A stretch of DNA of 43,033 bases, taken from contig CAIMBK010000071.1 of the NCBI GenBank assembly GCA_903839195.1, positions 1 to 43,033 of the forward strand. Direction: 5' to 3'. This DNA is from an uncultured Bacteroidota bacterium (lineage in GTDB: Bacteria > Bacteroidota > Bacteroidia > Flavobacteriales > Flavobacteriaceae). Shown in pieces: positions 1 through 43,033 of this stretch (position 1 is the stretch's first letter; each line of letters begins with the position of its first letter). A program made the translations under genes and the position numbers. The notes under the pieces are model-generated. The model saw only the letters and a program-made list of their open reading frames with translations. It did not search any database and had not been told where the DNA came from.

Positions 1-129
1 ACCTATTCCAACAGCATTGTCAAAAACAGTCCAAGTCGCTGGTATTCCAGATTCAAAATCTTCTGTCCATTGTGAATAAACTGAAAAAGTAACAAATAAC
101 GCTAAAATGAGTAAAGTAATTTTTTTCAT
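1..129 (-). CDS. Secreted protein, N-terminal fragment (cut by window edge)
   Basis: The reverse strand reads ATG at 129 and stays open to the window edge, giving 43 residues. They start with a lysine-rich, hydrophobic signal peptide (MKKITLLILALF) ending near VYSQ, followed by WTEDFESGIPATWTVFDN. The motif DFE(S/N)GxPxxWTxxD is typical of the start of cleaved-adhesin or choice-of-anchor-J domains in secreted Bacteroidota proteins, many of which carry a T9SS sorting domain at the C-terminus. That part is outside the window, so the family and the export route are inferences from the first 43 residues only. The ORF is absent from the supplied track because it has no stop inside the window. Confidence 0.7.
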   Translation of the reverse strand, partial: MKKITLLILALFVTFSVYSQWTEDFESGIPATWTVFDNAVGIG

Positions 130-178
130 GCTTTTGAATATTAGTAATTTATTGTGTGTAGTTTTGTTTAAGGAACTT

Positions 179-210
179 CAAATTTAACAAAAATTAACAA
201 ATGTTATCAA
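179..210 (-). promoter_or_regulatory. Candidate promoter of the secreted protein at the left edge
   Basis: On the minus strand a TTG (208-210) is followed after 21 nt by TAAATTTG (186-179), a full match to the Bacteroidota -7 consensus TAnnTTTG. It would start transcription about 40 nt before the ATG at 129. The call rests on consensus matching only. Confidence 0.4.
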
Positions 211-295
211 TTTTTTAAATATTTATTATACAATTTTTTTAAAATTGCTTAAAATATATATATGTTTATTAATGAAAATTATCAAAAACCATTTC

Positions 296-340
296 TATGA
301 CATATGTCATATTTTAATTCTATTGAACCACCTAGTTTCG
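296..340 (+). promoter_or_regulatory. FNR/CRP-type operator plus -7 element upstream of the 597-aa gene
   Basis: A perfect 16-bp palindrome, TATGACATATGTCATA (296-311), contains the FNR/CRP-like core TGAC-ATAT-GTCA centred at 303.5. TAGTTTCG (333-340, centre 336.5) matches TAnnTTTG at five of six defined positions. The 33-bp centre-to-centre distance puts the palindrome near -41 of the predicted start site, the class-II activator position. No TTG lies at the usual -33 place, which fits an activator-dependent promoter. Two other promoters in this window show the same spacing. Confidence 0.6.
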
Positions 341-372
341 CCAATTAGGTTTAATAAAAAATGTATTAAATA

Positions 373-2166
373 ATGCAACAAAATAGACACACTTTTCACA
401 TTCCTGTAATGGGATTGGCATATACAATTGACAGTCCAATTAAAGTAGCAAAATACGGAATCTCTTCCGTGGTTTCAATTACAGATGATGAATTAATTGA
501 AAAAATGAGAGCCTTTTACAGTCAGAAATTCAGTTTTCCATACCTAGAAATTACTTCGAAAAGTCACGATTGTAGAGCAGAAAGAATAAAAAGTTATTTA
601 AATTTAGTTGATGTGATTGTAAAATATAAATTTGAAAATTTTAAAATTGAATTATCCGAAAATAAGGTTTCACTTGAAAATTTTATCAGGATGTTACCGA
701 ATAAATCCGATTTAAAAAATGGATTGCAAAAATTGATCGACGAGGGAAATGCTGCAAAAGAAACCGTCAAAAAATATTTGTCGGAAGCAATGTCTCCCGG
801 AGAAATTGATGTGAACATCATGACAAAGGTGGATAAAGATAATTTTATAAAACACGAGCAACTCCCAATTGAATTTAATGATGCGCATGCGGCACTTCGA
901 GGATTTGCAAAAAGCGATTTATCTTCTTCTGTAGTATTATCAGCGGGAATGAATCCACGATTATACAGTTATTTCGAGAATTTTTCCGCCTTTTTTCCGG
1001 ACATAAATTTGGAATTAAAAAAGAAAATAATTTTGAAGGTTAGCGATTTTAGATCGGCATTAATTCAAGGGAATTTTTTAGCCAAAAAAGGGCTTTGGGT
1101 TTCGGAATATCGAATTGAATCGGGATTAAATTGCGGCGGACATGCATTTGCAACAGATGGATTATTGCTAGGGCCAATTTTGGAAGAATTTAAATCAAAA
1201 AAAAATCAATTAATTCAATCGGCTCATGAATTATTGACAAAAGCATTGGAACTGAAAAACAAACCAATTCCAACTGAGCCATTATCCTTAAAAATTACTG
1301 CTCAAGGCGGGGTTGGAACTTCGGAGGAACATTTGTTTTTGTTAGATCATTACGAAATGGATTCTGTGGGTTGGGGATCGCCATTTTTGCTGGTTCCGGA
1401 AGCCACTTCAGTCGATATTGAAACCAGAAATTTATTGGCTAACGCCAAAGAAGATGATTTTTATTTGAGCGCTATTTCGCCTCTTGGAATTCCATTTAAT
1501 ACCGTGAAAGGAACCAGTAATGAAAAATGGAAACAAAAAAGAATTCATGAAAATAAAGCAGGAAGTTCCTGCCCGAAACGCTTATTAGCATTGAGCAAAG
1601 AATATGAAAATGAAGGGCTTTGTATGGCGTCAAAAAAGTATCAAGATATTAAATTGACCGAATTAGAAAGCATAAAAAACGACATGTCAATTGGTGAATT
1701 TAAGAAGCAAAAAGAGACCATCACTGAAAAATCATGCCTTTGTGTTGGGTTAGCAAATTCGGCTTATATGGAAAATGATATAGAAATTAAAGGCCAACAA
1801 CAAGGAATTGTAATCTGTCCTGGACCTAATTTAGCCTATTTTGACAAAGTGGTTTCGTTAACTGAAATGGTTCAACATATATATGGAAATGCCAATTTAA
1901 TTTCGGACAAAAACAGGCCAAATATGTTTGTCAAAGAATTAAAAATGTATGTTGATTATTTAAAAAATGAACTGGCTAATTGTTCAGAGACGATAACATC
2001 TGCTCAAATTAAAAAATGGCAAACTTTCAAAAACAATGTTTCAGTTGGAATTGAATATTATGAAAATTTGTTTCTAAATTCCACTTATTTTATAGAAACG
2101 CAAGCAATTATATTAGAACAATTAAATTATTATAAATCAGAATTAAATAGAGTAGAAATTCCTTAA
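373..2166 (+). CDS. Unrecognised 597-aa cysteine-containing protein with an FMN-barrel-like core
   Basis: I do not recognise a named family. There is no signal peptide or membrane segment, so it is probably cytoplasmic. The middle (about residues 309-345) reads TAQGGVGTSEEH, then VGWGSPFLLVPEA, which resembles the phosphate-binding end of FMN TIM-barrel enzymes such as nitronate monooxygenase, FabK and IMP dehydrogenase (GG, then GxGxxF, then E). Cysteines occur at 254 (NCGGH), 400 (SCPK), 417, 455 and 457 (CLC) and 482 (CPGP). The cluster after residue 400 could hold metal or an Fe-S centre, but it is not a standard ferredoxin motif. The N-terminal segment GISSVVSITDDELIEKM also looks barrel-like. 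The start at 373 is chosen because the ATG at 361 runs into a stop after two codons. It lies tail-to-tail with nrdG, and the dyad upstream suggests co-regulation with the NO and anaerobic genes. A flavin or Fe-S oxidoreductase is plausible; the substrate is unknown. Confidence 0.75.
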   Translation: MQQNRHTFHIPVMGLAYTIDSPIKVAKYGISSVVSITDDELIEKMRAFYSQKFSFPYLEITSKSHDCRAERIKSYLNLVDVIVKYKFENFKIELSENKVSLENFIRMLPNKSDLKNGLQKLIDEGNAAKETVKKYLSEAMSPGEIDVNIMTKVDKDNFIKHEQLPIEFNDAHAALRGFAKSDLSSSVVLSAGMNPRLYSYFENFSAFFPDINLELKKKIILKVSDFRSALIQGNFLAKKGLWVSEYRIESGLNCGGHAFATDGLLLGPILEEFKSKKNQLIQSAHELLTKALELKNKPIPTEPLSLKITAQGGVGTSEEHLFLLDHYEMDSVGWGSPFLLVPEATSVDIETRNLLANAKEDDFYLSAISPLGIPFNTVKGTSNEKWKQKRIHENKAGSSCPKRLLALSKEYENEGLCMASKKYQDIKLTELESIKNDMSIGEFKKQKETITEKSCLCVGLANSAYMENDIEIKGQQQGIVICPGPNLAYFDKVVSLTEMVQHIYGNANLISDKNRPNMFVKELKMYVDYLKNELANCSETITSAQIKKWQTFKNNVSVGIEYYENLFLNSTYFIETQAIILEQLNYYKSELNRVEIP

Positions 2167-2179
2167 TTCATATCCTAAA

Positions 2180-2857
2180 TCACCTAATAACAACCTTTAT
2201 TGTTGCGCTATTTGCTATTTTTTCTTTTGTTAATGGCATTGAATACGGAAGTTTTGAAATTGTTTTTGAAGCATTTCTAAAATTTTGAATGTAATAATTT
2301 CCAATATATTGCTTTTCGTTCAAAAAGGATATCATTTCATCAAGTTCCTCTATTGAAATTAATTTTGAATGATAGGTTGTTCGAATTTCAAATTTTACTT
2401 TATTTTCAATTAGAATTGTAAGGGACCGCTCGAACTGCTTAAATAAGTTGGATTTTGTAATATCGCTGAAATTATTTTCGATCGCCTTAAAATCCAAAGC
2501 CACATAATCGATTTGTTTTTCTTGAACTAACGATGCTAAAACATCTGGATTGGATCCATTTGTATCAATTTTCACCAAAAAACCAAGCGCTTTCACAACT
2601 TTAATTTGATCCAATATGTTTTTATGAATTAAACATTCGCCACCGCTAAAAACCACAGCATCAAGAAGTCCGCGCCTTTTGTGTAAAAAAGAAATAATTT
2701 CAGCAAAGGTCATAGTTCCTTTTCCTAATACAATTTCAGGATTATAACAATACAAACAACGCATATTACAACCAACATACCAGAGTATACAAGCTGATTT
2801 TTCGGGATAATCTAAAAGTGAAAAAGGAGTAATTGTATAAATTGGGTTACCTAACAC
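2180..2857 (-). CDS. nrdG: Anaerobic ribonucleotide reductase activating enzyme (radical SAM)
   Basis: This 225-aa protein has the radical-SAM cysteine motif CNMRCLYC (C30, C34, C37), followed by FSGGEC, a GGE-type SAM-binding motif. The start MLGNPIYTITPFSLLDYPEK matches the NrdG2-type activases that work with class III ribonucleotide reductases. With S-adenosylmethionine and a [4Fe-4S] cluster it should generate the glycyl radical on NrdD. The start is GTG at 2857, directly after an AAGGA sequence. It overlaps the end of the small glycyl-radical ORF by 7 nt, which implies translational coupling. It is the last gene of the ric-nrdD-nrdG unit and ends 13 bp from the convergent 597-aa gene. 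The enzyme is expected to work only without oxygen, in keeping with the FNR-like site upstream of the operon. Confidence 0.9.
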   Translation of the reverse strand: MLGNPIYTITPFSLLDYPEKSACILWYVGCNMRCLYCYNPEIVLGKGTMTFAEIISFLHKRRGLLDAVVFSGGECLIHKNILDQIKVVKALGFLVKIDTNGSNPDVLASLVQEKQIDYVALDFKAIENNFSDITKSNLFKQFERSLTILIENKVKFEIRTTYHSKLISIEELDEMISFLNEKQYIGNYYIQNFRNASKTISKLPYSMPLTKEKIANSATIKVVIR

Positions 2858-3033
2858 TCCTTAAAGCAAGTTCGTTGTTTATGTTCCCCTTTTTTACCAA
2901 TATTAAAGCTTTCTACGGGGCGATGATATCCCATTACTCTTGTGTATACCAAACATTTTGATCGTAAATGAAGGTTTTGTTCTAAAATTGTGCTAGTTTC
3001 TGTTTTCATATTGGTTTTTGTGTTGGTTTTCAA
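2851..3033 (-). CDS. Detached glycyl-radical C-terminal segment of NrdD (separate +1 frame)
   Basis: This 60-aa ORF opens with TTG at 3033 inside the 3' end of nrdD and reads in the +1 frame relative to it. Residues 27-58 contain CLVYTRVMGYHRPVESFN followed by IGKKGEHKQR. This is the conserved end of class III ribonucleotide reductases, where RVxGY carries the glycine (here G35) that becomes the radical. The nrdD ORF proper stops at 2993 without this segment. Either nrdD has a frameshift in the low-complexity linker (repeated AAAACCAA and AAAAAC blocks), or a +1 translational shift joins the two, or the radical domain is made as its own polypeptide, as GrcA/YfiD is for pyruvate formate-lyase. 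The first ten codons are doubtful as a real N-terminus. The sequence match to the NrdD tail is strong; the mode of expression is open. Confidence 0.75.
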   Translation of the reverse strand: MKTNTKTNMKTETSTILEQNLHLRSKCLVYTRVMGYHRPVESFNIGKKGEHKQRTCFKEC

Positions 3034-5107
3034 TTATTTCATTGTCGCATTTTGGGCAATATTCGTGTTCTCCATTTAAGTATCCATGAATAGGACAAAC
3101 ACTAAATACTGGTGTTACGGTTATATAAGGCAATTTAAATTTGGTCAAAACTGTTTTTACAAAATTCTTACAGGCTTCTGGCGAACTAATTCTTTCATTC
3201 ATATACAAATGAAGTACTGTTCCTCCGGTATATTTGCACTGTAATTCATCTTGCATCAATAGTGCTTCAAATGGGTCTTGCGTATAATCGACAGGGATTT
3301 GAGAACTGTTGGTATAATAAATATTTTCATCCATTCCGGCCTGAAGAATGGAAGGAAAACGTTTCAAATCTTCTTTGGCAAATCGGTAAGTCGTTCCTTC
3401 GGCAGGGGTGGCTTCCAAATTATATAAATTGCCTGTTTCTTCTTGAAATTCTTTCATCCGATTTCGTATGTGATCTAATATTTCCATACAAAAATTGTAT
3501 CCAAAAGCAGTGGTTATATCCTCTTCATCATTTGTGAAATTTCGAACCATTTCATTCATTCCATTTACGCCAATAGTTGAAAAGTGATTTCTAAAATGGG
3601 GTAAATATCTTTTGGTATACGGGTATAATCCGCTATCAAAACGATCTTGAATAAAGATGCGCTTTTTCTCTAAAGTAGCTTTTGAAAGTTCCATCAATTT
3701 ATCCAATTGAATAAAAAGGGCTTCTTGATTGCCTTTAAATAAAAATCCTAAACGAGCCATATTAATGGTAACTACTCCGATACTTCCCGTCATTTCTGCA
3801 CTTCCAAACAATCCGTTTCCACGTTTTAGTAATTCTCTCAAATCGAGTTGCAAGCGACAACACATACTCCGAACGGCATTTGGTTTATAGGCATTCGGAT
3901 TTTCAATTCGGTGGCCTTCTTCATCTAAAATATATTGACTTCCAATAAAGTTTTGAAAATAAGACGAACCTATTTTAGCGGTATTTTCAAATAACAATTC
4001 CGTGTTCTCGCCATTCCAATCAAAATCTTCTGTAATATTTACGGTGGGTATTGGAAATGTAAAGGGCTGTCCGTTTGCATCTCCTTCTGTCATTACAGTA
4101 TAATAGGCCTTATTGATCATGTTCATTTCTTTCTGAAAATGTTCGTAACGCATTTCGATTAAAGAAGAAACACCTCTTTCTTGACATCGATTTAATAATT
4201 CCATATCCTTACAATTCCCAAATAAATGTTGGTCTTTTTTGGTTGGAATTTGATCTTTTAAATCGGTTGGAACAACCCAATCTAAAGTGATGTTTGTAAA
4301 TGGTGATTGTCCCCATCGTGCCGGTACATTCAAATTATAAACAAAACTTCTAACAGCTTTCAAAACCTCAACAAAACTTAAATTATCTTTAAAAACGTAG
4401 GGCGCCAAATAGGTGTCAAAGGAACTAAATGCCTGTGCGCCTGCCCATTCGCTTTGGAGAATTCCTAGAAAATTGGCCATTTGCCCTAATGCTTCTCTAA
4501 AATGCGAAGGTGCTTTGCTTTCAACTCGACCGCGAACGCCATTAAATCCATCATTCAACAAAACCCTAAGGCTCCAACCTGCACAATATCCTGTTAAACA
4601 ATCCAAATCATGGATATGAATATCCCCATTTCGATGGGCATATCCTTCTATTTTAGTATATACTTTATCCAACCAATAATTGGCAATGATTTTTCCGGCT
4701 ACATTATTAACTAATCCTGCATTTGAATAGGATGTATTTGCATTGGCATTAATTCGCCAATCGGTTTGTCCAATGTATTCTTCGATGGTTTGAGTAGAAT
4801 CGACATAGGTTGTATCGTCATTCAAACCTTGAATATGTTCCCGTTGCAATTTTCTGGTATGCCGATAAAGCATAAACGAACGCATGACAAGAAAATAGGC
4901 CTTTTGAAATAATGTTTTTTCAATAATATCCTGAATTTCTTCAACTGCCCATGTATCTTTATGTTGCATTTGAGAAATTGTATTATTATATATTTCTTCA
5001 TCAAATGTTACCGAAACACTGACAAAACTTTTTTCAATAGCATCCTTTATTTTATAACTTTCAAAAGGCTTATAATCGCCATTTCTTTTGATAACATATT
5101 TTTCCAT
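2993..5107 (-). CDS. nrdD: Anaerobic (class III) ribonucleoside-triphosphate reductase, lacking its glycyl-radical tail
   Basis: This 704-aa protein reduces ribonucleotides to deoxyribonucleotides without oxygen. It has an N-terminal ATP-cone (MEKYVIKRNGDYKPF, about residues 1-90) and the catalytic barrel with HIHDLDCLTGYCAGWSL, NITLDWVVP and GVVTINMARLGF. Near the end CPIHGYLNGEHEYCPKC gives part of the zinc site. The ORF then runs into a low-complexity linker and stops with YENRN. The usual following part, a further cysteine plus the RVxGY glycyl-radical motif, is missing from this frame and lies in the +1-frame ORF 2851..3033. As written the main ORF cannot hold the radical. It begins 12 bp after ric and forms one unit with ric and nrdG, under the FNR-like site near 6028. 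Confidence 0.9.
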   Translation of the reverse strand: MEKYVIKRNGDYKPFESYKIKDAIEKSFVSVSVTFDEEIYNNTISQMQHKDTWAVEEIQDIIEKTLFQKAYFLVMRSFMLYRHTRKLQREHIQGLNDDTTYVDSTQTIEEYIGQTDWRINANANTSYSNAGLVNNVAGKIIANYWLDKVYTKIEGYAHRNGDIHIHDLDCLTGYCAGWSLRVLLNDGFNGVRGRVESKAPSHFREALGQMANFLGILQSEWAGAQAFSSFDTYLAPYVFKDNLSFVEVLKAVRSFVYNLNVPARWGQSPFTNITLDWVVPTDLKDQIPTKKDQHLFGNCKDMELLNRCQERGVSSLIEMRYEHFQKEMNMINKAYYTVMTEGDANGQPFTFPIPTVNITEDFDWNGENTELLFENTAKIGSSYFQNFIGSQYILDEEGHRIENPNAYKPNAVRSMCCRLQLDLRELLKRGNGLFGSAEMTGSIGVVTINMARLGFLFKGNQEALFIQLDKLMELSKATLEKKRIFIQDRFDSGLYPYTKRYLPHFRNHFSTIGVNGMNEMVRNFTNDEEDITTAFGYNFCMEILDHIRNRMKEFQEETGNLYNLEATPAEGTTYRFAKEDLKRFPSILQAGMDENIYYTNSSQIPVDYTQDPFEALLMQDELQCKYTGGTVLHLYMNERISSPEACKNFVKTVLTKFKLPYITVTPVFSVCPIHGYLNGEHEYCPKCDNEIIENQHKNQYENRN

Positions 5108-5119
5108 ATCAAAAAATAA

Positions 5120-5848
5120 TTAATTAGAATAAAATTGTTTTTCCATATTTATTGCCTTAGGAAATAGAATATTGTTTTCTAAATGAATATGCTTGTGTAA
5201 ATCTTGTTCAAATTCTAACAACATAGAATAGGTAACTTTGAAGGTGTTACAAGCATCATCTGGCGGGGTAAAATCATTTGTTAATAAGGCAATTTTAGAA
5301 AAAATAATTCCTTCCGATTCGTGTTCTTCTTGGAGCATTGCAATTGGATTTTCCACAGTTCCAAAATGAGGCTTGTCGATCAATTGATTGGATAAAACGG
5401 CTTGTTCCATCGCAATAATAAATGGAAACAAAATGATTTCCTCTTTTTTCATATGCATTATTAAATCGTTGGCGCTAATAGTAAACAGCGTTTTTATTTC
5501 AAATAATTCGGGATGTCGTTCGCCATGTACTTTACATAATTTATCTAAAAACGACATTAAAGTAGGTGTTTTTTCTTCAATAAACCGATGATGGGTTTCT
5601 AAAATATAATCTACTAATAAATTAGCCGACAAAAAGTTAAAATTAATATTGGAGTCATTATTGGAGTTCAGAATAAAAGATAAATCGTGTTCTAAAACGT
5701 CTTTACTAATTCCTTTTTTTTGACAGACCTCGTCGATGGTTTTATAGCCTTTACAACAAAAATCTATTTTATATTTAGAAAAAACCGCAGCGGTTCTAAA
5801 ATCTTGGGCTACAAATTCACCTATTGTTTTGCTTTCAATTGCATTCAT
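5120..5848 (-). CDS. ric: Iron-sulfur cluster repair di-iron protein (ScdA/YtfE/Ric family)
   Basis: This 242-aa protein starts with a ScdA_N (DUF542) domain of about 60 residues containing the twin cysteine DFCCKGYKTIDEVC (C31, C32). A hemerythrin-like four-helix domain follows, with histidine and glutamate ligands visible in THHRFIEEK, LIMHMKKEEIILFPF, QEEHESEG and HKHIHLENNILFP. The family repairs Fe-S clusters damaged by nitric oxide or oxidants through its non-heme di-iron centre. It is the first gene of the ric-nrdD-nrdG operon and has a long leader (about 140 nt) below the FNR-like site at 6023-6034. An imperfect dyad, TAGTGGTAG...CTATCACTA (5894-5919), lies in that leader. Family and role are well supported; regulation is inferred. 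Confidence 0.93.
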   Translation of the reverse strand: MNAIESKTIGEFVAQDFRTAAVFSKYKIDFCCKGYKTIDEVCQKKGISKDVLEHDLSFILNSNNDSNINFNFLSANLLVDYILETHHRFIEEKTPTLMSFLDKLCKVHGERHPELFEIKTLFTISANDLIMHMKKEEIILFPFIIAMEQAVLSNQLIDKPHFGTVENPIAMLQEEHESEGIIFSKIALLTNDFTPPDDACNTFKVTYSMLLEFEQDLHKHIHLENNILFPKAINMEKQFYSN

Positions 5849-5991
5849 ATAAAGTTGGATTAAATATTTAAATTAATAACATTAATTAGAGCCTAGTGGT
5901 AGTAATTTTTCTATCACTAAGAAGTAACTATTAATTTTATAAAATATTTATTATCAGAATTATAGAATTCGACCGCTTATATTTTATCTTT

Positions 5992-6034
5992 CAAATTTGC
6001 AATATAAAAAACACCTAAAAGATGATTATTATCA
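5992..6034 (-). promoter_or_regulatory. FNR-type operator plus -7 element upstream of ric-nrdD-nrdG
   Basis: ATGATTATTATCAT (6022-6035) has a perfect FNR core TGAT-N4-ATCA (6023-6034, centre 6028.5). On the minus strand CAAATTTG (5999-5992, centre 5995.5) matches TAnnTTTG at five of six defined positions. The 33-bp centre distance equals that at the other two units in this window. No TTG is seen at the -33 place. The site sits just past the 3' end of nadB, so ric can be transcribed separately from the norCB-nadAB unit. Confidence 0.65.
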
Positions 6035-6058
6035 TGTATTTAATAAATCGAAAAAGGA

Positions 6059-7597
6059 TTATGTATTTTCATTTTTAAGTTTGAATTTAACGAATCCGCC
6101 TCGATTTTCATTTCTATTAATTGAATGCCTAATGATTAGAATCCCAATGGTAATCATGTTTTTCAATTCAACTAATTGCGTGCAAATTTGATAGCTTTCT
6201 TGTGTTGTTTCTAAATCCAACAACCATTTAATAAGTTGCGTTTCCGCTTGAAGTAATTCTGAATCATGCCTTATAATCCCAACGTTTTGACGCATCAATA
6301 ATTGGACTTCTAATTTTAATTTATTCAAAAAATTGGCGTTAAATTTCGGTTTTGACTTATTATTAAATAATGGTTTTGTCTCTTGAAAAACTGTTTTTAT
6401 AGTATTGAATTTGGATAAATAATTAAAAATTTGATCCGAATAAACCAGCGCCTCTAATAAGGAATTTGACGCTAACCGATTGGCTCCGTGCAAACCTGTT
6501 CGGGAACATTCGCCGCAAGCATACAAATTTTCGATAGAAGTTTTTCCATTTGTATCAACCGCAATTCCGCCACAAAGGTAATGTTGGGCTGGAATAACCG
6601 GAATCCAATCTTTTGAAATAGCAATTTTATTGCTTTTACATCGGTCATAAATCATTGGAAAATGCTTCTTAAATTTTTTTTCATCCAAATGCGTGCAATC
6701 CAAATAAACACAATTATCCCCAGACTTTTTTAATTCCAAATCAATACTTTGCGAAACGATATCTCTGGATGCTAATTCGCCTCTGGTGTCATATTTTTGC
6801 ATGAAACGATTCCCGTTTTTAGTTTTTAAATAGGCCCCAAATCCTCGCACAGCTTCAGAAATTAGAAATTTAGATTCATATCCTTTTTCAAATAATGCCG
6901 TTGGATGAAACTGAATAAATTCCATGTCCATTAGTATTGCATTTGCCCTAAAAGCCATCGCAATTCCATCACCAGTAGCAATTATTGGATTTGTTGTATG
7001 TCCATAGACATGCCCGATTCCGCCAGTTGCCAAAAGTGTTATATCGGATAAAAAAGTTTGAATAGTATTTGTTTTTTGATTAAAAACCGAAGCGCCCAAA
7101 CATCGGTTTTTTTCCATAATTAAATCCAAAGCCAAATGAAAATCCAAAATCGTAATGTTATCTATTTGATTTACTTGACGTAAAATAGCCCTTTCGATTT
7201 CTAAACCCGTTTGGTCTTTGTGGTGCACAACTCTGTTTTCGGAATGACCTCCTTCTTTTCCTAAATCAAATTCTCCGTTGGCAACTTTGTCAAAATTGGC
7301 GCCCCAATCAATTAATTCCTTTAATCTTTTGGGTCCTTCAGAAATAACCAATTCGACTACTTTTAGATCGCACAAACCATCCCCGCAAAGTATCGTGTCT
7401 TCAATGTGTTTTTGATAGGAATCCCCTTCGTCTAAAACTATTGCAACGCCTCCTTGTGCATATTTGGTGTTGGATTCAGATTCATTGGATTTAGTGATAA
7501 TAGTTATGGATTTTTCGGGGAAATGATTGGCGATTTTTATAGCAAATGTCAATCCGGCAACACCTGAACCAATAATTAAATAATTAGTTTTTATCAT
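6059..7597 (-). CDS. nadB: L-aspartate oxidase
   Basis: This 512-aa flavoprotein opens with the FAD-binding motif IIGSGVAGLTFAIKIA. It has the family signatures NTKYAQGGVAIVLD, HSENRVVHHKDQTG, GDGIAMAFRANA, FIQFHPTALF and GLHGANRLASNSLLEALVYS. It oxidises L-aspartate to iminoaspartate, the first step of NAD synthesis de novo, and can use fumarate as well as oxygen as acceptor, so it works anaerobically. Its start overlaps the nadA stop by 4 nt, indicating coupling. The C-terminus (ENRGGFVKFKLKNENT) departs slightly from the usual ESRGxHxxxDxP ending, without evidence of a frameshift. It is the last gene of the norC-norB-nadA-nadB unit. Confidence 0.95.
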   Translation of the reverse strand: MIKTNYLIIGSGVAGLTFAIKIANHFPEKSITIITKSNESESNTKYAQGGVAIVLDEGDSYQKHIEDTILCGDGLCDLKVVELVISEGPKRLKELIDWGANFDKVANGEFDLGKEGGHSENRVVHHKDQTGLEIERAILRQVNQIDNITILDFHLALDLIMEKNRCLGASVFNQKTNTIQTFLSDITLLATGGIGHVYGHTTNPIIATGDGIAMAFRANAILMDMEFIQFHPTALFEKGYESKFLISEAVRGFGAYLKTKNGNRFMQKYDTRGELASRDIVSQSIDLELKKSGDNCVYLDCTHLDEKKFKKHFPMIYDRCKSNKIAISKDWIPVIPAQHYLCGGIAVDTNGKTSIENLYACGECSRTGLHGANRLASNSLLEALVYSDQIFNYLSKFNTIKTVFQETKPLFNNKSKPKFNANFLNKLKLEVQLLMRQNVGIIRHDSELLQAETQLIKWLLDLETTQESYQICTQLVELKNMITIGILIIRHSINRNENRGGFVKFKLKNENT

Positions 7598-8526
7598 TTT
7601 TTTGAAATTTCAAGCATGCGTTGTATTGGAAGTAGTGCTTTAATACGAATGTTTTCAAGAACATTAATTTCGGGATATTCATTTAACAAGCAATCATACA
7701 CTTTTTGAAGTGTATTGAGTTTCATAAAACCACATTCGCTACAGGCGCAAGTATTATTTTCAAAAACTGGTGCTGGAAGTAGGGTTTTATTTGGCACTTC
7801 TAAATGCATTTTATGCAGAATTCCAGACTCTGTGGCAACAATAAATTTTTTGCTAGGATTTGTTTTCACGAAATTGATCATTCCAGAGGTAGATCCTATA
7901 TAACTGGCTGTTTTTAAAATATGTGCTTCCGATTCTGGATGCGCAATAATTTTGGCATCTGGGTTTTTAAGATGCAATGAAATTAATTTGTCTAATGAAA
8001 AAGCTTCGTGAACCAAACAGGAACCATTCCAAAGAATCATTTTACGATTTGTTTTTTGATTAATGTAATTTCCTAAATTTCTATCGGGTGCAAAAAGGAT
8101 TGGTTTTTCAATTGGAATCGATTCAACAATTTTGATAGCATTAGAAGAAGTACAAACAATATCGCTCATCGCCTTAATTTCGGCCGAACAATTTACGTAG
8201 GTTATAACAATGTGATTCGGGTGCTGTTCTATAAATTTTTTAAATAAATCTGGCGGACATGCATCGGCAAGAGAACATCCAGCATTCAAATCGGGTAGGA
8301 TTACTTTTTTACTTGGATTTAAGATTTTGGCGGTTTCAGCCATAAAATACACCCCAGCAAATAGAATAATATCGGCAGTAGTTTTTTCGGCTTCTTGAGA
8401 TAAACCCAAACTATCTCCAACAAAATCAGCAATTTCTTGAATGGCGGCATCTTGATAATAATGGGCTAAAAGTATCGCGTTTTTTTCTTTTTTTAATGCT
8501 AGAATTTTGGCTTTTAGAATTTCCAT
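7594..8526 (-). CDS. nadA: Quinolinate synthase
   Basis: This 310-aa enzyme condenses iminoaspartate with dihydroxyacetone phosphate to quinolinate, using an oxygen- and NO-sensitive [4Fe-4S] cluster. Family features are LLAHYYQDAAIQEIADFVGDS near the start, LNAGCSLADACPPD, VTYVNCSAEIKAMSDIVCTS, AHPESEAHI, FIVATESGILHKM and the C-terminal cysteine motif CACSECGFMK. The length is normal. It lies 13 bp after norB and overlaps nadB by 4 nt, so the pair is co-transcribed with the NO-reductase-like genes. Pairing a cluster-dependent NAD-synthesis enzyme with NO-detoxification genes suggests that this copy serves NO-stressed or anaerobic growth; whether the genome has another nadA cannot be seen here. 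Confidence 0.95.
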   Translation of the reverse strand: MEILKAKILALKKEKNAILLAHYYQDAAIQEIADFVGDSLGLSQEAEKTTADIILFAGVYFMAETAKILNPSKKVILPDLNAGCSLADACPPDLFKKFIEQHPNHIVITYVNCSAEIKAMSDIVCTSSNAIKIVESIPIEKPILFAPDRNLGNYINQKTNRKMILWNGSCLVHEAFSLDKLISLHLKNPDAKIIAHPESEAHILKTASYIGSTSGMINFVKTNPSKKFIVATESGILHKMHLEVPNKTLLPAPVFENNTCACSECGFMKLNTLQKVYDCLLNEYPEINVLENIRIKALLPIQRMLEISKK

Positions 8527-8539
8527 TATTAGTTTTTAT

Positions 8540-9868
8540 TTAATTTAGTTTGGTAAAATACCCTTTTTTTAATTCATTAATTAACGGAATAATAATAAGG
8601 CAAAGTCCTATAAAAATTCCTATTCCAGAAAATAAGAACATGCAATAATAACCATACAAAGAAACCTGCATTTCAGCAAACGAAATGTCTTTTGTAAAAT
8701 ACATCCAATGACTTTTTTTAATTCCAGCCAATAGCAAACTTATCCAGAAAACAAAAAAAGAGACTTTGAAAATAGAAAATCCTATTTGTAATTGTCTGCT
8801 TTTACAGTCAAAATCGGGGTTGATTTTAGCGATAATATACAAGATTGAGGCTAATAATATTGTTGTGTTTATTCCGATTGTAGTTCCCATCGAATGAGCA
8901 ACCGTTATAAGAGTTCCATGTGTAAATAAGTTTATTGCTGGAATAGAAAACAACAAGGCTAAAATTAAATTTAGAAATATCCAATAATCCGCCAGAACTA
9001 GAAATTTGTAAGAAAGAAAGTGGTTTGATTTACTATTTTCAGACAAACTATTTTTCCATTTATAAATGATATGAAACAAAATAATCCATTCGGTCATACT
9101 AATTGCATAGGCAAAATAGCGAATCCAAGGAGCTGTGGGAATAATATACACATGATGTGCCCAGCCAAACATTAAGTTAATCAACCCTAAAAAGTAAAAA
9201 AAGAAAGATTCTTTTTTGGTTCCAATGGAATTATCTTGACTAATTTTTGACATTAAAAAAAGTGCAGTTCCATAAACTAACATATTCCAAGAACCCACAA
9301 AAGAGCCTCCAGCTTTCCATTGAACGGCCAAATCTTTAATATAATTTTGTCTAAAAGACGGCATTAACCAAAAATAAGCCTCACATAAATGATAGGTCAT
9401 AAATACAATTCCTGTGCCCCACATACAATAATAAACGGGCCATTGATAAGGTTTTTGAAAAACGGTTTTAAAATAATTAATTCCAAATAAAAACCATCCT
9501 ATAAGAATTGGCAAAATTAATAAAGGAGGGAATTCCAAATATTCTCTGCCGCCCTTTATTCCAAAAAAATAACAGCCATAAATAAAAACCCCAGTAAATA
9601 GGAATATTGCAAAATGAATTTTTACTAGTTTTTTAGAAAACAAATGGAAAGAATGGGATATATAAAAATAAATTCCTCCCGAAGAAGAAAGGATAATCCA
9701 GGAAATTACGGAAGTTACATGAAGCGGTCTTAAACTATTGAAAGGAAGTGTTTCTTTAATAAATTCAGGAACTAGATATTGAAATCCAGATAAAACACCA
9801 AAAAACATTCCTAATAGTAACGCAATTAGCGCTATTGTTAAAAATAAAATAGCGGTTTTATTTTTCAT
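8540..9868 (-). CDS. NorB-like heme-copper-type subunit with altered metal ligands
   Basis: This integral membrane protein (442 aa from the ATG at 9868) has many hydrophobic helices and aligns by eye with cNOR NorB. RPLHVTSVISW supplies the first low-spin heme His (H50), GWAHHVY the adjacent His pair of the non-heme metal site (H238, H239), and THGTLITVAHSM the high-spin heme His (H325). Three expected features are absent. The helix corresponding to HLWVEGVWE reads GGSFVGSWN, so the third metal His and the Glu are missing. The HxH motif is HSM, putting Met327 where the second low-spin heme His should be. I prefer the start at 9868 to the track's 9943 because the latter adds 25 non-membrane residues lying inside norC; 9868 leaves an 11-bp overlap. 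With NorC upstream, NO reduction is the likely role, but an unusual heme-copper family or a different substrate is possible. Confidence 0.75.
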   Translation of the reverse strand: MKNKTAILFLTIALIALLLGMFFGVLSGFQYLVPEFIKETLPFNSLRPLHVTSVISWIILSSSGGIYFYISHSFHLFSKKLVKIHFAIFLFTGVFIYGCYFFGIKGGREYLEFPPLLILPILIGWFLFGINYFKTVFQKPYQWPVYYCMWGTGIVFMTYHLCEAYFWLMPSFRQNYIKDLAVQWKAGGSFVGSWNMLVYGTALFLMSKISQDNSIGTKKESFFFYFLGLINLMFGWAHHVYIIPTAPWIRYFAYAISMTEWIILFHIIYKWKNSLSENSKSNHFLSYKFLVLADYWIFLNLILALLFSIPAINLFTHGTLITVAHSMGTTIGINTTILLASILYIIAKINPDFDCKSRQLQIGFSIFKVSFFVFWISLLLAGIKKSHWMYFTKDISFAEMQVSLYGYYCMFLFSGIGIFIGLCLIIIPLINELKKGYFTKLN

Positions 9869-10295
9869 TTTTAGTTTGTATTTCGACCCAACCATTTGGA
9901 TGGATTGTAGCATTTCTATTAGGATAATACCCCGTTTGGTCAACTTCTTTTAAAAATACAATAAGTGCCCGTTTTTCGGATTTTGAGAAATGAAATTTAG
10001 GCATCGATTTTATTCCGCTGGTCAAAAAGGCATTGATGTAATTGGGCCCTTTGTTTGTATCTGAATAAATATTGGTTAAATCAGGGCCTAAATAGCCGCC
10101 CAAACCATACAATTGATGGCAATGAAAACAACTGTTTTGCTGCCAAATAGTTTCGCCAATAAGCGCTTCTTTGCTTAGATTATTTTGGCAATTATCAATA
10201 TCATCTGAATAAATATTGCCATTATATATAATGAAAACAATTATTAAACTCAATAAAAATCCAATATAAAAATAATTATTGGGCGAATTATGCAT
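9858..10295 (-). CDS. norC: NorC-like membrane-anchored cytochrome c
   Basis: This 145-aa protein has one N-terminal membrane anchor (about residues 9-25) and one heme-c site CFHCH (C56, C59, H60). The surrounding pattern GETIWQQNSCFHCHQLYG, then GYLGPDLTN, then MPKFHFSKSEKRALIVFLK, follows cNOR NorC closely, including the distal heme ligand in MPKF (M98). It would pass electrons from the periplasmic side to the NorB-like subunit. It is the first gene of norC-norB-nadA-nadB. The FNR-like dyad and -7 element directly upstream indicate activation under low oxygen or NO. Unlike its partner, nothing in NorC looks degenerate. Confidence 0.88.
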   Translation of the reverse strand: MHNSPNNYFYIGFLLSLIIVFIIYNGNIYSDDIDNCQNNLSKEALIGETIWQQNSCFHCHQLYGLGGYLGPDLTNIYSDTNKGPNYINAFLTSGIKSMPKFHFSKSEKRALIVFLKEVDQTGYYPNRNATIHPNGWVEIQTKNEK

Positions 10296-10316
10296 ATTAA
10301 AAACACTTTAAGAATG

Positions 10317-10359
10317 CAAAAGTATTTTAAATACTAAATTAATAGTATGATAAATATCA
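10317..10359 (-). promoter_or_regulatory. FNR-type operator plus -7 element upstream of norC
   Basis: TGATAAATATCA (10348-10359, centre 10353.5) is a perfect FNR core. On the minus strand TACTTTTG (10324-10317, centre 10320.5) fully matches TAnnTTTG. The centres are 33 bp apart, placing the dyad near -41 of the predicted start. Between them lies a perfect 7-bp-arm inverted repeat, AGTATTTTAAATACT (10321-10335), which overlaps the -7 region and could be a second operator. No -33 TTG is evident. Confidence 0.68.
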
Positions 10360-10406
10360 GGAAGTAGAAATAGTAGAAATCAATAAAATGGAATACTATT
10401 ATTAAT

Positions 10407-13280
10407 TTAGATGCCCATTAAAAAGCCAATTAGATTTTCTTTTTTGGTAAGTCCTAATTTTTTACGCAATCGGTATCTCGCGAGTTCAACGCCACCATTG
10501 GAAATATTCATTATTTCCGCAATTTCTTTCGTGGACATATTCATTAATAAATAGGTTGACAAATCCAATTCACGTGGCGAAATGGTTGGGAATTTTTCTT
10601 TTAATCGCTTAAGAAAATCAAAATGAACATTTTTGATATGCTTTTCTAAATCCTTCCAACTTTTGTCTGTATTTACTTCCTTTACGATACTTTTATTCAA
10701 TTTTGAAAATTGATATTTAGTGGATTCATCAAAAGAATCGGCATTAATATCTTTCAATTTATGAATAATTCCGTTTAGGATTTTATTTTTCTTTACAACT
10801 TGCAGCGTATTATTAACCAGCTCTTTATCTTTAAGTAAAATTTTAATTTGAAGTTTATCATTTTTCAAACGTTCAATTTCTTTTTCCAACTCAAATTGCT
10901 CTTGTTTGATTTTAGATTCTTTTTCCAAATACAAACGGCGTTGTTCAATCGTTTCAATATATTTATTTTTTCGGATTTTTAGGCTAATTCGCTGACGTAC
11001 AATTTTTATTGATATAAAAATTAATGCCAAATAAAACAAATAGGCCAAAAAATGCCGGTACCATGGAGGCGAAACTGTAAAACCAAGAAGGGATTGCTCC
11101 GAAATTACACCAAAACTATTTCTAACTTTTACCCGCATGATATAATCGCCTTCGTGTAAATTGGTGTATTCTTTAACAGGCGTTGTAGACCAATTACTCC
11201 AGCGATCATCAAAACCTTCAAGTTGATAGGAATAAACAACATTTTCAATGTTTTCAAAAGTTGGCGATGAAAAGGTAAATTTTACATGATTTGATGCGTA
11301 TGGAATAGCAATTTTTTGAATTTGATTCTTTCCGTTTCCAAAGGATAATGTGTCATTAGAGAAGGTCAAACTTCGAATAAATACCTTTGGTTTATATATT
11401 GAATTTTGGAGTAACTTTGAGTCATAATGAGCCAGTCCATCCGTGAGACCAATAAAAATCGTATTTAAATCGATAGTGTTTACAGACTCATAATTGGAAA
11501 CTAATTTTCCTGTAAAATTTGAAAATGGAGCTGAAATATTTCTGTAGCGACCGGAATTTTCTTTCATTAAAACTCCAATGGATTCGCCATAAAAATACCA
11601 AATATTGCCAAATTTATCTTCGTTTATGGTTTTGACAATTGGAATCTTTTGGAATAATTGATTCATTTTCTTTACTTCAAAAAACGAATCTTGTTCATTC
11701 AAATAGACAAAAAAGTGATTGTTAATTTGGAAATACACTTTGTTCTGAATGGTTTGAATACTTCCAATTCCTTTTAAATTATCTGAAATGTTTTTGTAAT
11801 TTTTAATTGAATTAAAACGCGTTAAAGATCCATTTAATTCCATTCGAAAAACAAGTTCGTCCTTTTTGAACCATAAATAATGAGCATCCATTTCGAATTT
11901 ATTCACGGATTTGGAATACCCTTCTATCTTATTTTTAAAGCGCCATTGTCCGTTCGTATTTTCAAAAACCGTAAATCCGTTATATCCAGAACCAATCAAA
12001 ATGTTGGGATTATTGGGTTGTTTTTTGAAACCCCAACACCCTTTATTGTCAATAAATTGTATCGTTTGATCGGGTTTTATTAAAATAGACCCTTTATTAT
12101 GAGCGCATACTAATTGGTTGTCAATAAGTTGAATGTTCCATGCTTGGCCGGTAGTTACTGGCAAAAGCCGAAAAGAATCATCCTTGAAATTCGCATCCCA
12201 TTTATGATAAAAAACACCTTGATTCGTTGCAACATAAAGATTTCCGTAACAAACTACCGATGCGTAAACCGTGCTTATTTCGAAGCTTTCACCAAAAAAA
12301 GTAAAAGGTGAATTTTCATTAATAAAGGTAATTCCATTATCCAATCCGAGCCATAGATTTTTTTTGTTATCTACAAAAGAAGTTAGTACCGTATTGTTTT
12401 GTAAACCGTTTTTTCGATTAATATGCTGAATGATTTTGCCATTAAAATCACAAATTGCCAAACCATCTAAAACCGAATTAATCACAATAAACGAATCGTT
12501 GATTAAAGCCCCGCCCAAACAATTGTTTATCTTAACAAATTCATTTACTTCGGTATTCCAGGGAAGTATTTTTTCGTTTTCATAGAGAAAAATTCCTTTA
12601 TCAATTGTGGCAATAAGTATACAATTATTTGGCAAACCAAACATTCCCCAAACTTCGGTATTGTTGACAATTTCGGTTCCAGAAAGTGGCAACAGCCGTC
12701 CGTTTGAATATTCCATCAACCCCTTTGAAACGTCTTGAAAGTAAAGTTTATTATTGACAATAAATGAAAACTGAAACCGTTTAGGTGGCTCAAAAGTTCG
12801 AATGGTATTGTTTTTATAAATATAGGTTTTCTCGAAAGTTTGAAAAAATACCTCATCATTAAAAATGTGAATTTTCCAGATAAAATCAATGATTTTGGAA
12901 TCCTTTTTCTTGACCATATTAGATAAGGAAAAATAATTTAATTTTCCTTTTGACCCTATTTTAAAAAAACCAAATTCATTATAACCACCCACAAAAATTC
13001 GTCCACTTGGATCAATTTTTAAACTTCGGATTGCGGCAGAATTTGGAATAGTATATTTAGACCAAGAGGCGCCATCAAATTGATATAGTCCACTATTATT
13101 AGCAAAATACATATTTCCGTTTTGATCTTGGTCGATGTTCCAGTTTTGGGTTTCTCCTTTATACTCGGTTCTCTTGAAATTTCTAATTTCTGGAAAACCA
13201 AGACTTTTTACTTGAGATTCCATTAATTGAAACACAAAAAACAGGAAAAAAAACGTAATATATTCTTTAAGGAATTTCAT
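10407..13280 (-). CDS. Membrane-spanning propeller sensor with LuxR-type HTH (one-component regulator)
   Basis: This 957-aa protein begins with a hydrophobic signal segment (residues 4-20). A long region of two-component-regulator-propeller-like repeats follows (for example GLYQFDGASWSKY, NLWLGLDNGITFINE, GNIWYFYGESIGVL). Then comes a Y_Y_Y domain (VVYSYQLEGFDDRWSNWS), one membrane helix (HFLAYLFYLALIFISI), a charged coiled coil, and at the very C-terminus a LuxR/GerE helix-turn-helix (ISPRELDLSTYLLMNMSTKEI). There is no histidine-kinase or receiver domain, so signal and DNA binding are in one chain, a layout resembling that of SusR-like regulators. It is divergent from the SusE/F-like gene and next to SusC/SusD, so it most likely senses a periplasmic sugar product and controls this locus, perhaps through the 17-bp direct repeats at 13463-13512. 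Confidence 0.85.
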   Translation of the reverse strand: MKFLKEYITFFFLFFVFQLMESQVKSLGFPEIRNFKRTEYKGETQNWNIDQDQNGNMYFANNSGLYQFDGASWSKYTIPNSAAIRSLKIDPSGRIFVGGYNEFGFFKIGSKGKLNYFSLSNMVKKKDSKIIDFIWKIHIFNDEVFFQTFEKTYIYKNNTIRTFEPPKRFQFSFIVNNKLYFQDVSKGLMEYSNGRLLPLSGTEIVNNTEVWGMFGLPNNCILIATIDKGIFLYENEKILPWNTEVNEFVKINNCLGGALINDSFIVINSVLDGLAICDFNGKIIQHINRKNGLQNNTVLTSFVDNKKNLWLGLDNGITFINENSPFTFFGESFEISTVYASVVCYGNLYVATNQGVFYHKWDANFKDDSFRLLPVTTGQAWNIQLIDNQLVCAHNKGSILIKPDQTIQFIDNKGCWGFKKQPNNPNILIGSGYNGFTVFENTNGQWRFKNKIEGYSKSVNKFEMDAHYLWFKKDELVFRMELNGSLTRFNSIKNYKNISDNLKGIGSIQTIQNKVYFQINNHFFVYLNEQDSFFEVKKMNQLFQKIPIVKTINEDKFGNIWYFYGESIGVLMKENSGRYRNISAPFSNFTGKLVSNYESVNTIDLNTIFIGLTDGLAHYDSKLLQNSIYKPKVFIRSLTFSNDTLSFGNGKNQIQKIAIPYASNHVKFTFSSPTFENIENVVYSYQLEGFDDRWSNWSTTPVKEYTNLHEGDYIMRVKVRNSFGVISEQSLLGFTVSPPWYRHFLAYLFYLALIFISIKIVRQRISLKIRKNKYIETIEQRRLYLEKESKIKQEQFELEKEIERLKNDKLQIKILLKDKELVNNTLQVVKKNKILNGIIHKLKDINADSFDESTKYQFSKLNKSIVKEVNTDKSWKDLEKHIKNVHFDFLKRLKEKFPTISPRELDLSTYLLMNMSTKEIAEIMNISNGGVELARYRLRKKLGLTKKENLIGFLMGI

Positions 13281-13462
13281 AAAATATAATCTATAGATTG
13301 CTATAATTTAGTGCTAAAAACAACAAAACAATACTGAAAATAGATGTGATAAATCTAAAATCAATATCTTTTTTATAAATGTAGTGTTTGTTTTTGAATT
13401 ATCACTTTTTTAAATTAGGTTTTTATATAATTAAATTACTCAATGTCAATACTATAAATATT

Positions 13463-13512
13463 TTTTGATGTGTTTTTGTAATATTAATAATTTGATTTTG
13501 ATGTGTTTTTGT
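13463..13512 (+). repeat. Two perfect 17-bp direct repeats, candidate regulator sites
   Basis: TTTTGATGTGTTTTTGT occurs at 13463-13479 and again at 13496-13512, a period of 33 bp (about three helical turns). They lie in the 316-bp divergent gap between the sensor gene and the SusE/F-like gene, at about -92 and -59 of the promoter predicted at 13528-13556. This is a typical place for activator sites. A looser relative, TAGTGTTTGTTTTTG, occurs near 13381. The rest of the gap shows nothing further that I can assign. Confidence 0.6.
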
Positions 13513-13527
13513 TAGGTATTAAAATTA

Positions 13528-13556
13528 TTGTAATGAAAATTTCAATTGTAATATTG
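13528..13556 (+). promoter_or_regulatory. Candidate promoter of the SusE/F-like gene
   Basis: TTG at 13528-13530 is followed after 18 nt by TAATATTG (13549-13556), which matches TAnnTTTG at five of six positions. It would give a leader of about 35 nt before the ATG at 13597. Consensus match only. Confidence 0.35.
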
Positions 13557-13596
13557 ATTCAAATTAATAATTATTTAACAATTAAACTTACAAATT

Positions 13597-15351
13597 ATGA
13601 AAACAAAATTACATTTGTTTATTGCTACTTTATTGTTTGGCTTCGGAATGAATGCCCAAACTGTAACTATTACAGGTACAGGAACTGGTGGTTGGACGCA
13701 ACCTGGTGCAGTTTCATTAACTTCTACTGATGGAGTTGTTTTTACCGCAACTAACTTTGAAATCGTTAATGACGGTCAGTTAAAATTCTCTGAAAACGGG
13801 AGTTGGAATACTACTTACGGTAACGCAACAGCTCCTGGATTTCCAACCGGAACAGGTACACTTGCTGGTGCTGTTAACATCGTGGGAACTTTAGGTTTTT
13901 GGAATGTAACTTACAATTTTACTACTAAGGATTATGCATTTACACCGGGAGTAAATCCTAATGCAGTAATTAAAATTAATGGTGGTGGATTAGCTTCTGA
14001 TGTTCAAATGTCAACATTAAATGGATCTGCTTACAATAAAAAAAGCGTGACTTTCCCTGGTGGAAATGCTAAATTTATTCAAGAAGGCTCATCTAATGAA
14101 TGGGGTGGTGCTTTTCCTGATGGACCAGTTGTTTCTGGAGAATTAATTCCAGTACCAGCAGGAACTTTTAATGTGTATTTTACAAAAAACACTCAAACTG
14201 CACCAGCGGAATATATTTTTGAACCAACAGTTGTTAGTATGATTGGAAACTTCGTAGGAAGTGGTTGGGGAGCTGATATTGATTTCGAAACTACGGATAA
14301 TGTCAATTTCACAAAAACGAATTACACATTTACTCCAAATGGAACTGATACTGTAATCCACATGAAAATTAGAGACAACCATGATTGGTCATTCCAATTT
14401 GGTGTTCCTGTATCAAATGTTTCTGCAACTTCAGGAACATTAATTACTACAAACGCACAAGATTTAACTTTGCCTCCAGGAATTTACAATGTAGCTTTTA
14501 ATAGAAGTACATATGATTATAGTTTTACATTATTAGGTTCTAATCCGGTAATTAAATTAACCGGAACTGCAATTGGAGCAACAGATGTAAATATGATTAC
14601 TACAGACGGAGAAGCTTATACTAAACAAAGTGTTGCCTGTGTAGTTGGAACTGCAAAATTTATTGAAGAAGGTACTTCAAATCAATGGTCAAGTGCTGGT
14701 TTCCCTGCAGGAACTGGAACTCAAGCTGGAACTCTTATTCCACTTACGGAAGCAGCTTTCAATGTTAGCTTTACAAAAAGTACTGGAGCATACAGCTTTG
14801 ATCATGTAGCCGTTTCAATGGTTGGAGGTTTTAACAATTGGGGTGGTTCAGCTGATATCGATATGACATCTACAGATGGAATTTCTTTTGCAGCTAGCAA
14901 TCAAGTGTTTGCAACAGCTACAGAATTAAAATTTAGAGACAACCACGATTGGGCAAACGCCTTTGGATCAACTGTTAATCCATCTGCATTTCCTTCAGGA
15001 ACAGCAGGCGGAATTAATCAAAATATTGCTGTGCCAGCTGGTACATATAACATTACTTTTAACAGAAATACTTTGGCTTACAGTTTTGCTGACTTAGGTA
15101 CAAGTAACTTTGCTTCTGCTAAGTTTAATGTTTATCCAAATCCAACAACAAACAATTGGAATTTTGTGTCTAACAACAACGCTCAAATAAACACAATTCA
15201 AATTGTGGATATGTTAGGAAAAGTTGTTTTGACTAAAAACGTTACTTCAAATGAAGTTACTGTGGATGCTTCCAATTTAAACACTGGAATCTACTTTGCA
15301 AGAATAGCTACTGCTACTGCAATTGAAACAGTGAAATTAGTGAAAAACTAA
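13597..15351 (+). CDS. SusE/F-like modular glycan-binding protein with T9SS sorting domain
   Basis: This 584-aa protein starts with a Sec signal peptide (MKTKLHLFIATLLFGFGMNAQ) without a lipobox cysteine. Five related beta modules of about 85-100 residues follow and alternate between two types. One contains KFxxNxxW-like or RDNHDW motifs and ends in NVTYNFTTKDYAF or NITFNRNTLAYSF. The other contains KFIQEGSSNEW or KFIEEGTSNQW. These resemble SusE/SusF starch-binding modules. The last 75 residues (KFNVYPNPTTNNWNF through GIYFARI to VKLVKN) are a type A T9SS C-terminal sorting domain. Classical SusE/F proteins are outer-membrane lipoproteins; this one would instead be exported by T9SS and cleaved. 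It has its own promoter region and terminator, ahead of susC. Ligand unknown; a glucan is suggested by the GH30 genes downstream. Confidence 0.85.
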   Translation: MKTKLHLFIATLLFGFGMNAQTVTITGTGTGGWTQPGAVSLTSTDGVVFTATNFEIVNDGQLKFSENGSWNTTYGNATAPGFPTGTGTLAGAVNIVGTLGFWNVTYNFTTKDYAFTPGVNPNAVIKINGGGLASDVQMSTLNGSAYNKKSVTFPGGNAKFIQEGSSNEWGGAFPDGPVVSGELIPVPAGTFNVYFTKNTQTAPAEYIFEPTVVSMIGNFVGSGWGADIDFETTDNVNFTKTNYTFTPNGTDTVIHMKIRDNHDWSFQFGVPVSNVSATSGTLITTNAQDLTLPPGIYNVAFNRSTYDYSFTLLGSNPVIKLTGTAIGATDVNMITTDGEAYTKQSVACVVGTAKFIEEGTSNQWSSAGFPAGTGTQAGTLIPLTEAAFNVSFTKSTGAYSFDHVAVSMVGGFNNWGGSADIDMTSTDGISFAASNQVFATATELKFRDNHDWANAFGSTVNPSAFPSGTAGGINQNIAVPAGTYNITFNRNTLAYSFADLGTSNFASAKFNVYPNPTTNNWNFVSNNNAQINTIQIVDMLGKVVLTKNVTSNEVTVDASNLNTGIYFARIATATAIETVKLVKN

Positions 15352-15368
15352 GACCTATTTTATAATTA

Positions 15369-15404
15369 GTCCCTTACATCCATAAGACGTAAGGGACTTT
15401 TTTT
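15369..15404 (+). terminator. Rho-independent terminator after the SusE/F-like gene
   Basis: GTCCCTTAC and GTAAGGGAC form a perfect 9-bp stem with an 11-nt loop, followed directly by seven T. It lies 18 nt after the stop codon and separates this gene from susC. The remaining 180 bp up to susC contain no clear promoter motif. Confidence 0.9.
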
Positions 15405-15583
15405 ATTACAAAACAGATTAAATAAAAAACTGCATTTAGTTTCTATAAAGGCAAAACAATTTATTTAGAATCAAGAAATCTTAAATTCTTTCTGAACATT
15501 TTATTCAATAAAATTGTCCAAAAAAAATGAAGTAGCTCTTTTTATAAATAAATAAACCTAAAACTAAATAAAATCAATCCATT

Positions 15584-18547
15584 ATGAAATTCAAAAATTA
15601 TCTAGGATTACTATTTATATTCATTGTTTCGGCCATTAATGCACAAACAATAGAAATTAAAGGAACCGTTTCCGATTCTAAAACCAAAACGGGTATTCCA
15701 GGGGCGAACGTTAGTATAAAAAATTCTAAAAAAGGAGTTTCTTCCTCCTTGGATGGGAATTATACCATAAAAGCTAACCCAAACGATATTGTCGTTTTTT
15801 CTTCTATTGGATTCGCATCTCAAGAAGTTAAAGTAACCAAATCACAAACTTTAAACATGGTGCTTTCGGAAGAAACCAACAAATTGGAAGAAGTAGTAAT
15901 CAACGTTGGTTACGGAACTCAAAAGAAAAAAAACATTACCAATGCCATTTCTACCGTTCGATCAGAAGCCTTTGACGACCGTCCATTGTATAATGTTGGT
16001 CAAGCGATACAAGGAAACGCCGCTGGGGTAAACGTAATTCAACCTTCCGGAAAACCTGGAGTTGGATTGGATATTAGAATTCGAGGGTTAAGTTCCATTT
16101 TCTCTGGAAACAATCCGATGTTTGTAATCGATGGCGTTCAAACCTATGATAGCAGCGGTATTAGCACCGATGATATTGTGGATATTCAAGTTTTAAAAGA
16201 TGCAACCGCAACGGCAATTTACGGCGTTAATGGTAGCGCAGGGGTTATTATTATTACCACAAAAAGAGGAAAAGCGAATAAAAATACTTTCAGTTTTAGT
16301 TCCTATTTAGGAAGTTCTGAAATTGTTAAAAACATCGATATATTAAATCCAGATCAATACAAAACATTAATGACATCGGTTTCTTCTGGATATGTTGGAT
16401 ATATTAATGATGCAAAATATGCTGGAATCAATACCAATTGGCGCGATTTAGTATTTCAAACTGGAATAGACAAAAACTACGATTTTTCCTATTCAGGTGG
16501 AACAGAAGAAATTAAAACCTTTGCCTCTTTGGGTTATCAAGATACCAAAGGAATTGTTTCTCCTTCCAATTTTTCTAGATTATCTGGAAGATTGAATTTG
16601 GATGTAAATGCTTTGCCTTGGTTGAAAGCACATGCGAATATGAACCTAATTCGGACGGTTTTAAACAACACGAGCGACAACAATAGCGCCAATCAAGGAG
16701 GTGTTATTTTAAGCACGTTAACAACGCCGTCTTTCTTACCAGTTTATGCAGATGAACTTGTTGGTGGCGCTGTCGCAAATGGTCAATTACCAGGTCAGTT
16801 TGCGGCCAATCCAGTAGCTTCTTTAGAAAATCCAGTTTCTTTTCAAAGCCGACAAGAAGATAACAAAACCAATCGTTATTTAGCGAATATTGGTTTTGAC
16901 GTAACCTTGGCTAAAAACTTAGTTTGGAAACCCTCCTCTACAGTAGATCATTATAAGAGTTTTTATCAATATTTTGTTGATAGTTATCGTTCCAATTACG
17001 GTCGTGGCGAAGCTACTAACCCAGCCAATACAAAAGGAATTGGGCGAGAACATACCGCAGTAAATGAAAATTGGAATTTAGAACATACCTTAAATTATGC
17101 CATAAAATCAGGAAATCATGACGTAAATTTAATGGTAGGAAGTAGCCTACAAAAACAACGTTACGACCAATTAAAAATTGAAGGTTCTGGTTTCGCAACT
17201 GATTTAAGACAATTGGACATTTCGCAAATGATGCTTATCAACAAACAAGCTTCGGATACGATAGCACGAGAAAAAAATTACATTTCCTATTTTGGTAGAG
17301 CCACCTATAATTATAAAGAAAAGTATATTTTGAATGCGGTATTTAGATCTAGTGGCGCATCACAATTAGCAAAACAACATAAATGGGGTTACTTTCCTGG
17401 TGTTTCTGCCGCATGGATTGTTTCAAACGAATCGTTCCTGAAAAACAGCAACTCTATTAGCGAGGTAAAACTAAGAGGTGGCTGGGGCCAATCGGGTAAT
17501 ATTTCTAGTGTAAGTGAATATTCTTCGTTTGCACTTTTAGGGGATGATCATGGCACGCTTCAAAATTATGTAAATTCAGATTTAACTTGGGAAACCACTT
17601 CTGATTTAAATGTTGGTTTGGATTTAGGCTTTTTAAATAATAGAATCAAAATAAACCTTGATGCCTTTCAAAAAACAACCTCAAATTTATTTAATGATAT
17701 ACGAATTTACGATATTCCTTATTTATATAATGGTGGGAAAATTGAAAACAAAGGTTTGGAATTGGCATTAAACACTACAAATTTTAAAGGCGAATTTAAT
17801 TGGAATACCAATTTCAATATTTCGTTTATTGAAAATAAAGTATTGGAAATGGGAAAATATTCGGACGTAATCTACAAAGGTTATGCCAACGTAAACCGAA
17901 TTGAAAAAGGCGTTTCATTGGGTAATTTTTATGGATATGTTGTCGATCAAGTGAATCCAAATACAGGTATTTTAGAATTCAAAGACCTCAATGGAGACGG
18001 ACTAATCAAGCCTACGGACGATCAAACCGTAATTGGAAACGCAATGCCAAATTATACTTTTGGACTTACAAACACTTTTACCTACAAAGGATTCTCTCTA
18101 GATATATTAACAACCGGAAGTCAAGGAAATGACATATTCAACGCTTCTCGGATTGATTTAGAAGGAATGAAAGACAACAAAAATCAATCAACCGCGGTTT
18201 TGGATCGTTGGACCACCGTTGGACAAATAACCGACGTACCAAAAGCAGGCCCAAGTAACTTTCAAGGAATAGCTCCAACCGCAAATTCAACTCGTTGGAT
18301 TGAAGACGGTTCCTATATTCGTATAAAAGCGGCCACCTTGGGCTACAATTTCAAGAAATTATTTTTAGGGCTAACTTCCTTAAAATTCTATGCCACAGGG
18401 CAAAATCTAATCACTTGGACAAAATATTCTGGATTTGACCCCGAAGTTAGTGCTTTTGGCGGAAATACAGGAACAGGACAAGGCATAGATTATGGAACCT
18501 ATCCGCAAGTAAGAACCTTCATTTTCGGACTAAAAGCTGGATTTTAA
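15584..18547 (+). CDS. susC: SusC-type TonB-dependent outer-membrane transporter
   Basis: This 987-aa protein has a signal peptide (cleavage near INAQ), a carboxypeptidase-regulatory-like domain (IKGTVSDSKTKTGIPGANV, about residues 24-100), a TonB-box-like stretch (LEEVVINVGYGTQ), a plug domain (IRIRGLSSI, VIDGVQTYD, SAGVIIITTKRG) and a large beta-barrel ending in the aromatic C-terminus FGLKAGF. SusC proteins import oligosaccharides across the outer membrane, powered by TonB, with SusD as lid. The length is normal. It starts a run of five same-strand genes (susC, susD, an EEP-fold enzyme and two GH30). The substrate cannot be read from the transporter; the enzymes point to a beta-glucan or glucosyl conjugate. 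Confidence 0.95.
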   Translation: MKFKNYLGLLFIFIVSAINAQTIEIKGTVSDSKTKTGIPGANVSIKNSKKGVSSSLDGNYTIKANPNDIVVFSSIGFASQEVKVTKSQTLNMVLSEETNKLEEVVINVGYGTQKKKNITNAISTVRSEAFDDRPLYNVGQAIQGNAAGVNVIQPSGKPGVGLDIRIRGLSSIFSGNNPMFVIDGVQTYDSSGISTDDIVDIQVLKDATATAIYGVNGSAGVIIITTKRGKANKNTFSFSSYLGSSEIVKNIDILNPDQYKTLMTSVSSGYVGYINDAKYAGINTNWRDLVFQTGIDKNYDFSYSGGTEEIKTFASLGYQDTKGIVSPSNFSRLSGRLNLDVNALPWLKAHANMNLIRTVLNNTSDNNSANQGGVILSTLTTPSFLPVYADELVGGAVANGQLPGQFAANPVASLENPVSFQSRQEDNKTNRYLANIGFDVTLAKNLVWKPSSTVDHYKSFYQYFVDSYRSNYGRGEATNPANTKGIGREHTAVNENWNLEHTLNYAIKSGNHDVNLMVGSSLQKQRYDQLKIEGSGFATDLRQLDISQMMLINKQASDTIAREKNYISYFGRATYNYKEKYILNAVFRSSGASQLAKQHKWGYFPGVSAAWIVSNESFLKNSNSISEVKLRGGWGQSGNISSVSEYSSFALLGDDHGTLQNYVNSDLTWETTSDLNVGLDLGFLNNRIKINLDAFQKTTSNLFNDIRIYDIPYLYNGGKIENKGLELALNTTNFKGEFNWNTNFNISFIENKVLEMGKYSDVIYKGYANVNRIEKGVSLGNFYGYVVDQVNPNTGILEFKDLNGDGLIKPTDDQTVIGNAMPNYTFGLTNTFTYKGFSLDILTTGSQGNDIFNASRIDLEGMKDNKNQSTAVLDRWTTVGQITDVPKAGPSNFQGIAPTANSTRWIEDGSYIRIKAATLGYNFKKLFLGLTSLKFYATGQNLITWTKYSGFDPEVSAFGGNTGTGQGIDYGTYPQVRTFIFGLKAGF

Positions 18548-18565
18548 TTTTAACAAATAGAAATT

Positions 18566-20053
18566 ATGAAAACATCAATTATATATAAAAAAATAGCATT
18601 TTTTGGGGTAATACTAGTTCTACTTTCTTCATGCAGCGATTTATTAAACACCGAACCAATTACGGATGAAATCAGTCCGCCGCAAGACGAACAACTAATT
18701 AAAACGGCAGCAGAGGCTGAATTAGCTATGAAATCTTGTTACTCATCCTTTGGAATTGAATATTGGCAATTTGACTATTTCTTTCTAGGCGATGCCGGTG
18801 CAGATGTTGCTTATGCTGGAGCCGATGGGGATGACTTTTTTCAAATTGACGAATACCGAACAATTACAACAAATTATGTCGTTGCAAGAGATTGGAATTG
18901 GCTAAATGATTTTGTGAAAAGATGTAATTTAGTAATAAATTATGTAAATACCGTGCCTGATTTACCTCAAGCAAGAAAAGACGAAATGATCGGCGAAGCG
19001 TCTCTAATAAGAGCCTTAACGCGATTTCAAGCCGTGCAAACTTGGGGCGATTTCCCTTTGGTAAACGCCACTGTGACTTCCATAAATAATGAAAATTTTG
19101 ATGCTTTATATCCATCATTGTATCCGTCTAGAAAACCAGTTTCAGATGTTTATGCCGCTATTATTGCCGATTGCGAAGTGGCTTTAGAAAAATCACCCGC
19201 TTCAACGGCAGCGCCTTCAAGCAAGTTCAAAGTGAGCAAAGGAGCCGCAAATGCTTTATTAGCCAAAGTTTATGCCACTATGCCAAATCCAGATTGGGCA
19301 AAATGCATTCAATATTCTGACGCCGTAATTAATGGCGGCTATAGTTTAATGACAACTTTTGATCATTTGTTTGATAATGTTCATGAAGGAAATGCCGAAG
19401 CCATCTGGGAAATTAATGGCGATGGTCAAGGAGGCACCGTAAATGGGTGGTGTACTAATGTTTTCTTAGGAAATAACTGGAAAAAATTCAATACGCCTTC
19501 TCACACACTAAGTTTGGCTTTGGATACTAAAAGAAGAACGTCAACCATTAAAAAATTTCCAACCACTTTTGCTGATCCCTATTGGACAACTTTTACACAA
19601 TTTCCAAATCCATGGAGAATGCGAGCCACGGATGGAACCCAAAATTTCTATATTTTCCGTCTTGCCGATATACTTTTATTAAAAGCAGAAGCATTGGCAC
19701 ACACCGGAAATTTAACAGGAGCTATGGCATTGGTAAATCAAGTTAGAACTCGAGTATTATTAGCAAATATTACGCCCGCTACATCCGAAAGTGATGCAAT
19801 TGACAAAATTCTAAAAGAACGCTTTTTAGAATTAGCTTTCGAAGGACAACGATGGTTCGATTTGAAAAGAGAAGGAAAAACAGTGGAAGTTTTATCACAA
19901 CAAAAATACCTTGTGTATGATCCAGTAACACAAACATCCAATCAAACATTAATGCCTTATATACCAAATTTAGATTCAAAAGACCTTTTGTTGCCCGTTC
20001 CACAAGCGGCGATAGATAATAATTCGAATTTATCTCAAAATCCTGGTTATTAA
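18566..20053 (+). CDS. susD: SusD/RagB family outer-membrane glycan-binding lipoprotein
   Basis: This 495-aa protein has a lipoprotein signal with lipobox LLSSC (C23), followed by the usual SusD start SDLLNTEPITD. Helical TPR-like parts are visible (AELAMKSCYSSF; GEASLIRALTRFQAVQTWGDFPLV, a strong SusD signature) and the C-terminal LKERFLELAFEGQRWFDLKREGK and PQAAIDNNSNLSQNPGY match the family. It caps SusC and captures glycan at the cell surface. It starts 18 bp after susC, as is normal for the pair, and is followed by a 132-bp gap with a strong hairpin. Confidence 0.95.
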   Translation: MKTSIIYKKIAFFGVILVLLSSCSDLLNTEPITDEISPPQDEQLIKTAAEAELAMKSCYSSFGIEYWQFDYFFLGDAGADVAYAGADGDDFFQIDEYRTITTNYVVARDWNWLNDFVKRCNLVINYVNTVPDLPQARKDEMIGEASLIRALTRFQAVQTWGDFPLVNATVTSINNENFDALYPSLYPSRKPVSDVYAAIIADCEVALEKSPASTAAPSSKFKVSKGAANALLAKVYATMPNPDWAKCIQYSDAVINGGYSLMTTFDHLFDNVHEGNAEAIWEINGDGQGGTVNGWCTNVFLGNNWKKFNTPSHTLSLALDTKRRTSTIKKFPTTFADPYWTTFTQFPNPWRMRATDGTQNFYIFRLADILLLKAEALAHTGNLTGAMALVNQVRTRVLLANITPATSESDAIDKILKERFLELAFEGQRWFDLKREGKTVEVLSQQKYLVYDPVTQTSNQTLMPYIPNLDSKDLLLPVPQAAIDNNSNLSQNPGY

Positions 20054-20134
20054 TTTGCCAATACTAGAGAATTTATTTACCCTATATAACTTATTTAAGA
20101 TAGTTTTTTTTTTAATTTGTTTGTTTTCTGTACC

Positions 20135-20164
20135 CTACTTCTGCTGGCTTTTCGGCAGAAGTAG
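20135..20164 (+). other. Strong hairpin between susD and the EEP-fold gene
   Basis: CTACTTCTGC and GCAGAAGTAG form a perfect 10-bp stem with a 10-nt loop. No T-run follows on either strand, so it is not a standard terminator. It ends 21 nt before the next ATG and could act as an RNA-processing or stability element that sets different levels of susCD and the enzyme genes. Confidence 0.6.
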
Positions 20165-20185
20165 ATACAGAATTAATTTTAGTTT

Positions 20186-21019
20186 ATGAAAAAGTTTTCG
20201 CTGCTAATCCTAGTGCTTTTGAGTGGCTTTGTTCATTCTCAAAATCTCAAAATGATGACCTACAACATCCGTCTTGACGTCGCTGTTGATGGCGAAAATA
20301 ATTGGTCGCACCGGAAAGATTTTTTTACATCACAAATACAATTTTATGAACCCGATATTTTTGGCGTTCAAGAAGCCACTCCCAATCAGGTAATTGCTAT
20401 TTCCAACGCCCTTTTACAATATGACAAAATTGGCATCGGAAGAGAAGGAGTTGGGAAAGGGGAATCTTCCAATATTTATTACAAAAAAGACCGTTTTATG
20501 GTCAAAAACGAAATTACTTTTTGGCTTTCAGAAACGCCAAACGAGATTTCAAAAGGCTGGGATGCGGCTTGCAATCGGGTGTGTACTTTTGGACTATTTG
20601 AAGATATAAAAACCAACAAAACGTTTTGGGTATTTAATACACATTTGGATCACATTGGCGAAATTGCTAAAACCAAAGGAATCGAGATGATTTTAAACAA
20701 AATTACTCAGGTTAATAAAGAGAATTTACCCGTTTTTTTTATGGGCGATTTTAACTCCCAACCCGAAGAAAATAGAATACTTGAATTGAAAAAAATCATG
20801 AATGACAGTCGGGAATTATCCATTGAAAAACCTTTTGGTCCAATTGGAACATTCAACAATTTTCAATACAACGAACCCGTTACAAAACGAATTGATTACA
20901 TTTTTTTATCAAAAAATAATGGCTTTACAATTCAAAAATATGCTGTTTTAACTGACTCCAAAAACTTGCGATTTCCATCCGATCATTTTCCGGTTTTAAT
21001 AGAAATTAGCATTAAATAA
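20186..21019 (+). CDS. Secreted endonuclease/exonuclease/phosphatase-fold enzyme
   Basis: This 277-aa protein has a signal peptide (MKKFSLLILVLLSGFVHSQ) and the complete EEP catalytic set: MTYNIR (Asn), FGVQEA (metal-binding Glu), FNTHLDH (Asp/His), FMGDFNS (Asp/Asn), RIDYIF and SDHFPV (catalytic His). The superfamily hydrolyses phosphodiesters or phosphomonoesters, including nucleic acids, inositol phosphates and sphingomyelin. Secreted versions occur in Bacteroidota sugar-utilisation loci with no agreed role. Here it is followed after 4 bp by a GH30 gene, so it is surely co-transcribed. A phosphate or phospholipid head group on the substrate is one possible reason for its presence. Fold is certain; substrate unknown. 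Confidence 0.88.
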   Translation: MKKFSLLILVLLSGFVHSQNLKMMTYNIRLDVAVDGENNWSHRKDFFTSQIQFYEPDIFGVQEATPNQVIAISNALLQYDKIGIGREGVGKGESSNIYYKKDRFMVKNEITFWLSETPNEISKGWDAACNRVCTFGLFEDIKTNKTFWVFNTHLDHIGEIAKTKGIEMILNKITQVNKENLPVFFMGDFNSQPEENRILELKKIMNDSRELSIEKPFGPIGTFNNFQYNEPVTKRIDYIFLSKNNGFTIQKYAVLTDSKNLRFPSDHFPVLIEISIK

Positions 21020-21023
21020 AATT

Positions 21024-22463
21024 ATGAAAAATAGTATCCGAATTATGAAAGCATCTTTTTTATTTACATTGTTAGCCATTCAACTGAATTGTTCCTCTTC
21101 GAGTGATCCAATTACTCCTACTCCACCACCAGTAGTTACAAATGAAGTTGATTATTGGCTTTCAAAGGGCGACCAATCGGTTTTACTTCAAAAACAAACC
21201 AACGCGATGTTGTTCAAAACCGAAGCAAATTCGTATCAAAATATTGAAGTCGATGAAACACAAACGTTTCAAACCATTGACGGATTTGGTTATACATTAA
21301 CTGGCGGAAGCGCCGAAGTAATCAACGGATTAGGTACCATAAAAAAGCAAGAATTACTTCAAGAACTTTTTGGAACATCGGTTAATTCAATTTCCATCAG
21401 TTATTTGCGAATTAGCATTGGCGCTTCCGATTTGAATGCAGCTCCGTTTTCATACAATGATTTACCGAGTGGTCAATCCGATGTAAGTCAATTGCTATTT
21501 AGTTTGGCTCCCGACATGTCGCAATTGATCCCGTTATTGAAAGAAATTGTGCTCATCAATCCAAATATAAAAATTGTAGCGGTGCCATGGTCCGCGCCAT
21601 CGTGGATGAAAAATTTATATACCACAACTGGAAGTAGTTTAATTCCTGTTTATTATAGTTCGTATGCGCAATATTTTGTAAAATATATTCAAGCAATGCA
21701 AGCGGAAGGAATTACAATTGATGCCGTTTGTCCGCAAAACGAACCATTAAATGCTGGAAATAACCCAAGTATGTTGATGACCGCTGCGCAACAAATTAGT
21801 TTCGTAAAAAAACTTGGAGCAGCCTTTCAAACTGCTGGAATTTCGACTAAAATTATTATTTTTGACCATAATTGCGACACGCCTGAATATCCTACAACGG
21901 TTTTAGGAGACGCAACAGCCAATCCATTTATTGATGGTTCGGCTTTTCATTTGTATGGGGGAAATATTAGTGCATTAACAACCGTGCACAACGCATTTCC
22001 GACCAAAAATGTCTATTTCACAGAGCAATGGACTTCTTCGGATGGTGATTTTGGCGGTGATTTAAAATGGCACGTAAAAAATGTAATCATCGGTTCGATG
22101 CGAAATTGGAGTAAAAATGCACTAGAATGGAATTTGGCAAACAATGCGTCTTTTGGCCCGCATACATCTGGAGGATGTTCTCAATGCAAAGGAGCTTTGA
22201 CTATTTCAAATGGTGAAATTGTGCGAAATGTAAGTTATTATATTGTGGCACATGCTTCAAAATTTGTTCCAACAGGTTCTGTGAGAATTGCAAGTAATAT
22301 AAGTGGCAACTTAAACACGGTTGCTTTTAAAATCCCTTCGGGTAAAAAAGTTTTGTTAGTAGAAAATGACGGTGCAACTACCGAATTTTTCAATATAAAA
22401 TATAATGGAAAATGGGTAACCTCTTCAATAGAAGCCGGAGCCGTTGGAACCTATATTTGGTAA
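21024..22463 (+). CDS. GH30 glycoside hydrolase lipoprotein
   Basis: This 479-aa protein has a lipobox (AIQLNC, C23) followed by a serine- and proline-rich linker (SSSSDPITPTPPP), so it is likely surface or periplasm-facing lipid-anchored. The catalytic barrel has FQTIDGFGYTLTGGSA, LRISIGASD, PWSAPSWMK, the acid/base Glu in CPQNEP (E240) and the nucleophile Glu in YFTEQW (E334). The end is the GH30 side beta-domain. GH30 enzymes cleave beta-glucosidic links such as beta-1,6-glucan, beta-1,3-glucan or glucosylceramide. A CSQC pair near residue 387 is unusual. A second possible start is M8. It sits between the EEP gene and a second GH30. Confidence 0.9.
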   Translation: MKNSIRIMKASFLFTLLAIQLNCSSSSDPITPTPPPVVTNEVDYWLSKGDQSVLLQKQTNAMLFKTEANSYQNIEVDETQTFQTIDGFGYTLTGGSAEVINGLGTIKKQELLQELFGTSVNSISISYLRISIGASDLNAAPFSYNDLPSGQSDVSQLLFSLAPDMSQLIPLLKEIVLINPNIKIVAVPWSAPSWMKNLYTTTGSSLIPVYYSSYAQYFVKYIQAMQAEGITIDAVCPQNEPLNAGNNPSMLMTAAQQISFVKKLGAAFQTAGISTKIIIFDHNCDTPEYPTTVLGDATANPFIDGSAFHLYGGNISALTTVHNAFPTKNVYFTEQWTSSDGDFGGDLKWHVKNVIIGSMRNWSKNALEWNLANNASFGPHTSGGCSQCKGALTISNGEIVRNVSYYIVAHASKFVPTGSVRIASNISGNLNTVAFKIPSGKKVLLVENDGATTEFFNIKYNGKWVTSSIEAGAVGTYIW

Positions 22464-22483
22464 ATTAAAATACATATTTCGTA

Positions 22484-23935
22484 ATGAAAAAAATAGCTTT
22501 ATCGGCAATATTATTTGCCTCTTTTTTAAGTTTTGCACAAACAAAAATAGCTCCAAAATCATTTTCCGCAAAAGGGAAAACAATTGCCGTTTATACCTCC
22601 GCAGATAGTACCGATTTTAGAATTTCAAATACAGATAATCTCACTTTTTATGAATTAAAACAACCTCTAGAAACACAACTTTGTGTTTTCGTAAACCCAA
22701 ATAAAACCTTTCAAACTTTTCTGGGAATAGGAGGAGCAATTACCGATGCAAGCGCTGAAGTATTTGCAAAATTATCAAAAGAAAAACAACAAGAATTTCT
22801 TGAAGCCTATTACAGCAAAGACAAAGGAATCGGGTATTCATTGATTAGAACCAATATTCATAGCTGTGATTTTAGTTCCGAAAGTTATACGTATGTCAAT
22901 GAAGGCGATGCCGATTTAAAGTCATTTACAATCGAACACGACAAAAAATTTCGTATTCCAATGATTAAAAAAGCGACCGAAATGGCAGGCGGAAAAATAA
23001 ATTTATATGTTTCACCGTGGAGTCCACCTGCGTTTATGAAAGACAACAACAACATGCTTCGTGGCGGCAAATTATTACCAAAATTCAATCAATCGTGGGC
23101 GAATTATTTTGTAAAATTTATTAAAAGTTACGAAAAAGAAGGAATGCCGGTTTGGGGATTAACCATTCAAAATGAGCCAATGGCGACTCAAAAATGGGAA
23201 TCTTGTATATTTTCTGCCGAAGAAGAGCGTGATTTTTTAAAAAACTACTTAGGTCCAACATTAAAAAAAGAAGGTCTTGGCGATAAAAAAATTACGGTTT
23301 GGGACCATAATCGGGACTTGATTTCACAAAGAGCCAGCACAATTCTTGATGATGCGGAAGCCAATAAATATGTTTGGGGAATAGGCTTTCATTGGTATGA
23401 ATCTTGGAGTGGCGGTGAACCAATGTTTGAAAATATAGGAAAAGTACACGAAATGTACCCATCTAAAAATTTACTATTTACGGAAGGTTGTAACGAACGA
23501 TTCGATGCTTCCAACTACCAACTTTGGAAAAACGGAGAACGTTACGGCCGTTCAATGATAAATGATTTCAACAACGGAACCGTTGGATGGACGGATTGGA
23601 ATATTCTTTTGGATGAAAATGGCGGTCCAAACCACGTGGGGAATTTTTGTTTTGCACCCATTCACGCGGATTTAAAATCAGGCGAATTAATCTATACGCC
23701 TTCGTATTATTATATTGGACATTTCTCAAAATTTATTGGAAATGAAGCAAAACGAATTAGTAGTGTTGCAAGTAGAAGCCAAATATTGACGACTTCCTTC
23801 TTAAATAAAGACGGAAAAATTGTTACTGTTGTAATGAATCAAAGCGATAAAAAATTGGTTTACAATTTATGTATTGGAACACAATTTTCAGAAATTACCA
23901 TCGCAGCGCATGCCATTCAAACTTTAGTTTATTAG
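22484..23935 (+). CDS. GH30 glycoside hydrolase, secreted
   Basis: This 483-aa protein has a signal peptide (MKKIALSAILFASFLSFAQ) without a lipobox. GH30 motifs are FLGIGGAITDASAEVFAKL, IRTNIHSCDFSS, SPWSPPAFMKDN, acid/base Glu in TIQNEP (E231), FHWYESW and nucleophile Glu in LFTEGCNE (E334). The sequence is more like the glucosylceramidase or beta-1,6-glucanase branches than the xylanase branch. It differs clearly from the neighbouring GH30, so the pair probably splits surface and periplasmic steps of one pathway or cuts two linkages. It is the last gene of the susCD unit and ends 15 bp from the convergent membrane-protein gene. Confidence 0.92.
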   Translation: MKKIALSAILFASFLSFAQTKIAPKSFSAKGKTIAVYTSADSTDFRISNTDNLTFYELKQPLETQLCVFVNPNKTFQTFLGIGGAITDASAEVFAKLSKEKQQEFLEAYYSKDKGIGYSLIRTNIHSCDFSSESYTYVNEGDADLKSFTIEHDKKFRIPMIKKATEMAGGKINLYVSPWSPPAFMKDNNNMLRGGKLLPKFNQSWANYFVKFIKSYEKEGMPVWGLTIQNEPMATQKWESCIFSAEEERDFLKNYLGPTLKKEGLGDKKITVWDHNRDLISQRASTILDDAEANKYVWGIGFHWYESWSGGEPMFENIGKVHEMYPSKNLLFTEGCNERFDASNYQLWKNGERYGRSMINDFNNGTVGWTDWNILLDENGGPNHVGNFCFAPIHADLKSGELIYTPSYYYIGHFSKFIGNEAKRISSVASRSQILTTSFLNKDGKIVTVVMNQSDKKLVYNLCIGTQFSEITIAAHAIQTLVY

Positions 23936-23950
23936 AAGCCGCTGTATTTA

Positions 23951-24379
23951 TTATGCATTAAAGATTTTTCTATTTGTTTTTCCAAAATTGATTTGACTGG
24001 ATAGCACTTGAATCCGTTTTACTTTTTTTATAATACTATTCTTCAATTTGTTTGAAATTGTAAAATTCAAATTATCCCCTGAATCTAAATTTATGATTAG
24101 CCAATTTTTTTGCATTTTTAATAACACTAAATAGCTTGCAATGGATAAAACAGAAACCACAACAATCAAATCAATCTGTAATTTTAAAAATAATAAGTAA
24201 ATCAAAAACAATATTACAGCAAGTGAAAATAATATAACCAACCATTTTGTTTTATTGTTTTTGATAAAAATGGTTTCCAATTCATCAATATTGAATTCTT
24301 TTTTTAGGCCATTTTTTTCGTAAATAGAAAAAATTCTTCCTTCAATGCTAATTTTGGTAATAATTGTCGATTGTTCCAT
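23951..24379 (-). CDS. Small membrane protein of unknown function
   Basis: This 142-aa protein has a polar N-terminus of about 43 residues, two adjacent hydrophobic helices (about 46-66 and 70-88) and a basic C-terminal part. No family is recognised. The beta-like start (KISIEGRIFSIYEKNGLKKEFNIDELETIFI) resembles small PH-like membrane proteins, but weakly. It begins 14 bp after the LytTR regulator gene and is presumably co-transcribed, so it may relate to the signal that this regulator handles. Confidence 0.65.
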   Translation of the reverse strand: MEQSTIITKISIEGRIFSIYEKNGLKKEFNIDELETIFIKNNKTKWLVILFSLAVILFLIYLLFLKLQIDLIVVVSVLSIASYLVLLKMQKNWLIINLDSGDNLNFTISNKLKNSIIKKVKRIQVLSSQINFGKTNRKIFNA

Positions 24380-24393
24380 GGATTATATTCGCT

Positions 24394-25164
24394 TTAATTC
24401 GGTGTTAAAAATTGTTTTATATTATCTCTTCTTCTTCTTGAAACTGATAAACATGTGCCGTCTACCAATTCAACTTTATAACTTTCATGTTTAGAAATTT
24501 TAGATAAAAAATTAGTATTTATTAGATGTGAATGGTGAATTCTAACAAAATTTATTTCCTTTAGTAGCTTTTCATATTTTCCAAGCGCAATATTTGAAGT
24601 CCAAACTAATGAATTGGTTAGGTGAAAAACAGTATATTTTCCTTTAGCAAGACAATAAATAATATCACTTTTTTTAATAAATACGACTTCATTTGATGAA
24701 TTAATTTTTATTAAATTATTGGCTTTTCGATAACGAGTAGTTGTTGGACAAATCGTTTTTGAATCATTATTTTCTGATGTAATATATTTAAATTCATTAT
24801 AAAAAATTAAACCAATTGATTGATTTATTGTAATAATAAATCGCTTTAAAATAATTGGTTTAATAATAATTTCATAACTCGTTTTAATTGCTCTTGGAAC
24901 AAAAGCATCAATATTGGCTAAAAAAATAATTTGATTTTTTCGTAAGCCCGTATTTTTTATGAAATTTTTTATAACATCACTATTTGCATCAACATCAATA
25001 AGCACAATATCCGGAATTGTTTTGGTAGATAAAAAATTTGATAATTCAATAGGTTTTATAATTTCATAAGATTCAATCTGTGGGAAATAATCAATTAAGG
25101 TTTGATTAATTTCCTTAACATCCTCTTGATTTTCATCGATTATTAATAGTTTTAATTTTCGCAT
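24394..25164 (-). CDS. LytTR-family response regulator
   Basis: This 256-aa protein has an N-terminal receiver-like domain (LLIIDENQEDV acidic pocket, phospho-acceptor region IVLIDVDANSD, EIIIKPI lysine) of about 120 residues. A LytTR DNA-binding domain follows (KINSSNEVVFIKKSDIIYCLA, FVRIHHSHLIN, VELVDGTCLSVSRRRRDNIKQFL). LytTR proteins bind DNA through beta-strands. The usual Thr/Ser after the acceptor strand appears as FLAN, so phosphorylation signalling may be altered. No histidine kinase is adjacent; the gene is followed by a small membrane protein. An orphan regulator is the simplest reading. Confidence 0.88.
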   Translation of the reverse strand: MRKLKLLIIDENQEDVKEINQTLIDYFPQIESYEIIKPIELSNFLSTKTIPDIVLIDVDANSDVIKNFIKNTGLRKNQIIFLANIDAFVPRAIKTSYEIIIKPIILKRFIITINQSIGLIFYNEFKYITSENNDSKTICPTTTRYRKANNLIKINSSNEVVFIKKSDIIYCLAKGKYTVFHLTNSLVWTSNIALGKYEKLLKEINFVRIHHSHLINTNFLSKISKHESYKVELVDGTCLSVSRRRRDNIKQFLTPN

Positions 25165-25378
25165 AATACGATTAATTGGCTTATATTTTAGTTTAAAAAG
25201 TGCTTGTATTCTTTAGTAATGTTTCGGTAAAATTATATAAAAAACCCAAAGTCAATTCATCTAAAAGGATAAATTTCAACGATTATTTGTATATTTTAAT
25301 GTAGATTAAAAAAAATATTCAAAAACAACCAACCATTTTCTGTTTATTGAATAAAAATTAACAATCGTTTATCTGATT

Positions 25379-25407
25379 ATCGCCCTATATTTGTGGGCGA
25401 TTTTTTT
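25379..25407 (+). terminator. Terminator-like hairpin whose loop is a perfect -7 element
   Basis: ATCGCCC and GGGCGAT form a perfect 7-bp stem followed by a run of seven T (25401-25407), as in a rho-independent terminator on the + strand. The 9-nt loop contains TATATTTG (25386-25393), a full match to the -7 consensus. Nothing is annotated upstream on this strand within 1.4 kb. It may insulate the next gene's promoter, end a small unseen transcript, or be fortuitous. The rest of the 246-bp gap from 25165 shows no other clear element. Confidence 0.5.
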
Positions 25408-25410
25408 ATT

Positions 25411-26559
25411 TTGACAACAAAATTTACTTTTAAAACATACTATTCCGTTGCAGCAATTCCAATTTCTTGGGATACGTTGTCTGTGAAAAATAGTTTCTTG
25501 AAGCGGGATTATCTAAAAGCGCTCGAATTGGCTTCGCCGGATAATATGGTGTGTAATTATATTGGTTTGTTTCAAGAAAATGAATTGGTTGGAATTGCCA
25601 TTTCGCAATTTATCGATTTAAGCAAAGTGAGTTCCTTTGGCGAAAGAGACCATTGCGTCAAAACGGCTATTCGCGATTTTGCTTTTAAAAAATTCAGTTC
25701 AAAAGTATTGCTCATTGGTAATAATATGCTAACGGGACAACACGCTTTTTGCTTCAGCCCAGATTTACCTTACAGCGTCGGTCTTGAACTTTTAAAGAAC
25801 GCAATAAGCAGTATTGAAAAAGACTATTCGAAGAAAAAAACCCGGATTCATTTAACCATTTTCAAGGATTTTTCTGCAAATGAAGTGCCCAATTTTGCTA
25901 TTCCGGCGTTTAATTCTTTTTTCAACTTTACGACGCAACCCAACATGCTTTTTATAATTAAAGAAAATTGGAAAAATTTTGATGATTATGTCCTCGATTT
26001 AAATAAAAAATACCGCGACCAATTTAAAAGAGCGCGAAAAAAATCGGAAGGAATTACCAAGAGAAAATTAACCGTTAATGAACTAATTCATTACAAAAAT
26101 AGAATTCATGAATTGTATATGAATGTTGCCAAAAACGCGCCTTTCAACACCTTTTATTTGCCTGAAAATCATTTTGAAACTTTTAAAATGGCTTTAAAAG
26201 ATGAATTTCTTTTTTATGGTTATTTCAACGGTGAAACGCTAATCGGATTTAATACTTTGGTTAAAAATGGGTCCGATATTGACACCTACTTTTTAGGGTA
26301 TGATGAAAAATGCCAACGCGAAAAAATGCTGTATCTAAATATGTTATATGACATGATTGGCTATTCGATAAATAAAGGGTATTCCCGAATCGTATTTGCG
26401 CGAACCGCACTGGAAATAAAAAGTTCTGTTGGGGCAAAACCAATCGAAATGCAAGGATTTATCAAACACAGCAATTGGTTCATCAACTTATTTATTTCAA
26501 AATTATTCCGTTATTTTGAACCTGAAATGACTTGGATTGAGCGAAATCCTTTCAAATAA
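25411..26559 (+). CDS. GNAT/FemAB-like acyltransferase-fold protein
   Basis: The ORF track starts at GTG 25393, but that codon forms the end of a perfect -7 element, so it should not be translated. I place the start at TTG 25411 (383 aa); it is uncertain because no ATG is nearby. The protein has no signal or membrane helix. A central and C-terminal region resembles GNAT or FemAB-type N-acyltransferases: YRDQFKRARKKSEGI, FFLYGYFNGE-like LFYGYFNGETLIGFNTLV, then IDTYFLGYDEKC and the tail YSRIVFARTALEIKSSVGAKP. These families transfer acyl or aminoacyl groups; the substrate is unknown. It converges on the ABC-F gene, ending 2 bp before it. Confidence 0.65.
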   Translation: MTTKFTFKTYYSVAAIPISWDTLSVKNSFLKRDYLKALELASPDNMVCNYIGLFQENELVGIAISQFIDLSKVSSFGERDHCVKTAIRDFAFKKFSSKVLLIGNNMLTGQHAFCFSPDLPYSVGLELLKNAISSIEKDYSKKKTRIHLTIFKDFSANEVPNFAIPAFNSFFNFTTQPNMLFIIKENWKNFDDYVLDLNKKYRDQFKRARKKSEGITKRKLTVNELIHYKNRIHELYMNVAKNAPFNTFYLPENHFETFKMALKDEFLFYGYFNGETLIGFNTLVKNGSDIDTYFLGYDEKCQREKMLYLNMLYDMIGYSINKGYSRIVFARTALEIKSSVGAKPIEMQGFIKHSNWFINLFISKLFRYFEPEMTWIERNPFK

Positions 26560-26561
26560 AA

Positions 26562-28469
26562 TTACACATTTTCCAATTCTTCTTGAACAAGTTCCCAATC
26601 CGAAAGTAATTTATCGAGTTCCGACTTCTTTTTATTATAAGCCATAAAAAACGAAGCGTCTTCAATGTGTTTGTCATAATTGGAAGCCAACATTTTGTCA
26701 TCATGTTGAATGTCTTTTTCCAATTGTTGAATTTGACTTTCAATTTTGCTTAACCTATTTTGAAGCGATTTGTTTTTCTTCTGATCTTCGTAGGAAACTT
26801 TGTTATTTTCTTTGGGAGTTTCTTTCTTGAGAATGTCTTTTTTCTCTACTTCTCGCATGTTTTCGAGGTTTCGTTGTTCTAGAAAATAATTAACATCGCC
26901 CAAATATTCCTTGATTTTTTGGTCTTTAAATTCATAAACAATGTTCGACATTCCTTGTAAAAAATCCCTGTCGTGGGAAACCAAAAGCAACGTTCCTTCG
27001 TATTTTTGAAGGGCGGCTTTCAAAACATTTTTCGACTTTATATCCAAGTGATTCGTAGGCTCATCCATCAATAAAACATTAATCGGTTGAAGCAATAATT
27101 TGCAAAGCGCCAATCGATTTCTTTCGCCACCAGAAAGCACTTTTACCTTTTTTTCCACATCATCACCTCGAAAAAGAAACGACCCTAACATGTCGCGAAC
27201 TTTCGAACGATTGGAATCGGTTGCGGCATTTTGCATGGTTTCCAATAAAGTGATTTCGCCATCCAAATATTCGGCTTGATTTTGAGCAAAATACCCAATT
27301 TGAACATTATGGCCCAGTTTTATTGTTCCTTGAAATTTAAATTCATTGACAATCGCTTTAATAAACGTTGATTTTCCTTGTCCGTTTTGACCTACAAAAG
27401 CAATTTTACTTCCTCGTTCTACTAAAAGTGAAATGTCTTTCAAAATGGTATTTTCGCCATATTTTTTGGTTACTTCTTCCGCTTCAATCACCACTTTTCC
27501 AGGAACTTTTGAAACCGGAAACGAAATGTTCATCACCGAATTGTCATCTTCATCCACTTCAATTCGTTCTACTTTGTCTAATTTTTTTATGAGTGATTGC
27601 GCCATAGAAGCTTTGGAGGCTTTAGCTCGAAATTTTTCGATTAATTTCTCCGTTTCTTCTATTTTTTTGGCTTGATTTTTTTGAGTTGCCAATTGTTTTT
27701 CTCGAATTTCATGACGTAATTCTAAATATTGCGAATAGGGTTTATTAAAATCATACGCCTTTCCAAGTGAAATTTCGATGGTTCGATTGGTGACATTATC
27801 TAAAAACATTTTATCGTGCGACACAATGACAACAACGCCTGGATAATTGCGCAAGAAACTCTCCAACCAAATGATACTTTCAATATCCAAGTGATTCGTA
27901 GGTTCATCTAAAAGTAAAACATCGTTGGATTGAAGCAGCAATTTTGCCAATTCAATTCGCATGCGCCATCCACCCGAAAAAGTTTCCGTTTGATTGTTGA
28001 ACACTTCTCGTTTGAAACCCAAACCCAAAAGAATTTTTTCGGTGTCGCCAACATAATTATAGCCGCCCAACAATTCGAAACGATGCGTATAATCGGATAA
28101 ATCTTCAATGATTTGGCTGTATTCGTCACTTTCGTAATCAGTTCTGGTAACCAATTGATGGTTGATTTGTTCTAGTTTTTTTTCAACAATTTTAATATCC
28201 GTAAAGGCTTCATAGGCTTCTTCAAGAACCGTTCTTCCTTGTTCAAAATCAATATCCTGACGAAGAAATCCCATTCGAACTTCTTTTTCTTGAGAAATAA
28301 CGCCTGAATCTGGGGCAAAATCGCGAGCTAAAATTTTTAGCATTGTTGATTTTCCAGCACCGTTCTTTCCTACAAGACCAACTCGATCTCCCGCTCCCAA
28401 ACGAAAAGTAACTTCTTCAAACAAATAAGTTCCTCCAAAGGAAACCGACAAATTGTGGATATTAAGCAT
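26562..28469 (-). CDS. ABC-F family ATP-binding protein
   Basis: This 635-aa protein has two ABC ATPase cassettes and no membrane segments. Cassette 1 has Walker A GLVGKNGAGKST, signature FSGGWRMR and Walker B VLLLDEPTNHLD. Cassette 2 has FVGQNGQGKST, LSGGERNR and VLLMDEPTNHLD. The lysine-rich interdomain linker (about residues 240-300) and a C-terminal coiled coil (NRLSKIESQIQQLEKD) fit ABC-F proteins of the Uup/YdiF type, which act on the ribosome to relieve stalling, some giving antibiotic protection. The exact subfamily cannot be fixed by eye. It is monocistronic and divergent from the DUF983 gene. Confidence 0.93.
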   Translation of the reverse strand: MLNIHNLSVSFGGTYLFEEVTFRLGAGDRVGLVGKNGAGKSTMLKILARDFAPDSGVISQEKEVRMGFLRQDIDFEQGRTVLEEAYEAFTDIKIVEKKLEQINHQLVTRTDYESDEYSQIIEDLSDYTHRFELLGGYNYVGDTEKILLGLGFKREVFNNQTETFSGGWRMRIELAKLLLQSNDVLLLDEPTNHLDIESIIWLESFLRNYPGVVVIVSHDKMFLDNVTNRTIEISLGKAYDFNKPYSQYLELRHEIREKQLATQKNQAKKIEETEKLIEKFRAKASKASMAQSLIKKLDKVERIEVDEDDNSVMNISFPVSKVPGKVVIEAEEVTKKYGENTILKDISLLVERGSKIAFVGQNGQGKSTFIKAIVNEFKFQGTIKLGHNVQIGYFAQNQAEYLDGEITLLETMQNAATDSNRSKVRDMLGSFLFRGDDVEKKVKVLSGGERNRLALCKLLLQPINVLLMDEPTNHLDIKSKNVLKAALQKYEGTLLLVSHDRDFLQGMSNIVYEFKDQKIKEYLGDVNYFLEQRNLENMREVEKKDILKKETPKENNKVSYEDQKKNKSLQNRLSKIESQIQQLEKDIQHDDKMLASNYDKHIEDASFFMAYNKKKSELDKLLSDWELVQEELENV

Positions 28470-28509
28470 AAATTGTGACTATTGTTACATTAAAAAAATT
28501 GCAAAGTCT

Positions 28510-28517
28510 TACCTTTG
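28510..28517 (+). promoter_or_regulatory. -7 element of the DUF983 gene
   Basis: TACCTTTG fully matches TAnnTTTG and lies 9 nt before the ATG at 28527. The ORF-track start (TTG at 28515) is inside this element and so is unlikely to be translated. A TTG at the usual -33 distance is not clear. Confidence 0.5.
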
Positions 28518-28526
28518 TCAAAAATT

Positions 28527-28910
28527 ATGCAAATGTTAAAAAAAGGATCCAAATTAAATAGCATTTTAACAGGAACTTGTCCGAAATGTCAAAATGAGAA
28601 TATGTATGTGGACAAAAATCCATTTAATTTAAGAAAAGTCTTAAAAATGCACGAAAACTGCAGTCATTGTGGTTTAAAATACCAAATTGAACCTTCCTTT
28701 TTTTATGGCGCAATGTATGTGAGTTACGGATTGAATGTGGCTATCGGAATTGCGGCGTTTGTAATCACCTTTGTATTTTTAAAATTGGATATAAAAACAT
28801 CTTTCATCTCCATTGTTTTGGCAATTGTTTTGCTTTATCCTTTAGTTTTGAGATGGTCAAGAAATATTTATATCAATATGTTTGTTTCCTACGATTCAGT
28901 CCAAAAATAA
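28527..28910 (+). CDS. DUF983 family small membrane protein
   Basis: The start is ATG 28527 (127 aa; ATG 28533 is also possible), chosen because the track's upstream TTG is part of a -7 promoter element. The N-terminus has a zinc-ribbon-like double pair, CPKCQNENMY and HENCSHCGLKY, followed by PSFFYGAMYVSYGL and two membrane helices (about residues 60-83 and 89-106). This arrangement defines DUF983, a widespread family of unknown function. The predicted leader is very short. The gene ends 1 bp from the convergent FAD oxidoreductase. Confidence 0.88.
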   Translation: MQMLKKGSKLNSILTGTCPKCQNENMYVDKNPFNLRKVLKMHENCSHCGLKYQIEPSFFYGAMYVSYGLNVAIGIAAFVITFVFLKLDIKTSFISIVLAIVLLYPLVLRWSRNIYINMFVSYDSVQK

Positions 28911-28911
28911 T

Positions 28912-29964
28912 TTATTTCTTTTTATCAAAACGTTGGATATCGGAATCCCTCGGGATTGGCTTTGCATATTCAATATTTTCGAATAACATTTTTGCTAAAA
29001 AAGGCCCCAACATGACGCCACGAGTTCCTAATCCGTTCAAAATATGAATTCGATTTGAATCTTGATGCGTTCCAATTAATGGTCTTCGATCTCTAACCGT
29101 AGGACGAACTCCGGCAAAATGGTCTATTATTTCATAGTCACAATCCAAAATTTCATCAATTCTGGCTATTAATTCTTGTTTTCCAGCTTCGGTCGGTTGA
29201 TTGGTTTTGTCTTTCCAATCATAAGTAGCGCCCACTTTGAACAAATCATTTCCTAGGGGCAAAATAAAAACGCTGGTGTTTATGATAACATCTAAATTCA
29301 AATTAGGCGATTTAAGAATCAATAATTCCCCTTTTGTTCCGTCTAGCGGTAAATGCGAGAAAAACGGATTAGAATGAATGCCAAATCCTTCTGCGAAGAT
29401 GATGTGTTTTGCTTTTGTATTTTTATATTGAATATAATCGTTTTCCACTTGAAGTGCATTATAATCAAAAGTTTCGTTTTGAAAAAACTGTTGATTATTC
29501 AAATACGTTCTGTAATTTGAAATTAATGCGGCGGTATCAACATAACCCGTTTGAAGCACTTCGCCATATCCGAAAGGCGATTGGATTCCGTCGTATTTTT
29601 TATCGATTAAATCAAGAGAAAGGAAAGGTGCTAAATTCGGTTTGTCAGAAGCAGCAAACCAGTTATTTTGTTCTTCAATGGAAAAGAATTTTCTTAAAAT
29701 TGGAATTTTATAATCAATTTGGGTGTCTAATTTGGTTTCAATTGCTTTATAAAACGAATCCAACAAAGTGATTTGTTCCAAGGCATTTGGTACTTCGCTA
29801 AATCGTTTAAGAATTACGGGATTATATAATCCGCCGGCAATTTGGGAAGAATTTTGAGAAGAATCATCGAGAACAAGAATGGTTTTGTTGTTTTGTAATG
29901 CGGTTTCAGCAAAACAAACACCTGCAATTCCGGAACCTACAATGATATAATCTAACATTTTCAT
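28912..29964 (-). CDS. FAD-dependent amino-acid-oxidase-like oxidoreductase
   Basis: This 350-aa protein of the DAO (glycine oxidase/ThiO-like) family has an N-terminal dinucleotide motif YIIVGSGIAGVCFAETAL, then SSQIAGGLYNPVI, a central substrate domain, and the C-terminal FAD motif FAGVRPTVRDRRPLIG with ILNGLGTRGVMLGP. It probably oxidises an amine or amino acid with FAD as cofactor. It lies directly downstream of gldN but beyond a terminator, so it is likely a separate unit; the same neighbour is known next to gldN in Flavobacterium johnsoniae from memory. There is no sign that it takes part in gliding. Confidence 0.88.
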   Translation of the reverse strand: MKMLDYIIVGSGIAGVCFAETALQNNKTILVLDDSSQNSSQIAGGLYNPVILKRFSEVPNALEQITLLDSFYKAIETKLDTQIDYKIPILRKFFSIEEQNNWFAASDKPNLAPFLSLDLIDKKYDGIQSPFGYGEVLQTGYVDTAALISNYRTYLNNQQFFQNETFDYNALQVENDYIQYKNTKAKHIIFAEGFGIHSNPFFSHLPLDGTKGELLILKSPNLNLDVIINTSVFILPLGNDLFKVGATYDWKDKTNQPTEAGKQELIARIDEILDCDYEIIDHFAGVRPTVRDRRPLIGTHQDSNRIHILNGLGTRGVMLGPFLAKMLFENIEYAKPIPRDSDIQRFDKKK

Positions 29965-29983
29965 TTATTTAAATAGATTACAA

Positions 29984-30018
29984 AAATAAAAAACTCTTAC
30001 CATTACGATAAGAGTTTT
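29984..30018 (-). terminator. Terminator of the gldKLMN operon
   Basis: On the minus strand AAAACTCTTA and TAAGAGTTTT form a 10-bp stem with a 9-nt loop, followed by TTATTTTTG to give a T-rich tail. It lies 22 nt past the gldN stop. Confidence 0.85.
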
Positions 30019-30039
30019 CAATTTGTTTGTGAAATAATT

Positions 30040-31029
30040 TTAGTAAGCCCACATATCGTGTTCGAAATTTCTAATTTTTTCTTTCACTCTTTCGGATTCA
30101 AGTAGCTCCATTTGTGCATTATCTTTCACATATTGAGCAATTTCTCTATCTCCGTATACATTTTCTTCTTTGTAAATAATAGCATTGAAATGACGTGAAT
30201 TAAAAATTTGATCGAAATCCATTGGCATTGAAGAATTTTTGTCATTAAATGATTTTGCTTCATGCAAAATAGTTCGAATGGAAGGATAATAAACCCAAAA
30301 CAATTCAATAACATCTGGGGCTTCTTTTCCAATTTCTCTTGCTTCAGGAGCCATAGGACAAATTCCTAAAATACGATATTTCAACTCACTTTGACGGCTG
30401 TCAAAATACCAATATCCTTTAATTCGATAAGAGTCAATATCTTGAGCGGTTAATTCTTTTTTATTGATATACTGCGGATCCAACACTTTAGTAGCTGGAA
30501 TAACAGTTGCAGGAGTTACCGAAATTACTTTTCCTTTTTTGTCTTTCTTTACAACTTCAGGAACTGATTTAGGTTTGTAATCATCATAAAAATTATTGAT
30601 TTCATCAAGACCAGCTTGAAGCGTATCAGTAAAAGTAAATGAAGACTCCATATCTTTCAGGGTTTTTTTGGTGTTAAAATAACTATCAGAATATACTTCC
30701 GTTATTTTTCCAGCTTTAATCCCAGCAATCAAAACATGATATAAAGAACGTCTGTCTCTACCAATATTTGCAGTATCTATTGGATAATACAAAGGGAAAT
30801 TGATTCTTTCATCCAAATCAATCACTTCCCATGTAGTTTTTGCATTCAATACATCCCTATCATGAACATAACCATAAGCTAATGGTTTGTCATTATCAGA
30901 AATTAATTGCGCTGGCGATTTCTTCCCAATTTCAGAAGGGGTTTTGGCATTTAGCAAATTGGATTGGGCGAAAGAAGAAAAACTTCCTGCAACAACTGCA
31001 ATAACGATTAATAAACTTTTATTCTTCAT
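30040..31029 (-). CDS. gldN: Gliding motility / T9SS protein GldN
   Basis: This 329-aa periplasmic protein has a signal peptide (MKNKSLLIVIAVVAGSFSSFAQ). The body shows YPIDTANIGRDRRSLYHVLIAG, IKGYWYFDSRQSELKYRILGICPMAPE and ELFWVYYPSIRTIL, all characteristic of GldN/PorN. GldN forms a ring with GldK on the periplasmic side of the outer membrane and couples the GldLM motor to the T9SS translocon. It is the last gene of gldK-gldL-gldM-gldN, 47 bp after gldM, and is followed by a terminator. Confidence 0.96.
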   Translation of the reverse strand: MKNKSLLIVIAVVAGSFSSFAQSNLLNAKTPSEIGKKSPAQLISDNDKPLAYGYVHDRDVLNAKTTWEVIDLDERINFPLYYPIDTANIGRDRRSLYHVLIAGIKAGKITEVYSDSYFNTKKTLKDMESSFTFTDTLQAGLDEINNFYDDYKPKSVPEVVKKDKKGKVISVTPATVIPATKVLDPQYINKKELTAQDIDSYRIKGYWYFDSRQSELKYRILGICPMAPEAREIGKEAPDVIELFWVYYPSIRTILHEAKSFNDKNSSMPMDFDQIFNSRHFNAIIYKEENVYGDREIAQYVKDNAQMELLESERVKEKIRNFEHDMWAY

Positions 31030-31076
31030 CTTATTTTAATTATAAGTTATTTGTGAAAACGGGCTAACTTAAATTT

Positions 31077-32630
31077 TTATTGTATTTCATATATTACAGG
31101 AGCTGTTTTTCCTGTAAGAATGTTTGCTGTAACACCAACAATTTTGGTTTTGATATCAGAAATCGTAATTTGATCACCTCTACTTGCTCTTGCTAAAGCC
31201 GCTTTACATTGGGCATTAACTCTATCGCCGTTTACAATTACAGCAGCTGAACCTGTTACTTTAAATGTAAATTGAGTAACTTGGAAAGTAAGATCATACA
31301 AGAAATCAGGTAATTTAGCTGTAATTTGCGCTACTTCTAAACGAGATTTAGCCCCTTTAACAACACCCATTTCTCCGGCGATTGCACCGATTGGTCCTGG
31401 AATGTTTTTAATTCTGAAAACTTTTTTATCAGAAACTGGTTTTCCATCAGGTAATTTAGCTGTTACATTTACAGTTACTTCGGTACCTGCTCCTGGATTT
31501 AAGTTATATTGTCCCATTTTAGAACCTTTTGATAAACCTGGCGCAGAAGCTACCACTTTATCATCTGTAATACCTGCAAAAGAAATAGTCATTGGATTAG
31601 GTAATCCTCTATAAACAACGTTCATTTTGTCGGCAGAAATATTGGCTGAATTTGGTTTAGGAACCACAACATAGTTTCCTTTAATAGGCAAACTAATTAC
31701 TTTTCCATTTTCGTCAAAGTTAAATGAACCCGTAATTTCATGTTCACCAACAGCACCTGCTCCAAAAGAGAAATCGGCTTGTCCAGCTTTGGCAACTACG
31801 CTTGTTCCGTTAACGATTACAGATTTAGCAACTAAATTTGGATCAAATTTTCCTAAAATAATTTTTCCTTTAACAGCTTCTCCTTGAAAGAAAGCAGTTT
31901 TTTCAGGAACAACTATTGGTTGATAAGCTGTCAAAGAAGCCGCAGCAACTAAGTCAGATTGGAACATTCCAGTCATTACATCGCTTTCCGTTGTTTTGAT
32001 ATCCGCTTGTAATTGAGATAATTTTGTAATTGACGCAATTAAAGGGAAATGGTGGTAATTATAATCCAACCAAGGTAGTTTTGCACCTGCTTTTTCTGAA
32101 TAAACCGCTTCGGTTGCAAATCTTTTCTCGATTTTTTTCATTTCTACATCTGCAATTGAACTTCCGCCAATTCTTTTTATTTCACTAGCATAAGTTTGAA
32201 TTTTATTTAAAAACTCTTTTGCTTTAGGGGATTCTCTATCTCCTATGTAAAATAAATTATCAATAGCATCACTTTTATCCATTTGTTCGCATGGATAATT
32301 TCCGTCTTTGTCAATTACAAATCCTTTAGCGGCAATATCTTTTATTCCTTCAATATAATCGTTGAATTCCTTAGATAGCGCTCTGATTTTTTCAACTTTA
32401 GCTTTTTTATCACCATATTGACCTGGTTGGTCTTTCGCTTTTTGGGCTAGTTGAAGAAATGAAGATTCGTTTCTAGTATCTGTAAGTGTATTTGACTCTA
32501 CAATTTTTGAATTCAAAATACCAAAAGCCGTTAATACTTCTTTTGACATATTTAATGCTAACATCGCGATGAAAACCAAGTACATCAGGTTAATCATCTT
32601 CTGTCTAGGGGTTAATTTTCCTCCTGCCAT
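31077..32630 (-). CDS. gldM: Gliding motility / T9SS motor protein GldM
   Basis: This 517-aa protein starts MAGGKLTPRQKMINLMYLVF with one membrane helix (about residues 12-30) and a short cytoplasmic tail. A long periplasmic region follows, with a helical first domain and beta domains (for example FFQGEAVKGKIILGKFDPNL, VYRGLPNPMTISFAGI, KVFRIKNIPGPIGAIAGEMG). GldM is the rod-like stator partner of GldL in the proton-driven motor that powers gliding and T9SS export. Length and motifs are normal. It is 51 bp after gldL in the operon. Confidence 0.97.
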   Translation of the reverse strand: MAGGKLTPRQKMINLMYLVFIAMLALNMSKEVLTAFGILNSKIVESNTLTDTRNESSFLQLAQKAKDQPGQYGDKKAKVEKIRALSKEFNDYIEGIKDIAAKGFVIDKDGNYPCEQMDKSDAIDNLFYIGDRESPKAKEFLNKIQTYASEIKRIGGSSIADVEMKKIEKRFATEAVYSEKAGAKLPWLDYNYHHFPLIASITKLSQLQADIKTTESDVMTGMFQSDLVAAASLTAYQPIVVPEKTAFFQGEAVKGKIILGKFDPNLVAKSVIVNGTSVVAKAGQADFSFGAGAVGEHEITGSFNFDENGKVISLPIKGNYVVVPKPNSANISADKMNVVYRGLPNPMTISFAGITDDKVVASAPGLSKGSKMGQYNLNPGAGTEVTVNVTAKLPDGKPVSDKKVFRIKNIPGPIGAIAGEMGVVKGAKSRLEVAQITAKLPDFLYDLTFQVTQFTFKVTGSAAVIVNGDRVNAQCKAALARASRGDQITISDIKTKIVGVTANILTGKTAPVIYEIQ

Positions 32631-32681
32631 TTTTTCTAATTAGTTTATTTGTTATTAATATATAGTGTATTAAACTAATTA

Positions 32682-33326
32682 TTATTTGTTACTCATTGCA
32701 GAAAGCATTCCACCATAAACATTGTTCAATGAAGACAAGTTTGAGGTTAATGATTGCATTTGATCTTTTAATTTTATATTATTTTCAACCACTTCTTCAT
32801 TGATTTGTGCATTTTTCGCAGAAGTTTCTAATTGAATTTTATATAATCCATTGATAGATTCCATTTGAGAAGCTGCCAATGTTAACTCTTCACTGTATTT
32901 TTTTGTTGAAGCTAATGATTCAGCTGTAGGTGCCAAACTTTTTGAAGCTGCTTCAAAATTTTTGATGCTATTTCCTAAGCTTGCCATTAATTCTCCATCA
33001 ATTTTAGCTTCTTTCAACATCGCATCTAATTTTTGAGACAATAAACCTTGTGCTTCTTTAGATTCGTCTTTTTTACCGTCTTTAGCTTTTGCTGTTCCTC
33101 CAGCTAATTCTGGATATACTAATGACCAATCCAATTCATCATCAACTGGCTCAAAAGCAGACAAACCAAAAATCAAAGCCTCTGTTAGAAGTCCTATTGT
33201 CAACATAAGGTTACCGGTAATAAATCCGAATTCAATGTGTGTAATTTTGAATAATGCTCCGATAATTACTACTGCAGCTCCCATACCGTATGCGAAGTTC
33301 ATTGCTTTTTTGCTTAATAATGCCAT
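32682..33326 (-). CDS. gldL: Gliding motility / T9SS motor protein GldL
   Basis: This 214-aa inner-membrane protein has two N-terminal helices (about residues 10-28 and 36-58) and a cytoplasmic coiled-coil-like remainder. The second helix holds the conserved glutamate E49 (GLLTEALIFGL), reported as important for proton flow through the GldLM motor. The motif FEPVDDELDWSLVYPEL after the helices is typical. It lies between gldK and gldM in an operon. Confidence 0.97.
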   Translation of the reverse strand: MALLSKKAMNFAYGMGAAVVIIGALFKITHIEFGFITGNLMLTIGLLTEALIFGLSAFEPVDDELDWSLVYPELAGGTAKAKDGKKDESKEAQGLLSQKLDAMLKEAKIDGELMASLGNSIKNFEAASKSLAPTAESLASTKKYSEELTLAASQMESINGLYKIQLETSAKNAQINEEVVENNIKLKDQMQSLTSNLSSLNNVYGGMLSAMSNK

Positions 33327-33373
33327 AATGTTAAAATTTAATTAGTTTAGTTTTTGTTTTAGTTTGAATTTAT

Positions 33374-34777
33374 TTATTTTTTGTTTTTAGCGTTTCCGGT
33401 GGTTTGTGTTCCCATATAATCTTGAACGGTTCTGAAACCGATATAACTTCTTGCAGAATCAGCATATTCGAAGTTTCTTGTTCCAACTTGTAAGAAATAA
33501 GAAACGTCTTTCCACGAACCTCCACGAACTACTTTTCGTTTGTTTGTCAAATCCTGAACATTCGGATTCATTGTAGATACGAAATCATAAGCTGATGCAT
33601 CATAGGCAGAATCTGTCCATTCAGCAACGTTTCCTGACATATTGTATAAATTATAACCATTCGGCTCGAATGATTTTGCTTCCACAGTATACAAGGATTG
33701 ATCGGCTGCATAATCGCCTCTATTTGGTTTAAAGTTAGCTAAGAAACAGCCTCTGTCACTCTTTGTATAAGGACCTCCCCAAGGATACATGCCTGATTGC
33801 AAACCTCCTCTAGCCGCATATTCCCATTCTGCTTCGGTTGGTAATCTAAAAGAATTGATTTGATCAAATCCTTTTTTCTTTTTTATATAGGAGTTTTTGT
33901 ATAATGTTCTCCAAGCACAAAATGCTCTTGCTTGTTTCCAATTAACACCAACAACTGGATAATTATTATAAGCCTTGTGCCAAAAATAATCATTATGCAT
34001 TGGTTCATTATAGGAATAATTCCAATCTTTTATCCAAGTGGTAGTATCTGGATAAACAGGTTCTTGTTCTGTTCTAACAAAATCTCTACGTTTTCCAGAT
34101 TTTGATCTTGCAGCAGCCTGCATATCCATCCAAGAATATCGGAATTTTAATTTTTTTGCATCAATTGTAATTAATCCATTGTAAGATTCTGCAGCTGGAA
34201 GATACATGGTATCCATTACTTCAGTATAAAATTCGTCTGGATATTTGCTTTTATCGGTGATTAATTTGATTTTATGATTTACTTTTCTTCCGGCATAAGG
34301 ATCGTCAGCGGTTCCTACGCTATAGTAATTTTCATACATATACTTGTCGTAGGCATTCATTTTAGCAGGATCGGTATCGTTGAAAGCAAAATCGCCAATA
34401 CTTCCCACTTTTTTTCCAGAGCTTTTTCCTGTTGGGGCAGTTTGACCAGAATCTTCGGCAGCAATAGCCAAACGAACACGAATAATTGAATCTTTTACCC
34501 AATATACAAATTGACGGTATTCGCTATTTGTAATTTCGGTTTCATCCATATAAAAAGAACGAACAGTAACTGTTTTTGTTGGAGCATCTTGTACATTAGC
34601 TAAGTCATCATCGGATTTACCCATAATGTAAGAGCCACCTGGTACTAAAGTCATACCAAATGGTTTTTCTGGATGCCATTTCTTTCCAACTACACCTACT
34701 AATTCGCCTTTATCGCCGGAACGACCGCAACTAATCAACAAAGTTAAAAAAGCTGTAAACGCAATGAACTTCTTCAT
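33374..34777 (-). CDS. gldK: Gliding motility / T9SS lipoprotein GldK
   Basis: The start is placed at ATG 34777 rather than the track's 34846, because MKKFIAFTAFLTLLISC is a clear lipoprotein signal with lipobox cysteine C17. The protein is then 467 aa. The body is a formylglycine-generating-enzyme/sulfatase-modifying fold: FGMTLVPGGSYIMGKSDDD, VRSFYMDETEITNSEYRQF, RLPTEAEWEYAARGG, NMSGNVAEWTDS, VVRGGSWKDVSY and IGFRTV. GldK pairs with GldN in a ring under the outer membrane, as part of T9SS. It opens the gldKLMN operon; the 133-bp gap upstream probably holds its promoter but no clear -7 match was found. Confidence 0.96.
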   Translation of the reverse strand: MKKFIAFTAFLTLLISCGRSGDKGELVGVVGKKWHPEKPFGMTLVPGGSYIMGKSDDDLANVQDAPTKTVTVRSFYMDETEITNSEYRQFVYWVKDSIIRVRLAIAAEDSGQTAPTGKSSGKKVGSIGDFAFNDTDPAKMNAYDKYMYENYYSVGTADDPYAGRKVNHKIKLITDKSKYPDEFYTEVMDTMYLPAAESYNGLITIDAKKLKFRYSWMDMQAAARSKSGKRRDFVRTEQEPVYPDTTTWIKDWNYSYNEPMHNDYFWHKAYNNYPVVGVNWKQARAFCAWRTLYKNSYIKKKKGFDQINSFRLPTEAEWEYAARGGLQSGMYPWGGPYTKSDRGCFLANFKPNRGDYAADQSLYTVEAKSFEPNGYNLYNMSGNVAEWTDSAYDASAYDFVSTMNPNVQDLTNKRKVVRGGSWKDVSYFLQVGTRNFEYADSARSYIGFRTVQDYMGTQTTGNAKNKK

Positions 34778-34910
34778 ATATTCTTGGGTTATATTGTATT
34801 CTTTATTTGAGGGCGTAAACCTATTTATTATTTTTGAAAAATCCAATTATTTTTTTTAAAAAATAACAAGAATAAGATTAAAAATTAAAAATCGGTTTTG
34901 CCGTTTTAAA

Positions 34911-36062
34911 TTAAATTATGCTTTTCCGTTGCGCTTTCCACCAACGCTCGGGCATTTCTTGATTGCATGCCGATAAATATTCATCGTATGAACATGGTAA
35001 TAACGCGTTTCGTTTTGATTTATTATCATTATTCAAAAAAAACGGAACATCAATCCACCATCTTTCTGTTTTACTGCTCTTGTAAAATAGTAATTCGTCG
35101 TCTTCTATTGGAACAATATATTTAATATAATTCTCTCTATTTCCAAATGGATATTCGTTGGAGCGACAATGAAATCCTTCAATAAAATACCATATAATCT
35201 GTGCAATCAAAACCGATTCTTGCTTGGAATTTTGATGATTAAATATTGAAAACATACTCACTTTGTCACTAATTCCAGCATATCTAGATAAGGCACAAAT
35301 TTCCTTTCCATTAAATCCATTAGGCGTAAAAGTAGTAAAATTTCCCGAATCAGACGATTTTATTACGTTTAAATCAAGACTAACTAAGTCGGCATCTCTA
35401 AAAACAGGTTCGGCCAAAGCAATATTATTCGAGATTTCTCCCAGTCGATAGGCGTCAAAAAATAATTTTTCTATCAAATCAATTTCTTCCTGCGAATTAT
35501 AATAGGTTTGATAACCAATGTTACAATAATTGAATAAATTATTCGGTTCGTCAATGATTATTTTGGTTAAATACGATTCGGATGAAAGCGGATCTTTTTC
35601 TTTTCCAAAGTCAAATTTACTATCTATTGAAACCAAATTTACCATTTGTTCTAATTCGTCGTAAGCGCGGTAAAGCGGATAAACCAAATCTTGAGAACCC
35701 CCAATAATTATTGGAATTATTTTTTTCTTTATTAGAAAAGTAACCAATTTTTTTAACGCAAAATAGGTGTCTTCTGGAGTATTTCCGGAGTGAATGTCGC
35801 CCAAATCGGCAATGCTAGCGTCCCAATTTCCAGGGAATAATGTATATAATTCGCTTCTAATTTTCGACAAATCAACCTCATCAATGGCATTTGCAGCGCC
35901 ACGATTTTCTAAAACCCCAATAATCGCAATTTTGATTTTATCCAAATCTGGAAAAGCTTGATCCGTATGAAAAACCACTTTGCTACCAAAATGTTGTGAC
36001 GACAATTGGTTTATTTCTTGTACAAAATCAGAATCTATTGGATGTAAAAAACTAAATTCCAT
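34911..36062 (-). CDS. Arginase-fold protein with lost metal ligands (formimidoylglutamase-like pseudoenzyme)
   Basis: This 383-aa protein has the ureohydrolase layout: IAIIGVLENRGAAN, ADLGDIHSGNT, IPIIIGGSQDLVYP, VSIDSKFDFG, ADLVSLDLNVI. Compared with arginase, GGxH is GGSQ (Q124), DAHxD is DSKFD (K149 in place of His) and SxDxD is SLDLN (N232 in place of Asp). Most of the two-manganese site is therefore gone, and hydrolysis by the standard mechanism is unlikely. Annotation pipelines may call it formimidoylglutamase or arginase. It starts 3 bp after topA and precedes gldK. Its place beside topA and gld genes hints at a conserved non-enzymatic role, which I cannot define. Confidence 0.82.
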   Translation of the reverse strand: MEFSFLHPIDSDFVQEINQLSSQHFGSKVVFHTDQAFPDLDKIKIAIIGVLENRGAANAIDEVDLSKIRSELYTLFPGNWDASIADLGDIHSGNTPEDTYFALKKLVTFLIKKKIIPIIIGGSQDLVYPLYRAYDELEQMVNLVSIDSKFDFGKEKDPLSSESYLTKIIIDEPNNLFNYCNIGYQTYYNSQEEIDLIEKLFFDAYRLGEISNNIALAEPVFRDADLVSLDLNVIKSSDSGNFTTFTPNGFNGKEICALSRYAGISDKVSMFSIFNHQNSKQESVLIAQIIWYFIEGFHCRSNEYPFGNRENYIKYIVPIEDDELLFYKSSKTERWWIDVPFFLNNDNKSKRNALLPCSYDEYLSACNQEMPERWWKAQRKSII

Positions 36063-36065
36063 ATT

Positions 36066-38567
36066 TTATTTTTTTTTCGCTGCTGGTTTTTTCGCTGCTG
36101 GTTTTTTGGCAGATGCCTTTTTTGCAGGCGTTTTCTTTTCGATCATTTCTTGAACCTGTGCCAATGTCAACTGACTGGCATCAATATCTTTGCTCAATTC
36201 AATTTTGATTTTTCCTTTGGTTATTACCGAACGTCCCCAACGGGCTTTTTCAACTAAAATCCCTTCTTCTTTCCAATGATGAAGCACTTTATCAACGTTT
36301 TTTTGCAATTTGTCTTCAATCAATTCTTCGACATCGGATTGTGTTAATTGGTCAAAATTGTATTTTTTGCTAACATTTATAAACAACCCATTCCATTTGA
36401 TAAATGGACCAAATCGTCCAACGCCTTTTTGAACACCTTCATTTTTAAAATGAGCAATTGGCGCATCGGCTTTTGCTTTTTCATTGATTAATTCCTGAGC
36501 GCGCTCCAAATCTACATCCAATGGATCTTCCCCTTTTGGCAAAGAAATAAAAGCGCTTCCATGACGCACATAAGGACCAAAACGACCATTACTTACTTCA
36601 ACTTCTTCACCATTAATAATTCCAAGGTTTTTTGGCAATAAAAACAAATTCAACGCTTCTTCCAAAGTTATGTTTCCAATGTTTTGCTCATTTCGCAAAC
36701 TTGCGAATTTTTTTTCATCATCATCCGCTTCTCCAATTTGAGCCATTGGCCCGAATTTTCCTAAACGAACACTTACTTGCTTTCCAGTTTTTGGATCTTT
36801 TCCTAAAATTCGTTCCCCACTTTCTCTATCGGCATGGGCTTCAACTTCTTTTACATTGGGATGAAATTTATCGTAGAATTCCTGCATCATTTTGGCCCAA
36901 TTCACATTTCCTTCGGCAATTTCGTCAAAATCTTGCTCTACTTTTGCGGTAAAATTATAATCCAAAATAGCTTCAAAATTCTTTACCAAGAAATCCGTTA
37001 CAATAGTGCCAATATCGGTTGGAACTAATTTTCCTTTGTCCGAACCGGTGTTTTCTTTTAATAATTTTTCGCCTAACTTTCCTGATTGCAACGTCAATTG
37101 CGTATAATTTCGCTCCTGTCCTTCAAGATTGCCTTTTTCAACATAATTTCTATTAATAATGGTAGAAATAGTTGGCGCATAAGTTGATGGTCTTCCAATT
37201 CCGAGTTCTTCTAGTTTTTTAACCAACGCGGCTTCAGTATAACGAGCAGCTGCGCGAGAATATCGCTCGGTTGCGGTAATATAATTATTAAGTAATTTTT
37301 CGTTTGCTTTCAATGCAGGCAACATTCCTTCTTGTTCTTCATCGTCATCGTCATGGCCTTCAAGGTAAACTTTCAAGAAACCTTCAAAAAGTAATACTTC
37401 GCCCGAAGCTGTAAAAACTTCATTATGATTATTGGCTACGATTTTTACATTCGTACGTTCTAATTGCGCATCACTCATTTGCGAAGCCAAAGTTCTTTTC
37501 CAAATCAAATCATACAAACGCGCTTGATCTCGGTCAATATTTACCGTATGTCGCGACATGTCGGTTGGACGAATCGCCTCGTGGGCTTCTTGCGCTCCTT
37601 TGCTTTTATTTACAAATGTTCGGGGTTTTGAGAATTCTGCACCATACGATTTGATGATTTCAGCCTGAGCCGCATCCATCGCATCTTTCGATAAGTTGAC
37701 GCTATCCGTTCTCATGTAGGTGATCAAACCTGCTTCATACAATCGTTGTGCTAATTGCATCGTAATTCCAACGGGCAAATACAATTTTCGAGCCGCTTCT
37801 TGTTGCAAAGTGGACGTAGTAAAAGGACCTGCAGGAAATTTTCGAGTGGGTTTTGTTTCTAAATCAGAAACTTTATAAGTAGAACCGATATTTTTATTTA
37901 AAAAATCTTCGGCTTCTTTTTTAGTATTAAAATTTTTAGGCAATTTGGCTTTGAACGTTTTTCCAGCTTCATTAACAAATTCAGCAACAACAGAATAGGT
38001 TGCTACGGCTTTAAAATTCTGAATTTCACGTTCGCGTTCAACAATTAATCGAACGGCTACAGATTGTACTCTTCCGGCGGAAAGTCCACCTTTTATTTTT
38101 CGCCATAAAACGGGAGATAATTCATACCCCACCAATCGATCCAAAACCCGACGGGCTTGTTGGGCGTTTACTAAATTATAATCAATTTCACGAGGATTAT
38201 CAATCGCTTTTAAAATGGCCGATTTGGTAATTTCATGGAAAACAATTCGTTTGGTTTTGGCGGGATTTAATTTTAATTCTTCAGCTAAATGCCAAGAAAT
38301 AGCTTCTCCTTCTCGATCCTCATCACTTGCTAGCCAAACCATTTCTGCATTTTTGGCCAACGTTTTTAATTTGCTTACAAGTGCTTTTTTATCGGGTGAC
38401 ACTTCGTATTTTGGCTTAAATCCATTGGCGACATCAACACCGATTTCCTTTGAAGGCAAGTCGGCAATATGACCGTAACTGGACTCGACTTGGTAATCAC
38501 TTCCTAAAAATTTCTCAATTGTTTTTGCCTTTGCAGGTGACTCAACGATAACTAAATTCTTTGCCAT
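36066..38567 (-). CDS. topA: DNA topoisomerase I (type IA)
   Basis: This 833-aa enzyme relaxes negative supercoils. The N-terminal Toprim domain has VIVESPAKAKTIEKFLG and SDEDREGEAISWH; the catalytic tyrosine is in ITYMRTDSVNLS; QEAHEAIRPTDM and GIGRPSTYAPTI are further family blocks. In place of four-cysteine zinc fingers, the C-terminal half has cysteine-free repeats (GRFGPYVRHG, GRFGPFIKWN), as in many Bacteroidota. The end is a lysine/alanine tail (AKKPAAKK repeats) that likely binds DNA. On the minus strand TACTTTTG (38595-38588), 21 nt before the ATG, fully matches the -7 consensus. Confidence 0.97.
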   Translation of the reverse strand: MAKNLVIVESPAKAKTIEKFLGSDYQVESSYGHIADLPSKEIGVDVANGFKPKYEVSPDKKALVSKLKTLAKNAEMVWLASDEDREGEAISWHLAEELKLNPAKTKRIVFHEITKSAILKAIDNPREIDYNLVNAQQARRVLDRLVGYELSPVLWRKIKGGLSAGRVQSVAVRLIVEREREIQNFKAVATYSVVAEFVNEAGKTFKAKLPKNFNTKKEAEDFLNKNIGSTYKVSDLETKPTRKFPAGPFTTSTLQQEAARKLYLPVGITMQLAQRLYEAGLITYMRTDSVNLSKDAMDAAQAEIIKSYGAEFSKPRTFVNKSKGAQEAHEAIRPTDMSRHTVNIDRDQARLYDLIWKRTLASQMSDAQLERTNVKIVANNHNEVFTASGEVLLFEGFLKVYLEGHDDDDEEQEGMLPALKANEKLLNNYITATERYSRAAARYTEAALVKKLEELGIGRPSTYAPTISTIINRNYVEKGNLEGQERNYTQLTLQSGKLGEKLLKENTGSDKGKLVPTDIGTIVTDFLVKNFEAILDYNFTAKVEQDFDEIAEGNVNWAKMMQEFYDKFHPNVKEVEAHADRESGERILGKDPKTGKQVSVRLGKFGPMAQIGEADDDEKKFASLRNEQNIGNITLEEALNLFLLPKNLGIINGEEVEVSNGRFGPYVRHGSAFISLPKGEDPLDVDLERAQELINEKAKADAPIAHFKNEGVQKGVGRFGPFIKWNGLFINVSKKYNFDQLTQSDVEELIEDKLQKNVDKVLHHWKEEGILVEKARWGRSVITKGKIKIELSKDIDASQLTLAQVQEMIEKKTPAKKASAKKPAAKKPAAKKK

Positions 38568-38818
38568 ATCCCGATTGTTTATGTCGGCAAAAGTATATGA
38601 TTTTTTTAAATTTTGAGTTTTTTAAATTTTAAAAATAAATTTTCTTGTTTAAAAGCGATTTAATTCGCTGAAAAACTGATTTTTAAAACTTGGTTAAATC
38701 CTTCAAAAAAAAAAACTCTTATTAAATATATAGGAAAGAAATCCATTGGCATAATTTCAGTTCTTTTAAGAATTTATATTAATTTCTTTAAAATCTTGTT
38801 AAATGTGTCTCTGCCATC

Positions 38819-38850
38819 TTGTCATATTTATTGAAATATCGCTATCTTTG
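38819..38850 (+). promoter_or_regulatory. Promoter of miaB
   Basis: TTG (38819-38821) is followed after 21 nt by TATCTTTG (38843-38850), a perfect -7 element, 36 nt before the ATG at 38887. It lies in the 319-bp gap divergent from topA; the rest of that gap (38596-38818) is AT-rich with nothing else assigned. Confidence 0.6.
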
Positions 38851-38886
38851 CCCAAGAAGAAGAAAAACACTCTGGAAAGTGCCTTT

Positions 38887-40332
38887 ATGGAAAAGAAAAT
38901 GGAAGAAAGCAAACAAGGAAACAGCCTTGTTTTAGATAATAAACCCGAAAACACCAAGAAGCTTTATATCGAAAGTTATGGTTGCGCTATGAATTTTTCT
39001 GACAGCGAAATTGTAGCTTCTATTTTATCTGATAACGGTTTCAATACAACTCAAATCCTAGAAGAAGCCGATTTGGTTTTGGTTAACACGTGCTCCATTC
39101 GTGACAAAGCAGAACAAACCATCCGAAAACGTTTGGAAAAATACAATGCCGTAAAACGAATCAATCCGAAAATGAAAGTGGGTGTTTTAGGTTGTATGGC
39201 CGAACGATTGAAAAATAAATTTTTAGAAGAAGAAAAAATTGTTGACCTAGTTGTTGGTCCCGATGCCTATAAAGATTTGCCTAATTTATTGCAAGAAGTG
39301 GAAGAAGGACGCGATGCTATAAATGTCATTCTATCAAAAGATGAAACCTATGGCGATATTTCTCCCGTTCGATTAAATTCTAATGGCGTTTCAGCGTTTG
39401 TTTCGATTACACGAGGATGCGATAATATGTGTACTTTTTGCGTAGTTCCTTTCACAAGAGGACGGGAACGCAGTCGCGAACCACAAAGTATTTTAAAAGA
39501 AATTCAAGATTTATGGGATACTGGTTTTAAGGAAATTACGCTTCTTGGTCAAAATGTAGATAGTTATTTATGGTACGGCGGTGGATTGAAAAAAGATTTT
39601 ATCAGCGCATCCGAAATGCAACAAGCAACAGCGGTCGGTTTTGATCAATTGCTAGAAATGGTTGCCAAAGGATTTCCAAAAATGCGCATTCGCTTTTCGA
39701 CTTCCAATCCGCAAGACATGCATGAAAGCGTGTTGCATATTATTGCAAAATATGACAATATTTGTAAACACATTCACCTGCCTGTTCAATCGGGTAGCGA
39801 TCGGATTCTAAAAGAAATGAATCGTTTGCACACGCGTGAAGAGTATATTAAATTGATTTTATCTATTCGAAATATCCTTCCAAATTCTAGTATTTCGCAA
39901 GATATGATTGCCGGTTTCCCTACTGAAACAGAAGAAGACCATCAAGAGACTTTGAGTTTAATGGAAATCGTAAAATATAATTTCGGCTATATGTATTCGT
40001 ATTCTGAGAGACCTGGAACTTTGGCAGGTCGGAAAATGGAAGACGATGTTCCAGAAGCCACAAAATTGAGAAGATTGCAAGAAATTGTCGATCAACAACA
40101 AAAACATTCTTGGATAAGAAATGAAGAATTTATTGGTCAAACCGTTGAAGTTCTTGTTGAAAAGTTATCCAAAAAATCAACGGAAGAGTTTTCTGGAAAA
40201 AATTCACAAAATATCGCTGTAGTTTTCCCAAAAGAAAATTATAAAATTGGCGATTTTGTAAACGTAATAATAGAAAGTTGTACTAGCGGAACCTTGAAAG
40301 GCAGAGCAATTTGTTTGAGTAAAATGAATTAA
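38887..40332 (+). CDS. miaB: tRNA-2-methylthio-N6-isopentenyladenosine(37) methylthiotransferase
   Basis: The start is moved to ATG 38887 (481 aa), since the track's start at 38803 lies upstream of the promoter's -7 element. The protein has an N-terminal UPF0004 domain with cysteines C33 (YGCAMN), C69 (NTCSI) and C103 (LGCMA). A radical-SAM domain follows with GCDNMCTFC (C178, C182, C185), then a TRAM domain at the end. It adds a methylthio group to i6A37 in tRNAs reading codons that begin with U, using two [4Fe-4S] clusters. The gene is followed after 23 bp by the sigma-54 activator. Confidence 0.96.
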   Translation: MEKKMEESKQGNSLVLDNKPENTKKLYIESYGCAMNFSDSEIVASILSDNGFNTTQILEEADLVLVNTCSIRDKAEQTIRKRLEKYNAVKRINPKMKVGVLGCMAERLKNKFLEEEKIVDLVVGPDAYKDLPNLLQEVEEGRDAINVILSKDETYGDISPVRLNSNGVSAFVSITRGCDNMCTFCVVPFTRGRERSREPQSILKEIQDLWDTGFKEITLLGQNVDSYLWYGGGLKKDFISASEMQQATAVGFDQLLEMVAKGFPKMRIRFSTSNPQDMHESVLHIIAKYDNICKHIHLPVQSGSDRILKEMNRLHTREEYIKLILSIRNILPNSSISQDMIAGFPTETEEDHQETLSLMEIVKYNFGYMYSYSERPGTLAGRKMEDDVPEATKLRRLQEIVDQQQKHSWIRNEEFIGQTVEVLVEKLSKKSTEEFSGKNSQNIAVVFPKENYKIGDFVNVIIESCTSGTLKGRAICLSKMN

Positions 40333-40355
40333 ACAAGTGTAAGAATTTTAGTAGT

Positions 40356-41612
40356 ATGGAAACAGTTCAGTCAATAAAACAGCGATTTGAAATCATTGGA
40401 AATGATCCAAAACTTAATCGCGCCATAGAAAAAGCCATTCAAGTAGCGCCAACCGATATTTCGGTATTAGTAGCTGGTGAAAGTGGTGTTGGTAAAGAAA
40501 GTATTCCTAAAATAATCCATTCGCTTTCCCATCGAAAACACGGAAAATACATTGCCGTAAATTGCGGTGCGATTCCTGAGGGAACAATTGATAGCGAACT
40601 TTTTGGACATGAAAAAGGCTCGTTTACAGGCGCTACGGGAACTCGTGAAGGATATTTTGAAGTGGCCAATGGAGGAACTATATTTTTAGATGAAGTAGGC
40701 GAATTGCCTTTGACTACGCAAGTGCGATTGCTTCGTGTTTTGGAAAATGGCGAATTCATCAAAGTGGGTTCTTCTCAAGTTCAAAAAACAAATGTTCGAA
40801 TTGTAGCGGCAACCAATGTCAATTTATTTGATGCCATCGAAAAAGGGAAATTCCGAGAAGATTTGTATTATCGTTTAAGCACCGTCGATATTACGTTGCC
40901 ACCATTACGAGATCGAAAAGATGATGTGCATTTGTTGTTTAGAAAATTTGCTTCCGATTTTGGACATAAATACAAAATGCCCGCCATAAAACTAGAAGAT
41001 AAAGCGGTTCAATGGCTTTCCAATTATCGATGGAGTGGCAATATTCGACAATTGAGAAATGTTGCTGAACAAATTTCGGTATTGGAAACAAACCGCGAAA
41101 TTTCGTTAGCGACTTTACAATCTTATTTACCGGTTGGCGGAAGCAATTTACCTTCCATTATTAAGGACAAAAAAAGCAAAAGTGATTTTAGCACCGAAAG
41201 AGAAATATTATATAAAGTGCTTTTTGACATGAAAAGCGACTTAAATGATTTGAAAAAACTCACCTTAGAATTGATGCAAAATGGCGTTTCGAAAGTACAA
41301 GAAACCAATCAGCATTTGATTAAAAAAATATATGGTCAAAAAGAAAATGATCATGAAATTGATTTTGAAGAAGAGCCTCAAACATCGATTATTTCGAAAG
41401 CTGATGTGAAAAATGATTTTGAAGAAAATCAAGATAATTATCTTTTTGCAGAAGAAATTGAAGAAGAAGAAATCTTACGATTGGAACAAAAAGAAATCGA
41501 AATGATCAAAAAATCATTAGAAAAAAACAAAGGGAAAAGAAAAGCCGCCGCTGATGAATTGGGCATTTCAGAAAGAACTTTGTACCGAAAAATCAAACAA
41601 TTCGACCTTTAA
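40356..41612 (+). CDS. Sigma-54-dependent transcriptional activator without a receiver domain
   Basis: This 418-aa protein begins directly with the AAA+ domain: Walker A GESGVGKE, the sigma-54 contact loop as GSFTGAT (usual form GAFTGA), Walker B GGTIFLDEVGELP, and the arginine-finger region FREDLYYRLSTVDI with LPPLRDRKDD. After an acidic, poorly conserved linker (many Glu, about residues 325-370) comes a Fis-type HTH (KGKRKAAADELGISERTLYRKI). With no sensory domain, control must come from its level or partners. It lies in the miaB unit, next to lptE, an order I recall in other Flavobacterium genomes. No -24/-12 promoter was found by eye nearby. Confidence 0.92.
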   Translation: METVQSIKQRFEIIGNDPKLNRAIEKAIQVAPTDISVLVAGESGVGKESIPKIIHSLSHRKHGKYIAVNCGAIPEGTIDSELFGHEKGSFTGATGTREGYFEVANGGTIFLDEVGELPLTTQVRLLRVLENGEFIKVGSSQVQKTNVRIVAATNVNLFDAIEKGKFREDLYYRLSTVDITLPPLRDRKDDVHLLFRKFASDFGHKYKMPAIKLEDKAVQWLSNYRWSGNIRQLRNVAEQISVLETNREISLATLQSYLPVGGSNLPSIIKDKKSKSDFSTEREILYKVLFDMKSDLNDLKKLTLELMQNGVSKVQETNQHLIKKIYGQKENDHEIDFEEEPQTSIISKADVKNDFEENQDNYLFAEEIEEEEILRLEQKEIEMIKKSLEKNKGKRKAAADELGISERTLYRKIKQFDL

Positions 41613-41630
41613 ATGAAGCAAAAAAATCAA

Positions 41631-41664
41631 TTTGATATTTGTCAACGAAATTTGAATATCTTTG
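41631..41664 (+). promoter_or_regulatory. Promoter of lptE
   Basis: TTTG (41631-41634) is followed after 22 nt by TATCTTTG (41657-41664), a perfect -7 element, 16 nt before the lptE ATG. lptE can therefore be transcribed apart from the upstream activator gene. Confidence 0.55.
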
Positions 41665-41680
41665 AATTTTAAAAATTACA

Positions 41681-42184
41681 ATGAAAAACTATTCGCTACT
41701 TATTGCCGCTTTCTTACTATTTTCATTAAATAGTTGTTCCGTATATAATTTTACTGGGACAGGAAAAATTGATGCAAAAACATTTCAGGTGAATTATTTT
41801 CAGAATAATGCCACTTTAATTGAACCAGGAATTGAACGGATTTTCACTCAAAAACTGCAAAATTTTATTCAAAACCAAACCAATTTGGGTTTAACAAATA
41901 CTAACGGCGATTTGGTTTATGAGGGCGAAATTACCGATTACAGAATCCAACCAATGACGGCAACGGCCGATCAAAGCGCAGCTCAAAACCGATTGACGAT
42001 AACTGTGAATGTTCGCTTTTCGAATAAAAAGAAAGAAGCGGACGACTTTGAAAAAAAGTTTTCATTTTATCAAGATTATGATGGAAACGAGCAACTTATT
42101 GGCTCCAAATTATCCGAAGCTTTGGACTTTATTTATGAACGAATTACGCAAGATATTTTCAATGAATCATTGGCAAAATGGTAA
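41681..42184 (+). CDS. lptE: LPS-assembly lipoprotein LptE family
   Basis: This 167-aa lipoprotein has the lipobox FSLNSC (C19) followed by SVYNFTGTGKID, the typical start of Bacteroidota LptE. The body has ERIFTQKLQNFIQ, GDLVYEGEITDYRIQPM and the amyloid-like beta segments expected of LptE (RLTITVNVRFSNKK). LptE plugs the LptD barrel and takes part in delivering lipopolysaccharide to the outer surface. It has its own promoter and is followed 25 bp later by a TPR-like gene. Confidence 0.9.
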   Translation: MKNYSLLIAAFLLFSLNSCSVYNFTGTGKIDAKTFQVNYFQNNATLIEPGIERIFTQKLQNFIQNQTNLGLTNTNGDLVYEGEITDYRIQPMTATADQSAAQNRLTITVNVRFSNKKKEADDFEKKFSFYQDYDGNEQLIGSKLSEALDFIYERITQDIFNESLAKW

Positions 42185-42209
42185 AATTATTGAAATAAAT
42201 GTATAAAAA

Positions 42210-43033
42210 ATGAATGTATCCGATTTTACATCTTTGATTAACAATCCAAATGCGGTCAATGAAAAACAGACCTTAGCACTCGAAAAAATCGTTGCTGAGT
42301 TTCCGTATTTTCAGAGCGCCCGCGCGCTGCGATTAAAAGGTTTGTACAATCAAGATAGTTTTCGATACAATTATGATTTAAAAACAACCGCAGCCTACAC
42401 CACCGAAAGAAGTGTGCTTTTTGACTTAATTACTTCCGACTATTTTCTAGCGATTAACAAAGATGCTTATTTAGAAAATGTAGAAAAAATCAAAGCTATT
42501 GAAGTTGTTTCTATTGAAATTATTTCTGAAAATAGCGCTTCAGATGTTCGTTCCAATGCGCTAGAAGAATCGATTTTAACCTCCATAAAACAATCCAATT
42601 CAGTTGAAATAGCAACAGAAATTCAGAATGATTTTGAAATAACAGCCCAAAAACTTGAAATCGGAAAGCCATTAATTTTTTCCAAAAACGAAAAACATTC
42701 TTTCCAAGAATGGTTGCAATTATCTAAAATAAATCCAATTGACAGGACTGAAAGCGATTTTTCAGAAAAAACAAACCAAGAATTAGAAGCCGAAAAAAAC
42801 AAGAAACTAACGCTGATCGATAAATTTATAGAAGAAAATCCAAAAATTCCACCGCTATCAAAAGAGGCGATTGTCAAGGATTTTTCGGTTCCAATTGACG
42901 AGGATAAATCTTATTTAATGACCGAAACATTAGCAAAAGTATATTTGGAACAAAAAAAATATCAAAAAGCAATTCAAGCTTATGAAATATTAATTTTGAA
43001 ATATCCAGAAAAAAGTAGTTTCTTTGCAAACCG
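42210..43033 (+). CDS. Tetratricopeptide-like protein, N-terminal part (cut by window edge)
   Basis: From ATG 42210 the frame stays open to the window end, giving 274 codons and a partial one. It is not in the ORF track because no stop lies inside the window. It starts MNVSDFTSLINNPNAVNEKQ and has no signal peptide. The N-terminal part (EKIVAEFPYFQSARALRLKG) is helical. The middle is charged and variable, and the last visible part (LAKVYLEQKKYQKAIQAYEIL) is a TPR-like helix pair. In flavobacterial genomes I know, a protein of this type follows lptE and precedes secG, but that lies outside the window. Function unknown. Confidence 0.8.
   Translation, partial: MNVSDFTSLINNPNAVNEKQTLALEKIVAEFPYFQSARALRLKGLYNQDSFRYNYDLKTTAAYTTERSVLFDLITSDYFLAINKDAYLENVEKIKAIEVVSIEIISENSASDVRSNALEESILTSIKQSNSVEIATEIQNDFEITAQKLEIGKPLIFSKNEKHSFQEWLQLSKINPIDRTESDFSEKTNQELEAEKNKKLTLIDKFIEENPKIPPLSKEAIVKDFSVPIDEDKSYLMTETLAKVYLEQKKYQKAIQAYEILILKYPEKSSFFAN

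Follow-up and report, generated by a model that had tools for sequence, protein, structure and literature searches.

A conserved NorB-like protein of Bacteroidota with an altered active site may be an overlooked nitric-oxide-handling enzyme

Introduction

Membership of the haem-copper superfamily is usually read from a signature of six histidines (PMC3413370). In PacNOR, His347 and His349, with one residue between them, hold haem b3 and haem b, Glu211 is a ligand of FeB, and calcium is held by NorB Glu135 together with NorC Gly71 and Tyr73; a conserved Trp stands four residues before the third metal-B His (Trp482/His486 in AxqNOR) (PMC10256718). NorQD is essential for the insertion of FeB into cNOR, with NorD acting as the partner of NorQ (PMC9976466). 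NO dismutase (NOD) carries the signature HN for HH and Gln for a nearby Glu (PMC3413370), and for other NOR families Table A4 of PMC8756737 lists Q (eNOR), N (sNOR, CuANor) or D (gNOR) as the active-site residue. A 2025 survey sorted NORs into seven classes, with sequences lacking conserved ligands removed, and 9% of Bacteroidota with denitrification genes were found to have nir and nosZ but no nor (PMC12569097).

Here we describe a NorB-like protein, named NorB2, from an uncultured Flavobacteriaceae bacterium. It is encoded on contig CAIMBK010000071.1 (assembly GCA_903839195.1), of which positions 1 to 43,033 were analysed (the window).

The norC2B2 locus

The following features of the window are relevant here:

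8540..9868, minus strand: NorB-like haem-copper subunit I (NorB2), 442 aa, Pfam COX1
9858..10295, minus strand: NorC-like membrane cytochrome c (NorC2), 145 aa, with CFHCH, GGY and MP
7594..8526, minus strand: nadA (quinolinate synthase), downstream of norB2 in the same gene run, a recurrent neighbour
6059..7597, minus strand: nadB (L-aspartate oxidase), a recurrent neighbour of norC2B2
5120..5848, minus strand: RIC/ScdA-type di-iron Fe-S repair protein, a recurrent neighbour of norC2B2

The norB2 reading frame is intact (ATG at 9868, stop at 8540), and its start overlaps the end of norC2 by 11 nt; the genes after the RIC/ScdA-type gene were read, by their sequence, as nrdD and nrdG. The host genome (2.03 Mb, 93.6% complete), of which Flavobacteriaceae bacterium UBA5534 is a named close relative, encodes three COX1-family proteins: one aa3-like, one cbb3 CcoN-like and NorB2. 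The initial annotation had described the operon as regulated, which found no support in the window itself, as a simple pattern search gave no FNR-like box upstream of norC2 (loose matches were seen in three relatives). Crp/Fnr or Rrf2 genes do adjoin norC2B2 in several relatives, and in L040 and L041 Crp/Fnr regulators lie within the norC2B2 cluster. Two other genes of the window were recorded. First, a 957-aa Y_Y_Y/propeller/LuxR-type regulator (10407-13280, minus strand) lies upstream of norC2, which has the same orientation, and a homologue adjoins norC2B2 in L036. Second, a 597-aa ORF (373-2166, plus strand) had no match in Pfam or NCBIfam searches, and its homologues lie close to norC2B2 in L027, L028, L029, L046 and L110.

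Structure prediction, proposed as a check in the initial annotation, returned a NorB fold. The AF2 model, made with the window and locus sequences as input, had a mean pLDDT of 85.5 and a pTM of 0.90, and its best Foldseek matches in the PDB were NorB of R. denitrificans (4xyd_A, TM 0.85) and of P. aeruginosa (3o0r_B, TM 0.83), with cbb3 chains next (TM 0.80-0.84). The Pfam COX1 match (108.9 bits) and the AF2/Foldseek results both identify the subunit I fold of the haem-copper superfamily; Pfam assigned COX1 alone, while NCBIfam gave weak ccoN scores, far below cut-off.

Active-site residues of NorB2

We counted residue conservation over 45 NorB2 homologues, in which 52 residues are invariant. 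Among these are Arg47, His50, Glu109, Glu163, Trp184, Lys185, Gly188, Gly192, Asn195, His238, His239, Glu260, His317, His325 and Met327 (all 45/45). The canonical histidine sextet is incomplete, with four of the six present in every homologue. The motifs concerned, including the RPLH, HH and H-S-M that had been noted by eye, are all found in the reading frame:

9719..9730, minus strand: RPLH, residues 47-50; His50, first haem b ligand, 45/45
9380..9391, minus strand: HLCE; His160 13/45, Cys162 5/45, Glu163 45/45
9284..9322, minus strand: QWKAGGSFVGSWN, residues 183-195; Trp184, Lys185 and Asn195 invariant, Gly188 and Gly192 in place of ligands
9152..9157, minus strand: His238-His239, the remaining metal-B pair, 45/45
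9086..9100, minus strand: SMTEW; Glu260, at the cNOR Glu280 position, 45/45
8888..8920, minus strand: HGTLITVAHSM; His325, haem b3 ligand, and Met327, replacing the second haem b His

The change at metal B lies in helix VI, where GGSFVGSWN of NorB2 faces HLWVEGVWE of cNOR, as the initial annotation had proposed, and contains neither His nor Glu. Gly188 occupies the position of the third metal-B His, and Gly192, four residues on, that of Glu211 (both 45/45); the invariant Lys185 lies three residues before Gly188. As identity to canonical NorB is only ~20%, we considered whether NorB2 is a normal cNOR whose alignment had slipped, or a copy in decay. We give this next to no weight. BLAST-type, profile and profile-profile alignments of NorB2 to canonical NorB are consistent from end to end, and residues 183-195 hold no His. 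In hhalign with canonical NorB from the same bacteria, the metal-B His faces Gly188, and phmmer/hmmsearch against the solved NorB chains gave the same residue assignment, so a helix shift, which the initial annotation had named as a possible error, does not account for the result. Because the invariant Trp184 fits the conserved Trp, the missing His is assigned to Gly188 and the missing Glu to Gly192. This mapping is good to one residue, the alternative register placing the His at residue 187 (variable: Y 32, N 6, G 3, A 2, T 1, M 1) and the Glu at Val191; the Glu211 position is therefore Gly192 (45/45) or Val191 (41/45), never Glu, and His or Glu occurs at either register choice in 0/45 homologues. 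His325 and Met327 map onto PacNOR His347 and His349.

Of the three residues suggested by the initial annotation as replacement ligands (His160, Cys162 and Glu163), only Glu163 is conserved; His160, mostly Thr in the homologues, and Cys162, rare in them, were rejected. The initial annotation had passed over Glu260, which preserves the other active-site glutamate of cNOR (Glu280). Glu163, at the end of the predicted helix 145-166, is a candidate carboxylate ligand of metal B. The other two helices of interest in the AF2 model are 180-210, holding Lys185 to Asn195, and 320-349, holding His325 and Met327. His320 (HGTH) was rejected as a replacement, as it is present in 43/45 homologues but absent from the window protein itself. 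Overall, the conserved residues show a predicted haem path like that of cNOR up to haem b3, with the metal-B half-site changed, and the loss of the metal-B and haem b histidines is a conserved family trait rather than chance or decay.

Phylogeny, selection and spread

In the tree, which the initial annotation had called for against NOR and cbb3 families, NorB2 groups with the NORs and falls outside cNOR and qNOR. All NorB2 sequences fall into a single deep clade (100/99), whose sister group comprises cNOR, qNOR and NO-dismutase-like proteins; long branches meet at the NorB2 join, so the exact sister is less sure than the separateness. The tree and AU tests agree on a position outside the cNOR clade: forcing NorB2 together with Bacteroidota cNOR cost 38.8 log units (AU p 0.0002), and forcing it into one clade with all cNOR cost 16.0 log units (AU p 0.0055). 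A recent local duplication of cNOR was thereby ruled out (AU p 0.0002). NorB2 thus has a clade of its own, in line with the suggested haem-copper family of altered active site.

NorB2 is under purifying selection, with dN/dS of 0.03-0.10 in four close pairs (the remaining pairs were saturated or near-identical). This, along with the 52 invariant residues, bears out the earlier view that the gene is not decaying, as does its presence in 77/395 class-sample Bacteroidia genomes (>380 bits; hand count from table). Within the same family 11/251 genomes carry NorB2, as do 8/396 in the phylum sample and 6/248 in the order; these rates are not strictly comparable with that of the class, for which a wider search query was used. 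The scan of genome contigs for NorB2 yielded one relative, and the search for plasmid-borne members matched only distant NOR-type proteins (<26% identity).

The NorC2 partner

NorC2 lies directly beside NorB2 in the 20 longer loci, except in L046, which is cut by the contig end. A CxxCH NorC2 was found in 19/19 of the long loci with the site on the contig, and a CxxCH subunit also at 26/27 further NorB2 loci. NorC2 keeps CxxCH, the Met in MP and a G-x-Y/F motif (GGY/GGF), confirming that the partner is intact. NorB2 Glu109 takes the position of PacNOR Glu135 and the G-x-Y/F motif that of NorC Gly71/Tyr73; mapped in this way, a calcium site would be kept in NorC2B2 through Glu109 and GGY/GGF. 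The surrounding stretch reads GLGGYLGPDLT in NorC2 versus GEGAYYAPELT in canonical NorC.

The partner also bears on whether NorB2 belongs to a described alternative family (eNOR, sNOR, gNOR, nNOR or bNOR), which likewise have altered active sites. We consider such membership improbable. A NorC is encoded at NorB2 loci, whereas the subunit II of eNOR, sNOR and bNOR is of the CuA type. The published residues, compared by description (Q in eNOR, N in sNOR and CuANor, D in gNOR; PMC8756737), also differ from Gly192/Val191.

Gene context and NO genes of the carriers

The 20 longer loci contain nadA/nadB in 14 cases, RIC in 7 and Rrf2-type regulators in 9. A canonical cNOR cluster holds or adjoins norC2B2 in 8 of them: norC-norB-norQ-norD adjoins in L012, L028, L029, L032, L033, L034 and L035, several of which add norE-norF, and L027 starts with the end of norD. 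In L038, a gene divergent to norC2B2 (10375-12681) encodes a qNOR-like protein with the NO-dismutase signature. This protein and that of L078:587-2980, from two Bacteroidia genomes, have HN for HH and STLQ for SALE. Near norC2B2 in L036 (14549-15772), a 407-aa membrane protein with the motif HTHSHIALLGW drew no match in Pfam and is possibly a distantly related haem-binding protein of the membrane.

Genome-wide, canonical cNOR was present in 10/19 NorB2 carriers, all 10 with NorD, and neither was present in the other 9. Among these 9, G619 has a dismutase-like protein, G619 and G754 carry another haem-copper protein (L076, L077) of ambiguous type, and in 7 no other NOR-like protein was found. 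The L076 and L077 proteins, which have an N-terminal extension, are of another haem-copper family (HFTDFTVAHSHLTMYG, MHQGVGMW); they lack Glu at the NorB Glu280 position and branch between cbb3 and the NORs.

NosZ was found in 18/19 carriers and NirK in 8/19. Of the 251 genomes in the family sample, 120 encode NosZ, among them 11/11 NorB2 carriers (hypergeometric p 2.3e-4, uncorrected for kinship). In G027 (99% complete), NorC2B2 is accompanied by NirK and NosZ, and cNOR and qNOR are absent. The window genome encodes NosZ as well as NorC2B2 but gave no NirK match. Cytochrome cd1 nitrite reductase had no match in any carrier, nor in the controls, so this negative is uninformative. Taken together, the context (nadAB, RIC, Rrf2, cNOR clusters, NO-dismutase-like genes and NosZ) points to NO metabolism.

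Proposed function

The fold, purifying selection and ancient clade argue for a working enzyme. From the fold, partner, neighbours and NosZ, we infer that NO is the substrate. Our main reading, to which we assign a probability of roughly 55%, is that NorC2B2 reduces NO with electrons from cytochrome c, using a two-His (plus carboxylate) metal-B site and a His/Met haem b. It would be a two-subunit membrane complex, a distinct clade in the NO-reductase branch of the superfamily. Electrons would enter through the haem c of NorC2 and pass to a low-spin haem b (His50 and Met327) and on to haem b3 (His325). Met327 is a likely axial ligand of haem b because it takes the ligand's position and is invariant.

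The metal-B site is most likely either two-His (plus Glu) or empty. It would keep the His238-His239 pair, with the glycines in place of the third His and the Glu leaving a cavity. The invariance of the HH pair and of Glu260 makes it probable that metal B is retained. Since two-His-one-carboxylate sites are common among non-haem iron enzymes, the simplest reading would be an iron bound by two His and a carboxylate (Glu260 or Glu163). The site may instead be empty, because the lost His and Glu correspond to metal-B ligands of PacNOR and NorD is absent from 9/19 carriers. In that case NO, or some other small ligand, would bind to haem b3, and Lys185 or the cavity would take the metal's place, making the complex a one-haem NO reductase, an NO scavenger or a sensor. 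The replacement of both ligands by invariant glycines, the invariant Lys185 three residues ahead of Gly188 and the genomes with NorC2B2 only and no NorD are consistent with this, but the His-His pair and Glu260, kept in 45/45, are hard to explain without a metal, and we consider a metal-free complex unlikely, if the strongest of the alternatives.

A different reaction (NO-dismutase-like, oxygen-reducing or other) was also weighed, as NO dismutases have lost one metal-B His and the nearby glutamate (PMC3413370), and two carriers have NO-dismutase-like genes, one of them adjoining norC2B2. However, NorB2 has lost another His than NO dismutase and keeps the Glu280 position, it lies outside the qNOR/NOD clade, and a cytochrome c input subunit is always present where a dismutase needs none. 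We therefore hold a different reaction to be doubtful, well behind the metal-free complex.

As an NO reductase, NorC2B2 would convert NO to N2O, which NosZ of the same cell would remove. Carriers without another NOR, such as the window genome, would have no haem-copper NO reductase besides it, and there it would shield NO-sensitive Fe-S enzymes, for example the co-encoded NadA. Against this reading, a further ordinary NOR would be superfluous in the 10 carriers with canonical cNOR.

NorB2 may thus handle nitric oxide at an altered active site and have gone unnoticed as an enzyme of this kind. No description of the clade was found in the searched literature, although Murali et al. 2024, on alternative NORs, might mention it; NorB2 would probably fail a conserved-ligand filter such as that of the 2025 survey. 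A broader proposal, held tentatively and at a little under even odds, is that it represents an undescribed and widespread Bacteroidota NOR class, independent of NorQD, whose haem b is His/Met and whose metal-B site has two His or is empty, and which fills the NO-to-N2O step in at least some of the nir/nosZ genomes scored as nor-less. If true, a four-histidine family with a constant Met at haem b would widen the known supports of NO chemistry and provide a natural test of the roles of the third ligand and of bis-His haem b, and N2O bookkeeping for Bacteroidota (most nosZ 'terminators') could change.

Comparison with known systems

cNOR (NorBC; 3o0r, 4xyd) is similar in fold (TM 0.83-0.85), in its paired NorC with CxxCH and in the frequent location of norC2B2 at nor clusters, and NorB2 shares with it the haem b3 His, the first haem b His, the HH pair, the Glu280 position and the Ca2+-site residues. 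NorB2 differs in having Gly for the third metal-B His and Glu211 and Met for the second haem b His, in forming a separate clade and in the absence of NorD from 9/19 carriers. NO dismutase, which is qNOR-like, also lacks one metal-B His and occurs in some of the same Bacteroidia. However, it has no NorC, while NorB2 is without the qNOR-type N-terminal domain, keeps HH and Glu260, and has lost the helix-VI His, the Glu and a haem b His. The eNOR, sNOR, gNOR, nNOR and bNOR families are likewise haem-copper NO reductases, or candidates, with altered sites; published residues set eNOR, sNOR and gNOR apart (Q/N/D versus Gly/Val in NorB2). Finally, cbb3 CcoN shares the haem-copper fold (TM 0.80-0.84) but keeps the canonical histidines (e.g. 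L044), whereas NorB2 groups with the NORs.
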